Below, piece after piece: positions 1 to 49,074 of a stretch of DNA of 49,074 bases. Both the position numbers and the translations under genes were made by a program. Below the pieces are notes generated by a model. It was not told the origin of the DNA, ran no database searches, and was given only the letters and a program-made list of their open reading frames with translations. This stretch comes from Verrucomicrobiota bacterium (GTDB lineage Bacteria > Verrucomicrobiota > Verrucomicrobiia > Limisphaerales > SIBE01): contig VHCZ01000014.1 in assembly GCA_016871535.1 (NCBI GenBank), positions 1 to 49,074 on the forward strand, given 5' to 3'. How positions within the stretch are numbered: position 1 is the stretch's first letter; every line of letters starts with the position of its first letter.

Positions 1-97
1 GAATTTTGCCTGGGGCTGCGTTGCTCCTCGGTCACAGCCCCACTGGCGGGGGATGCTCGCTCGTCGCGCCTTGCCCCAGGCCAAATTGGGCGCAACG
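1..97. mobile_element. Partial copy of the TIR element seen whole at 34.5 kb
   Basis: The segment opens with GAATTTTGCCTGGGG and closes with CCCCAGGCCAAATT, so it forms a long hairpin. Its inside (GTTGCTCCTCGG, then GGGGATGCTCG) resembles, in inverted orientation, the inner part of the 34513-34784 element (GAGCATCCCC, GGACCGAGCCAACG). The terminal inverted repeats are not in the window, so only the inner hairpin is visible. It lies just 5' of the sugar-nucleotide cluster. Confidence 0.5.
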
Positions 98-246
98 AAC
101 GTGAGCGTATTTACGAAACGGACCACTTAGCTTGCTCTTCAATCCGCCAACCGGTCTTCGCGCGGATTGGCATTCTCTGACCGTCGCTTGTGGCCACCAG
201 TCCAGCTTTGACCCGGCGCAATCCCCGTGACATCTTCTGCGACGCA

Positions 247-1392
247 ATGACGGACCCGAAGACGTTTGAACCCTTTGCGAGCAGCTTGCTCGGCCGCGCA
301 TTCGGTGGCCGGCGCGTCCTGGTGACCGGTCACACGGGGTTCAAAGGATCGTGGCTTTGCGAGTGGCTTCTGGCGTTGGGCGCGCGTGTCACGGGCTTGG
401 GCCTGGTTCCCGAAACCAGCCCCGCGTTGTTCGATCAACTCGGCCTGACTGGCCGGATCGAGCATGTCCTGAGCGACGTGCGCGATCCGGAACGAGTCAA
501 AGCCCTGGTCGAGCAGACGCAGCCCGAATTTGTCTTTCATCTCGCGGCGCAACCTCTGGTCCGACGCTCCTATCGGGAACCCGTGGCGACTTACCAAACG
601 AATTTGATGGGGACGATCCACTTGCTGGAGGCGTTGCGGTCACTGAACGCCTCCTGTGCCGCTGTGTTCGCCACCACCGACAAGGTTTATGAGAACCAGG
701 AACGAACCATCGGCTACTGCGAAGACGATCGCCTGGGCGGCTTTGATCCTTACAGTTCCAGCAAAGCCGCGGCGGAGATTGCTATCGCGGCCTGGCGAAA
801 CTCCTTCTTCGCGAATCACCCCGTCCGGATCGCCAGCGCGCGGGCCGGAAATGTGATCGGCGGCGGGGATTGGGCGGAGGATCGCATCGTCCCGGACTGC
901 ATCCGGGCGCTGCGGGCCGGCCAGGCTGTGCCGGTGCGGAACAGGATTTCGACGCGGCCCTGGCAGCACGTGCTGGAACCGCTGAGCGGTTATCTCTGGC
1001 TGGCCGCCGTGTTGGACAACGTGGCGCGGGCGAGCCACCCGACCGGCCATTTCACTTCCGCTTTCAACTTCGGTCCGCTCGATTCAAACCGCACCGTGGC
1101 GGAACTCGTGCAAGAAGTTCTGAAGTCCTGGCCCGGGACCTGGGAGGACCGCAGTGATCCCAACGCCGTCCACGAATCCAACTGGCTTGAGCTTCGCACC
1201 GACAAGGCGGGCGCGCTGCTCGGCTGGAAAGCGGTCTGGGGTTTCGCCGACGCCGTTCGGCACACGGTGGGCTGGTACCGAGCCGCGGACTCGCTTTGCG
1301 AGCCGAAGGATTTTCGCAAGCTCACACTCAGCCAGATCGAAGCGTACTGCTGCTCCGCTCACGAAAGGAAAATCGCGTGGGCTTCGGCATGA
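247..1392 (+). CDS. rfbG: CDP-glucose 4,6-dehydratase
   Basis: A short-chain dehydrogenase (extended SDR) enzyme that converts CDP-D-glucose to CDP-4-keto-6-deoxyglucose, the entry step to CDP-linked 6-deoxy and 3,6-dideoxy sugars of O-antigens. The 381-residue product has the NAD-binding GHTGFKG motif at residues 28-34, the family-typical FKGSWLCEWLL after it, the TTDKVYEN segment near 143-150 and the catalytic pair Y169-x3-K173. ATG 247 is chosen because it gives the usual 20-25 residue lead before the Rossmann fold. A GTG at 190 in the same frame would add 19 residues without family character. It heads a plus-strand run and its stop overlaps the next start (ATGA). The usual partner, glucose-1-phosphate cytidylyltransferase, is not visible and may lie upstream of the window. 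Confidence 0.93.
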   Translation: MTDPKTFEPFASSLLGRAFGGRRVLVTGHTGFKGSWLCEWLLALGARVTGLGLVPETSPALFDQLGLTGRIEHVLSDVRDPERVKALVEQTQPEFVFHLAAQPLVRRSYREPVATYQTNLMGTIHLLEALRSLNASCAAVFATTDKVYENQERTIGYCEDDRLGGFDPYSSSKAAAEIAIAAWRNSFFANHPVRIASARAGNVIGGGDWAEDRIVPDCIRALRAGQAVPVRNRISTRPWQHVLEPLSGYLWLAAVLDNVARASHPTGHFTSAFNFGPLDSNRTVAELVQEVLKSWPGTWEDRSDPNAVHESNWLELRTDKAGALLGWKAVWGFADAVRHTVGWYRAADSLCEPKDFRKLTLSQIEAYCCSAHERKIAWASA

Positions 1393-2618
1393 TCGCTCCA
1401 TTCCAGTGCCGGGCTTGCCGAGGAACCCGCGGCGCGCTGGTCCTGGATCTCGGAGTTCAGCCGCTCGCCAACAACTTGTTGTCCCCGGAAGACCTCTCCA
1501 AACCCGAACCGAAGTTCCCATTGCGCCTGGCCGTGTGCGAGTCCTGCTGGCTTCTCCAAATCCTGGACATCATTCCGCCGACGCGGCTTTTCTCGGATTA
1601 CCCGTATTTTTCGTCGTTCTCGGAGGCGACTCTCAGTCATGCCCGCGAAGCGGCGGAGCGTTACATCCGGGAGTTTGGCCTGGGGCGCGGCAGTTTCGTG
1701 GTCGAGGTTGCGAGCAACGACGGTTATCTGCTGCAAAACTTCACGCGGGCGGGCGTGCCTTGCCTGGGCATCGAACCGGCGGAGAACATCGCGCCGATTG
1801 CGCAACAGAAGGGCATCGAGACGCTCGTCATATTCTTCAACACGGAAACCGCGCGGCAGCTTGCCAGCACGCGCGGCCAGGCGGACCTGGTTCTCGGCAA
1901 CAACGTCTTCGCGCACGTGCCGGACATAAACGATTTCGTCGCGAGTGTCGCGGGGCTGCTCAAACCGGGCGGGCGGTGCATTCTTGAGTTCCCTTACGCC
2001 GTCGATTTCATCGAGCAGGCGGAATTCGACACCATCTACCACGAACACGTGTTCTACTTCTCCGTGACGGCGCTCGCCCCTTTGTTCGCGCGGCATGGAT
2101 TGACGGTTTACCACGTGGAACGGCTGCCGATTCACGGCGGATCGCTGCGGCTGTTTGCCGGGCACGCGGCAGCCCACAATTCAGACTCCACGGTCGCAAA
2201 TCTGCTGGCGGAAGAAGAACGCACCGGTGTTCGGTCACTGGATTACTACGCGGGATTCGCCGACCGCGTGCAGGAGATTCGCCGCGATCTGTGCCGTCTG
2301 CTCGAGAAACTCAAAGGACAGGGCAAATCCATCGCCGCCTACGGCGCTTCCGCCAAGGGCAGCACCTTGCTGAATCATTTTGGGCTGGGGCGCGAGACGA
2401 TCGATTATGTGGTGGACCGCAGCACCTACAAGCAAGGCCGATTGACGCCGGGCGCGCATTTGCCGATCCGACCGGTGGAAGAGCTGGTCCAGCGCAAACC
2501 CGATTACACGCTGCTCCTGACCTGGAATTTCGCCGGCGAGATTCTTCGACAACAAACGGCGTATCGCGCCCAAGGCGGCAAATTCATCGTGCCGATTCCA
2601 GCGGTCACGGTGGTTTGA
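1389..2618 (+). CDS. SAM-dependent sugar C-methyltransferase
   Basis: Predicted NDP-keto-sugar C-methyltransferase of 409 residues with the three-part architecture of the TylC3/NovU type. An N-terminal zinc-binding part has C7-x2-C10 and C50-x2-C53. A class I SAM domain has motif VVEVASNDGYLL at about 104-115 and a YHEHVFYFS segment. A C-terminal Rossmann-like domain has YGASAKGSTLLN. In this family the enzyme adds a methyl group at C3 of a keto-deoxy sugar, giving a branched-chain sugar. The ATG lies in the ATGA overlap with the dehydratase stop, indicating translational coupling, so its substrate is most likely a CDP-4-keto-6-deoxy sugar (inference). A longer in-frame ATG at 1296 would run far into the upstream gene and is rejected. 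Confidence 0.85.
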   Translation: MIAPFQCRACRGTRGALVLDLGVQPLANNLLSPEDLSKPEPKFPLRLAVCESCWLLQILDIIPPTRLFSDYPYFSSFSEATLSHAREAAERYIREFGLGRGSFVVEVASNDGYLLQNFTRAGVPCLGIEPAENIAPIAQQKGIETLVIFFNTETARQLASTRGQADLVLGNNVFAHVPDINDFVASVAGLLKPGGRCILEFPYAVDFIEQAEFDTIYHEHVFYFSVTALAPLFARHGLTVYHVERLPIHGGSLRLFAGHAAAHNSDSTVANLLAEEERTGVRSLDYYAGFADRVQEIRRDLCRLLEKLKGQGKSIAAYGASAKGSTLLNHFGLGRETIDYVVDRSTYKQGRLTPGAHLPIRPVEELVQRKPDYTLLLTWNFAGEILRQQTAYRAQGGKFIVPIPAVTVV

Positions 2619-2758
2619 AATGAACTCTGCAAACCGCGCATGAACGTGAATGAACGCGAAATCGGAGCGCGGACAGCTTTTCCGCGCGGCGCCCGGGCGA
2701 GGTCGTGGATAAACGCGCGGGCAAGCTGCCCGCGCTCCTTCCGGGGTGCTATCAAGCT

Positions 2759-3316
2759 ATGAAATTTGAGCCGACCGTCTTCAGGGAAGTGTGGCTCATC
2801 GAGTTGGATTTGAAAGAGGACGAACGCGGTTTTCTTGCCCGCACGTTTTGCGAAAAGGAATTCGCGGAGCGCGGCCTGAACACGCGCTGGCCGCAGTGCA
2901 ATCTCACCCGGACGTTGCGGCGCGGGATGATCCGCGGTCTCCATTATCAGGCCGAACCCAGCCCGGAGCTTAAGCTGATCCGCTGCTCCCGCGGGGCGAT
3001 TTTCGATGTCGTCGTGGATGTGCGGCCCGATTCGCCAACATTCGGGAAGTGGGCCGGGTTCGAGCTCACCGCGGACAACCGGCGGCAGTTGTATGTGCCC
3101 GGCGGATTTGCCCACGGCCTTCAATGCCTGCAGGACAACTCCGAGGTCTTTTACCAGATGTCCGAGTATTACGTTCCGGATCTGGCGCGCGGTGTGCGCT
3201 GGGACGACCCCACCGTGAACGTGTCGTGGCCCATCTCCAATCCGTCGCTTTCCGAACGCGACCGGAATTTGCCGTTCCTTCAGTTCAAAGTTTATTCAAG
3301 CGGGGGTCGAAAATGA
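2759..3316 (+). CDS. rfbC: dTDP-4-dehydrorhamnose 3,5-epimerase family protein (RmlC-like)
   Basis: Cupin-fold sugar-nucleotide epimerase of 185 residues, the normal family length. The catalytic base His62 sits in RGLHYQ, His119 in GGFAHGLQ, and the acid Tyr132 in EVFYQMSE. Family members epimerise C3 and/or C5 of 4-keto-6-deoxy hexoses. ATG 2759 gives the normal N-terminus (MKFEPTVFREV). A GTG at 2705 lies in a GC-rich palindromic spacer and is rejected. About 140 bases separate it from the methyltransferase. Next to a CDP-glucose dehydratase and without rmlA/B/D neighbours, the substrate may be a CDP- rather than a dTDP-linked sugar, so the symbol marks the family only. Confidence 0.85.
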   Translation: MKFEPTVFREVWLIELDLKEDERGFLARTFCEKEFAERGLNTRWPQCNLTRTLRRGMIRGLHYQAEPSPELKLIRCSRGAIFDVVVDVRPDSPTFGKWAGFELTADNRRQLYVPGGFAHGLQCLQDNSEVFYQMSEYYVPDLARGVRWDDPTVNVSWPISNPSLSERDRNLPFLQFKVYSSGGRK

Positions 3317-3334
3317 GTCCGCCTGGCCAATCCA

Positions 3335-3490
3335 ACGCGCCCTTCCCCCTCACCCCGGCCCTCTCCCTCAGGGAGAGGGAGAATCGGTCTCCGCGTCGGC
3401 CAGAGATGCGCGCATCCAGTTTCTCTCGCGCGGCAGTCGGAATCCCCTCTCCTTGGGGAGAGGGACAGGGTGAGGGAGAAGAGGGCGCAA
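3335..3490. repeat. CCCTCTCCCTCAGGGAGAGGG-type palindromic repeat pair
   Basis: Two hairpin-forming units, CTCTCCCTCAGGGAGAG near 3361 and CTCTCCTTGGGGAGAG near 3449, flanked by CCCTCACCC and GGGTGAGGG so that the block is itself an inverted repeat. Close relatives occur at about 15447-15515 and 15735-15775. It fills the gap between the epimerase gene and the next dehydrogenase gene. Confidence 0.8.
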
Positions 3491-3548
3491 GACAATTCCG
3501 TACAACCAGGAACCGCCGAGAACGGACCCCGATCACTCGGTCTTGCGC

Positions 3549-4553
3549 GTGAAGATTCTGCTGACAGGTCCGACCGGGTTCATCGGTTCGGCGTTTTTAC
3601 GCCAGGCGCTGGCTGGCGGTCATTCCGTTGCAGGGCTGGTGCGACCGGTCCGAGCCTGCGCGGTTGAGCCTGGGAATGCAAACCCTGCCAGGCTGGAGGT
3701 TTCCAATCAATCGGACTCTCATAGGGACGCGTTCGACCGCGTCCCGGATATACTGTCCAGTCGAGCCAAAGAGATCAGGGACGGAGTGGAATCCGTCCTT
3801 ACCAGAATTGCGGGCACCCTCGCGGAGCCGCCCTGGCGGGAGATCGAAGCGTTCGGTCCCGAAGTTTGCGTACACACAGCCTGGATTTCCGCGCCGGGCA
3901 TCTATCTGGATTCGCCAGAGAACCATCGCTTTGTCGATTGGAGTCTGGCTTTTCTGAAACGCCTGGCCGAGTTGGGAACCCGACACCTCGTGGTCCTGGG
4001 CACGTGCATCGAATATCGAACGACCGGCGCCGCCCGCGCAGAGGACCGGACTCCCCTTGAGCCGGCGACGCTTTACGCGCGCTGCAAACATGAACTTCAC
4101 TTGAAGCTTGAGACGGAGCTGGCCCGTCACGCCGCGGCGCTGTGCTGGGCGCGGGTCTTTTATCCGTACGGTCCGGGCGAGCACCCCGCGCGCTTGTGCA
4201 GTTCCATCATTCAAAACCTCCGCCGCAATCAGTCGGTCACTCTCAAGACGCCGGACAGCCGGAAGGATTACATTTACATCGACGACCTGGCGCGGGCCCT
4301 GGTGTTGCTGATCGAACGCAAGTTCGCGGGCAGCGTGAATCTGGGCGTCGGTGAAGCGGTCGCCGTGCGGCAGATCGCCGAAGTGCTCGGCCGTTTGCTG
4401 GGCAAGCCGGACTTGATTCAGTTTCCCGCGCAGCCGGTTTCCGATCCGCTCGATTGTGTCCTGTCCGACAGCACAAAGTTGCGCTCGCTCGGCTGGCGCC
4501 CGGGAGTCGATGTGGAGGCGGGGTTGAAGAATCTGATAGCTTGTTTGGGATGA
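3549..4553 (+). CDS. NAD-dependent epimerase/dehydratase with an in-frame repeat insertion
   Basis: Extended SDR sugar-nucleotide epimerase or reductase of 334 residues. It has the NAD motif GPTGFIG at residues 7-13, a serine/threonine segment (VVLGTCIEY), a YARCK catalytic pair and DYIYIDDLARAL in the C-terminal half. GTG 3549 is chosen (MKILLTGPTG). A TTG six bases upstream is possible. Residues 58-85 are encoded by a palindromic repeat (3721-3803) that also occurs outside genes, so the spacing from GLVRP to CVHTAW is about 80 residues where the family usually has 40-50. Its stop overlaps the next start (ATGA at 4550). It probably acts on the nucleotide sugar made by the upstream genes. The exact reaction cannot be told, nor can retention of activity with the insertion. 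Confidence 0.85.
   Translation: MKILLTGPTGFIGSAFLRQALAGGHSVAGLVRPVRACAVEPGNANPARLEVSNQSDSHRDAFDRVPDILSSRAKEIRDGVESVLTRIAGTLAEPPWREIEAFGPEVCVHTAWISAPGIYLDSPENHRFVDWSLAFLKRLAELGTRHLVVLGTCIEYRTTGAARAEDRTPLEPATLYARCKHELHLKLETELARHAAALCWARVFYPYGPGEHPARLCSSIIQNLRRNQSVTLKTPDSRKDYIYIDDLARALVLLIERKFAGSVNLGVGEAVAVRQIAEVLGRLLGKPDLIQFPAQPVSDPLDCVLSDSTKLRSLGWRPGVDVEAGLKNLIACLG
3721..3803. repeat. Family B palindromic repeat, copy inside a coding sequence
   Basis: Two hairpins: GGGACGCGTTCGACCGCGTCCC at its left end and GGGACGGAGTGGAATCCGTCC at its right. Other copies are at 34425-34509, 43161-43230 (right end lost) and 47812-47850 (half). This copy is read through as about 28 residues of the epimerase. 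Confidence 0.9.
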
Positions 4554-5725
4554 GACCCGAATTGCACGAATTGAGCACCACGATTCCATGTTCTGGCTGC
4601 GGAGGGACGAACGTGTCGGCGGCGTTTCGCCTGCCGGACCAGCCGGTTGTGCTGAACTACCGCTTCCACTCCGCCGATGACGCGAGCCGGGTCCCGCGGC
4701 GTGACATCGCGTTGGTCCAATGCGCGAATTGCGGACTGGTGTTCAACGCGGAGTTCGATCCCAACGCCGTTCCCTACGACGAACGCTACGAAAACCGGCA
4801 ATGCTTCTCGCCAGCCTTCCAACAGCACCTCGACGGACTTGCGCAGAGTCTGATCGCGCGCCATGGCTTGCGCGGCGGGCGAATCCTGGAGATCGGATGC
4901 GGCAAAGGCGATTTTCTCCGGCTGATCTGCGCGGCGGCTTCGGCGCTAGGAACCGGGTTCGACACGACCTATGAAGGCCCGCTCCGCGAGGCAAACGTCG
5001 AGTTCCACCGGCAATATGCGACGCCGACCGACGTGAAGGGATCGTTCGGCGCGTTGATCTGCCGGCACGTGATCGAGCACGTGCCGAACATCGGCGCTTT
5101 TCTACGCGAACTGCACTCCCTGGCGCGCGCGGCGGGTGACCCCGTCGCGGTCCTGGAAACGCCGAGCTTCGAGTGGATCGTCCGTCACGGGTGTTTCTGG
5201 GATGTTTTTGGCGAACACTGCAATTACTTCGGTGTGCCCACGCTGGCTTTTCTGGCCGAGACGGCTGGGTTCCAGGTTCTGCGCCACTCGGTCGTTTTCG
5301 GAGAACAGTACCAGCTTCTCGAATTGCGACTCGCGGGAACTGGCCAGCCGGGCGCGAATCCACCGGGAATTCGCGAGCGCTACAGTCTCGACGTGTTTTC
5401 TCGCGAATTCACGAACACGCGGCGAAAGCTGGAAGAACGGTTGCTCGGTGCCGGCGCTGCAAACGGTTGGGCTGTTTGGGGCGCAGGCGCCAAGGGCGTC
5501 GCGCTGGTGAACCAAATCACGATTCGCCCGCCGGACCTCGTCGTGGATTCCAATCCCGCCAAGCAAGGCTGCGTGATCCCGGGCACGTCGATCCCGGTGG
5601 TGTCTCCGGACGACGCGCGGGTGCCCGCCGTTCCGGTGATCCTGATCGTCAACCCGAATTATCTGGAAGAAATCAAACGTCACTTGGCAGCCCTTGGTTT
5701 CCGCCATACTCTCCTGACCCTTTGA
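4550..5725 (+). CDS. SAM-dependent methyltransferase with N-terminal zinc domain (sugar C-methyltransferase type)
   Basis: 391 residues with the same architecture as the product of 1389-2618. Paired cysteines C14-x2-C17 and C58-x2-C61 bind zinc. The class I SAM motif ILEIGCGKGDFL is at 112-123 and CRHVIEHVPN follows it. The C-terminal Rossmann-like domain has VWGAGAKGVALVN. The start is the ATG overlapping the preceding stop. An in-frame ATG at 4454 would begin deep inside the upstream gene. The two methyltransferases are diverged paralogues rather than a recent duplication. The second could act on another sugar position or be a non-catalytic partner; the sequence does not decide. Confidence 0.82.
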   Translation: MRPELHELSTTIPCSGCGGTNVSAAFRLPDQPVVLNYRFHSADDASRVPRRDIALVQCANCGLVFNAEFDPNAVPYDERYENRQCFSPAFQQHLDGLAQSLIARHGLRGGRILEIGCGKGDFLRLICAAASALGTGFDTTYEGPLREANVEFHRQYATPTDVKGSFGALICRHVIEHVPNIGAFLRELHSLARAAGDPVAVLETPSFEWIVRHGCFWDVFGEHCNYFGVPTLAFLAETAGFQVLRHSVVFGEQYQLLELRLAGTGQPGANPPGIRERYSLDVFSREFTNTRRKLEERLLGAGAANGWAVWGAGAKGVALVNQITIRPPDLVVDSNPAKQGCVIPGTSIPVVSPDDARVPAVPVILIVNPNYLEEIKRHLAALGFRHTLLTL

Positions 5726-5749
5726 CCGTGCTTGAAAGAATGCCTTCTA

Positions 5750-5849
5750 GGTGGAACAGGCCACTGGCCTGTTACGGCAGGCTACCAGCCTGACGCGCTT
5801 TGGGGTGGCAGGTTGCCACCCGCAACGGGCTGGTAGCCCGTTCCACCCA
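5750..5849. repeat. Family C palindromic repeat
   Basis: Starts GTGGAACAGGCCACTGGCC and ends GGGCTGGTAGCCCGTTCCAC, with GGCAGGTTGCCACC inside. The outer ends pair (GTGGAAC with GTTCCAC). A shorter copy lies at 36929-36995. It separates the methyltransferase gene from the CmcI-type gene. Confidence 0.85.
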
Positions 5850-5874
5850 TTTTTCAAACACGCCCTTTGACGCC

Positions 5875-6642
5875 ATGAAAATGATCATCGACACGGAGCA
5901 GCGCACCATTGAACGGCAGACGGACGCGGGCCGGGAGACGGCGGCGCTTTATTCGCCCCAGGGTTTCGAGTGGCTCTCTGAACTCTGGCTGAAAGTGGGC
6001 TGGGACCAGAAGTATTCCTACACCTTCACCTGGCTGGGGCGGCCGCTGATCCAACTTCCCGAAGACGTGCTCCGGATCCAGGAGGTTATTTTTACGTTGC
6101 AGCCGGAGGTGATCGTAGAAACCGGTGTGGCTCATGGCGGCTCGCTCATTTTTTACGCGTCGCTCTGCAAAGCGCTCGGCAAAGGCCGGGTCATCGGGAT
6201 CGACATCGAGATTCGTCCCGACAACCGGAAAGCGATCGAGCAACACGCGCTGGCGGCGTTCATCACGCTGATGGAAGGAAGCTCGACCGATGGGAGCGTC
6301 CTCGCGAAGGTTCGATCCAGGATTGCGCCCGGAGAAAAAGTTCTCGTGCTGCTCGACTCCTGTCATTCGGCGGACCACGTGCTGAACGAACTCGAAGCGT
6401 ATCATTCGCTCGTGCCGGCCGGAAGCTACCTCGTCGCGACGGACGGCATCATGAGAGATTTGCACGACCTCCCGCGCGGCCGGCCCGAATGGTTGCGGGA
6501 TAATCCGGTGACGGCGGCGCGAACGTTTGTGGAGCGTCACCCCGAATTTGTGATCGAGCAACCCCGCTGGCTGTTCAATGAAAGTTCGTTGAAGCGGAAT
6601 TTGACCTACTGGCCGGAAGCGTTCCTCAAGAGAGTGCGGTAG
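5875..6642 (+). CDS. CmcI-family protein (cephalosporin hydroxylase/rhamnosyl O-methyltransferase type)
   Basis: 255-residue Rossmann-fold SAM-binding protein. The characteristic parts are the glycine-rich VETGVAHGGSLIFYASL, the GIDIEIRP acidic loop after strand 2, the VLLDSCHSADHVLNEL segment and the conserved end (WLFNESSLKRNLTYWPEAFLKR). Family members in polysaccharide clusters are thought to methylate or otherwise modify sugars. The founder acts in cephamycin synthesis. ATG 5875 is used because upstream sequence belongs to the family C repeat. Together with the flanking methyltransferases and glycosyltransferase it indicates a methylated surface glycan. Confidence 0.85.
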   Translation: MKMIIDTEQRTIERQTDAGRETAALYSPQGFEWLSELWLKVGWDQKYSYTFTWLGRPLIQLPEDVLRIQEVIFTLQPEVIVETGVAHGGSLIFYASLCKALGKGRVIGIDIEIRPDNRKAIEQHALAAFITLMEGSSTDGSVLAKVRSRIAPGEKVLVLLDSCHSADHVLNELEAYHSLVPAGSYLVATDGIMRDLHDLPRGRPEWLRDNPVTAARTFVERHPEFVIEQPRWLFNESSLKRNLTYWPEAFLKRVR

Positions 6643-6678
6643 ATTTCCCGCACGCATAACCCTTTCCATGAACCTGAC

Positions 6679-6762
6679 GGTAGGTCGAGTCTGTCCCCAG
6701 CGAGCCGAATCGGACGTGTTCCAAACTCGTCGAGCGGCTCGCCGGGACGGACTCGCCCTACC
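6679..6762. repeat. Family A palindromic repeat, copy 1
   Basis: 84 bases starting GGTAGGTCGAG and ending GACTCGCCCTACC, with inner arms GCGAGCCG and CGGCTCGC. Copies: 10815-10898, 15569-15652, 39114-39201 and 43020-43103. Flanks often carry ATGAACC on the left and GGTTCATGGG on the right. Confidence 0.9.
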
Positions 6763-6803
6763 GGGTTCATGGGGCGAGAGATGGTAATCGGACTAACGGT
6801 TTG

Positions 6804-7784
6804 ATGCACATGCTGACGACTGTCGTGCCAGTCTATAACGGCGAGCGCTATCTGCCGGCGACGCTCCAATGCCTGGCCGCGCAAACCCGCCGCCCCGACC
6901 GCGTCATCATTCTCGACAATTGTTCGACCGATCAGACCCGGAGCATCGTCCAGAATTTCTCCGGCTTGAAATGTGAATGGCGGCAGCACGAACGAAACAT
7001 CGGCTTGCTGGCCAATTTGAATTTCGGGTTGAAGTTTGCCGCCGAAACGCAAGTCCTGCACTTGCTCATGGCCGACGATCTCGTGAAACCGGCGTTTTAC
7101 GAGAAATCGATGGCCACGCTGGAGCCGGTACCAGGGCATTCCATGGCCTACAGTTTTCACGAAGATATCGATGTGGCCGGCGCCGTGATTGGTCCAGCCA
7201 TTCGCCGCCCCGCCGGTCCCGCTCGCACGGTGCCCAAAACTGACTTTCTGGGGCGGCAAGCGGAGTTGACCACCATGCTCTTGCCGGGGGTCATTTTCAA
7301 AACGGACTATCAACCTCCCGTGTGCGAGTTTCGTGAGTTCCCCCAGGTTGCGGATTGTTTGTTCCTGGCAGAATGGGCGGCGCGATGCCGGCAAATCGTC
7401 GAAGTGCCCGAATACCTCTGCCAGTATCGGCTCCATCCGTTCAACGCCACGAGCGCGAACATTCACAATCTTCAGTCGTGGCTGCTCGACGAATGGCGCG
7501 TCATGCAAATGGTCCTGCCCTGGATTGAAGAAAGCGCAGTGAACCATTGGCTGCGCGCCCGAAAACTCGAATGCCTTTTCGCGGCTCGATCCTGGGTCAA
7601 GGTCGATATGATGCGCCGGGTTAAACCGGAGTACGCCCGCGAAATCCAGGCGACCATGCGCCAGACGGTTGGGGCGATCCCGGCGATGCTAGGCTGGCTG
7701 GCGTTGCGCGGACGCGACGCGCTCTGGCGGCTCCAGGGGCGGGAGACGAAGGCAGAGACGCTTTTGAAGGCGGGAATTCAGTAA
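6804..7784 (+). CDS. Glycosyltransferase family 2
   Basis: A GT-A fold glycosyltransferase of about 326 residues with the usual N-terminus VVPVYNGERYLPATL, the nucleotide-binding segment ILDNCSTDQT and an acidic metal-binding LLMADDL in place of the DxD motif. No membrane segment is evident, so it should act at the cytoplasmic face, adding a sugar to a lipid-linked or growing glycan. The start is ATG 6804 or ATG 6810, two codons apart. It is the last gene of the sugar cluster and converges on the histidine kinase gene. Confidence 0.88.
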   Translation: MHMLTTVVPVYNGERYLPATLQCLAAQTRRPDRVIILDNCSTDQTRSIVQNFSGLKCEWRQHERNIGLLANLNFGLKFAAETQVLHLLMADDLVKPAFYEKSMATLEPVPGHSMAYSFHEDIDVAGAVIGPAIRRPAGPARTVPKTDFLGRQAELTTMLLPGVIFKTDYQPPVCEFREFPQVADCLFLAEWAARCRQIVEVPEYLCQYRLHPFNATSANIHNLQSWLLDEWRVMQMVLPWIEESAVNHWLRARKLECLFAARSWVKVDMMRRVKPEYAREIQATMRQTVGAIPAMLGWLALRGRDALWRLQGRETKAETLLKAGIQ

Positions 7785-7927
7785 TCAGTTGCCAGTTGTC
7801 AGTCATCAGCATAGCGCTCACTTTTTATCGAATACTGGTCGCCGAACACTGATTACTGACAACTGACAACTGACAACTGATCACTGACAACTGATCACTG
7901 ACAACTGATCACTGACAACTGATCACC
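7785..7927. repeat. CTGACAA/TGATCA tandem and inverted repeat between convergent genes
   Basis: About three copies of the 14-base unit GATCACTGACAACT (from about 7879) preceded by 7-base ACTGACA units. The left part (CAGTTGCCAGTTGTCAGT) pairs with the right units, so a long hairpin can form. It lies between two convergent genes and could act as a bidirectional terminator (inference). Related short pieces occur near 18025 and 18703 (GTGGTCAGTAATCAGT). Confidence 0.8.
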
Positions 7928-10759
7928 GATCACCGGACAACGCCTCCCGCATGCGGTCCAGGAGCGTGTGAACTTGGAATGGCTTCTGAAGGAACCCCGC
8001 CAGCCCTTTGCCAGCGAACCGCGCGATGGCCTCTTGCTGATCGAAGCCGCTCATCAGCATCACGCGCACGCCCGGGCGAATGACTTTGAGCGCCTGGAAG
8101 GTTTGGCTTCCATCAAGCTGCGGCATGGTCAGATCCAAGAGCACGGCGACGAAATGATCCGGGTCGCGCTGGAAAATCTGGAGCGCTTCTCTCCCGTCTT
8201 TGGCCAGGACGGGGTCGAATCCCAGGCGGCGGAGCGATTGTGCCGCGACGCGCCGCACAGGTTCCTCGTCATCCACGACCAGAACTGTGCCCGACCCGCG
8301 CCACTCTCGGAGATCTGTTTTCGTGTCTGAATGGGCTGGTTTCAAGGTCGCCGTCGCCACCGGCAACAACAAGCGAAACGCCGATCCGCGTCCGAGCTGG
8401 CTGGTGACTTTGAGCGCGCCATTGTGTCCACGCACGATGCCGAGCACGGCCGCCAATCCCAGACCGCGCCCTGTGAATTTGGTTGTGAAGAACGGATCGA
8501 AAATCTTGCTGATCGTTTCCGCGCTCATGCCGCAGCCCGTATCCGCGATCTCCAGGAAGACATAGTCCCCTTCGGGAATTTCCGGCGCAAGAATGGTGCC
8601 CGCCAGATATTCGCGGCTGGCTCGCATCACGCCCGTCGAAACCCGGATGGCGCCCGTGTTCTCACCGATTGCTTCGGAGGCGTTGATGACCAGGTTCATG
8701 ATGACCTGGCGGATTTGCGTCGCGTCGGCTTCCACCGGCGGAAGTCCCGCGGCGAGGTTGAGATCGAGAGAGACCTTTTTGCTGATGGATAGCCGGAGCA
8801 AATTGAGCGAATCCTGCACGACGGCGCTCACGTCCAGGGCTTGCACCAGAAGTTGTCCTTTGCCCGAATACGCGAGCATTTGCTTGCACAGGTCCGCGGC
8901 CCGCAAGGAAGCCGTCTCGATCTCGGTCAAACCTTCCTGCAGGGGGGAGTCCGCGGCCAGATCCAATTTGGCGAGCGACGCGTGGCAGAGGATGCCCGTG
9001 AGCAGATTGTTGAAATCGTGGGCGATGCCGCCCGCCATGACGCCGAGGCTTTCCAGCTTCGCCGCTTCCTGCAGTTTCCGGTTCAACCGCTGCCGCTCCT
9101 GTTCGGCCAGCTTGCGTTCCGTGATATCGCGGAACATGGCGACGACGGCGGAACCTTCGCGATCTTTGAAAGGCGCGGCGGCGACTTCCACTTCCACGGC
9201 GCGACCGTCGAGCCGAATGATCTTCTGCTCCATCAACGGAGCCGGCACGCCGAGCTCCAGGATTTGCCAGCGCCGCTCCGTCACGGCGTCGTGGTAATCC
9301 GGGTGAATCAAATCGTAGGGGGATTTTCGGAGCAACTGGTCTCGGGAAGTGGCCCCGAACAAATGCACCGCGGCTTCATTGACGAACTCGATGCGGCTCT
9401 TGCGGCTGACCCAAATCGCGTCCGGGCAGACTTCGATCAGGGTGCGCAAGTGCTGTTCGCTTTCGCGCAGGGCGAGCGCCATTTGGCCGCGCTCGCGCGT
9501 CTCCCGTTCGAGCCGGAGGTTGGCTTCTTCGAGCGCCGCGGTTCGTTCGTTCACCAAGGTTTCAACTTGCTGCGAACGCCTCCCGGTCGCGAGCAAGTAC
9601 GCCGTCAACAGCGCGCTGAACGAGAGTCCTGCCACCAGAGCGAACATGGGCTGCGGCGACTTCATGCTCGCCAGGAATTCCTGGGTGGGGCGGAACAAGC
9701 ACAGCCACTCCCGATGGCGCGACATGGCGACCCGTTCGATCCGATGCCGTCCCGAACGGAACTCCTGCTCAATCGACTCGAGGTTCGCGGTCAAATTCGT
9801 CTTCCCCAGAGGCGGCGTAGGCGCGGCCTGAACTCGTGCGGCAGCCGAGGACTTGGGTATGTTTGTCTCGCCGGGGTGATAGTAAAGGAACCGGTTTGTG
9901 GCGTCCGCCGCGGAAGCATCCACGACGAGCAGGTCCAATCCTCCGAACGGGTTCCCCAGGAGCGAAGCTTCCACACCGTCGCCCACGCGAAACATTCCCA
10001 GAACAAAGCCGTGCAAGTGTTCGAGCCGGTCCGCGACAGTTTCTAGTTTTCCTCCGTTGCGCAACACGGCCGCGATCACGGTCACACTGGCCTGGGGATC
10101 GGGCTCTTTGGACAGCGTGATCCGTTCGCTGACAGCGGGTTCATTGTTGGTGCACGAGTCCATCAACCACCCCAGCCGCATGGGATCGGAGGCGACGTCC
10201 CAGCCGAGGAGCTTTCGGTTCTCCTCAATCGGCTCGATGTAATGAAGGGGAAAGTGGTCCGTTCGGGGCTGCGCGGCGACCAACTGGCGGTTCAGCCCGA
10301 ATTCCGTGAACTGGTAATTGGTCAGGCCATCGGCGCGGCCCGCGGCTTCAAGCACGGAGCGCTCGGAAGCTCGGAAGCAGGCACGCGCGGCACCCATTTC
10401 AACGCCTGAATCCCGGGGTTTCGGCTGATCAAGTCCCGCGCGACTTCGCGGAACTGTTCGCGCGACACGTTGGTCGAGGATCGGAACAGATTGCGCAGCG
10501 CAAGCAGGAGTTCGCCGTGGCTGTTGATCCGGTTTTGCAGCGCGCGCATGTGGTTTTCCACGCGCCGGTCGAATTCGGTCCGGATGCGTTGTTCTTGTTG
10601 TTGACGCTGCTTGGCGAAGAGGAGGGCCGTCAACACGACACCGCACAGACCTGCAATCCAGGCGGGCAGGTGCGCACGAAATAACGACTCAACGCTGCTT
10701 CGCCCGCGTCCCCAACGTGGCGGGCGGGCGGACATGAGCCAATTCCATACAAGCTTCAC
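7923..10759 (-). CDS. Hybrid sensor histidine kinase (CHASE-PAS-HisKA-HATPase-REC), frameshifted
   Basis: Membrane sensor kinase in two frames. The 5' part (10759 to about 10362) encodes a transmembrane helix (AWIAGLCGVVLTALLF) and the start of a CHASE sensor domain (RVENHMRALQNRI... IQALKWVPRVPASE). The rest, in another frame to 7923, gives the CHASE end (HYIEPIEENRKLLGWDVASD), a second transmembrane helix (MFALVAGLSFSALLTAYLLA), a PAS domain, an NtrB-like H-box (GGIAHDFNNLL), an HATPase domain (ADTGCGMS, GRGLGLAAVLG) and a receiver domain with phospho-acceptor Asp in LLDLTMP and Lys in FLQKPF. Removing one copy of the 8-base repeat at 10361-10378 rejoins the frames as VPASERSVLEAAGRADG. The gene is therefore either recently inactivated or phase-variable. 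GTG 10759 or ATG 10735 is the start. Confidence 0.85.
10361..10378. repeat. 8-bp tandem duplication causing the kinase frameshift
   Basis: The unit GCTCGGAA is repeated with period 8 across 18 bases. Deleting one unit restores a continuous CHASE domain. Slipped-strand mispairing is the simplest origin. A sequencing or assembly error is possible but less likely for an exact 8-base repeat. Confidence 0.85.
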
Positions 10760-10814
10760 CCCGCTCGCGCAACTCCCAATTCCGCTGCGGAGGAACTCTC
10801 ATTTTGGCCTGCTC

Positions 10815-10898
10815 GGTAGGGCGAGCCCGTCCCGGCGAGCCGCTCCACGCGTTTGGAACACGTCGGGACCGGCTCGCTGGGGGCAGGCTCGCCCTACC
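10815..10898. repeat. Family A palindromic repeat, copy 2
   Basis: GGTAGGGCGAGCCCG to GGCTCGCCCTACC, upstream of the divergently oriented kinase and secreted-protein genes. Confidence 0.9.
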
Positions 10899-11360
10899 CT
10901 GGAGCGTTCGGCAAGCAGGCGCAGGATTATTGGGATTATGAAATAGAATCTTAGAATTACCGGGTTTTGGCTTGCAGTGGATTCAGGGTTTTTCTATCCT
11001 CCGATCATCAGCCAATCAGTTACTGCCGCCCAGGCTAGCCGTCGCGCTTGAACGGGGCGCGCCCGGATTTCTTCAGAAAAGCTTCACGTCTGGCGCAAGC
11101 GAACGAAACCAGCAGAGGACAGCGTGAAACATTTGTCCATTCGAGTCCGCTGGAGGGGACAGCGGACCTGCATTTTAGAAAGCGCGACAGAGTTTCATGG
11201 AGCGACCTCGTTTGCCGCAATGCCTGCCTGCTGTTGGGCCGAAACAAAACAACTAACCCCGTAATCCACCATGCAACCGAGAATGCGAAGGTCACCCTCA
11301 GAACTAGAATCCCACGATTCCCGAGGCTCAACCCTCAGGGAGAATCGAAGCAGACCACAC
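10899..11360. other. Intergenic region without a recognisable gene
   Basis: About 460 bases between divergent genes. Short open frames here have no family character. The 5' regions of the kinase gene and the secreted-protein gene must hold their promoters here, but no convincing -35/-10 pair or operator was identified. Confidence 0.5.
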
Positions 11361-14213
11361 ATGTTCCCTCCTGTCATGATCGGACTGGCCTTTCTGGCGA
11401 GTTTATTGCCGATTCACGCCGCGAACATCGTGACGTTCCGCGAAGGCGTCAATGGCTACGCCGGGACGCACGACACTTTCATCAGTTCGGGCGCCCCGGC
11501 TACGGACAATAGCGCCGCGACCGCCATCGAAATCGATCAAGAAGGCGACGCAGGGGAGTTCCTTTTGATCCGATTCGAGAATCTCTTTGGTACAGGCGCC
11601 AACCAGATCCCATCCAAATCCAAGATCCTGTATGGTTCCTTGACCGTCAGGATTACGAACACAGGCAACGATCCGAAAATGCACCAGATGCTCGTGCCCT
11701 GGCAGGAATCAAGCACCTGGGAATCTCTGGTGGATGGCATCCTGGCGGATGGCGTTGAAGCGGCGATTGATCCGGATGTCACGTTCCCCGGTAACGGCTC
11801 AATCACCGTGATTCCGCTGCCGGTCAGTACGCTGCAAGCGTGGTCGGATGGCACCAAGCCGAATCACGGCTGGGTGTTTCTGCCCGGAGGAACTGATGGC
11901 ACCGACTTCAGCTCCTCGGAACATTCCAATCTGGATGATCGGCCTTTGCTGACGGTAGTCTGGTCCACCGTGGACGAGCCTTTTGTCAGGTCGGTCCGCC
12001 CGCTGAGCGGCGCTACGGGTGTCTCGGTTGACAGCAACGTCGAGATTATCGTGGTGGACGGAACCACTCCGAAGCTCAATCCCAACTCCGTGCAACTGTC
12101 GGTGAACGGCCAGAGTGTTACACCAAAACTGACCAAGCCGGCGGACAGCAATGAGACCACCATTCTTTACGATCCGCCAACGGACCTTCCCCAGAACAGC
12201 AAAATCTCCGTGCGCCTGGTTTACGGCGATACGGCAACGCCTCCGCACGTAAACACAAACGACTTCAGCTTCACGACTCGTGCGACCACCGTCACCGTTG
12301 CGGCCATTGACGAGAAGACTGTCTGGCGATTTGACCGCACCGCAGTGGACTTGGGGACAGCCTGGCGTGAGAAGAACTTCAATGACAGCGCGTGGGAGCA
12401 AGGTCCGGCGCTCATTGCGGATGAGGGCGGCGGGACCGCCGAGCCAATCCGCACACAGATCAGCCGCTTCAGCGACAACGGCGACTACCTCTGGACCGTC
12501 TATTTCCGCTTCAAGTTCACCTACAACGGGCCGTTAGGCGGCGATCTGTTGCTGCGTCATGTGGTCGATGACGGGGTGGTCTTTTACCTTAATGGCACCG
12601 AGATCCATCGCTTCGGACTCGCCGCAGGGACGCCCGTGGCCTGGGATACATCTTTCGACGGCCACGAAAACCGCTACGAAGGCCCATTTGTCATTCCAGG
12701 CAAGGCTCTGGTCGCGGGAGAAAATGTGCTGGCGGCTGAAGTCCACCAGTCCGGCGCGGGCAGTTCGGATCTTGTTTTCGGAGCCGAATTGCTGGTCTCG
12801 ACCACGCCTCCCGCACCGCCACCACCACCCGCCGGAGTAACCCTCGTCACGAACGTTGTGATCCGCATTGATGACCAGCAGAAGTGGCGCTACGAAAACA
12901 CCGGCAAAGATCTGGGAACCGCCTGGAAAGAAAAGAACTTCAACGACAGTGCCTGGCCCGAAGGCGCGGCACTTTTGGCGCTTGAATCCGGCGCCACATC
13001 GGAACCGATTCGAACCACGCTCAAACGGCAGGATGCCGCCGGCGTCGGCATCATGACCGATTACTTCCGCACGCACTTCAATTTCACGGGTGATCCAGCC
13101 ACGACGAAATTGAGCTTGCGCCACCTGATCGATGACGGGTTTGTCCTTTATCTGAACGGCGCCGAAGTTTATCGCTTCGGCATCGCAGCCGGACCGGTCA
13201 CCGTGACTACAGCCGCAGCCAGCCACGAAGGTCGGAATATCTGGGAGGGACCTTTTGACATTCCAGCCGCCGCCCTCGTGAAAGGCGATAATGTTCTGGC
13301 GGCCGAGGTCCATCAGACTGACGCGGGGAGTTCGGATATCGTCTTTGGGCTCGAGCTTCTCGCGCTGACTCAGGGTCCGCTTCCACCACCCAGCGCCCCT
13401 GGGCTGATCTCCAACGTCGTGGAAACCGGCGGTGACAATGAACCGACCGACACCATCACCGCGAAATGGACCGGGCAAACGTTCACCGTCTCCGTCGCCA
13501 GCGAACCCATCCCAGGGGCGGCAATCGGTGACAAATACACCGTGGGCCTTTTCGGGAATCACGCTCCAGCCTTCGTGGACCGCAATCATCGCTACACGAA
13601 CGCCTCAGACACCGTGTCGATTCCGGCTTACCTGGTCGGCGGGGAGTACATCATGTCCGGCAATGACAATCGCGACAACGCAAGTTATGTCCTCGATGTG
13701 ACCGTATCCCAAGCCGTGCAGGCGTACATGCTCATCGACAATCGCCTCGGCGACCCGAACAGCGCGAATAGCGATCCGCCCTCGTTCGGCCCTACCAAAA
13801 TGCAGTGGCTGCTGGATCAAGGTTGGGCGCCGGTGCTCTCGGGGAAGAATCGCGCCGGCAGCACGGCCGCCCCGGATGAGGTCGGGATTGACGAAGGGGC
13901 GGACGGCTCCATCAACCAGTGGTATTCGGTTTATACGAAAGCGTTTCCTGCCGGTGCCTTCCAACTGAAGCAAGCGGACAACTCCGGTCAAAACATGTAT
14001 GGCGTCGTCATCACGCGTCCTGCGGCAGGAGACACCAAACCGACGCTTAGCAAACCGACGCGGCAAGGCAACAACCTCACCCTCACCTGGACCGGCGGCA
14101 GACTCCAGGAAGCACCCGCCGTCACCGGGCCCTGGACTGATGTTGCCAATGCCTCAAGCCCGTTCAACGCCGCTTTAGGTAGCGGCGCGAAGTTCTATCG
14201 AGTGCGGCAGTAA
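11361..14213 (+). CDS. Large secreted multidomain protein with duplicated galactose-binding-like module
   Basis: 950 residues with a Sec signal peptide (MFPPVMIGLAFLASLLPIHA). The N-terminal part resembles DNRLRE-type domains found on secreted proteins (GEFLLIRFENLF, then SSTWESL and DGTDFSSSEH near its end). An Ig-like segment follows (VRSVRPLSGATGVSVDSNVEI). Then come two copies of a module of about 160 residues (about 321-477 and 508-668), each with LGTAW(R/K)EKNFNDSAW, a DDG(V/F)V(F/L)YLNG core and GENVLAAEVHQ or GDNVLAAEVHQ. The end is a short C-terminal domain (TWTGGRLQEAPAVTGPW...FYRV) that recurs on secreted proteins of this phylum. ATG 11361 is chosen because the signal peptide begins there. 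An ATG at 11271 would put 30 unrelated residues before it. No catalytic motif is visible, so a surface or extracellular structural role is likely. Confidence 0.8.
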   Translation: MFPPVMIGLAFLASLLPIHAANIVTFREGVNGYAGTHDTFISSGAPATDNSAATAIEIDQEGDAGEFLLIRFENLFGTGANQIPSKSKILYGSLTVRITNTGNDPKMHQMLVPWQESSTWESLVDGILADGVEAAIDPDVTFPGNGSITVIPLPVSTLQAWSDGTKPNHGWVFLPGGTDGTDFSSSEHSNLDDRPLLTVVWSTVDEPFVRSVRPLSGATGVSVDSNVEIIVVDGTTPKLNPNSVQLSVNGQSVTPKLTKPADSNETTILYDPPTDLPQNSKISVRLVYGDTATPPHVNTNDFSFTTRATTVTVAAIDEKTVWRFDRTAVDLGTAWREKNFNDSAWEQGPALIADEGGGTAEPIRTQISRFSDNGDYLWTVYFRFKFTYNGPLGGDLLLRHVVDDGVVFYLNGTEIHRFGLAAGTPVAWDTSFDGHENRYEGPFVIPGKALVAGENVLAAEVHQSGAGSSDLVFGAELLVSTTPPAPPPPPAGVTLVTNVVIRIDDQQKWRYENTGKDLGTAWKEKNFNDSAWPEGAALLALESGATSEPIRTTLKRQDAAGVGIMTDYFRTHFNFTGDPATTKLSLRHLIDDGFVLYLNGAEVYRFGIAAGPVTVTTAAASHEGRNIWEGPFDIPAAALVKGDNVLAAEVHQTDAGSSDIVFGLELLALTQGPLPPPSAPGLISNVVETGGDNEPTDTITAKWTGQTFTVSVASEPIPGAAIGDKYTVGLFGNHAPAFVDRNHRYTNASDTVSIPAYLVGGEYIMSGNDNRDNASYVLDVTVSQAVQAYMLIDNRLGDPNSANSDPPSFGPTKMQWLLDQGWAPVLSGKNRAGSTAAPDEVGIDEGADGSINQWYSVYTKAFPAGAFQLKQADNSGQNMYGVVITRPAAGDTKPTLSKPTRQGNNLTLTWTGGRLQEAPAVTGPWTDVANASSPFNAALGSGAKFYRVRQ

Positions 14214-14238
14214 ACCGCAAAGTTCCTGATCTGCATGC

Positions 14239-14268
14239 AAAAGACCGGAGGCAACTCCGGTCTTTTTT
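14239..14268 (+). terminator. Rho-independent terminator of the secreted-protein gene
   Basis: Perfect 10-bp stem AAGACCGGAG / CTCCGGTCTT around a GCAA loop, followed by a run of T, 26 bases after the stop codon. Confidence 0.95.
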
Positions 14269-14276
14269 GTTTCGAT

Positions 14277-14421
14277 GGGGAGCGCACGCGCCCTCGCGTG
14301 CCGTGGTTGGCGCCCTCGCCGACCACACTCTTCCAGCCGAAAAGCAATCGCTACTGAGATGGTTTCTTCGACGTTCCGACCGGCGAGGCGCCGGTCGGAA
14401 CACGCGACGCGTGTGCTCCCC
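14277..14421. repeat. Family D palindromic repeat, copy 1
   Basis: Begins GGGGAGCGCACGCG and ends CGCGTGTGCTCCCC, with inner arms TTCCGACCGGCGAGG and CGCCGGTCGGAA. Copies at 24742-24890, 41793-41940 and 44442-44591. The following 150 bases to the next gene show nothing recognisable. Confidence 0.9.
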
Positions 14422-14575
14422 AATTCCGCCGGCATCGTTAGCGTTGCCCAGGGGGAGAGTGGCCGTTCACTGGCCGGTCGAGAGTCTTCATGATGGGCAA
14501 CTAACCAACTGAACGCCGCATTCAATCATTTACACGGCCTCTCTCGGCATCTTTCGTATGCGCCAGGCCCAGTAT

Positions 14576-17500
14576 TCAAGTGTCTGTCGCCTCCAGCGCC
14601 TCCGCCAAGACTTCCGCCATGTGGCGGGGACGGAACGGCGTCAGGTGTTCGATTTGATGGCGACAGCTTGTGCCGGAGGCGGCCAGAACCGTTCCCGGCG
14701 GTTGATGGCGCAGTTTTTCGACAAGCGGCTGGGCGACTTTCAACGACAATTCGTATTTGGAATCGAGCGCGCCGAACGCTCCGGCCATCCCGCAACAGCC
14801 GGTGTCGAGCAAAGTCACTTTCCGTCCGGGCAAACGCTGAGCCAACCGAACCATGTATGACGGGTTGGTCAAAGACTTGGCGTGACAATGCGCGTGAATC
14901 GCGACATGGCCGGACTGGTGGCTGAAGCGGAGCGCGTCCGGCTCGCGACTCAGCAAGCCTTCCACAAATTGCTCGAAGAGAAAGCAACGCTTCGCGGCTT
15001 CGTCAGCGCCAGGCAGACCCAGTTCGCGATAGTCCTCCGCGAACATCGAATAGCAGGATGGTTCCAGGAAGATGATGGAAACATCACCCGAAACGCGGGG
15101 CGCGGACGCCCCGCGAACCCGCAGGCTGGAAGCCCACCCCACATTTGCGGATTGCCGATTGCGGATTGCGGATTCGGTCTGATTGAGGAGTTGGAGATTG
15201 TGTCGGCCCAAACGCGCGGCTTCGTCGAGGTTGCCCTGGCTAAAGGCAGGGCGGCCGCAACAGCGTCTGGAGCGCGGAAGCAAAACTTCAAAACCCGCCG
15301 CTTCCAACACGGCCAATGCGGCCCGGCCAATGTGCGGTTCATAATAGCGCACGAAGGTGTCGTCCCAGAGAATCACCGGCCCGCGCGTGGGTCGGTTCGG
15401 CAATTCATCGCTGCCAGTCACTAAAGCCTTAGCGATTTGTCCGCCGCGTTCCCCCTCTCCCGTTCCCTCTCCCCCTCGGAAGGGGAGAGGGTGTCCGCAG
15501 GACGGGAGAGGGGGACGTTCGTGGAAAGTTCCCTTGGTCTCGGAACCAGGCACTCGGCCCATGAACCCGGTAGGACGAGTCCGTCCCGGCGAGCCGCTCG
15601 ACGTGGGTGGAACACGTCCGACTCGGCTCGCTGGGGACAGGCTCGCCCTACCATCTGGTTCATGGGAAGGGAGAAGCGATTTCAGCGCCCGGCCAAGAAT
15701 CGCGGCGCCTCTTTGAACGAGCGCGGCAAAAGTATTTCCCTCCCCTTGGGGAGAGGGCCAGGGTGAGGGGAAAGCGAGCGGTCGTGGTCCGTTGACGTTG
15801 GAAGCCGCGCGACGCTCAAACCAATAATCGAATCGTTCCCCGGCGAATGGAGGAAACGGGCGCCTGGCGGAGAGGCCGAGCGTCAATGCGAGCAGACGCC
15901 GCAACCATCGCCACTGCAAACTGGCGTTCGCAACTCCCGGCATCAAACACCCGATTCGGCCGAGCGCATCCACGTCGCTGAGCAGTCGTTCGCGCAGCGG
16001 CAATCCGTCCCGCTGATGCCGCGCGTGCAGGAACTCCGCCTTGAGCAAAGCCATGTTCACGTTCGACGGGCACTCGGTGGTGCACGCCTTGCACGCGAGA
16101 CAATTGCTCAAGGCTGCCTCCAGTTCGGCAGATCGCAGCGCATCCCGGCCATCGATTCCACGCCGCTCCAGAACAGCCCGGATCGCGTTGGCGCGCCCGC
16201 GCGTGGACATGATTTCTTCGCCGGTCACGAGGAACGTCGGACACATCGTGGGCGCGTCTTTGCGGCAACCGCCGCAGCCGTTGCACTGTTCGAGATTCCG
16301 GACGAACGATCCGTCCTTGGCCGCGAAAGCCAGCATGGGTTCGAACGGCAATTTCAGCTCATAATCTCCGCTCAGGCGAAGCCGCGTGTCGATTTTGAAT
16401 CGCCCGTCCGGAATGATCTTGCCGGGGTTGAACCGATTCTGCGGATCGAACGACGCCTTGATTTCGCGCAGCACGCCGATCAATTCCTCGCCGAGCTGCT
16501 CCGGCATGTACTCGGTGCGGGCGATCCCCACGCCGTGCTCCGCCGCCAGCGATCCTTTGAACTGGCGCACAAGAGCCGACACCTCATCGCTCACCTGCCG
16601 GAATTTCTTCAGATCGCTCGCGTGGTGCAGATCCAGCACGGGACGCACATGAAGAAGCCCCGAGGCGGCGTGCCCGTAATAGCAGGCGCTCAAGCCGAGC
16701 AACTTCATGATCGATTCCAGACCTGCGACGTAATCGGGCAAGCGTTCGGGGCGAACGGCCGTGTCCTCGACGCCCGTGACCGGTTTGGCGTCGCCTTTGC
16801 ATCCCGTCAGGAGCGAGAGGCCGGCCTTGCGCAACGACCAGACCAGATTCATCTCCGCCGCCGTTTGCAGAATCGTTTTGCGCAGGCCAAGCTTCCGCCG
16901 GGCAAACGCCGCCAGCCGATCTTCCACGTCGTCGAAAAACTCAACGATGAGGATCGATTCGCACGGCCTGGCGTCGAGTTCGAGAAGATCGCGCGCACCT
17001 TTGAAGTTCAATTGGCCTTTGGTCTGGTCGAACAAGACCCGGTCGATGTGCTCGATGGCCGCGGGTTTCAGATCGAGCAATTCAACCGTGGCCTGCATCG
17101 CCTCCGCAACTGACGCGAAAAAAATCAGTCCCAGCCCTTTTTGTTTGGGCAGCGAAACAATCTTCAATTCCGCGGACATGATGGCAGCCAGCGTTCCTTC
17201 GCTGCCCGAGAGAAGATCAGCTAAATTACCCGGCTGGCGCAGCCATCGATCCAGTCCGTAGCCGGGCCAGCGCTTCAACAGGCCGGCCGGCATGCGTTCG
17301 GAAATCACGGTGGCATGATTTCGGATCAGTTTGTTCGTCAGGGCGCGCTGGGCGCGCAGGGTGTCGTGTTCGGGGCCGATGATTTCGACCCGGCCATCCG
17401 CGAGCACGATTTCCAGCGCGTGAACGTGGTCCGCCGTCGTGCCATAGAACGCAGTGTGTGAGCCGGAAGAATTGTTCGCAATCATGCCGCCGAGCGTGGC

Positions 17501-17902
17501 GCGCGAACTCGTCGCCACGTCCGGTCCGAAACGGAATCCGTGCGGCTGGAGAAACGCGTTGAGTTGATCCAGCACGACGCCGGCGCCCACGCGCACCGTG
17601 CGTTTCTCCAGATTCAACTCGGTGATCTGGCGGTTGAACCGGGCAAACTCGACGATCAAGCCCTCGCCAATCGCGCCGCCCACCAGTCCCGTGCCTGCGC
17701 CGCGGGGGGTGATGGAGAGGCCTGTGTCCGCCGCGGCTCGAATGACTGCGCTGGCCTGGCCGGCGTTGCGCGGAAAAGCCACACCCACGGGCTCGATCTG
17801 ATAGATCGAAGCATCGGTCGCATAGAGCTGCCGCGTGAGATTATCGAACGCCACGTCGCAGCCTGCGGAAGCGATGTTTCGTTGCTGTTGAGTCCAGGTC
17901 AT
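14576..17902 (-). CDS. FAD-linked oxidase/4Fe-4S/CCG-domain oxidoreductase (YdiJ/D-2-hydroxyacid dehydrogenase type) with in-frame repeat insertions
   Basis: 1108-residue fusion. An FAD-binding PCMH domain (ITPRGAGTGLVGGAIGEG, DVATSSRATLGGMIANNSSG) is followed by an FAD-oxidase C domain ending near AEHGVGIARTEYMP. Two 4Fe-4S sites follow (CNGCGGCRKDAPTMCP and CLACKACTTECP), then CCG/heterodisulfide-reductase-like cysteine motifs (LWDDTFVRYYEPHIG, RRCCGRPAFSQG, FLEPSCYSMFAEDY, LLDTGCCGMAGAFG). Such enzymes oxidise D-lactate, glycolate or D-2-hydroxyglutarate and pass electrons on. ATG 17902 gives the usual MTWTQQQRNIA start. Two foreign stretches interrupt the CCG part: roughly residues 702-826 and 907-938, both encoded by interspersed repeats, with the frame kept and all cysteine motifs present. 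Whether the enlarged protein folds is unknown. Confidence 0.9.
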   Translation of the reverse strand: MTWTQQQRNIASAGCDVAFDNLTRQLYATDASIYQIEPVGVAFPRNAGQASAVIRAAADTGLSITPRGAGTGLVGGAIGEGLIVEFARFNRQITELNLEKRTVRVGAGVVLDQLNAFLQPHGFRFGPDVATSSRATLGGMIANNSSGSHTAFYGTTADHVHALEIVLADGRVEIIGPEHDTLRAQRALTNKLIRNHATVISERMPAGLLKRWPGYGLDRWLRQPGNLADLLSGSEGTLAAIMSAELKIVSLPKQKGLGLIFFASVAEAMQATVELLDLKPAAIEHIDRVLFDQTKGQLNFKGARDLLELDARPCESILIVEFFDDVEDRLAAFARRKLGLRKTILQTAAEMNLVWSLRKAGLSLLTGCKGDAKPVTGVEDTAVRPERLPDYVAGLESIMKLLGLSACYYGHAASGLLHVRPVLDLHHASDLKKFRQVSDEVSALVRQFKGSLAAEHGVGIARTEYMPEQLGEELIGVLREIKASFDPQNRFNPGKIIPDGRFKIDTRLRLSGDYELKLPFEPMLAFAAKDGSFVRNLEQCNGCGGCRKDAPTMCPTFLVTGEEIMSTRGRANAIRAVLERRGIDGRDALRSAELEAALSNCLACKACTTECPSNVNMALLKAEFLHARHQRDGLPLRERLLSDVDALGRIGCLMPGVANASLQWRWLRRLLALTLGLSARRPFPPFAGERFDYWFERRAASNVNGPRPLAFPSPWPSPQGEGNTFAALVQRGAAILGRALKSLLPSHEPDGRASLSPASRVGRVPPTSSGSPGRTRPTGFMGRVPGSETKGTFHERPPLPSCGHPLPFRGGEGTGEGERGGQIAKALVTGSDELPNRPTRGPVILWDDTFVRYYEPHIGRAALAVLEAAGFEVLLPRSRRCCGRPAFSQGNLDEAARLGRHNLQLLNQTESAIRNRQSANVGWASSLRVRGASAPRVSGDVSIIFLEPSCYSMFAEDYRELGLPGADEAAKRCFLFEQFVEGLLSREPDALRFSHQSGHVAIHAHCHAKSLTNPSYMVRLAQRLPGRKVTLLDTGCCGMAGAFGALDSKYELSLKVAQPLVEKLRHQPPGTVLAASGTSCRHQIEHLTPFRPRHMAEVLAEALEATDT
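15088..15180. repeat. Repeat block inside the oxidoreductase gene (second insertion)
   Basis: Two units: a palindrome CGCGGGGCGCGGACGCCCCGCG followed by GGCTGGAAGCC, and a short tandem of ATTGCGGATTGC units. It is translated in frame between LQLL and DVSIIFLEPSC of the enzyme, adding about 31 residues that family members lack. Confidence 0.8.
15425..15795. repeat. Repeat cluster inside the oxidoreductase gene (first insertion), including family A copy 3
   Basis: Contains a CCCTCTCCC...GGGGAGAGGG unit (about 15447-15515), family A copy 3 (15569-15652) with its extended flanks GCACTCGGCCCATGAACC and TTCATGGGAAGG, and another CCTTGGGGAGAGG unit (about 15735-15775). The block encodes about 120 residues rich in Pro, Gly, Arg and Ser between FDYWFERR and RGPVILWDD, with no stop codon in the gene's frame. 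Confidence 0.88.
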
Positions 17903-18105
17903 GGCTCGCTGCGAAGCTAGTGAGGAATGGCCGGTTTGACAATCGCCGCCGAGGAAGCATCGCAAGATTTTGGAGTGCGGCAACGGAGTCAACGGAGTCG
18001 CCGCTTTGGACGCCGCAAGCAAAGTGGTCAGCAGTCAGCGGTCCAAAAATCTTCGATCGACCGGATGATGACGATGGTGGCGGGAAAAGCGACGCAGCGA
18101 TTGCG

Positions 18106-18320
18106 TTAATTGCTCCCGGCTGCGGTCTGTGGAAGGGATGCCGGAGGAGGAGAGAAACTCGGGACGGCCAGCGTTAGCCCGTGTGGCACGAACAATTTGA
18201 AATCCGACTGATTGACGGTTGCGACTTGCGCCTGCGCCCGGATCGCCGTCGCCGCGATGAGGCAATCAAACCGTGAACCGCGCCGCCGTCCGGTCTTGTT
18301 GAATTCGAGATGGATCTTGT
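18106..18320 (-). pseudogene. C-terminal fragment of a PIN-domain (VapC-like) toxin
   Basis: In a frame different from the antitoxin, the minus strand reads [20 protein letters not shown], then [18 protein letters not shown]. This is the last third of a PIN-domain ribonuclease (conserved Asp of DCLIAATA, then the NxxDF segment). The N-terminal two thirds are gone. The end is extended past the normal C-terminus to TAA at 18106-18108. The join to the antitoxin suggests an internal deletion of a vapBC pair. Confidence 0.75.
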
Positions 18321-18590
18321 CCGGCGCGGTCCCTCCGCCGCCAGACGTTCCTCACGCACCTCGCGCAGGTATTGCTCCGCCTGCTCTGGCTTCAAACGCG
18401 CTTCCTCCTGCAAACGGCGCAGCGCTTCGCGCGGTGACAACGATTCTGTGTCAACAGAGGCGGGGGATTGCGCCGGGCGCACCCCGACCACCGCGTCGCC
18501 TCTGCGAATCCGGATTTGTTGGCCGCCCAGCTCTCGATCCACCCAACGAGCCAAACCTGACTTGGCTTCCTCGACCGTGAACGTTTTCAT
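18174..18590 (-). CDS. Phd-like antitoxin, 3' end fused out of frame to toxin remnant
   Basis: The first 85-90 residues look like a prevent-host-death type antitoxin: [20 protein letters not shown], then [16 protein letters not shown], then a helical toxin-binding tail ([22 protein letters not shown], shown by its Glu/Leu/Arg pattern up to EERLAAEG). After about residue 92 the frame reads the PIN toxin remnant out of frame (Arg/Ser-rich), so the normal antitoxin stop has been lost with the deletion. The DNA-binding N-terminus may still be functional. No intact toxin partner remains. Confidence 0.6.
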
Positions 18591-18731
18591 GGCCGCAAAT
18601 TGCCGCAGTGCGCTCCACGTAACAAGCCCGCATGATCCCTAGGCGGATTCGAATTGTGCGCGCGGGGCCGACGCGTTGAAGGACCCCGCGACCAAAGTGG
18701 TCAGTAATCAGTGGAGCAAATCATGGGACCG

Positions 18732-18765
18732 CCCACCAATCCACCAATCCATTCATCCACCAATC
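18732..18765. repeat. CCACCAATC short tandem repeat
   Basis: Units of CCACCAATC with one TTCATC variation. It lies immediately upstream of the small frame at 18776 and carries no evident function. Confidence 0.7.
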
Positions 18766-18775
18766 CACTTCCGGC

Positions 18776-19018
18776 GTGCGGGCCTCGAAGCTGCTGACCC
18801 GTTTCGGATTGCGGACGCTCAAGGTGCAAGCCGAGACCGACGAGCAGGGCAACTGGAAGTTGACCAAGAACAATGCGCGGCGATTCTTCTCAACGGACAA
18901 AGACGATTTTCACGACGCGGGAAGGAACGCTTACATTGCGTTCCGCATCTGGCTGCTGGACTGCGATGCTGGCTGGTCAGTGAACGAGTGCGACGCGGCG
19001 TTGTGTCGGAGCTGGTGA
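18776..19018 (+). CDS. Hypothetical protein, 80 residues, possibly a gene fragment
   Basis: GTG-started frame with a protein-like composition (RTLKVQAETDEQGNWKLTKN, then ARRFFSTDKDDFHDAGRNA). The family is not recognised. There is no ribosome binding site and the upstream sequence is a short tandem repeat, so this may be the remaining 3' part of a larger gene in a decaying region rather than an active gene. Confidence 0.3.
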   Translation: MRASKLLTRFGLRTLKVQAETDEQGNWKLTKNNARRFFSTDKDDFHDAGRNAYIAFRIWLLDCDAGWSVNECDAALCRSW

Positions 19019-19837
19019 TTTCAAGGATCCTGACTGTGGTGAAGCGTTCGCAGTCGGCCCCATTCTTCGCCTACTGGCCCGAGACTGCCGAGAGCGCGTC
19101 TGATCACAGAGCAAACCACAACCGCTGGAAAGATTTTTTCTCACTCCTGCGTACGCTCTCACCATGATTTTGCAGGCTTCCCCGAATCTCCGACCAAAAC
19201 ATTCGCGCGCCTTTTGGCCTCTGGCCCCCCAATCTTTACGCCGCTTCCCCGAGTTTCTTCTCAGACACTAGCTAGTGTCCGGGAGAAAACTCGGAAATTT
19301 CGAAACGGGGGCGCCTCGGAAATCGTTCGATTGCGTTTGCTTCATCTCCATCACGATCAGGAGCAACGAGGCGCGGCCCGGACCCAATGCGCTCCGCGCG
19401 AAGCGCAACAGGAAGCAGGCGTTGCCGGTGCTCCTTTTCTTCTTTGGTGATTTGTTCATTTGTTCAGCGATCGGGAGCGGATCAATCTATGTTCATCGTG
19501 AGTTATCCGGAAGACGGAGGTTTGTTGTGCCGAACCTTCCGAGTCCATGTCCCATCTCCATTCGTTCGCTGAACCTCGATGTAAGCATGTTTTTCTCTTG
19601 CCGCGTTCGTTGAACTGTGCGTGTCTGGATTTAACCCTGATGTGGGGTGTGAAAGGAGGTATGGCGAAAGCAAAAGACAAAGTGGTGGTGGAATTGAACG
19701 TCAATTCCGCGCCGCCAGCGATGACCGTCGCGGCTTCGTTTTGTCAAAAACACAAGCCGCGCTGTGCGCCATTGATAATTCCGCCATCCTGGCGAGTTAC
19801 GCCCGGGCGGACACCGACAGCAATCCGAGAGACCGAA
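19019..19837. other. Degenerate region without an intact gene
   Basis: About 800 bases with only short frames of no family character. It holds the palindrome CTAGCTAG near 19268, a segment TTTTTCTCTTGCCGCGTTC near 19590 that recurs near 21440, and the first copy of a diverged 120-base direct repeat (19671-19790). A frame at 19661 (MAKAKDKVVVELNVNSAPP) follows AAAGGAGGT directly with no spacing, which makes real translation doubtful. Confidence 0.5.
19671..19790. repeat. Diverged direct repeat, copy 1 (partner 20941-21072)
   Basis: Shares AAAAGACAAAGTGGTGGTGG, then TTGAACGTCAATTCCGCGCC, with the second copy, and about 60 further bases at lower identity. Copy 1 lacks 12 bases (TTGAAGATCGGC) present in copy 2. 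Confidence 0.85.
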
Positions 19838-19950
19838 TCAACCCCGGGCCAGGCGCAAGCCCGGCACCTGCCCGAAGTGTTCGCGATTGAACGTCAGTAA
19901 TTCGGCGTTGTCTATGGACGAACTCAGAAGGTCACCAAGTTCGAAACTTT
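19838..19950 (-). pseudogene. C-terminal fragment of a PIN-domain toxin
   Basis: The minus strand reads DNAELLTFNREHFGQVPG then LRLARG and a stop at 19838-19840. TFNxxHF...PGL is the usual end of VapC-type PIN ribonucleases. No N-terminal part with the first acidic residues is present upstream, so this is a remnant. Confidence 0.65.
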
Positions 19951-20020
19951 TCCGCTCCTTGGACGAAAATGGCGAGGAGCGTGCGGCTCCCCAGTCCATG
20001 GTGGCCCGCCGCGTAACGGG

Positions 20021-20419
20021 TCAGAAATCGATGCCTTCGTTGAGCAAGTGCCGGCGCTGGTTGACTGCGGCAGGATGGTTCATCTGCAGGACGTGGACGG
20101 TGGCGCGGCCGATGGTCGTTCGACCGCGCACGCGCGCGCCGTCCCATGCGAAATGCTCCTTCCACGAGTCAGCGCGCGGGTTGAACAATCGAGTGAGGAC
20201 ACCGGTCTCCGGGTCCACGCCGGACAGGTTCGGGCCTTTGAATCGGTTGCACCGGGCACAAGCCAAAGCGAGGTTCTCCAATGTCGCCGGGCCGCCATGC
20301 TGCTCGGCAACGATGTGATCGAATTGCAGAGGCAGTTCCGCAACGCGTTCGGGAAGGTGACAGTACTCGCAACGAAATCCGGCGCGGCGTCGCACGGTTG
20401 CTTTGCGCCGGGCATCCAT
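20021..20419 (-). CDS. HNH endonuclease
   Basis: 132-residue protein with a classical HNH fold. Zinc cysteines C17-x2-C20 lie in RCEYC, the DH pair in LQFDHIVAEQHGG, then ENLALACARCNRFKG with the second cysteine pair and the HNH asparagine, and LFNPRADSWKEHFAW after it, typical of short stand-alone HNH proteins. Function is nuclease activity on DNA with unknown target. The gene begins one base after the stop codon of the 20421-20723 gene, so the two form a small operon. Confidence 0.9.
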   Translation of the reverse strand: MDARRKATVRRRAGFRCEYCHLPERVAELPLQFDHIVAEQHGGPATLENLALACARCNRFKGPNLSGVDPETGVLTRLFNPRADSWKEHFAWDGARVRGRTTIGRATVHVLQMNHPAAVNQRRHLLNEGIDF

Positions 20420-20420
20420 G

Positions 20421-20723
20421 TCAGCCGGGGCGGGCGATCACGGCGCGCGGCCGATACCGCCGGAGGGAGAGGCGGGCTTTGCTCTTGAGGCAGATCAGCG
20501 CAGATTCGATAGACAGGTATTCGTCCAACTCGCGTTCTTCGGCGGCGGTGAGCGCTCCGGCGCGAGCCTTGGCGGAGAGGTGATCGGCGCGCTGTCGGTC
20601 CGCGTCAGAGAACTTCCAGCGCAGGACGGCCCGCGCTTCCTCGGGCGACAGGTCATCCAGATCGGGCCGGATGATCCGTTCCCAGATCGTTGCCGACGCG
20701 CTCTCCGTGGTGATCGTGCTCAT
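20421..20723 (-). CDS. Conserved-looking small protein upstream of the HNH endonuclease
   Basis: 100 residues starting MSTITTESASATIWERIIRP, with DLSPEEARAVLRWKFSDADR and a charged helical middle ending LDEYLSIESALICLKSKARL. This pattern is common in small proteins encoded directly before HNH endonucleases. ATG 20723 is used. The frame stays open upstream to 21068, but that part overlaps a PIN-toxin remnant and has no related character. Only one base separates the stop from the endonuclease start. Function unknown; an accessory or regulatory role to the nuclease is a guess. Confidence 0.7.
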   Translation of the reverse strand: MSTITTESASATIWERIIRPDLDDLSPEEARAVLRWKFSDADRQRADHLSAKARAGALTAAEERELDEYLSIESALICLKSKARLSLRRYRPRAVIARPG

Positions 20724-20799
20724 GGTCAGTTCTATAGCAGACTCTTTCCCGAACAGCAATCTTCGAGTCATTGAGGTCATTGAGGCCGCGAATGAAGCG

Positions 20800-20980
20800 A
20801 ATCCACACACAGGCGCTCGGGGCGGGCACGTTGCAGCTCTGGTGTTTGCCAGCGGCGAGCTCCTCAACAACGGAGTTGGGAATCCAGACGTCCGAGAATA
20901 GACGCGGCAGCCAGTCCAGTGCGCCGATTTGGGGAAGATAAAAAAGACAAAGTGGTGGTGGAGTTGAACGTCAATTCCGC
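20800..20980 (-). pseudogene. N-terminal/middle fragment of a PIN-domain toxin (DUF3368-like)
   Basis: The minus strand reads YLPQIGALDWLPRLFSDVWI, then PNSVVEELAAGKHQ, which matches the first half of stand-alone PIN toxins whose start is NTSPLIYLxxIGxLxLLP. The start itself survives only as TFNSTTTLSF in another frame (about 20950-20980), so a small indel has broken it. Downstream the fragment runs into the promoter region of the HNH operon. Confidence 0.65.
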
Positions 20981-21072
20981 GCCGCCATTGAAGATCGGCG
21001 ATGACCGCCGCGGTTTCTTGTTGTGTCGAAAACGCAAGCCGCGCTTTTCGCCAGTGAAACTCCTCCATCGTA
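20941..21072. repeat. Diverged direct repeat, copy 2 (partner 19671-19790)
   Basis: See copy 1. This copy overlaps the broken start of the PIN-toxin remnant, so the duplicated piece may derive from that toxin locus. Confidence 0.85.
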
Positions 21073-21107
21073 GAGAGGTGCTGAGGCTTATCAGGGAAAG
21101 TTGGATC

Positions 21108-21362
21108 TCACTCGTCGAGCTGAGCGGTTTGCGCGGCGACGAGTGGGTCTAACTCGCTGCGGTGGTCTTCGTAATAGGCCAGGCATTCATAAACCTGCGC
21201 GCGGGTCAGCCGGGGAAAGCTTGCCACCACTTCATCGACCGAGGCTCCGGTTTTCGTCATCGCGAGGACGTCATGCACGCCGATGCGCGTGCCCTCCACG
21301 ACAGGGTGGCCCGAACGCACTCCCACTTTACGGACTATGTAACCGTTACTCGTCGCAATCAT
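21108..21362 (-). CDS. DUF433 domain protein (antitoxin-like)
   Basis: 84 residues, the usual size. The winged-helix DUF433 core is clear: SGHPVVEGTRIGVHDVLAM, then GASVDEVVASFPRLTRAQVY and ECLAYYEDHRSELD. Such proteins are often the antitoxin partner of a PIN-like toxin encoded directly downstream. Here the downstream position (below 21108) holds only a broken PIN fragment, so it appears to be an orphan. ATG 21362 is the natural start; a longer frame exists upstream without family character. Confidence 0.85.
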   Translation of the reverse strand: MIATSNGYIVRKVGVRSGHPVVEGTRIGVHDVLAMTKTGASVDEVVASFPRLTRAQVYECLAYYEDHRSELDPLVAAQTAQLDE

Positions 21363-21685
21363 GCGCGGAACGTATCCGTTCTCCCGGGTGAGTTCAAGCC
21401 GGTTGAAATGCTTGTTGCTGCTTGTTGCGATCAGAATCGATTTTTCTCTTGCCGCGTTCATCGAACTGGGCGTGTGTCTGGAGTTACCCTTGGTTCGGTA
21501 ATGCGGAAGTTCCTGTTGACCTCCGGCCCGTTGTCGCAGCGGACCATCCTGGGCAATGCCGGCTTCGACGTGGAGGAAGGCTCGCTCGTGGATGATCCGA
21601 AGTGCATCGTGGATCGCGAGACCCATCGAGACGAAAGCGTGAGGCTCCGCTCTTCCCCGCAACTCAAAGACTGCCCCTGACGTTT
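21363..21685. other. Spacer without a recognisable gene
   Basis: Contains the second copy of the TTTTTCTCTTGCCGCGTTC segment (about 21440). Several short frames on both strands are open across 21481-21660 but none shows a family signature. Confidence 0.5.
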
Positions 21686-22945
21686 CTATCCGTATCGGTC
21701 CGGATTCAGAAGCGCTATGTCGATCGATGGCTTTTCATCGGAAAGGACTTCCGAAATGAGCTTGCCCGTGATGGGCCCCAGGCTCAGGCCCAGCATCGCG
21801 TGGCCGGTGGCAATGGAAAGGTTCGCGTAGCGCCGAACGCGACCCACATACGGCAATCCATCGGGCGAAACAGGGCGCAACCCGCACCACGGCTGAACTC
21901 CCTCGAAGTCTTTCGGCGAAAAATCCGGATAGTACTTCGGCACGGCCTTGAGAATTCCTTGGACACGGATGGGATTGATCTCTTCGTTGAGGTCCGCGAT
22001 TTCCATGGTGCCGCCGAAGCGCAGCGACGATCCCATGGGCGTGGCAGCCACGCGGGCTTCGGTGAAGATAGCGCAAATGGAGGGAAGCTGCCGCGGCTTC
22101 GGCAGGGTCAGGCTGTAGCCTTTGCCGGCTTGCATCGGGAGCCGAAGCTCCAATTCGCGCGCCAGGACCGGCGACCAGGAGCCGCCGCAGATCACGAATT
22201 CATCGGCGGAGACTTCCCCTTGGGACGTCTGCACGCTCGTAATGCGTGATGCGTGATGCGTAAAGCCCTTGACTTCGGTGTTCCACGAAAACTGGGCGCC
22301 AAGTTTGGCAAGCTGTTGCTGCAAGGCGGCCATGAACCGCTGCGGCGTGAGGTGGCAATCCAGCGGGAAATAAACCGAGCCGCAAATGTCCATGCGCACG
22401 TTGGGATCGAGTTTCGCCGTTTGTCTGGCATCAAGCACCTCCGCTGGGATTCCAAGGGATCGGGCTTGCTCGGCGGTTTTCGCTTCCTCTTCGAACGCAT
22501 TTTCGGTTTTGCAGAGCGCGAGGAGACCCTTTTTCACCAGGCCGAAGTCATTGTCGGGAAGCGCCGCGAGTTCCTCGAAACAAGCGCGGCTGGCCAGGCT
22601 GAGGTCGCGCAAGACCGGCGCGGCCTGAGCAACGCGTTGAGCGTTGGCGGCGCAGTAGAATTTCCAGCCCCAGCTCACGAGGTCCCAACTCAAGCGCGGC
22701 TTGATGTAGAACGGGCTTTCCGGATTCCACATCCATTTGAGACCCAGCGCAACCATGCCGGGGGCCGCCAGGGGCACGAAGTGGCTCGGCGTGATCATCC
22801 CGGCGTTGCCGTAGGAACAGTTCCAATGTTCGGATGCCACCCGATCCAAAATGGTCACCCGATGCCCCCGCCGCGCGAGATAATACGCCGTGCTCAGGCC
22901 GATGACGCCGCCGCCGATAATTAAGACCCCTTTCGCCATGGACAT
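21686..22945 (-). CDS. FAD-dependent D-amino acid dehydrogenase, probably D-hydroxyproline dehydrogenase
   Basis: 419-residue DadA/DAO-type flavoprotein. The FAD dinucleotide motif IIGGGVIGLSTAYYLARRGH is at the N-terminus, SYGNAGMITPSHFVPLAAPG follows, and the C-terminal part has GVQPWCGLRPVSPDGLPYVG and ATGHAMLGLSLGPITGKLIS. The family oxidises D-amino acids or cyclic imino acids, passing electrons to the respiratory chain or oxygen. A 4-hydroxyproline epimerase gene lies 2 kb upstream and a DapA-family deaminase gene is near, so oxidation of cis-4-hydroxy-D-proline to pyrroline-4-hydroxy-2-carboxylate is the best guess. A general D-amino acid dehydrogenase remains possible. Start ATG 22945 or 22939. 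Confidence 0.85.
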   Translation of the reverse strand: MSMAKGVLIIGGGVIGLSTAYYLARRGHRVTILDRVASEHWNCSYGNAGMITPSHFVPLAAPGMVALGLKWMWNPESPFYIKPRLSWDLVSWGWKFYCAANAQRVAQAAPVLRDLSLASRACFEELAALPDNDFGLVKKGLLALCKTENAFEEEAKTAEQARSLGIPAEVLDARQTAKLDPNVRMDICGSVYFPLDCHLTPQRFMAALQQQLAKLGAQFSWNTEVKGFTHHASRITSVQTSQGEVSADEFVICGGSWSPVLARELELRLPMQAGKGYSLTLPKPRQLPSICAIFTEARVAATPMGSSLRFGGTMEIADLNEEINPIRVQGILKAVPKYYPDFSPKDFEGVQPWCGLRPVSPDGLPYVGRVRRYANLSIATGHAMLGLSLGPITGKLISEVLSDEKPSIDIALLNPDRYG

Positions 22946-22980
22946 CGCTAATCCTTCAATGTGAGAGGACCTTGAGAAAT

Positions 22981-23124
22981 CCCCACGAATTCAAGGCGGA
23001 CCACAAATTCGAGATTATGAGATTTCTCATTCGTGGTCGCTCTGAATTTGTGGGGACCCTTTGCTTTTGAGCACCCATTGCCAATCCAGATTTCTCATTC
23101 GTGATCCGCCCTGAATTCGTGGGG
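22981..23124. repeat. Family E hairpin repeat (one full copy and one half copy)
   Basis: CCCCACGAATTCAAGGCGGACCA pairs with GGTCGCTCTGAATTTGTGGGG (22981-23055), followed by a further right arm (23088-23124, ATCCGCCCTGAATTCGTGGGG). Related: 26445-26512 and half of 47740-47768. It lies between two codirectional genes. Confidence 0.85.
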
Positions 23125-23140
23125 AGTCACCAGCGTCCAC

Positions 23141-24640
23141 TCATTCGCCGTCGAGCGCGCGGATGGGAAATTCCTGCGAGGCGTTGTGTTGTTCGCCCAG
23201 GATTCTCTCCAACTTGGCCACCATCTCAGGATGTTCGGCCGCGACATCCCTCGTTTCACTCGGATCGCGCGCGAGGTCGTAGAGTTCCGTGCGGATGGCG
23301 GGGGTCGGTTGTTTCCGGGGCGGATTCAGATTTTGGCGCACAGCCTTCCAATCGCCGACGCGCACCGATTGCTGTCCGCCATACGCGGGAAACTCGCGGT
23401 ACAGGAATGGACGCGGCCTCTGCCTTTTGCCGAGCAACGTCGGGGCGAAGCTAATCCCATCGATGTTCTTCGCCGTGGCTTTCTGGCTCCCGATCAGTTC
23501 GAGCAACGTCGGCACCCAATCCTCGAAGCCCGTCAATCGATTCGAGGCCTTGCCTGCCGCGATGCGGCCTTTCCAACGCACAAGGCACGGGACGCGCACG
23601 CCGGCTTCGTAGAGCGAACCCTTGCGCCCTCGGAAAGCGTGCGCCGAATTGAAGAAATCCGTTTCGGTGCCGCCGAGCCGATTGTAGAGCGGGCCATTGT
23701 CCGAGCTGAAAACGAAAATCGTTTTCTCGTCCAGGCCGAGCTCATTCACCAGGGCCATGACGCGTCCGACCTCACGATCCATGCGCGTGATCATCGCGGC
23801 GTACGCAGCGCGCGGCGTGCGATGCGGCAGATAATTTCTGTCGCCCAGGTAGGGTTCCTCGGGGAACTGGCCGGCGTATTCCGCAAGCGAATCCTCCGGC
23901 ACTTGCAGCGCCAGATGCGGGACGGTGGTTGGATAATAGAGAAAGAAAGGCCGGTCCTTGTTCTCGCGAATGAAGCGCAGCGCTTGGTCCCCGATCAGAT
24001 CCGGCGCGTAATCCTTGCCAGTGTATCTCGTGTAGCTGGCGGGATCGCGGGGGTCTGCGTCGGCCGGGAACTTTTGGTGCGCGGAAAACGCCGGGTTATT
24101 GAGCATTACCCGCCGGGCATTGTCCCAGAGCGAAGTCGGGTAATAATTGTGCGCGATGCTCTGGCAATTGTAGCCGAAGAAACGGTCGATGCCCTGTTTC
24201 AAAGGCTCACCGGTGCTGCCCGGGCCGCCGAGGCCCCATTTGCCAAACGCGCCGGTCACATAGCCCTGTTCTTGGAGGAGCTTTCCCAGAGTGACGGTGT
24301 CGGCGGGAATGGGGTATTGCCCTTCCGGTTTGACGCCGCGATTGTCGCGGATGAACGCGTGCCCGGGATGTTTGCCGGTCATGAGCACGCAACGCGACGG
24401 CGCGCACACGGCGTTGCCGGAGTAATGCTGCGTGAAGCGCATGCCTTCGGCCGCGAGGCGGTCGATATTGGGCGTGCGGATTTTCTTTTGGCCGAAGCAA
24501 CCCAGGTCGCCGTAGCCGAGATCGTCGGCAAGGATGAAGATGATGCTGGGTTTCCGGGCGGTTGGCGCCGCGGCCGAGGCCACAGGAAGCCCCAGGGCAA
24601 CCAGCCATGAAATGAGGGAGAGATAACCAGACGAATTCAT
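23141..24640 (-). CDS. Exported sulfatase (arylsulfatase type)
   Basis: 499 residues with a signal peptide (YLSLISWLVALGLPVASA). The formylglycine site is C79-A-P-S-R within AVCAPSRCVLMTGK. Metal ligands are in IIFILADDLGYGDLG at the N-terminus and in FVFSSDNGPLYNR in the middle, and the C-terminal subdomain has YDLARDPSETRDVA. It removes sulfate esters in the periplasm or outside, probably from sulfated glycans. ATG 24640 starts the signal peptide. The upstream in-frame extension is repeat sequence (GRLEACPTL). It needs a formylglycine-generating enzyme, which is not in the window. It sits between two hydroxyproline-pathway candidates. Confidence 0.92.
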   Translation of the reverse strand: MNSSGYLSLISWLVALGLPVASAAAPTARKPSIIFILADDLGYGDLGCFGQKKIRTPNIDRLAAEGMRFTQHYSGNAVCAPSRCVLMTGKHPGHAFIRDNRGVKPEGQYPIPADTVTLGKLLQEQGYVTGAFGKWGLGGPGSTGEPLKQGIDRFFGYNCQSIAHNYYPTSLWDNARRVMLNNPAFSAHQKFPADADPRDPASYTRYTGKDYAPDLIGDQALRFIRENKDRPFFLYYPTTVPHLALQVPEDSLAEYAGQFPEEPYLGDRNYLPHRTPRAAYAAMITRMDREVGRVMALVNELGLDEKTIFVFSSDNGPLYNRLGGTETDFFNSAHAFRGRKGSLYEAGVRVPCLVRWKGRIAAGKASNRLTGFEDWVPTLLELIGSQKATAKNIDGISFAPTLLGKRQRPRPFLYREFPAYGGQQSVRVGDWKAVRQNLNPPRKQPTPAIRTELYDLARDPSETRDVAAEHPEMVAKLERILGEQHNASQEFPIRALDGE

Positions 24641-24670
24641 AACGATGCGAGCGTGCTTGTCTCTCAAAGT

Positions 24671-24695
24671 AGGGCAGGCTTCCAGCCTGCCTGGC
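24671..24695. repeat. Family G short palindrome (GTAGGGCAGGCTTCCAGCCTGCC)
   Basis: A 25-base hairpin 5' of the sulfatase start. Copies with small changes occur at 28841-28866, 29003-29023 (inverted), 45911-45935 and 46547-46573 (inverted). Three of the five lie just 5' of gene starts. Confidence 0.85.
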
Positions 24696-24741
24696 AAGCG
24701 GATTCCGCGATCCACCTGGCCGGAACGATTCATTTGGAACT

Positions 24742-24890
24742 GGGGAGCACACGCGCCTCACGTGTTCCGACTGGCGCCTCGCCAGCCGGAACGTGGTTTC
24801 AAACACGGTACAGAGTGGGACGGCTTCAGTCCGATTGAATGGAGTCGGCGAGGGCGCCGACTCCAACACGCGGGGCGCGTGCGCTCCCCA
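24742..24890. repeat. Family D palindromic repeat, copy 2
   Basis: GGGGAGCACACGCG to CGCGTGCGCTCCCC, with inner arms GGAGTCGGCGAGGGCGCCGACTCC. It fills the gap between the epimerase and sulfatase genes together with the family G unit. Confidence 0.88.
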
Positions 24891-24962
24891 GCCGAGCTGT
24901 CGTCGATGGCGATTGGCTCGCGAGGACGCTCCCCACCTTCCTTGAAGGATACTCCACTCCGC

Positions 24963-25922
24963 TTACGCTCGAATTCCCCAGCAGAACGGATCTTGGTCTT
25001 GAAGCAGCAAGGTCGCTTCCGAGTTGACAAACGCCGTGCCGGTGATGGTTGGAGCCACCGTGCCCTTTGCGCGGTCAAGCCAGCGGTAACGGCCGGTGAA
25101 AAGACTGCCCAGAATACTTTCTTGCACCCACGGCTGGCCTTCTTCGAGTTTTCCGTCTGCGGCGAGGCAAGCCAGCTTGGCGCTCGTGCCGGTGCCGCAG
25201 GGCGAGCGGTCATACGCTTTGCCTGGACACAACACAAAATTCCGCGACTTCGCCCACGAGTTGACCGGCGGCCCGAAGATCTCGACGTGATCCACTTCGG
25301 GGAACCCTTGCGCGTTCACGGCCTGCCGGATGCGCCAGGTGAAGTCGGTGAGCTTCTCAACATTGCCCAGTTCCAGCGCTTGCTCGTGGCGTTCGACCAA
25401 AAAGAACCAATTGCCTCCCCACGCCACATCTCCGGTAACCGATACGGCAGGGCGCTTCCCCGGCGCGCCGTCCGCATGCGACACCTCGACGACGATTCCC
25501 TTGGCCTTTCGATAGCTCGGCACGTTGTTCACGGAAACGCTGCCGTCCGCGTTCAACGTCGCCGTCACGACGCCCACCGGCGTATCGATGCGATGCTCGC
25601 CCGGCTTGATTTTTCCCATGTGCGCGAGCGTCACGATCAAGCCGATGGCGCCGTGGCCGCACATGCCCAGGTAACCGACGTTGTTGAAAAAAATGACGCC
25701 GGCGGCGCACGACGAGTCGCCGGGCTCGACGAGCAACGCGCCGACGAGCACGTCGGAGCCGCGCGGTTCATTGACGACCGCCGAGCGAAAGCCGTCGTGT
25801 GTCTGGCGAAAAACTTTCAGCCGTTCGGCCACGGTCCCGCCGCCGAGGTCCGGCCCGCCGCGGATCACGACGCGCGTGGGCTCGCCGCCGGTGTGGGAAT
25901 CGATGATTTGGATGCGGTTCAT
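24963..25922 (-). CDS. 4-hydroxyproline 2-epimerase (proline racemase family)
   Basis: 319 residues of the proline racemase superfamily. Both catalytic cysteines are present, C88 in [11 protein letters not shown] and C242 in [13 protein letters not shown], which marks an epimerase or racemase rather than the dehydratase branch (which has Thr in place of the second Cys). The N-terminus [13 protein letters not shown] and the [13 protein letters not shown] stretch are typical of trans-4-hydroxy-L-proline 2-epimerases, which make cis-4-hydroxy-D-proline. The next gene on this strand is a sulfatase, followed by the probable D-hydroxyproline dehydrogenase. Hydroxyproline comes from collagen or plant cell-wall glycoproteins, so this would be a peptide-scavenging pathway. 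Confidence 0.9.
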
Positions 25923-26012
25923 CTTGATTGCAGGGCCAGATTTCTAACCGATGACTCCCACGCAAACCATGATTTTCTCGACGCTGGGAGCAACCCACCA
26001 TATTTTAGGGGC

Positions 26013-26429
26013 GTGGGCAAAGTCATCGAGAAGATTGAAATTCAGAATTGGGGAGACGTTGAGCTTGCCGCTGCCGGCGCTCGAAAAACCGCGCCGCGCT
26101 CGCTGGCGACGGAGGCATTAATTGACACGGGCGCGGGCTTTTTCTACCTCAAAAGGAATCTGGTGAAAAAGCTCGGCTTGCGCCCCATCGATAAAGTGCG
26201 CTCTCGCACCATGTCGAATCGCATCGAGGAACGCCGTGTCTGTTCGCCCGTGGAACTGAAACTGGCGGGGCGCACCGGCATCTTTCAAGTCGTTGAAATC
26301 CCGGATGAACTGCCCAACCTCATCGGCCAAATCCCGCTCGAAGCGTTGGACCTTGTCGTCGATCTGCGGAAACGCCGCGTGGTCCCCAATCCCGAACACC
26401 CCGGCGGCCCGCTCTTCGACGAGTTCTAG
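26013..26429 (+). CDS. Retropepsin-like aspartyl protease domain protein
   Basis: 138 residues consisting of one retropepsin-like fold: catalytic ALIDTGAGFFYLKRNLVKK, a flap-like RTMSNRIEERRVCSPVEL, and GQIPLEALDLVVDLRKRRV at the end. No signal peptide or membrane segment, so cytoplasmic. GTG 26013 follows TTTTAGGGGC, an acceptable ribosome binding site. The frame runs open far upstream but that part is antisense to the epimerase gene. The protein would act as a dimer, as single-domain retropepsins do. Its substrate is unknown. It is the only plus-strand gene in this part of the window. Confidence 0.8.
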   Translation: MGKVIEKIEIQNWGDVELAAAGARKTAPRSLATEALIDTGAGFFYLKRNLVKKLGLRPIDKVRSRTMSNRIEERRVCSPVELKLAGRTGIFQVVEIPDELPNLIGQIPLEALDLVVDLRKRRVVPNPEHPGGPLFDEF

Positions 26430-26444
26430 CCGCGCGGTTATCTT

Positions 26445-26512
26445 CCCCACAAATTCGGGCGGACCATGAATGCTTCTTTCTCAATTTGTGGTCCGCCCTG
26501 AATTTGAGGGGA
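26445..26512. repeat. Family E hairpin repeat
   Basis: CCCCACAAATTCGGGCGGACCA pairs with GTGGTCCGCCCTGAATTTGAGGGG. It lies 15 bases after the aspartyl protease stop, between convergent genes, and could terminate transcription. Confidence 0.88.
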
Positions 26513-26559
26513 GTTTCATGGGAAGCTGCGACGGTGCCACGCACACGGCCCATGCGCCT

Positions 26560-26635
26560 TCCCCTCCCAGGAGGGGACTCCGTCCGGTGCCGCAGGCTCA
26601 GTTCCCCTCCAAGGAGGGGCGAAGGGGTGGGTCAG
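26560..26635. repeat. CCCCTCC(A)GGAGGGG palindrome pair
   Basis: CCCCTCCCAGGAGGGG and CCCCTCCAAGGAGGGG, 26 bases apart. It is part of the 290-base gap between convergent genes, the rest of which shows nothing recognisable. Confidence 0.75.
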
Positions 26636-26721
26636 TTCGTTCCTGGAAAGCTTGCCGTCTCGCTCTTGCTTCGTTCCTCCTGTTCAGCCAAACACCAGTG
26701 TACACACTTTCCTCGCCGCGG

Positions 26722-28827
26722 TCAGCGATTGTCGGTAAGCGCACGGATCTTCTCCTCGATTTCCTCCACCTCAGATTGTGCCTCAGACAACGGCTTGCCT
26801 GACTTCATCCCAGGCCGGAGATGGCCGACGTGCGTGAGCCAGGCGTCCTTGAGCAAGCGTTGCCGTTGCTGAACCAGCTTCAGAATCTCAGCTCCGCGCG
26901 GATGCGAACCGAGCAATGCGCCTGGCAGGTCCTCCGCCACGATCTCTGCTGGAGCGCCGAAGTGCCGGAGGATTTCGCGAGCGATCAACCAGTGTCCCTG
27001 GCTGTTGATATGGACGCCATCGCCCGCCAGCTTGAAATCTGGCCGAGTCTGGCGCTCGGCCGCGATGAAGCGGTTCATCGGTCCATGAGCATCCACGACT
27101 TCCCAACCGTGCGCCCGCTGCGCAAGGAGCCATTCCGAATAGCGATCTAGCACTTCGTTGTAGCCTTCGTACGGAGAGCGGTATTCGGCCAGACCCGCAG
27201 GCAGCACTCGGCTCTTCAGCGGCAAGGAATCGAAAGTGGAGGGTGTGACGTGAACAATATAGGCGTCGCCGGCACCGCCACGTTCCCTGAGCATGCGCAT
27301 CCCATCCTGGAATTTTTTAAAGCGTTCCTCACTAGACGGATGGTAAATGCCATCGTTCATTCCGTAACACGCGACGATCAAATCCGGGCGCGCCTTTTCC
27401 AGAACGCGGCCAAACCTTTCGTGCAAGTAAGGGCGCGGGAATGCGCCGTTCGCGTGGCCCGGTTCCGAAAGGCCCGAGACGGTTTCGCTCGGTAACCCGA
27501 GATTGATGAACTCAACCTTCGCCTCCGGATAGTGCGTCCGCACGAAAGTCTCCACCCACTCGACGTACTCGCCTCCGTAAGTAATGCTGTCGCCTAGAAA
27601 AACCACTCGGCGCGCTTCCAGAAATCGCTTAAGCGCTGGAGATACTTCCGCGGCTGCCTTGACCGGGACCAGACGCACCTGCCGAATATCCATCACCGCG
27701 CCGGCTTGTTTCCGCCGCGGCTTTACAGCCAGGTCGTAAGTTCCTGCTTTTGCCAGTTCAACCCGCCCGAGACGCCGAGGCACGAAGTTCTGGAAATGGC
27801 CGGTATCTTCCACCACGAAAGCAAAGGATTTGCCCGCGACTTCGACTGCCACGTCGCTCCCGCCATGCCCTTTCCCGCAACCTTGCCAGACTTCGACGTC
27901 GAACATGCCCGGCTTCGTCACCGCGAATTCCCACTCCGCCCAGTCCTTCGGGTTCGTCCAATAGCCGAGGCAGTTTTTGTTCGTCGCTGGTTCGTAGCGC
28001 ATCATGACGCTGTGCGTGATGGCGTCTCGCGCGTGCAGCGAGATCTCGCCGGACGCGTCCTGGAAGATCGGTTTTCCTTCAGGCGCGGGATGAAGCGTCA
28101 CGGCCTTAAGGTTCATGACCGCAGCGCCGGTCATCTTCCTGCAACTCACGCGCACGATGAATGGTTCGGGCTTCGCGAGGTAAATCGAACCAAGACCAAG
28201 CGTTTGATAGCGATACCAACTGCCCGTGGCCGGACGAATCACGGTGAAATTCTGGCCCGCGATTTCAAACAGCAATTCGGTGTCGGCGCCGCCGTCAGCG
28301 GAGAACGCAACCTCAAGCGAGTACATTCCCCAGCGCGTCGGCTTGTAATTCCAACTCACCGATTCGCCGGTGTCCGTCCAGAAGCCGATGCGGTGATTCC
28401 CAGGGTGGGACTCCAGCCGGGCGCGCGTTCCGTGCACTTTCGCGTCGAGCGCCGAGAAGACGATTCGGCCGTCCGCGAATTGTTGGCTGCCCTCCGCCGT
28501 TTCCAGAAGAATGGTCGCTGGCAAAGTCGCAGGTGGTTTCGCGGGAAGCTCCACATGAAGCTGCGAGGCGTCCGCGTTGAAAACCCACTTCAAGGGCACG
28601 CGCTGGCGACCGTCAAGCAAACGCGCCGCAGTGATGTTTGGGAAAGCTGTGGGAAGCGAGAGTTTCCCGTCCGCAGGCCACCCGCGGGCTTCGGCCTGAA
28701 TCTGGCCGGTCGAGTTGGTTGCGAAAACAATCTTGCCCCAGGCAGGATCAGAAACGGCGGCCAGCGAAACCTCGGCTCGCAGAACTGAGAGCAGCAGGAG
28801 TATCAGAAGAGAACGAAAAACCGTCAC
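26722..28827 (-). CDS. Exported SGNH/GDSL hydrolase with N-terminal beta-sandwich domains
   Basis: 701 residues. A signal peptide (TVFRSLLILLLLSVLRAEVS) is followed by two beta-rich carbohydrate-binding-like domains, each with a WGMYSLEV- or PGMFDVEVW-like strand and a YRYQTLGLGSIYLAK or VPRRLGRVELAKAG strand. A SGNH hydrolase domain follows: nucleophile Ser in VVFLGDSITYGG, Gly block LGLPSETVSG, Asn block CYGMNDGIYHP, and the Asp/His pair in GDGVHINSQGHW. A charged helical C-terminal tail ends the protein. It probably deacylates polysaccharides. GTG 28827 is chosen because GGAG lies six bases before it and the signal peptide starts there. The longer in-frame start at 29040 runs through repeats. 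It lies directly downstream of the second sulfatase on the same strand. Confidence 0.85.
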   Translation of the reverse strand: MTVFRSLLILLLLSVLRAEVSLAAVSDPAWGKIVFATNSTGQIQAEARGWPADGKLSLPTAFPNITAARLLDGRQRVPLKWVFNADASQLHVELPAKPPATLPATILLETAEGSQQFADGRIVFSALDAKVHGTRARLESHPGNHRIGFWTDTGESVSWNYKPTRWGMYSLEVAFSADGGADTELLFEIAGQNFTVIRPATGSWYRYQTLGLGSIYLAKPEPFIVRVSCRKMTGAAVMNLKAVTLHPAPEGKPIFQDASGEISLHARDAITHSVMMRYEPATNKNCLGYWTNPKDWAEWEFAVTKPGMFDVEVWQGCGKGHGGSDVAVEVAGKSFAFVVEDTGHFQNFVPRRLGRVELAKAGTYDLAVKPRRKQAGAVMDIRQVRLVPVKAAAEVSPALKRFLEARRVVFLGDSITYGGEYVEWVETFVRTHYPEAKVEFINLGLPSETVSGLSEPGHANGAFPRPYLHERFGRVLEKARPDLIVACYGMNDGIYHPSSEERFKKFQDGMRMLRERGGAGDAYIVHVTPSTFDSLPLKSRVLPAGLAEYRSPYEGYNEVLDRYSEWLLAQRAHGWEVVDAHGPMNRFIAAERQTRPDFKLAGDGVHINSQGHWLIAREILRHFGAPAEIVAEDLPGALLGSHPRGAEILKLVQQRQRLLKDAWLTHVGHLRPGMKSGKPLSEAQSEVEEIEEKIRALTDNR

Positions 28828-28840
28828 GCGCGTCTCCAAC

Positions 28841-29023
28841 GTAGGGCAGGCATCCTGCCTGCCTCCGGCCGACAATTGACTTGGAACAGGAGCAAACGAA
28901 GGGAACAGAGGCCAAAACTTGTGCCCGGTTGATCTCGGTTTCCTCTGTGTGCTCCTGTTCGGACCTGGAAAGACACGGCCTCGCTCCTCGACGGAGGCAG
29001 GCTGGAAGCTTGCCCTACTTTGA
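28841..29023. repeat. Two family G palindromes flanking a GAACAGGAGC inverted repeat
   Basis: 28841-28866 and 29003-29023 are family G units. Between them GGAACAGGAGC (28883) pairs with GCTCCTGTTC (28951), with CACAGAGG-like inner arms. This is the whole of the gap between the SGNH hydrolase and second sulfatase genes. Confidence 0.75.
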
Positions 29024-29053
29024 GTCCAGTGTTCGCTCATGGCCGAGAGTCCT

Positions 29054-30442
29054 TCAAGGTTTGTAGTGTGGATTTGCCACCGGCATTTGCGCGCCGATTT
29101 CTTTGCGCCAGGCGGCGAGTTGATTTTGCAGGCGCTGCGCGACTTCGGGGTGATCGGCAGCCAGTTCTTGCTGCTCGCCTGGATCGCGCTTCAGATTGAA
29201 AAGTTCCAGACGGCCATCCTCGAAAAACTCGATCAACTTGAAATCGCCTTGCCGGATCGCTCCATAGGGCGTTGCGCCGCCGGGATGATAATGCGGGTAA
29301 TGCCAGTAAAGGGCCTCGCGCTCCAGCGCCGCCGCGCCCGACACCAACGGAACGAGGCTGCGGCCATCGGATGGGTGATCGAGCGGCCTCTTCGCGCCTG
29401 CGATTTCGAGGAGCGTGGGAAAGAGATCGATGCTCATGACCGGCGCTTCGCAAATCGCGCCGGCCTTTGCGCGGTTCGGCCAGTGGATGAGCAACGGCAC
29501 GCGGACGCCGCCTTCGTAGGGCGAGCCTTTGCCGGATCGGAGGGGCGCGTTGCTCGTCGGCGCGTTCTTTCCGTCCAAGATCAACCCGCCATTGTCGGAA
29601 GTAAAAATGAGAACCGTGCGGTCGCTCAGTTTGAGTTCGTCCAGTTTCGAGCGGATGCGGCCCAGCGCGTCATCGACGCTTTCAAGAAGCGCGGCATAAG
29701 TGGCGTTGCGTTGCGGCGCGTCGGGTTTGGCTTTGGCGCGGTATTTCGCGACGACGCCGGGTTTGCCGGCAATGGGCTGGTGAACCGCGTAATGCGGCAG
29801 GTAAATGAAAAACGGACGGGCGCGGTTGGCTTCGATGAACCGGCAAGCTTCGGCAGCTTCGCGATCCGTCAGGAATTCGCCCGGCGGTCCGTCGGGCAGC
29901 GTCTGAATTTTATACGGCGAAACGTAGCTGGGCGGTTGCCCGCGGTCCGTGCCGCCGATGTTCGCATCGAAACCTTGCTGCTCCGGATAGAATTTGGGTC
30001 CGCCAAGATGCCATTTGCCGATGGAGATGGTGGCGTAGCCAGCCGACTTGAGCGCTTTGGCAAGATTCCATTCGTTCGTCGCCAGGTGCTGCGTCCAGTC
30101 GGGAACGCGCAGTTTTGCCTCCGGCCGTTTGTGTCCCGGAATCCAGTCCGTAATGTGGAGGCGCGCGGGAGATTTGCCGGTGAGAAGACTCGCGCGCGTC
30201 GGTGAGCAAACGGTGCAAGCGGAATATGCCTGCGTGAACCGGACGCCTTCGCGCGCGAGGCGATCAATGTTCGGCGTCTCGTGAAACGTGCTTCCATAGC
30301 AGCCAAGGTCGGCCCACCCTAGATCGTCCACCAGAATCAGAATGATATTGGGAGGCCGGTATGCCGCAGCCTGGGCCCGCGCAAGACCCGCCAATTGACA
30401 AACGACGGTGAAGAGCAGGACGGCCCGCAGAGTTGATTGCAT
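29054..30442 (-). CDS. Exported sulfatase (second)
   Basis: 462 residues with a signal peptide (RAVLLFTVVCQLAGLARA). The formylglycine site is C79-S-P-T-R in CTVCSPTRASLLTGK. Metal ligands are in IILILVDDLGWADLGCYG and IFTSDNGGLIL, with WHLGGP and HYAVHQPI histidines typical of S1 sulfatases. Different from the first sulfatase in substrate-binding loops, so the two probably act on different sulfate esters. ATG 30442 begins the signal peptide; the frame is open much further upstream but overlaps the DapA-family gene. The gene starts 62 bases after that gene's stop on the same strand, so cotranscription is plausible. Confidence 0.92.
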   Translation of the reverse strand: MQSTLRAVLLFTVVCQLAGLARAQAAAYRPPNIILILVDDLGWADLGCYGSTFHETPNIDRLAREGVRFTQAYSACTVCSPTRASLLTGKSPARLHITDWIPGHKRPEAKLRVPDWTQHLATNEWNLAKALKSAGYATISIGKWHLGGPKFYPEQQGFDANIGGTDRGQPPSYVSPYKIQTLPDGPPGEFLTDREAAEACRFIEANRARPFFIYLPHYAVHQPIAGKPGVVAKYRAKAKPDAPQRNATYAALLESVDDALGRIRSKLDELKLSDRTVLIFTSDNGGLILDGKNAPTSNAPLRSGKGSPYEGGVRVPLLIHWPNRAKAGAICEAPVMSIDLFPTLLEIAGAKRPLDHPSDGRSLVPLVSGAAALEREALYWHYPHYHPGGATPYGAIRQGDFKLIEFFEDGRLELFNLKRDPGEQQELAADHPEVAQRLQNQLAAWRKEIGAQMPVANPHYKP

Positions 30443-30504
30443 CCAAAGTTTCTCGGCGGTCTCACCCTGGTCCTTGACCGAATGGCAACCCCAGAACAAC
30501 GCCT

Positions 30505-31434
30505 TCATTTGCGCGATGGGATTTTCGGACGCAGCGCGATGCCGTCGCGGATGATCTTCAAAATCTGTTTGCGTTCCTCTCCCGCCAGCGGCAAGCGCGG
30601 CGGGCGCACCCACTCGCTTCCCAGGCCGCACTCCTGCACCGCGAGCTTGATGTATTGAACGAACTTCGGATGCGTGTCCAAATGCAGCAGCGGCGTGAAC
30701 CAGCGATAGATCTCTCGCGCCTTGTCCCATTCGCCGCGGCGGGTCAGTTCCCAAAAATACTGATTCTCGCGAGGGAAGGCGAGTCCCACGCCGGCGACCC
30801 ACCCGTCGATCCCGATGATGGCGCATTCGAGCGCAAGATCATCGACTCCGGTGAAGAGGGCGTAGCGCTCTCCCACCGTGTTGTGCAGGTCGGTGATCCG
30901 GCGCGTGTTGGCCGAGCTTTCCTTGAGCGCGACGAAATTTTTCTGGTCCGCGAGGGTGGCGAACATCTCCGGCGTAATGTCGTTCCCGTAACTGATGGGA
31001 TTGTTGTAAATCATGATCGGCAGCCCGGTCGCTCTGGCCACGGTGCGGAAATAAACGAGCGTCTCGCGCGGGTCGGGGGATTTATAGACCATCGGCGGCA
31101 TGAGCATGAAACCGTCGGCGCCGAGCTTCTCGCAATCGCGAACGTGACGGCACGCGCCGGTTGCGCTCGTTTCGGCCACGCCGCTCAGGACCGGCACGCG
31201 GCCATCGACGGTTTTTACGGTGGCTTCGACTACGCGCCGCTTTTCATCGGGATCCAGCGACTGATTTTCGCCGAGAGATCCCAGCATAATCACGCCGGTG
31301 ACGCCGGATTTCAGGAGCACTTCGACGTGGCGGGCGGTGCCGTGGAGATCGAGGGAGCCGTCCTTCTTCATTTGCGTCGTGACGGCGGGGAAGACGCCTT
31401 GCCAGTATGGTTTCACGGCGTCGAGTGTAGTCAC
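30505..31434 (-). CDS. DapA-family lyase, probably pyrroline-4-hydroxy-2-carboxylate deaminase
   Basis: 309-residue TIM-barrel class I aldolase-type protein. The Schiff-base lysine is K171 in VALKESSANTRRI and the conserved tyrosine Y143 is in MIYNNPISYG. The N-terminal WQGVFPAVTTQ and VIMLGSLGENQSL signatures are closer to the hydroxyproline-pathway deaminase than to DapA or NanA (family judgement from memory). That enzyme turns pyrroline-4-hydroxy-2-carboxylate into alpha-ketoglutarate semialdehyde. With the epimerase and the FAD dehydrogenase in the same 10 kb it completes three of four steps; the semialdehyde dehydrogenase is not seen. GTG start 24 bases after the CvpA gene stop. Another keto-acid lyase role cannot be excluded. 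Confidence 0.85.
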   Translation of the reverse strand: MTTLDAVKPYWQGVFPAVTTQMKKDGSLDLHGTARHVEVLLKSGVTGVIMLGSLGENQSLDPDEKRRVVEATVKTVDGRVPVLSGVAETSATGACRHVRDCEKLGADGFMLMPPMVYKSPDPRETLVYFRTVARATGLPIMIYNNPISYGNDITPEMFATLADQKNFVALKESSANTRRITDLHNTVGERYALFTGVDDLALECAIIGIDGWVAGVGLAFPRENQYFWELTRRGEWDKAREIYRWFTPLLHLDTHPKFVQYIKLAVQECGLGSEWVRPPRLPLAGEERKQILKIIRDGIALRPKIPSRK

Positions 31435-31458
31435 CTCGAACCGTTTGTCATGGCCGAA

Positions 31459-32103
31459 TCATTTTCCCATCACCTCATCCACCGCCCGTTCGCGGCGGCG
31501 GGTGACGCTTTCGCGTTTCACCAGGTATCGATTAGGCGGCGTGGCGGCGATCAATTGCTCGTTCAAATACTTTTTGACGGCGCGGCCAACGGCGGATTTC
31601 TCGAAGACCGATTGCTGGAGCAAGCCGAGGGTCGGAAAGGTGATGCTGCCGAAATTCTCGCGCTGCATTTTGGCTTCGGCAGCCAATTGGTCCGGGCTGA
31701 TGTATCGCGCGTGGAGCATCGCGAAAGCCACCATCACGATGCAGCCAAACCGGGCGGCGCCCGCCGCCATGCCCAGGTAGAATTCGAGACGGCCAAAGAT
31801 GTCGCTGGCCACCAGTTTCTCGCCGACGATTCGTTTGAGCCAACTGAAGAAAAGGACGTGGCCCAGCAGGATGCCCAGATAGACAATGAGGTAGGCCGGC
31901 AACAGGCTCAGGTTCGTGTACTCGGCGAGGAATTTGCCAAACGGCTCGTAATACAGCGCGCCCACCGCCACGATCGCCAGCCACTGGAAAACCGGCAGGA
32001 GTTCCTCTGACATCCCCTTCTTCCGGCCGATCAACGCCCCGACCAGCAGGGCGGCAACTACGACCAGATCAACCCAGTTGAATGGCACGTTTGGCAGATT
32101 CAT
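31459..32103 (-). CDS. CvpA family membrane protein
   Basis: 214 residues with the colicin V production protein pattern. The N-terminus NWVDLVVVAALLVGALIGRK is followed by GMSEELLPVFQWLAIVAVGALY, LLPAYLIVYLGILLGHVLFF and a fourth hydrophobic helix AAGAARFGCIVMVAFAML. The C-terminal third is soluble and basic. Members are linked to envelope homeostasis; the molecular role is not settled. It lies between the TPR lipoprotein gene (272 bases away, with only AT-rich spacer) and the DapA-family gene (24 bases), all on the minus strand. Confidence 0.82.
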   Translation of the reverse strand: MNLPNVPFNWVDLVVVAALLVGALIGRKKGMSEELLPVFQWLAIVAVGALYYEPFGKFLAEYTNLSLLPAYLIVYLGILLGHVLFFSWLKRIVGEKLVASDIFGRLEFYLGMAAGAARFGCIVMVAFAMLHARYISPDQLAAEAKMQRENFGSITFPTLGLLQQSVFEKSAVGRAVKKYLNEQLIAATPPNRYLVKRESVTRRRERAVDEVMGK

Positions 32104-32375
32104 CGTTCACGCGAGGGCCGGCCGGGCCTGGCAGAACCGCAACCGAATTCGTCAAAACGTTAGAAAGTTAAATCGCTAAATCGCTTAATGGGCCGAAAAA
32201 TTTGATCGCCGCTTACAAGCAATTTCGACCGCAAGATAGAGTGCCACGATCCGGCAGAGTCGCAATCATTGTCGTTAGAGCGTTAAATCTTCGATTGCGC
32301 CAAGCGAATTGCCTGGACGAAAAGTTTGCGCAGTCCACGCGACTGCCTTAGAGCAGGCGACGTGCCGTGGCAGCA

Positions 32376-34316
32376 TCAAGGATGAGCGGCGAGCCAGTAG
32401 CGGATCGCGGCCGCTTCGGGATGCGCCGGATTGAGCCGCAGCACACGCCGATAATGTTCGCGCGCGGAATCGATCTGAGCCAGCCGTTCGGCCTGGACTT
32501 TCGCCAGCGCGAAGTGAGCCCGGTCATTGTCTGAGTGGTCCGTGAGCACCTTTTCGAGCTCATTTGCGGCATCAAGATAGAATCCGGCGCGCTCCAAGGC
32601 CAACGCGAAGTTGTAACGCGCGTCCGCGGAGCCGGCATCGAGCGCCAGGGCATACTCGCAAGCCAGAAGCGATTGTCCCAAATCCTTCACATCGAAGGCC
32701 GCCAGCCCCAGATTGAAGTGAGCATCGAAGTAACTTGGGTCGAATTTGATCGCTGCCCGGTAGGCCTCGATGGCTGACGTCAACCTCCGCTCCCGGTGCG
32801 CTCTCAAACCTTGCGCGAAAAATGGTTCCGCCTGTGCGCGATCTCCCGCTGCAGGTCTCGCCGGGGACCGATACGGGTAGCGCGGCACCGGCGGCGGTTG
32901 CGGGCGCGGGTTCACGGCCGGCGCGGGCGGGGGCGCGTAACGGACGGGCCGATTCTCGGTCTCGCGAGTTGCGCGCTCCTGCGCTGCCGGCTCGCGCTCG
33001 GCGGCTGTCGCCGCAGCGCTTTTTCTTCCGAACCAGCCGCGCGGGTCCAGTTTGTCGAGCACTCGGCGAGCGGCGCTCTTGGGTTTTTCCCGGAGCGCGA
33101 CGGACCGGATTAAAGGCGCGGAAGGCGATTCTTCTGGCACAGTTTGCGGCGTTGCGGCCAACAGCGTATTGGTTGCGGGCGGCGTCGGCGGCGGTTCCGG
33201 GGTGACATCTTGGGGCAACTTCGGGGCAAAATCGTTGCTCAGCGTGACGACTTCGATTCTCGGAAGCGGTTCTTCCCTGAGCTCGCCGGAGGGCGGAGCG
33301 ATGGGCGTGGAGGACGCGATCGGCGGAGTGCCCGGCTTTGCGTCTGTGGCCGGCCGTTCCAGCGATGCGTTTGATTTTGGAGGAGAAGTTTTCGATTGCG
33401 GCAGCGCTGAAGCCACCAGAGTCGGCGGCGGACTTGTGGTGGCACGCGGCGGCGCCGGAGCATTGCTCAAAGCAACTTTCGCCTGGGCGAGATTCGTCAG
33501 CGCGGGAGGAGGGTTCGTGTGAACCAGCCGCGGTGGAGGATTCAGTTCGGCTTCGATCTGCCGGATGATCTCTTCGACGGCCAAAGAATCGGGCGGGCGA
33601 GGTTTGAGTTCCACGTATTCGCGATACTTGCGCAAGGCGAGCAAGCGATTCTGCGGGTGATAAGTGACGGCGAGGTTCAAGAGCGCCGGCGCGTAGTTGG
33701 GTTGTTTTTCGAGGGCCGTGTTGAAGAAGGTGAGCGCTTCGCGCAGGCGTTTCCGTTGAATTTGAATCAGTCCCAGTCCGTTCAGCGCTTCCGGCAAGGC
33801 CGGGTTCAACTGCAGCGCGGTCTGATAAGATTTCTCCGCCGCATCGAACTGCCGCGTGCGGAGATACGCTGAAGCCAGTTTCAACCAGGCAGGGGCGGTT
33901 TTGGGTTCGAGCACGGTGTACGCGCTCAGTTCCGCGATGGCGGCGGGAAAATTGTTCAGATCGAAGTGAAGGCAGCCCAGATTGAAGCGCGTGACGGCCA
34001 GGTTCGGATTGAGCCGCAGCGCTTGCTGATAAGCCTGGACGGCCTCATTGGGCTGGCCGGCTTGATGATAAGCCAAACCGAGATGATTCCAGGCGCGCGG
34101 TTGCGCGGACTCCGCGAGGAGTTCGGTCGCGATCTTGAGCTGTTCAATCGCGGGAGCGAATTTGCCCTGGCGCAACAAGCGGTCGCCTTCCAGGAACGCA
34201 CGGGTGCCGGGCGGGCTGCACCCGATGACGAGACTGATCGCGCCCATCGCCACGCAGCACAGCACTGCGACCGAGCCCCAATTTTTTGTGGCGAGCATCA
34301 TCCACGGTGGTAGCAT
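32376..34316 (-). CDS. TPR-repeat lipoprotein
   Basis: 646 residues. The N-terminus is a lipoprotein signal with lipobox LVIG-C33 followed by SPPGT. About five or six tetratricopeptide repeats follow (for example YQQALRLNPNLAVTRFNLGC and YQTALQLNPALPEALNGLGL). A Pro/Ala/Thr-rich low-complexity linker lies at roughly 260-500, with a basic patch (KLDPRGWFGRK). A second TPR block (about 510-640) ends at the C-terminus. It is probably anchored in a membrane and serves as a protein-protein scaffold. ATG 34316 or the internal ATG codons at residues 6-7 may be used. No close functional clue from neighbours. Confidence 0.85.
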   Translation of the reverse strand: MLPPWMMLATKNWGSVAVLCCVAMGAISLVIGCSPPGTRAFLEGDRLLRQGKFAPAIEQLKIATELLAESAQPRAWNHLGLAYHQAGQPNEAVQAYQQALRLNPNLAVTRFNLGCLHFDLNNFPAAIAELSAYTVLEPKTAPAWLKLASAYLRTRQFDAAEKSYQTALQLNPALPEALNGLGLIQIQRKRLREALTFFNTALEKQPNYAPALLNLAVTYHPQNRLLALRKYREYVELKPRPPDSLAVEEIIRQIEAELNPPPRLVHTNPPPALTNLAQAKVALSNAPAPPRATTSPPPTLVASALPQSKTSPPKSNASLERPATDAKPGTPPIASSTPIAPPSGELREEPLPRIEVVTLSNDFAPKLPQDVTPEPPPTPPATNTLLAATPQTVPEESPSAPLIRSVALREKPKSAARRVLDKLDPRGWFGRKSAAATAAEREPAAQERATRETENRPVRYAPPPAPAVNPRPQPPPVPRYPYRSPARPAAGDRAQAEPFFAQGLRAHRERRLTSAIEAYRAAIKFDPSYFDAHFNLGLAAFDVKDLGQSLLACEYALALDAGSADARYNFALALERAGFYLDAANELEKVLTDHSDNDRAHFALAKVQAERLAQIDSAREHYRRVLRLNPAHPEAAAIRYWLAAHP

Positions 34317-34424
34317 TCGCCGCTCGGCGCGTCAAGAAACGCGCTGTTCCATGGCAGCAAGCAACATCATGAGACGGACCGCGGCATTCAGGCTGCTTGA
34401 ACAAACTCCCGGGCGTGCACTGGT

Positions 34425-34509
34425 GGTAAGGACGCGTTCCACCGCGTCCCTGAAATTGTCTTTTCGATGGCTCAGTAAAGTCAGGGACGGAGTGGAATCC
34501 GTCCCTACC
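34425..34509. repeat. Family B palindromic repeat, intergenic copy
   Basis: GGTAAGGACGCGTTCCACCGCG... to AGTGGAATCCGTCCCTACC. Full-length reference copy for the one inside the epimerase gene. It abuts the TIR element at 34513. Confidence 0.92.
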
Positions 34510-34512
34510 TTA

Positions 34513-34784
34513 AGAACCTGTCTGAAAATTATGAGGGGCGCTGCGGCAAGGGATTTTGGCCGTGGCCAAGGCGGCGAGGTCCGAGCATCCCCGCCACGGG
34601 CTGTGAGGACCGAGCCAACGAAGGCCACGGCCAAAAGACCTGCCGCCCGGAGGGTTTTCGCGCAAAGGGCCTTCTGGCTTCGTTGCTCCTCAGTCGAAGA
34701 TCCACCAGGGATATTCTCCTTCGTTGCGCCTGATACGGCCCTTTGCGCGAAAACAGCGCCCCTCAGAATTTTCAGACAGGCTCT
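34513..34784. mobile_element. 272-bp non-coding element with 31-bp terminal inverted repeats (MITE-like)
   Basis: The left end AGAACCTGTCTGAAAATTAT... (34513-34543) and the right end ...AATTTTCAGACAGGCTCT (34754-34784) match inversely at 29 of 31 positions. The interior has a GGCCGTGGCC/GGCCACGGCC hairpin and no protein-like frame. A partial copy of its right half starts at 48945, and an inner piece lies at 1-97. No transposase is encoded. Outside the ends the bases ACCTTA and TAAGGT extend the symmetry, so no clean target-site duplication can be assigned. Confidence 0.85.
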
Positions 34785-34803
34785 AAGGTTCTACATCGGA
34801 ACG

Positions 34804-35805
34804 ATGCTGGCCTGGACGCTGGCCGCCGCCGAACCTCCGGCTTTTCCCGGCCCTGGCCAGGCGAAACGCGCGCGCGTGGTGGTCGTGGAAGACCCGCAAG
34901 CAATGATCGCCTTTGACCCGCAACCGGAGCGGATCGAGGACATGGTCCGCCGCGGACTGACCGCAATAACCGGACGGAGGAATGTGGCCGCCGCGTGGCA
35001 AAGCCTGATGTCCACTCAGGAAGTCGTCGGCATCAAAGTGCATTCGGGGTTGGGAAAGACCAGCGGCACGCGCCCAGCCGTGGTCGGCGCCGTCATCGAA
35101 GGCTTGCTCGAAGCCGGATTCGCTCCCAAACAAATCGTCATTTGGGACAAACACCTGATTGATCTGCGGTCGGCCGGTTTTTGTGACCTGGCCAACCGGT
35201 ACGGCGTGCAGGCCGCCGGCAGCGCCGAGGCCGGCTACGACGAGAACGCTTTCTACGACGCGTCCTTGATCGGCAGGCTGGTCTGGGGCGACTTCGAATT
35301 CGGCAAAAAGGGCGAAGGGATCGGGCGCAAATCTTTTGTCTCGAAGCTGCTCACCCAACGGATCACCAAAATCATCAATGTGACTCCGCTGCTGAACCAC
35401 AACTTGACCGGCGTTTCCGGAAATCTGTTCGGGTTGGCGTTCGGAAGCGTCGATAACACGATTCGGTTCGAGTCCGGCCTGCAGCATCTGGGGGAAGCGA
35501 TCCCGGAGATCTTCGCGCTGCCGCAACTGGGAGATCGCGTGGTCCTGAACATCGTCGATGCGTTGATGTGCCAGTATCAGGGAGAAGAGAAGATGCACCT
35601 GCACTATTCCACCATGCTGCGGCAATTGCGGTTCAGCACGGACCCGGTCGCCCTGGACGTGTTGTCGATCGACGAATTGAACCGGCAGCGGGAACTGAGC
35701 AAGATCCCTCCCGTCACGTCGAACTTCCAAATCTACACCAACGCCTCGCTGCTCGAACTGGGCGTGAGTGATCTGAAACGCATTGATTTGATCCGCGTGC
35801 CGTGA
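34804..35805 (+). CDS. DUF362 domain protein, exported or 5'-truncated
   Basis: 333 residues of the DUF362 family, whose members are of unknown function, often linked to iron-sulfur or sulfated-compound gene sets. Family features are VVGIKVHSGLGKTSGTRP, VIEGLLEAGFAPKQIVIWDK, the LTQRITKIINVTPLLNHNLT core and a late DPVALDVLSIDELNRQRE. The first ATG (34804) gives only MLAWTLAAAEPPAFP, the tail of a signal peptide, and it lies 20 bases after the TIR element. No in-frame start is present within about 50 bases upstream. The original start was therefore probably displaced by insertion of the element, leaving a weakened signal sequence. Confidence 0.8.
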   Translation: MLAWTLAAAEPPAFPGPGQAKRARVVVVEDPQAMIAFDPQPERIEDMVRRGLTAITGRRNVAAAWQSLMSTQEVVGIKVHSGLGKTSGTRPAVVGAVIEGLLEAGFAPKQIVIWDKHLIDLRSAGFCDLANRYGVQAAGSAEAGYDENAFYDASLIGRLVWGDFEFGKKGEGIGRKSFVSKLLTQRITKIINVTPLLNHNLTGVSGNLFGLAFGSVDNTIRFESGLQHLGEAIPEIFALPQLGDRVVLNIVDALMCQYQGEEKMHLHYSTMLRQLRFSTDPVALDVLSIDELNRQRELSKIPPVTSNFQIYTNASLLELGVSDLKRIDLIRVP

Positions 35806-36043
35806 AGGGGACTTGACCGCAAGACTCGCTAACCAAGAAATTGTCCCTCTGTTCCATCCGCGGCGAGAGGCTTGGGAGTCACACTTCGCACTGGCAGGTT
35901 TCTAAACATGTAACCCATTAAACCGTTTTAACGATTTAACGTTGTAACGCTTGAACGACTCCGATTGGGGCTGCGCCGCACTGCAAATCCTGCCACTTGT
36001 TGTTCCGTTTGACCCTCCGGCAACCGCGACTTAATTTGCCGCC
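35806..36043. other. Intergenic spacer
   Basis: AT-richer than its surroundings with repeated TTTAACG-like words (CGTTTTAACGATTTAACG near 35928). No gene or clear terminator hairpin was identified. Confidence 0.4.
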
Positions 36044-36904
36044 GTGCACGACGCTCCGACTCCGACCGCTGGCCTGGATTCAAGCGGTGACACGCTCCAG
36101 GTCCGTTGGGCGCGGCGTTACCTCAATTGGATTGGCTGGAGAATCCTGCGGCTGCTTCACACTGTCCAGGGACTAGGCGCGTTCGGGTTGATCACCCTGG
36201 GGGTCATCGTGACGAAATTCAAAACGGCGTCGCACGTCATCCACCCTCTGATCCGCGCTCAGATTCATCGCGCCGGAGTGAGACTGTTGCCCATCGTTTC
36301 CTTCGTGGCCCTGGCGTTGGGGCTCGTTGTCATCGGCCAGACGGTCGCGCTATTGAGCCGCGTCGGCGCGACGACCTACGCGGGCGCGATCATGGTGACG
36401 GTGGTCGTCCGCGAATTGGGGCCGCTGATCACGGCGCTTCTTGTGCTCGCGCGCATCGGCACAGCCATCGTGATCGAGTTGGGGACGGCGCGGGCGCTGG
36501 GGGAAGTGGAAGCGCTCGAAGCGCTCGGCATCGATCCGATTCATTACCTCGTCATGCCGCGCGTGGTGGGGCTGGCGCTGGGGATTTTCTCGCTCACGGT
36601 CTATTTGATTTTGATGGCGCTGGGAGGCGGTTACCTGTTCGCGTTTTTGCAGGACGTTCCGCTGATGCCGGGCGATTACTTCAGCCAGCTTGCGACGGCG
36701 TTGCGCTGGGAAGATTTCGTCTTGCTTGCGCTTAAGACTTGCGCGTTCGGAACCATCATCGCGGTCGTGACATGCTTTCACGGGCTGGCGCGGCCGTTGC
36801 GCATCCAGGAAGTGGCCGAAGCAACTACGCGCGCGGTGGTCGAGAGCCTGGTCGCGTGCACGTTGCTCGACGCGTTGTTCATCATCATATATTTGCTGAT
36901 GTGA
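36044..36904 (+). CDS. MlaE/YrbE-type ABC transporter permease
   Basis: 286-residue integral membrane protein of the MlaE family. The conserved block VVVRELGPLITALLVLARIG is followed by AIVIELGTARALGEVEALEA and LGIDPIHYLVMPRVVGLALG, which form the coupling region, then two further membrane helices. In known systems MlaE works with an ATPase (MlaF) and an MCE substrate-binding protein (MlaD) to move phospholipids between membranes. GTG 36044 is the start. Downstream lies an MlaF-like gene, but no MCE protein gene is present, and the ATPase is degenerate. Confidence 0.9.
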   Translation: MHDAPTPTAGLDSSGDTLQVRWARRYLNWIGWRILRLLHTVQGLGAFGLITLGVIVTKFKTASHVIHPLIRAQIHRAGVRLLPIVSFVALALGLVVIGQTVALLSRVGATTYAGAIMVTVVVRELGPLITALLVLARIGTAIVIELGTARALGEVEALEALGIDPIHYLVMPRVVGLALGIFSLTVYLILMALGGGYLFAFLQDVPLMPGDYFSQLATALRWEDFVLLALKTCAFGTIIAVVTCFHGLARPLRIQEVAEATTRAVVESLVACTLLDALFIIIYLLM

Positions 36905-36928
36905 GAGCGCATTTTGAAAATGTCTCTA

Positions 36929-36995
36929 GGCTGGAACAGGCCACTGGTTCGGCGGCAGGTTGCCGCCGCAAACGGGCTGGTAGCCCGTTCCACCC
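36929..36995. repeat. Family C palindromic repeat, short copy
   Basis: GGCTGGAACAGGCCACTGG to GGCTGGTAGCCCGTTCCACC. The middle unit of the 5750 copy is shortened. It separates the permease and ATPase genes. Confidence 0.85.
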
Positions 36996-37018
36996 ATCTG
37001 AACTTTGAACCTTAAACT

Positions 37019-37819
37019 TTGAACTCCGAACCGGTCCCCACCGCCGCTGCTCTGGAAATGCTGGATGTGTGCGTCGCCGCTTCGCACGCGCCCGAATCCG
37101 CGGTGATCGAAGGCATCGATTGGACGGTTGGCATCGGCGATTTTTGGATCGTGGGCGGCTCTTCGGGTTCGGGCAAAAGCGATTTGCTGGCGACGGCAGC
37201 GGGGCTGCTGCGGCCCGTTCGCGGGGTGCACCGGCTCTTCGGACAAGAACTGATGCGGCTGGATGAAGAGAGCTTCCTTCGCCAACGGCGCCGGGCCGGA
37301 CTCGTGTTCGGAAACGAGGGCCGGTTGTTCAACCAGATGACCGTCGGCGAGAATCTCGCGCTGCCGCTCTGCTATCACGGGAACTGCGACGCGCCAGAGG
37401 TCCGCGAACGGGTCGATGAAATTCTCGAACACACGGGGCTATCCGCGCTGGCCAACCGAACACCCGCCAGCGTGAATCGGAGTCTTCGCTCCCGGGTCGC
37501 CCTGGCGCGCGCGCTGGCCTTGCAGCCGGAATTGCTGCTGCTGGACAATCCCGTCCGGGACTCCGACCCGGCGCAGCGGCGTTGGTGGATCGATTTCCTG
37601 TCCAGTCTGTGCGCGGGGCACGCCGTCTTGAGCCGGCGCCGCACAGCGATCGTCGTGGCCACGGATGATTTCCGCCCGTGGCTTGGGTCCGGGCAACAGT
37701 TCGCGTTGATTGCCGGGAAAGGCTGGCGAAGGATTGGCACGCGCTCCGAACTCGCCGCGTGTGAGGAGCCGCAGTTGCGAGAATTGCTGCACGAGGAAAT
37801 CCCAGGGAAGCGCGGCTGA
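37019..37819 (+). CDS. Degenerate MlaF-like ABC ATPase
   Basis: 266 residues aligning along their whole length with MlaF-type ATPases. The Walker A motif is intact (GGSSGSGKS). The rest is eroded. The Q-loop glutamine is Gly (LVFGNEGRLF). The LSGG signature is replaced (SVNRSLRSRVALARAL). The Walker B glutamate is Asn (LLLLDNP). The switch histidine is Thr (VVATDD). It could bind but hardly hydrolyse ATP by the standard mechanism. TTG 37019 is used because an ATG at 37055 would cut into the first strand. The frame is intact and composition normal, so it appears to be a maintained protein rather than a decaying one. It follows the MlaE-type permease gene by about 115 bases. Confidence 0.82.
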   Translation: MNSEPVPTAAALEMLDVCVAASHAPESAVIEGIDWTVGIGDFWIVGGSSGSGKSDLLATAAGLLRPVRGVHRLFGQELMRLDEESFLRQRRRAGLVFGNEGRLFNQMTVGENLALPLCYHGNCDAPEVRERVDEILEHTGLSALANRTPASVNRSLRSRVALARALALQPELLLLDNPVRDSDPAQRRWWIDFLSSLCAGHAVLSRRRTAIVVATDDFRPWLGSGQQFALIAGKGWRRIGTRSELAACEEPQLRELLHEEIPGKRG

Positions 37820-37852
37820 CGCCGCAACCAAATCGTTACACCGTTACTGATC

Positions 37853-38055
37853 AGACCGTGGGATTGACGACAGATCGACAGCAGAACCGTAGCGCAGATT
37901 TTCAATCTGCTGTATCGCCGATTTCCAATCGGCAGGGCGCCGGCAAGTCCCAGCGGGCTCGGACTGGGAGACGCCCCGCAGAATACAATTCTGCGATACG
38001 GCAGAGTGCAACTCTGCGCTGCGAGCTTTGTCCTCCATCCCGCGGACCAAGCAGT
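37853..38055. repeat. Family F hairpin-array repeat, copy 1
   Basis: Four short hairpins: 37894-37910 (GCAGATTTTCAATCTGC), 37917-37933 (GCCGATTTCCAATCGGC), 37977-37995 (CGCAGAATACAATTCTGCG) and 38001-38017 (GCAGAGTGCAACTCTGC), joined by TGTATCG or GATACGG linkers, with a TCCCAG...CTGGGA stem in the middle. Two inverted copies lie at 45949-46121 and 46190-46362. The rest of the gap to 38214 shows no gene. Confidence 0.9.
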
Positions 38056-38214
38056 ATCTCACGGCCTCTTAGCCGATTACTGGGTACTGATTACTTTGGT
38101 TGCGGCGAAACCACGCTGGGTTCATCCGTGTTCATTTTTGGCCCGGTGCCTTCTCAACTTACCAGCGCTTTGTTACGAGATTGACGGTGACGAAACGGAT
38201 CGGACCTGCCTAAC

Positions 38215-39102
38215 ATGGCCGGCATTGAAGCGATGCGTTCACCCGGTTCATGTCCCCACTTGTTCGGCCGACGCGGAGCCGCGTTCACTTTGATCGAATT
38301 GCTTGTCGTGATCGCCATCATCGCGATCCTGGCCGGGATGCTTCTCCCCGCGCTGTCCCGCGCCAAAGACAAAGCCAAAACGATCCAGTGCCTCTCCACG
38401 CTGCGCCAGTGGGGTCTGGGGCTTCAGGTGTTTGCCACCGACAACGAAGATCAGATGCCCCGCGACGGCACGGATAACGGCGGGCAGTACGGCGTGGACA
38501 CAGGGAGCACAACGGGACCGGGCAGCCCCAACGATCCTTTCGCGTGGTTCAACACGCTGCCGCCGAACCTCAGCGACCAGCCGCTCTCCAATTACTGGAA
38601 CGGCGTCACCAGCGACTTCAAGACGCGCCTGCCCTTCCCCGGCGGGAACGGGAAAGGATGGCACTGCGCAGCGGCCAGAGCGGCGGGTGACGACCGTTTC
38701 AAGAGCGGCGGTTCGTTCGGCTTCTTCAGTTACGTGATGAACCTGGATTTGAAGCTCCTGTCCACGATCCGCAACAACGTCCAGGGAAACAGCTACGAAT
38801 ATCCCGGCATGCCCAAGCTGAGCACCGTGCAAAGTCCGTCCGCCGTGGTGCTCCTGGTGGACACCGCATTCAGCCCGACGCTGGAAACGTACACGAGCAG
38901 TCCGGATCGGAACGGCATTTTCCCGGCTGCCCGAAGCGAGCGGTTTGCGCAACGCCACAACGGATCGGGCGCGAATCTTGTTTTCGTGGACGGCCACGCC
39001 GCGTTTTTCAAACGCCGTTACATCACGAACGGCGCGCCGTCATCGCGGGAAGAAAAATTCAACCCGGATGTCATCTGGAATCCGCGGCGCGATGTGCCGT
39101 AA
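38215..39102 (+). CDS. Prepilin-type N-terminal methylation domain protein (H-x9-DG type)
   Basis: 295 residues of the pseudopilin-like family abundant in Verrucomicrobia and Planctomycetes. The prepilin peptidase site is [19 protein letters not shown] with Glu at position +5, followed by [20 protein letters not shown] and a globular domain ending in [20 protein letters not shown]. The residue before the cleavage site is Ala where Gly is usual. It is exported and processed by the type II secretion/type IV pilus machinery; its role in the cell is unknown. ATG 38215 or ATG 38230 (the latter gives a shorter, more typical leader). Confidence 0.92.
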
Positions 39103-39113
39103 GCGTCGGCTGC

Positions 39114-39201
39114 GGTAGGACGAGTCCGACGCCCGGCGAGCCGTGTCCGACGTGCTGAAAACACGTTGGAGTCGGCTCGCTGGGGACAGGCTCGCCCTAC
39201 C
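39114..39201. repeat. Family A palindromic repeat, copy 4
   Basis: GGTAGGACGAGTCCG to GGCTCGCCCTACC, between the pilin-like gene and the next secreted-protein gene. Confidence 0.9.
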
Positions 39202-39251
39202 GAACTCAAACTGAGAATTGCTGTGAAACGGGTTAGATTGCCAGACCTTGC

Positions 39252-41774
39252 ATGAAAACTATTTCATTCATGATTCGGATTCTCTTCGTTCTCGCCGGAG
39301 CGGCGATGCCGTCCGCGCTGGCGCAACCCGTCGTGCCCATTGCCCAAGTCCGCGCTCCCGTGGACAAGGTCAACTACGTTCCCTCCGACACGACGACTTT
39401 GTTCACCGCGGAAGGTGTCGTCACGACCCATGTGAATCTGACCTCGGGCACGAACGTGCTGTTCCACATTCAGGACAGCACGGCGGGCATTGCTGTTTTC
39501 TGGCGCGGCGGCACGACGAAGTTTGTGCCCAAAGCCGGCGATCAAGTTCGAGTCACCGCTTCCCTGACTCATTTCAATGGCCTGCTGGAAATGGCGCCAA
39601 CCACGGCCACCACGACCCATAGCGTCACGCTGATTTCCAGCGCCAATCCGTTGCCCTCGCCGACTCCCTTGGAATTTCGCTGGCAAACCGATCCGGCGCT
39701 CATTGAGCCCCACGAGGGTAAGCTCATGGTCGTGTCCAACGTGGTCGTGGACGCGGCCGGCGGATCGTTCACATCCGGAAGCAATGTCACCATGACAAAC
39801 GCCACGGGCGAAACTTTTGTCCTGCGCATTGATGCCCGCACCGACATCGGGGGGAAGCCCAAGCCCAGCGGACCGGTCACGGTCACCGGCGTGCTCATCC
39901 AATTCGACAGCTCCGATCCGCGCACGACCGGATACCAATTGCTGCCGACGCGCTACGCCGATATCGTCGCCCAATCGAGCCAGCCTCCTCCGTCGCCGGT
40001 CCAGATCGTGTCCACCAACATCGCGCATCTCCGAACGCTGGTGGACCCGGTCAATCACCTCCCCTCCGACACAACCACTCTTTATTCCGTCGAAGGCATC
40101 GTGACCACCCACGCCAATTTGACCGGCGTTCCCAGCGCGCTCTTCTACGTGCAGGACGCGACCGCGGGGATCGCCGTGTTTTGGCGCAACGGCGCAGACG
40201 TGTTCGTGCCCGCGGCCGGGGATCGCGTGCGCGTCGTCGGTCCGTTGGGACATTTCAACGGCCTGCTGGAATTCCTGCCCGTAGCCGGAACGACGAACCA
40301 TTCGGTGACGCTGATGAGCAAGAATAATCCTTTGCCCGCGCCGCTCCCGCTGGAGTTCGCCTGGCAAAACGACCCGGCCCAGATCGAAAAACACGAAGGC
40401 AGCTACGTCGTCGCGTCCAACGTCGTGTTGAACGTCGCCGAGCCGACTCTGCCACGCACGGGCACAATCGAGATGGCCGATGCCCAGGGCCAAACGCTGG
40501 CGCTGTTCATCAATGCGCAAACGGACATCGGCGGCCAGGCGAAACCCGTCACCCCCGTCACCGTCCTGGGCGTGCTCGGCCAGTTCGACACCAGCGATCC
40601 GCGCACTTCAGCTTACCAGCTCATTCCGACGCGGTTTGCCGATATCCTGACCCCGAACAAAGCGCCGACCGTTCGCTTCACCAACGTGCTGGAAAGCCTG
40701 GTGCGCCCAGGCGACCTCCCGACGAACACGTTCGAGGAAGTTTCTTTGAGGCTCGGCGAAAAAGTGACGATCACCGCGCAGATCACGGACGCCAGCGGCA
40801 AAACGATTTCTCTCAAACCCAGCGCGAGTGGCTTGCCGGTCTCCTGGCAAACCAGCGCGTCGAGCGGCAACCCGCTCACCGCGACGTTGACGTTCCAGGC
40901 TGGGGCCGCCGAAGCCGGAAAACTTTTCACGCCTGCCTTGGAAGCCGTGAACGACCTGGCCACGAACACCACGAGTTGGAAAATCTACGTGCCCACCGTA
41001 GCCGAACAACAAGTCATTCTCAGCGAATTTCTGGCCAACCCGGCCACCACCAACACGGCGCCCCATTTCAATCCGTTGAAACGCGCCGAGCCGGCGCCGA
41101 ATCCCAGTTACCAGGACGAATACGTGGAACTGGCGAACCTGGGAAGCGCCGACGTGAATCTGCTGCGCTGGTCCATCTCCGATTCGTCGGCGCTGCGGCA
41201 CCGGTTCTTCGAAACGTTCCTCCTGCAATCTTCCAACGCCGTCGTGGTTTACGGCGGGCCCTTGAACGGCTTCGCGCCTGCCCTGAGCGTCCCTTCAGTC
41301 CCGGCCAGTGAGGACGTTTTCGGCTTTGGCCTCAACAATTCCGGCGGCGACTCGATCATGATTCGCAACGCGGACGGCAACCTCCTCAGCCGCGTCATCT
41401 ATTCCGCGCTGCCCACTGATGGCTCGATGACGCGCTATCCGAACTTGAACGGAGATTTTGTTTCGCAACTTAGCGTTTCGACAAATCGCGTGTCGCCGGG
41501 CACGCAATGGAATGGACGGCTTTTCAGCGAGTCCGCGCCCACCACGCCGCCGGCGACGATTTCCATCACCGCGTTGTTGAGCGCCGCGTCTGGTTTGAAG
41601 CTCAGTTGGAAGGCTGAACCCGGCCGGACTTACTCCGTGTGGCGTTCCGATCAAGTCACCGGCCCCTACGCGTCAGTCGCCGGCAACCTGAGCTTTGCGG
41701 GCAGCGAGGGCCAATACACCGAAGCCGACGTCCGCTTGTCCTCGACCCGTTTTTACCGGATTCGCTCCCCGTAG
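39252..41774 (+). CDS. Secreted lamin-tail-domain protein with duplicated OB-fold-like region
   Basis: 840 residues with a signal peptide (MIRILFVLAGAAMPSALA). Two homologous stretches of about 215 residues (about 27-240 and 255-465) each contain LPSDTTTLYSVEGIVTTHANL-like openings, HIQDSTAGIAVFWRGG or YVQDATAGIAVFWRNG, and TDPRTxxYQLxPTRxADI-like ends, typical of nucleic-acid-binding-like OB folds on secreted nucleases. A beta domain follows. A lamin-tail domain begins ILSEFLANPATTN with DEYVELANLGSADVNL and continues to about 750. The C-terminal domain ends TGPYASVAGN...FYRI. No nuclease catalytic motif is seen, so the function is open; a surface adhesin or substrate-binding protein is likely. 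Confidence 0.82.
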   Translation: MKTISFMIRILFVLAGAAMPSALAQPVVPIAQVRAPVDKVNYVPSDTTTLFTAEGVVTTHVNLTSGTNVLFHIQDSTAGIAVFWRGGTTKFVPKAGDQVRVTASLTHFNGLLEMAPTTATTTHSVTLISSANPLPSPTPLEFRWQTDPALIEPHEGKLMVVSNVVVDAAGGSFTSGSNVTMTNATGETFVLRIDARTDIGGKPKPSGPVTVTGVLIQFDSSDPRTTGYQLLPTRYADIVAQSSQPPPSPVQIVSTNIAHLRTLVDPVNHLPSDTTTLYSVEGIVTTHANLTGVPSALFYVQDATAGIAVFWRNGADVFVPAAGDRVRVVGPLGHFNGLLEFLPVAGTTNHSVTLMSKNNPLPAPLPLEFAWQNDPAQIEKHEGSYVVASNVVLNVAEPTLPRTGTIEMADAQGQTLALFINAQTDIGGQAKPVTPVTVLGVLGQFDTSDPRTSAYQLIPTRFADILTPNKAPTVRFTNVLESLVRPGDLPTNTFEEVSLRLGEKVTITAQITDASGKTISLKPSASGLPVSWQTSASSGNPLTATLTFQAGAAEAGKLFTPALEAVNDLATNTTSWKIYVPTVAEQQVILSEFLANPATTNTAPHFNPLKRAEPAPNPSYQDEYVELANLGSADVNLLRWSISDSSALRHRFFETFLLQSSNAVVVYGGPLNGFAPALSVPSVPASEDVFGFGLNNSGGDSIMIRNADGNLLSRVIYSALPTDGSMTRYPNLNGDFVSQLSVSTNRVSPGTQWNGRLFSESAPTTPPATISITALLSAASGLKLSWKAEPGRTYSVWRSDQVTGPYASVAGNLSFAGSEGQYTEADVRLSSTRFYRIRSP

Positions 41775-41792
41775 CAGTGTTCCCAACCGTAA

Positions 41793-41940
41793 GGGGAGCG
41801 CACGCGCCCCGCGTGCAGCAGTTGGCGCCCTCGCCGACCGCACTTTTCCCTTGGAAAGCGCATCGTTTGATCAGACGGGTTTCTTGACGAGCCGACCGGC
41901 GAGGCGCCGGCCGGAACACGCGAGGGCGCGTGTGCTCCCC
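41793..41940. repeat. Family D palindromic repeat, copy 3
   Basis: GGGGAGCGCACGCG to CGCGTGTGCTCCCC, between two convergent genes, 10 bases from the stop of the nuclease gene. Confidence 0.9.
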
Positions 41941-41950
41941 ACGCATTTGC

Positions 41951-42994
41951 TCAGTTGCTCTTGCCCTGCTTCCGCCGCTGCAAATGTTCCCGCAGATAAG
42001 TGTCCGGACCCGCTTGTTTCCAGGCGGAATACCACAGGTCGCCGAGCATCTGCCCGGCTTTGATCACCTGACCGCGCAGGAACTCGCGGCCTTCCAGGCC
42101 GGCCTTTCCTTCGCCGCTCAGTTTGCCTTCCTTCTCCAATTGATACAGCGGCTCCACCAGGCGATGCTGCCCCTGAATGAAACGAATCACGTCGGGGAAA
42201 ATGTCTTCGGGCTTCGCGGCGGCGGCGTCGGCGCCCAGGAGTTGTGCCGGACGCAATCGGCCTTGAAATTCCGAAGCGCGGTCCAGCCCGGCCTTCTGAA
42301 AAAAACCGCCGTCAATCCAGGAATGGAATGTGCGATTCGTGGTGTAACCCTGCGGGTTGCGGCCCACCCAGCCGTTGAAATGTTTGGTCGTGTGCAACGG
42401 TTGCGCCGCGTCGCCGACGAAATGGCCCATGACACCCATAAGATAAAGGACATTCTGCCGGGCGTTCTCGATTTCTTCCGGCGTGCCCAACTCTTCGTAA
42501 ACCCGCAAGTAGGAGAACGCTGATTTGAGCTTGCTGTAGGACTCCGTGATCGTCCACGGGAGAAAACCGATCAGCGCGCGCGTGCGCGCCGGATCTTTGC
42601 TCGGATCGATCGTGGGAAATTTCCGGGCATTGGCAGCCCGGCCCGCCGCGAGTTGTTCGGTGAATTCGTAGCGGAAATGGCTGAGGGTTGAAGCCGTCAA
42701 GCCGTAGTCCGCCAGTTCTTCGATGTCGAGGTAATGATCCGGGGAACTGGCGTGGCGGAAAGGCAGGTCCTGGCTGTTGCGCCAGCGGTCCGGCTCGCCG
42801 CTCAAGAACAGGATTCGTTCCCTGGCGCCGGGCGAATGCACGAATTGGGGGAAATCTCTGGGCAAGCTCAGCAGCGCCAGTTCATTGACCAACCGATGCC
42901 CTTCATAGTCCCAGGCCAACGCGGCGACAGGGACAATCAATACCAGCAAGAGCCGGCCATGGTTCTTGGAAAGCTCCCTTGGTTTCAAACCCAC
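41951..42994 (-). CDS. Exported S1/P1-type zinc nuclease, 5' end formed by a repeat
   Basis: 347 residues in total. Signal peptide LLLVLIVPVAALA would release a mature N-terminus W-D-Y-E-G-H, matching the Trp1 and His6 zinc ligands of S1/P1 nucleases. Later ligands are also present: HFVGDAAQPLH (H-x3-D and H) and FHSWID (H-x3-D). These enzymes cut single-stranded nucleic acids and remove 3' phosphates, outside the cytoplasm. The first residues (GTG 42994, MGLKPRELSKNHGR) lie within the flank of family A copy 5. The start is therefore donated by the repeat. No ATG exists closer, and a TTG six bases on is the alternative. Upstream the frame is open to 43372 through repeats only. Confidence 0.82.
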   Translation of the reverse strand: MGLKPRELSKNHGRLLLVLIVPVAALAWDYEGHRLVNELALLSLPRDFPQFVHSPGARERILFLSGEPDRWRNSQDLPFRHASSPDHYLDIEELADYGLTASTLSHFRYEFTEQLAAGRAANARKFPTIDPSKDPARTRALIGFLPWTITESYSKLKSAFSYLRVYEELGTPEEIENARQNVLYLMGVMGHFVGDAAQPLHTTKHFNGWVGRNPQGYTTNRTFHSWIDGGFFQKAGLDRASEFQGRLRPAQLLGADAAAAKPEDIFPDVIRFIQGQHRLVEPLYQLEKEGKLSGEGKAGLEGREFLRGQVIKAGQMLGDLWYSAWKQAGPDTYLREHLQRRKQGKSN

Positions 42995-43103
42995 GCACTC
43001 GGCCCATGAACCGATCGCCGGTAGGGCGAGTCCGTCCCGGCGGGCCGCTCCACGTGCTTGACACACGTCCGACTCGGCTCGCTGGGGACAAGCTCGTCCT
43101 ACC
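42967..43103. repeat. Family A palindromic repeat, copy 5 with extended left flank
   Basis: Core 43020-43103 (GGTAGGGCGAGTCCG to GTCCTACC). The left flank (GGAAAGCTCCCTTGGTTTC, then GCACTCGGCCCATGAACC) is shared with copy 3 in the oxidoreductase gene. It overlaps the first codons of the S1/P1-type nuclease gene. Confidence 0.88.
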
Positions 43104-43160
43104 GGCAGATTCTTGGGAAGCCTCCACGCTTTCCGAATCGCGCGTTGTAACCATGAGCCA

Positions 43161-43230
43161 GGTAAGGACGCGTTCCACTGCGTCCCCAATCTCTTTGCCG
43201 ACTGTAGGATGGAAGTCAGGGACGGAGTGG
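43161..43230. repeat. Family B palindromic repeat, right end lost
   Basis: GGTAAGGACGCGTTCCACTGCG to GTCAGGGACGGAGTGG. The remaining 140 bases to the upp stop hold no recognisable feature. Confidence 0.85.
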
Positions 43231-43368
43231 TCCGCGTTTCGCTAAGCGAACTTCCCTTCTGGGGAAGCTGATGGCGAGGCTTGGGAAGCGCATCCGTCCC
43301 GACCCGGTTAATGAGAAAGCATCTTCGCATCATACTGGCCGCGCTCATTTGAATTTGATTCATCACCT

Positions 43369-43998
43369 TCACATTGTCCCGAACTGCCGATCCCCCGCGT
43401 CGCCCAGCCCCGGCACGATGTAGTTTCTGGCGTCCAGGTGACTGTCGAGTGCGGCCAGGTGGATAGGCACGTCGGGATGGACGCCCTGCAACCGGGCGAC
43501 GCCTTCCGGCGCTGCGATCAGGGCCATGAACTTGATCCGGCTCACGCCCACGCGCTTCAAAATTGAGATCGCCTCCGTCGCGGAACCGCCGGTGGCCAGC
43601 ATGGGATCGACGACAATTGCCAGGTCGATATGCGCCGGGGACGGCAGCTTGTTGTAGTAGATCACGGGCTGGCAGGTGTCATGGTCGCGGTAAAGTCCGA
43701 GGTGCCAGACACAGGCATTGGGGACCATATCCAGCAACGCCTCGGCCATGCCCAGGCCGGCGCGAAGAATAGGAATCAATCCAATCGTGCCGGAAATCTG
43801 GTGAGCCGTGCATTCCGCGAGCGGCGTTCGCACGGTCAACGGCGCCAGCTTCAAGTCCTGAGTCGCCTCGTAAAACAGGAGGCGAGAAATCTCGCGCACC
43901 AAAGCGCGGAAGGAGTTGGGATCGGTCCCCTGGTCCCGCAGCAACGCCAGCTTGTGCAGCAAGAGCGGGTGGCGGCTGATATGAACGTTTGGGTCCAT
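43369..43998 (-). CDS. upp: Uracil phosphoribosyltransferase
   Basis: 209 residues, the usual size. It joins uracil and PRPP to make UMP. The PRPP-binding loop is VVDPMLATGGSATEAI, with GTIGLIPILRAGLGMAEALL and YYNKLPS upstream, and the uracil-binding C-terminus YIVPGLGDAGDRQFGT. ATG 43998 overlaps the stop of the cytidine deaminase gene by one base (TGATG), which fixes the start and indicates coupling. A longer frame to 44490 is antisense noise. Confidence 0.97.
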   Translation of the reverse strand: MDPNVHISRHPLLLHKLALLRDQGTDPNSFRALVREISRLLFYEATQDLKLAPLTVRTPLAECTAHQISGTIGLIPILRAGLGMAEALLDMVPNACVWHLGLYRDHDTCQPVIYYNKLPSPAHIDLAIVVDPMLATGGSATEAISILKRVGVSRIKFMALIAAPEGVARLQGVHPDVPIHLAALDSHLDARNYIVPGLGDAGDRQFGTM

Positions 43999-44417
43999 CA
44001 CACAGCTCCGGGTCCGGCGGCTCCGATCGAATCCGCGTCGAAGGGATGCGGGAACAAATCCTTCAGCCAATGCCGCGCGGTCTGGGCCTGGAGATTGCCC
44101 AGGATGACTTCCAAGTTGCCGCAAAATTCCCACAGCAATTGCCGGCACGCTCCGCACGGCGGCGTGGGTTGCTCGGTGTCGGCCACGATCCCGATGCGGA
44201 CGAAATGCCGGTGGCCTTCCGAAATGGCTTTGAGCAAGGCCACGCGCTCCGCGCACACCGTCAAACCGTAAGTTGTGTTCTCCACATTGCAGCCGGTGAT
44301 GATCTGGCAATCGGCAGTTTCCAGCGCGGCGCCGACCTGAAACATAGAAAACGGCGCGTGCGCCTTCAAGCGCGCTGCGCGCGCCGCATCGAGCAACCTG
44401 GCGAACGTGTCGTTCAT
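43998..44417 (-). CDS. cdd: Cytidine deaminase
   Basis: 139 residues; deaminates cytidine or deoxycytidine to uridine or deoxyuridine with zinc. The catalytic site is TVCAERVALLKA (zinc Cys and catalytic Glu) with PCGACRQLLWEF giving the other two cysteines; the substrate loop is FQVGAAL...CNVENTTYGL. It is the middle gene of a salvage set: phosphorylase, deaminase, uracil phosphoribosyltransferase, all on the minus strand, although a family D repeat lies between the phosphorylase and this gene. Confidence 0.96.
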   Translation of the reverse strand: MNDTFARLLDAARAARLKAHAPFSMFQVGAALETADCQIITGCNVENTTYGLTVCAERVALLKAISEGHRHFVRIGIVADTEQPTPPCGACRQLLWEFCGNLEVILGNLQAQTARHWLKDLFPHPFDADSIGAAGPGAV

Positions 44418-44441
44418 CGATCCTCAATCCAGACTGGCGAG

Positions 44442-44591
44442 GGGGAGCGCGCGCGCCTCGCGTGCCGTGATTGGCGCCCCCGCCGACCACACTCTTCGAT
44501 CCGCAAAAGCAATCGTTTGGTGAGACAGTCTTTCCGATGTTCCGACCGGCGAGGGCGCCGGTCGGAACACGCGAGGGCGCGTGTGCTCCCC
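44442..44591. repeat. Family D palindromic repeat, copy 4
   Basis: GGGGAGCGCGCGCG to CGCGTGTGCTCCCC. It occupies nearly the whole gap between the phosphorylase stop and the cdd start, and so sits inside a probable operon. Confidence 0.9.
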
Positions 44592-44594
44592 AGC

Positions 44595-45899
44595 TTAAAC
44601 GACCGTCTCGAGAATGAGCGCCTTTCGCGGCGGCGCTTCCTCTTCGATCCGGCAGGCATTACGAAGGAGGGCCAGGGCGGCGTCAAGCCGCGAGGCGTCG
44701 CGATAGTGCAATTCCAGAATCGGCTCATCGGTCTTTACGCGGTCCCCTGGTTTTCGCAGCACGATGGCCCCCACAGCCGGATCAATGGCATCTTCCGCGC
44801 GTTCTCGTCCGGCGCCGAGAGTCATCGCGGCCCGCCCGACCCGCTCAGCGTCCAGCTCGTGCACGAACCCGGTGCGATCAGCCTTGAGGTGCGCTCGAAA
44901 CGGGGCAATCGGCAAGCGAGCGGAATCGTCAGCAATCCGGCCATCACCACCTTGCTGTTCGATCATCTGGCGGAACTTTTCCAAAGCACGTCCTGACACC
45001 AGAGCGTCCCGGATCATCCTCTCTGCCACCTTGTCGCTGGCGGCGGCTCCGCTCTGGCGAAGCATTCGCGCCGCCAGCGAAATCGAGAGCGCTTCCAAAT
45101 CCGCCGAGCCTCTCCCTTTCAGAGTTTCTAACACCTCGATCACTTCCAGCGAATTCCCGACGGCCCGGCCCAGTGGCGCGTCCATGGAAGTCAGAAGCGC
45201 TTCGGTCTTCACGCCGTTAGCGTGGCCGATGGCGACCAGGGACTCGGCCAACTCGCGTGCCTCGCTCCGATTTTTCATGAACGCTCCGAGGCCGCATTTC
45301 ACGTCCAGGACGAGGGCACTGATCCCTTCCGCGATTTTCTTGCTCATGATGGAAGCGGAGATGAGCGGGATACTGTCCACGGTCGCGGTCACGTCACGCA
45401 GGGCATAAAGCTTCTTGTCGGCCGGCGCGATTTCGGCCGTTTGACCGATCATGGCGCAGCCAACTTTGGCCAGTGCCTGGCGAAACTCCGGCAGAGATAA
45501 CCCGACGCGAAAGCCAGGGATCGCCTCCAATTTGTCGAGCGTGCCCCCGGTATGGCCGAGGCCGCGTCCGGAAATCATGGGAACAAGCACGCCGCACGCG
45601 GCCACAAGAGGAACGATGACCAACGAAGTCTTGTCGCCCACCCCGCCCGTGCTGTGTTTGTCCGCTTTCGCCCCGGGCAATTCCGGCCAATCCAGCCGCA
45701 CCCCGGAGCGAACCATGGCGCCGGTCAACCAGGCCGTCTCCTCCGGCGTCATCCCGCGCCAGCGGATCGCCATGAGCATGGCCGAAAGCTGGTAGTCGGG
45801 CCACGCGCCGGACGTCGCGCCGGAAACAAAGGCGTCGATTTCCTGCGCGTCCAACGCCAGTCCGTCGCGCTTCTTGCGAATGAGATCAACAGCTCGCAT
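44595..45899 (-). CDS. Pyrimidine-nucleoside/thymidine phosphorylase
   Basis: 434 residues. Cleaves uridine, thymidine or deoxyuridine with phosphate to base and (deoxy)ribose 1-phosphate. The family signature SGRGLGHTGGTLDKLEAIPG is intact, with KHSTGGVGDKTSLVIVPLVA phosphate-binding loop, KKLYALRDVTATVDSIPLI and a C-terminal alpha/beta domain. The sequence does not decide between deoA and pdp, so no symbol is given. It starts ATG 45899 and with cdd and upp forms a complete route from cytidine or uridine to UMP. Confidence 0.95.
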   Translation of the reverse strand: MRAVDLIRKKRDGLALDAQEIDAFVSGATSGAWPDYQLSAMLMAIRWRGMTPEETAWLTGAMVRSGVRLDWPELPGAKADKHSTGGVGDKTSLVIVPLVAACGVLVPMISGRGLGHTGGTLDKLEAIPGFRVGLSLPEFRQALAKVGCAMIGQTAEIAPADKKLYALRDVTATVDSIPLISASIMSKKIAEGISALVLDVKCGLGAFMKNRSEARELAESLVAIGHANGVKTEALLTSMDAPLGRAVGNSLEVIEVLETLKGRGSADLEALSISLAARMLRQSGAAASDKVAERMIRDALVSGRALEKFRQMIEQQGGDGRIADDSARLPIAPFRAHLKADRTGFVHELDAERVGRAAMTLGAGRERAEDAIDPAVGAIVLRKPGDRVKTDEPILELHYRDASRLDAALALLRNACRIEEEAPPRKALILETVV

Positions 45900-45910
45900 G
45901 GCATCGAAAG

Positions 45911-45935
45911 TAGGGCAGGCATCCTGCCTGCCTAT
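45911..45935. repeat. Family G short palindrome
   Basis: GTAGGGCAGGCATCCTGCCTGCC, 12 bases 5' of the phosphorylase start codon. Confidence 0.85.
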
Positions 45936-45948
45936 TCGTTTCCAGCAT

Positions 45949-46121
45949 TACTGCTTGGTCCGCGGGATGGACGACAAAGCTCGTATCGCAGAGTTGCACT
46001 CTGCCGTATCGCAGATTTGTATTCTGCGGGCGTCTCCCAGTCCGAGCACGCTGGGACTTGCCGGCGCCCTGCCGATTGGAAATCGGCGATACCGCAGATT
46101 GAAAATCTGTTGCGCTACACG
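45949..46121. repeat. Family F hairpin-array repeat, copy 2 (inverted)
   Basis: Hairpins GCAGAGTTGCACTCTGC, GCAGATTTGTATTCTGC (one mismatch), GCCGATTGGAAATCGGC and GCAGATTGAAAATCTG, with the same TCCCAG...CTGGGA stem and linkers as copy 1. Confidence 0.9.
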
Positions 46122-46189
46122 TCACTGATAAACTTGTGGATGCGCTGCCCGCGCTCCTTTCGCGAGTTGTATCAGTGATCGCGTCCACG

Positions 46190-46362
46190 TAGCGCAGAGT
46201 TGCACTCTGCCGTATCGCAGATTTGGAATCTGCGGCACGGCGGCCAATCCGGTGCGGCCGGGCGAGTTTGTCCCGCCGCCGACTACAAGTCGGCGATACG
46301 GCAGATTGAAAATCTGCGCTACGGTTCTCCGGTCGATCTGTCGTCAATCCCACGGTCTGCAC
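46190..46362. repeat. Family F hairpin-array repeat, copy 3 (inverted)
   Basis: Hairpins GCAGAGTTGCACTCTGC, GCAGATTTGGAATCTGC, GCCGACTACAAGTCGGC and GCAGATTGAAAATCTGC. The right flank GGTCGATCTGTCGTCAATCC matches the left flank of copy 1 in inverse. The centre differs from copies 1 and 2. Confidence 0.9.
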
Positions 46363-46576
46363 AGTAACCCAGAGGCGCAAGGGCTGCGTCGTAAAAGGCG
46401 GCCGAGCGTATGAGGTCAACTACAGCGAAGAAGAGATGGTGCAGCATGGACATGAAATCTCGTTCGCCTCCGTGCCTCCGCATGTGGCTCGTGGTCGATG
46501 TTCCATCGCCGGCGCATCCGTTCGCTGGGCTAATCTGACGCTTGAGGGAGGCAGGCTGGAAGCCTGCCCTACTTTG
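46363..46576. other. Spacer with a family G palindrome
   Basis: No gene is recognisable. A family G unit (GAGGCAGGCTGGAAGCCTGCCC, 46547-46573) ends directly before the stop codon of the metallo-hydrolase gene and may act as its terminator. Confidence 0.5.
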
Positions 46577-47644
46577 TCAGTTTGCGTCGGGGCGGTTCGT
46601 GCGGGGGCCAGTGCGCAGCGGGGGAGGCGTGGTGTCGCGCGCCACGTCGTAGCCGTGATCGTGCGCGTGCTCCCGATGCTGCTCCAGCCGGGCGGCGGCG
46701 GGTTGAAACGGCTTCCCGCCCATTTCCACGTACACCTTCTCCACCTGCGCCGTGAAAAAGCTCCCGACGTATCGGGCGATCTGCTTGTTCTGCTGAAGCG
46801 CCGCTTTGATCTTGTCCACCGCCGCTTTCACTTCTTCGGGTTTCTTTTTCGCGTATCTCTTGACCTCCTTGCGCAGCTCGGTGAAGAACGCGATTTGATC
46901 GTCGAGGACATTCGCGCCGCCCATCGGGCCGTGTCCCGGACACACGATGTTCGCGCCGAGTTTCTTCGCGGCTTCCAGGGTCTTGATCCATTGGCCGGAA
47001 TCCCCGTCGCCCATGTAGTTGAACGGCCCGTTCACGCACGCGTCGCCGGTGAACAGAATCTTCTCTTTGGGAAGCCACGCGAAGCCGTCGCCGTGCGTGT
47101 GCGCGACGCCGAAGTGCACGAGTTCCACGCGGTGTTTGCCGTCGTCGAAGATCATGTCCTTGCGAAAGAGCAGCGTCGGAGGTTTCAGTTTCGACGCGGC
47201 CACGTCCTTGCGGTCCCTGGCGGCCTCCTCCCACCGCCCCGGCTTGTTGCCGTAATAACCCGTCTCATACTTTTTCATTTCCTCGACGACGCCGGTGTGC
47301 GCGACCGGCGTGGCGCCGTTCTCGACCCAGACCTGGTTTCCGTAAGCGTGATCGCCGTGGTGATGCGTATCGAACGCGAAACGGATCGGCTTGCTGGTCA
47401 TCGCGCGGATTTTGGGAATGATCTCCTGCGCGCCCGAAGGAAAATTCCCGTCAATCACCAGGACATAATCCTCGAAAATGATCCAGCCATTGTTGCAGTG
47501 CCCTTTAGCGAGCAGATCGCCTTCGTGGAAATAAACGTCCGGAGCCACGGTTTCGACCTTGTTGATCTCGGCGCGAGATTGAAAAGGAATCGCGGCCAGA
47601 ACGCCGGCGAAGACGAATGGGAACAGTTGTTGGGGAGCTTTCAT
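46577..47644 (-). CDS. Exported metallo-beta-lactamase-fold hydrolase
   Basis: 355 residues with a signal peptide (LFPFVFAGVLAAIPFQSRA). The MBL metal site is FDTHHHGDHAYGN (H94-x-H96-x-D98-H99), with VAHTHGDGFAWLP, FTGDACVNGPF and VCPGHGPMGG giving the further His, bridging Asp and last His. It resembles periplasmic MBL-fold lactonases or cyclase-like hydrolases in architecture. A charged C-terminal extension (KKKPEEVKAAVDKIKAAL) is unlike classical beta-lactamases. ATG 47644 begins the signal peptide; ATG 47656 is an alternative. Substrate unknown. Confidence 0.87.
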   Translation of the reverse strand: MKAPQQLFPFVFAGVLAAIPFQSRAEINKVETVAPDVYFHEGDLLAKGHCNNGWIIFEDYVLVIDGNFPSGAQEIIPKIRAMTSKPIRFAFDTHHHGDHAYGNQVWVENGATPVAHTGVVEEMKKYETGYYGNKPGRWEEAARDRKDVAASKLKPPTLLFRKDMIFDDGKHRVELVHFGVAHTHGDGFAWLPKEKILFTGDACVNGPFNYMGDGDSGQWIKTLEAAKKLGANIVCPGHGPMGGANVLDDQIAFFTELRKEVKRYAKKKPEEVKAAVDKIKAALQQNKQIARYVGSFFTAQVEKVYVEMGGKPFQPAAARLEQHREHAHDHGYDVARDTTPPPLRTGPRTNRPDAN

Positions 47645-47739
47645 GCGCGGGATCATCTGGAAGTTTTTTGCCAGGGTCAAACCAGAAAGGGTCTGAGAGC
47701 CTGTCTGAGGTTCCGCCATCTTCCATCCACCCGTTTGAT

Positions 47740-47850
47740 CCCCACAAATTCAGAGCGGCCACGAATCTCGCCTCTCGGATCAATGCAGTTGGTTCGAATG
47801 TGCATGGCGTTGGTAGGGACGGATTCCACTCCGTCCCTGACGAATTCTTG
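47740..47850. repeat. Half copies of families E and B
   Basis: CCCCACAAATTCAGAGCGGCC (47740-47768) is the left arm of family E. GGTAGGGACGGATTCCACTC... (47812-47850) is half of family B, inverted. Just before them, GAGAGCCTGTCTGAGG (47695) resembles the TIR of the 34.5-kb element. Together they separate the HsdR fragment from the metallo-hydrolase gene. Confidence 0.75.
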
Positions 47851-47880
47851 TGGTGTTCCTTGAACGGAGAGATGGACGAC

Positions 47881-48101
47881 GGAAATCCAGGAGCCTCGCT
47901 GGCGCAACCGAAAGTCTTGTAGGTGTCGAGCAGATGGCGGCGCTCCCATGCGCGCGGGTCGTTGGCTTTGATGCGGGAGGGGTCAACCTTTTTGAGATAG
48001 TCCTTCGGCGTGGCGGTGAGACCAAGCTTGTAGCCGATGAAATACTCGAACACCGCGCGGCTGTGGCCGCCAATCGAGCGGTGAGCTTCGCTTCCCGCCG
48101 C
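47881..48101 (-). pseudogene. Fragment of type I restriction enzyme helicase subunit (HsdR)
   Basis: The minus strand reads SEAHRSIGGHSRAVFEYFIG, then YKLGLTATPKDYLKKVDP, then NDPRAWERRHLLDTYKTFGC. This matches the DEAH-box and following motif III region of HsdR-type helicases, with the first Asp of DEAH changed to Ser. Only about 70 residues remain; the frame then runs into repeat sequence. Upstream there is no further homologous sequence, so this is an isolated remnant of a lost R-M locus. Confidence 0.75.
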
Positions 48102-48213
48102 AGTCCAAAGTTCGAGCGGAGCTTGACGCGGGAGGAATTCCCGCTAGTCTGCGCGCCGCATTAAACCGATTCCTCTGCGGCGAAAACAGCCTTCGTCCTC
48201 ACGAATCAATTCC

Positions 48214-48219
48214 AAAGGA
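48214..48219 (+). promoter_or_regulatory. Shine-Dalgarno sequence of the FKBP gene
   Basis: AAAGGA four bases before ATG 48224, one of the clearer ribosome binding sites in the window. Confidence 0.6.
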
Positions 48220-48223
48220 ACCA

Positions 48224-48916
48224 ATGAAATCAGCGGTTATGACGGCCGCGTGCGCCTTGGTATGCAGCCTGGGTTTCGCCGCGGAAGAGAAAGGGGGGTT
48301 GAAAGACCAGAAAGACAAGGCCAGTTACTGCATCGGAATCAACATCGGCAACAGCCTGAAACAACAATCCCTCGACCTCAACCCGGAGAAGGTCGCGGCG
48401 GGAATTCGCGACGTGCTCTCCAACACGAAGCCGTTGCTCACGGAGCAGGAAATCCAGGCTACGCTCATGGAATTTCAGAAACAGGTGCTCGGCCAGCGGG
48501 CGGAGAAAGCCAAGAAAAACAAATCCGATGGAGAAGCTTTTCTGGCCGAAAACAAAAAGAAGAAAGGCGTCGAAACCTTGCCCAGCGGCTTGCAGTACTC
48601 CGTGATCACGTCTGGCAAAGGCCAAAAGCCGAAAGCCGCCGACACCGTCACCACGCACTATCGCGGCACTCTGATCGACGGCACGGAGTTCGACAGTTCC
48701 TACAAAAGCGGCGAGCCGGTGAGTTTCCCCGTTAAAGGCGTGATTCCGGGCTGGACCGAAGCGCTGCAGCTCATGCCCGTGGGATCAAAGTGGAAGTTGT
48801 TCATCCCGTCCGATCTGGCTTACGGCGAGAGCGGTCAAGGCCCGATTCCTCCCCATTCCGCGCTGATCTTCGAGATCGAATTGATCGGGATTGGCGGGGA
48901 AAGCCCCAAGCCATGA
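48224..48916 (+). CDS. Exported FKBP-type peptidyl-prolyl isomerase (Mip/FkpA-like)
   Basis: 230 residues. A signal peptide (MKSAVMTAACALVCSLGFAA) precedes an alpha-helical dimerisation domain (YCIGINIGNSLKQQSLDLNP to FLAENKKKKGVETLPSGLQY), then the FKBP domain with the DTVTTHYRGTLIDGTEFDSS opening, VIPGWTEALQLMPVGSKWKL and LAYGESGQGPIPPHSALIFE. The catalytic Tyr, Asp, Trp and Tyr positions are all kept. It assists folding of exported proteins in the periplasm. No Gly/Ala precedes the signal-peptide Cys, so a lipoprotein is not predicted. Confidence 0.95.
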   Translation: MKSAVMTAACALVCSLGFAAEEKGGLKDQKDKASYCIGINIGNSLKQQSLDLNPEKVAAGIRDVLSNTKPLLTEQEIQATLMEFQKQVLGQRAEKAKKNKSDGEAFLAENKKKKGVETLPSGLQYSVITSGKGQKPKAADTVTTHYRGTLIDGTEFDSSYKSGEPVSFPVKGVIPGWTEALQLMPVGSKWKLFIPSDLAYGESGQGPIPPHSALIFEIELIGIGGESPKP

Positions 48917-48944
48917 GAAAACAAGATCGAGCATCCCTTCCCAG

Positions 48945-49074
48945 TTAAGAGCGTGTCCGAAAATTCCGCGGGGTCCTGTTTTCGCGCCAAAGGCCGGATG
49001 GCGAGGCGCGACGAAGGAGAATATCCTCCCTGGATCTTCGACTGAGGAGCAACGAAGCCAGAAAGCGAAATCGC
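48945..49074. mobile_element. Partial, inverted copy of the TIR element, cut by the window end
   Basis: Begins TTAAGAGCGTGTCCGAAAATT, then CTGTTTTCGCGCCAAAGGCC, ACGAAGGAGAATATC and GATCTTCGACTGAGGAGCAA, all matching the right half of 34513-34784 in reverse. More diverged than the two TIRs of that copy are from each other. Confidence 0.85.

Follow-up and report, generated by a model that had tools for sequence, protein, structure and literature searches.

Rickettsia palindromic elements are reportedly the subject of work by Ogata et al. from 2000 and 2002. As summarized in PMC10969869, these elements are palindromes of ∼100–150 nt that occur between and inside genes and stand in frame in unrelated conserved genes. 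Closer in phylogeny, Di Nocera et al. (2013, PMC3733652) described intragenic GTAG/CGTC REPs in many genera, with the greatest abundance in Opitutus terrae, a verrucomicrobium; that system features GTAG/GTGG stem-loops within ORFs, double inserts, hosts such as uvrA and further repair genes, and an association with RAYT transposases. The original prediction for the DNA analyzed here likened two in-frame repeat blocks in an oxidoreductase gene to the Rickettsia elements, and the likeness holds: the repeats are in frame in a conserved gene and missing from its homologues. Its further suggestion that nothing of this sort had been described in Verrucomicrobiota does not hold, given the intragenic REPs of Opitutus terrae, and it understated the scale, since repeats in genes are found genome-wide and RAYT transposases are involved as well. 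In-frame repeat insertion is thus a known kind of event, in this phylum included; what is new here are the families, the size of the inserts, and the loops that are shared between species.

Two inserts in a YdiJ-like oxidoreductase gene

The window, by which we mean the whole 49,074-nt stretch that was analyzed, comes from a groundwater Verrucomicrobiota bacterium with a 6.7-Mb genome (G000). On its minus strand, a single uninterrupted frame of 1108 codons (14579–17902) runs from an ATG at 17902 to a stop at 14576 and is assigned to the YdiJ/D-lactate dehydrogenase-like proteins from its Pfam domains (FAD-linked oxidase PF01565 and PF02913, 4Fe-4S PF13183, and CCG PF02754), related solved structures in the PDB (D-lactate dehydrogenases, LctD), and kept motifs. 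As predicted for the FAD, 4Fe-4S, and CCG motifs, all cofactor motifs are intact, and the Cys, His, and FAD cofactor residues are invariant across the 43 sequences compared. Insert 1 (15395–15808, minus strand, codons ∼699–836) adds ∼125–134 residues between FDYWFERR and RGPVILWDD, and insert 2 (15083–15184, minus strand, codons ∼907–940) adds ∼25 residues between LQLL and DVSIIFLEPSC. We aligned the protein to 22 homologues from related whole genomes (38–79% identity, most 60–79%). The first interval spans ∼138 residues here versus 4–16 in the homologues, the second ∼34 versus mostly 7–15, and neither insert is present in any of the 22. The same is seen in an 80-locus GTDB set, in which the inserted columns are private to the window sequence and no such insert occurs at either place. 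These alignments confirm that the repeat blocks lie between the named motifs within one open frame and that YdiJ-type homologues are missing both segments; none of the aligned relatives has homologous peptides at these positions without the repeats. We note that in the closest congener (G001, 87%) the oxidoreductase is truncated by a contig edge before the insert site. AlphaFold2 models the core mostly at pLDDT >85, insert 1 mostly at 25–51, and insert 2 near 50; insert 1 is predicted to be a disordered segment. Separately, the oxidoreductase homologue of the soil isolate AV42 (L153) contains three different palindromic in-frame segments in other loops, at ∼2766, 3369, and 3672.

Insert 1 is composed, in order and all on the minus strand, of a family B repeat, a spacer, family A (hairpin plus tail), and a family C repeat. 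The family B stem-loop (CCCTCACCCTGGCCCTCTCCCCAAGGGGAG, 15736–15780) occurs at 28 unique places in a 0.85-Mb sample of the genome and the family C stem-loop (CCGTCCTGCGGACACCCTCTCCCC..GAGGGGGAGAGGG, 15451–15515) at 25. Between them lie the spacer (15667–15735), which is part of composites at other genomic sites, the family A hairpin (15558–15666, reading GRASLSPASRVGRVPPTSSGSPGRTRPT), recognized by fold and copy number, and the family A tail (15517–15557), which completes a unit of ∼138–141 nt seen in tandem arrays at other sites. The B–spacer–A composite recurs on contig C29 of the same genome (84%), a B–spacer pair lies at window positions 3371–3487 (73%), and A–C composites are likewise found elsewhere in the genome; the insert 1 composite is 84–91% similar to the other genomic composites. 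It had been proposed that at least four repeat units entered this gene. Several units are indeed present, although the existence of B–spacer–A and A–C composites at other sites means that they may have arrived in fewer events.

Insert 2, also on the minus strand and assigned from its sequence, consists of a CAATCCG-like heptamer run (15148–15175), a GTGG-tagged REP remnant GTGGGGTGGGCTTCCAGCCTGC (15121–15142) that reads VGWASSL and is akin to GTAGGGCAGGCTTCCAGCCTGCC, and a CGCGGGGCG GC palindrome (CGCGGGGCGTCCGCGCCCCGCG, 15094–15115). The element in this insert has a GTRG tag adjoining a short stem-loop and so classifies as a GTAG-type REP. GTGGGGTGGGCTTCCAGCCTGC belongs to the GTAGGGCAGGCTTCCAGCCTGCC family in degenerate form, its stem being shared by 15 genomic copies in the 0.85-Mb sample, and GTAGGGCAGGCTTCCAGCCTGCC and other GTRG families flank RAYT genes in this genome. 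The GTRG tag is absent from the family B and C consensus sequences, no RAYT was found with, and no transposase could be linked to, family A, B, or C, and the repeat segment has no match in Rfam.

Family A forms a 109-nt hairpin with an MFE of −89 kcal/mol (z −8.5). Its core starts with GGTAGG and ends with CCTACC, and the two halves pair mutually while neither pairs with itself. The core is present at 74 unique places in the 0.85-Mb sample. A search of relatives found it in 4 of 58 genomes, a single weak match coming from G001 and six from a second congener, G002; near-identical copies (98%) are confined to the window genome, which indicates that the amplification is recent. Across the sample and the window, family A was found in gene interiors five times, and four of these inserts share one reading frame. 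When family A is considered against MITEs, inverted ends are seen, and no target-site duplication was defined, the DNA of the relatives having diverged too far. We also observed tandem arrays of ∼138–170-nt family A units at L066:2–1271 and L085:137–743, several contigs whose ends consist of family A copies or arrays (C30, C141, C172), and a family A copy at window 42962–43121, inside or just upstream of an S1/P1-nuclease-like ORF (41954–43678, minus strand). Other repeats in the window include a 14-nt tandem repeat at 7820–7931 (ACTGATCACTGACA), of which related heptamers are seemingly translated in the UvrA proteins of congeners (SVISRQ), and CGCAGA-type GTAG REP clusters at 37843–38056 and 45949–46368, which form long inverted repeats 8 kb apart.

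Repeats within genes across the genome and its relatives

The 0.85-Mb sample was surveyed with a simple gene caller, which gave 730 genes, and hosts were named by Pfam; a strict coding-potential test of the repeat flanks was too insensitive, and gene calls with Pfam were used in its place. Palindromic repeats occur here both between and within genes, and in frame in conserved genes that lack them elsewhere. Among 109 clusters of families A, B, and C, 60 are intergenic, which bears out the prediction that the insert repeats also occur between genes; 23 lie within genes, 17 partially so, and 9 tightly between genes of the same strand. Set against a coding fraction of 84.5%, the 23 of 109 show that genes are strongly avoided. 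About half of the family C clusters fall within genes. Repeated GTRG (GTAG-type) REPs lie within genes in 17 of 90 cases, where they encode peptides such as VGQASSLP and AGWKPALH. The hosts of A/B/C or REP repeats include a kinase, AddA (a UvrD-type helicase), UvrA, MFS, AMP-binding, and PSD/DUF1592 proteins, together with UbiD, PKS, OGG, EamA, glycine dehydrogenase, and another kinase; by our count, ∼24 distinct genes of the 730 sampled (∼3%) bear a repeat. Random insertion would be expected to be in frame and open in ∼17–26% of cases (one third times the open fraction). No gene broken by a repeat was found in the sample, and same-strand neighbors proved to be different genes wherever Pfam named both; a broken gene is more easily missed than an open one, and this comparison carries an ascertainment bias. 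Comparing orthologues with 0.78 Mb of G001 gave no more than 61 pairs, among which a repeat had clearly inserted once, in frame in OGG.

Eleven loci were searched for in six relatives, and nine of these could be aligned. At least some relatives have empty sites in OGG and UnbV and short loops in UbiD and PSD. In the MFS, spermidine-synthase-like, and AddA proteins, G001 or G002 fills the same loop with other repeat-like segments. The PSD insert is common to G001 and the window genome and is open in both, with a dN/dS of ∼0.7 compared with 0.10 in its flanks, that is, it evolves almost freely. At 0.3 substitutions per site, a neutral stretch of 63 codons has a ∼28% chance of staying free of stops, so that the lack of stops in the PSD insert, taken alone, is weak evidence. 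Likewise, the recency of the copy in the window makes its intact frame, by itself, weak evidence of function. The loops that hold differing repeats in congeners, together with the nearly free evolution of the PSD insert, favor tolerance over adaptation.

RAYT domains within essential genes

The window genome has 13 matches to the Y1 transposase, and its own RAYT genes sit between GTAG/GTGG REPs. A DinG-like helicase ORF (L072:13723–16797, plus strand, contig C42) includes one RAYT, in frame and between GTAG REPs, which makes an in-frame REPtron. The alanyl-tRNA synthetase (AlaRS) of this genome is a single frame of 1398 codons (L303:1501–5694, plus strand, contig C141 from 5808) in which Pfam recognizes tRNA-synt_2c in three pieces, tRNA_SAD, DHHA1, and two Y1_Tnp domains. 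AlaRS is single-copy, its domain matches being pieces of one gene in all 12 genomes checked (in G017, over two contigs). The linkers of the AlaRS RAYTs are encoded by REP families that recur in the window. The family AACGGGCTGGTAGCCCGTT, which flanks RAYT 2, is at 5804–5850 (plus strand) with a second copy at 36951–36997, and a palindrome family (GCACACGCGCCCTCGCGTG...) resembling the flanks of RAYT 1 is at 14276–14439 (plus strand), 24837–24889, 41793–41941, and 44456–44592.

This embedded clade is present in 31 of 293 genomes of the order, and 39 of 39 among the matches listed are in open frames of at least 555 aa. The hosts are AlaRS in 26 genomes, with one or two in-frame RAYTs at two loops (besides the window genome, L304–L307, L312, L337, L339–L343, L346, L351–L354, and L356–L363), threonyl-tRNA synthetase (ThrRS) in 5 (L344, L347, L349, L350, L355), and the PriA helicase in 2 (L364, L365), all but three matches being assigned. 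Among the AlaRS–RAYT cases, one belongs to a genome that consists of a single contig (G103). When genomes are compared, the RAYT shows a dN of 0.16–0.21 with saturated dS, consistent with purifying selection as protein; HxH is present in all embedded copies, and the Tyr motif, by a strict pattern, in 18 of 20. A tree of the RAYTs clusters copies by host-gene site, with 10 changes versus 18.4 when shuffled, several of its forks being weak. The AlphaFold2 model of one AlaRS–RAYT is poor overall (pTM 0.39), yet its RAYT domain is confident and the linkers are disordered. In a search of open-licence papers, nothing specific was found on a RAYT or transposase inside tRNA synthetases. As side observations, the AlaRS with RAYT of G009 (contig C178, L310) is split over two overlapping frames, through a broken gene, a frameshift, or a sequence error, and the ThrRS of the window genome (C24:34608–36761) has a gap ∼67 residues longer than that of G029 at the RAYT site of other genomes.

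We consider it somewhat probable that in this order the REP/RAYT system also lives within coding sequences, with one RAYT clade that behaves like an intein without splicing and is sheltered by its essential host gene, and with REPs and hairpins of the window type as smaller relatives or traces of it. If true, AlaRS, ThrRS, and PriA genes would shelter transposases that are tethered by repeat-encoded linkers, keep their catalytic motifs, and group by host-gene site across families.

Alternative readings and comparison with known systems

Our main reading, to which we give a probability of roughly 85%, is that palindromic repeats inserted in frame in loops of the oxidoreductase and would be read through as disordered segments, as tolerated mobile DNA and not as an adaptation. 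Translation of the inserts, retained activity, and the mode of repeat movement are here inferred from sequence. In the mechanism that we propose, nonautonomous palindromic repeats would land in surface loops of the gene, and, with insert lengths that keep the frame and no stop, the ribosome would read through, giving an enzyme with one long disordered loop (∼130 aa) and one short one (∼25 aa). For the GTAG/GTGG REPs, the probable agents of movement are the RAYT (Y1 tyrosine) transposases. Frame-breaking insertions would presumably be lost by selection, leaving those in frame in permissive loops.

A recently inactivated pseudogene, in which decay has yet to begin, would fit the family A copies, whose identity to the one in the window reaches 98% and which hence leave little time elapsed. 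We regard this as unlikely, in that several independent repeat units leave one frame open with the cofactor residues intact, and in-frame inserts occur in many other genes, some of them common to two species, with no broken counterpart found in the sample. The extreme stability of the family A hairpin (−89 kcal/mol) raises another scenario, excision from the RNA or bypassing of the hairpin by the ribosome, since very stable hairpins are the type of structure linked to RNase III cleavage or bypassing. Removal before or during translation would make frame and stops irrelevant, whereas the gene insertions found are in frame and open, and the RAYT domains embedded in AlaRS are under purifying selection as protein; we hold such removal to be very improbable.

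An adaptive insert, for example one that selection keeps as a functional linker or regulatory segment, finds some encouragement in the in-frame repeat kept in PSD of two species, but a given loop is filled by different repeat families in congeners, the sequence of the PSD insert is nearly unconstrained, and insert 1 is predicted to be disordered, and we accord this reading only a slim chance. The genome is a short-read metagenome assembly, and contigs that end in family A copies show that assembly does break there. A chimaera at the repeats is nevertheless extremely unlikely: the contig links both gene halves in one frame, other alignments within the genome are to paralogues or repeat matches, the insert composite is just 84–91% like other composites, and a related in-frame RAYT insertion stands in the single-contig genome G103.

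On our reading of this locus, a free-living bacterium would, through tolerated in-frame insertion, make protein straight from mobile DNA across its genome (∼3% of sampled genes). Sister species that fill one loop with different repeats provide natural replicates for asking which protein loops can accommodate an insert and how REPs are mobilized. How single-copy RAYTs last over such long periods is an old question, to which those embedded in essential tRNA synthetases suggest one answer; their presence there also predicts synthetase proteins that bear a transposase. As in the REPtron/RAYT arrangement of a Y1 transposase between REPs, the RAYTs of this genome lie between GTAG REPs, and HxH and Tyr are kept in nearly all embedded copies; the AlaRS/ThrRS/PriA clade differs in that all copies found sit in frame in the interior of long ORFs. 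Inteins are similar as in-frame passengers at recurrent sites of conserved essential proteins, which makes clean loss hard, whereas here no splicing domain is recognized by Pfam and the passenger is apparently retained in the protein. With the Rickettsia palindromic elements, the repeats share their palindromic form, their presence between and inside genes, and their in-frame position in unrelated conserved genes. They differ in phylum, in residing in a 6.7-Mb genome, in comprising several unrelated families, in the presence of a REP/RAYT system, in also hitting essential genes, and, as far as seen without a direct comparison, in sequence. The intragenic REPs of Opitutus terrae are from the same phylum and share GTAG/GTGG stem-loops within ORFs, double inserts, hosts that include uvrA and further repair genes, and the association with RAYTs. 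Relative to those REPs, families B and C, and apparently family A, fall outside the canonical GTAG type, the inserts reach ∼130 aa, congeners place different families in the same loop, and whole RAYT domains are embedded in host proteins.
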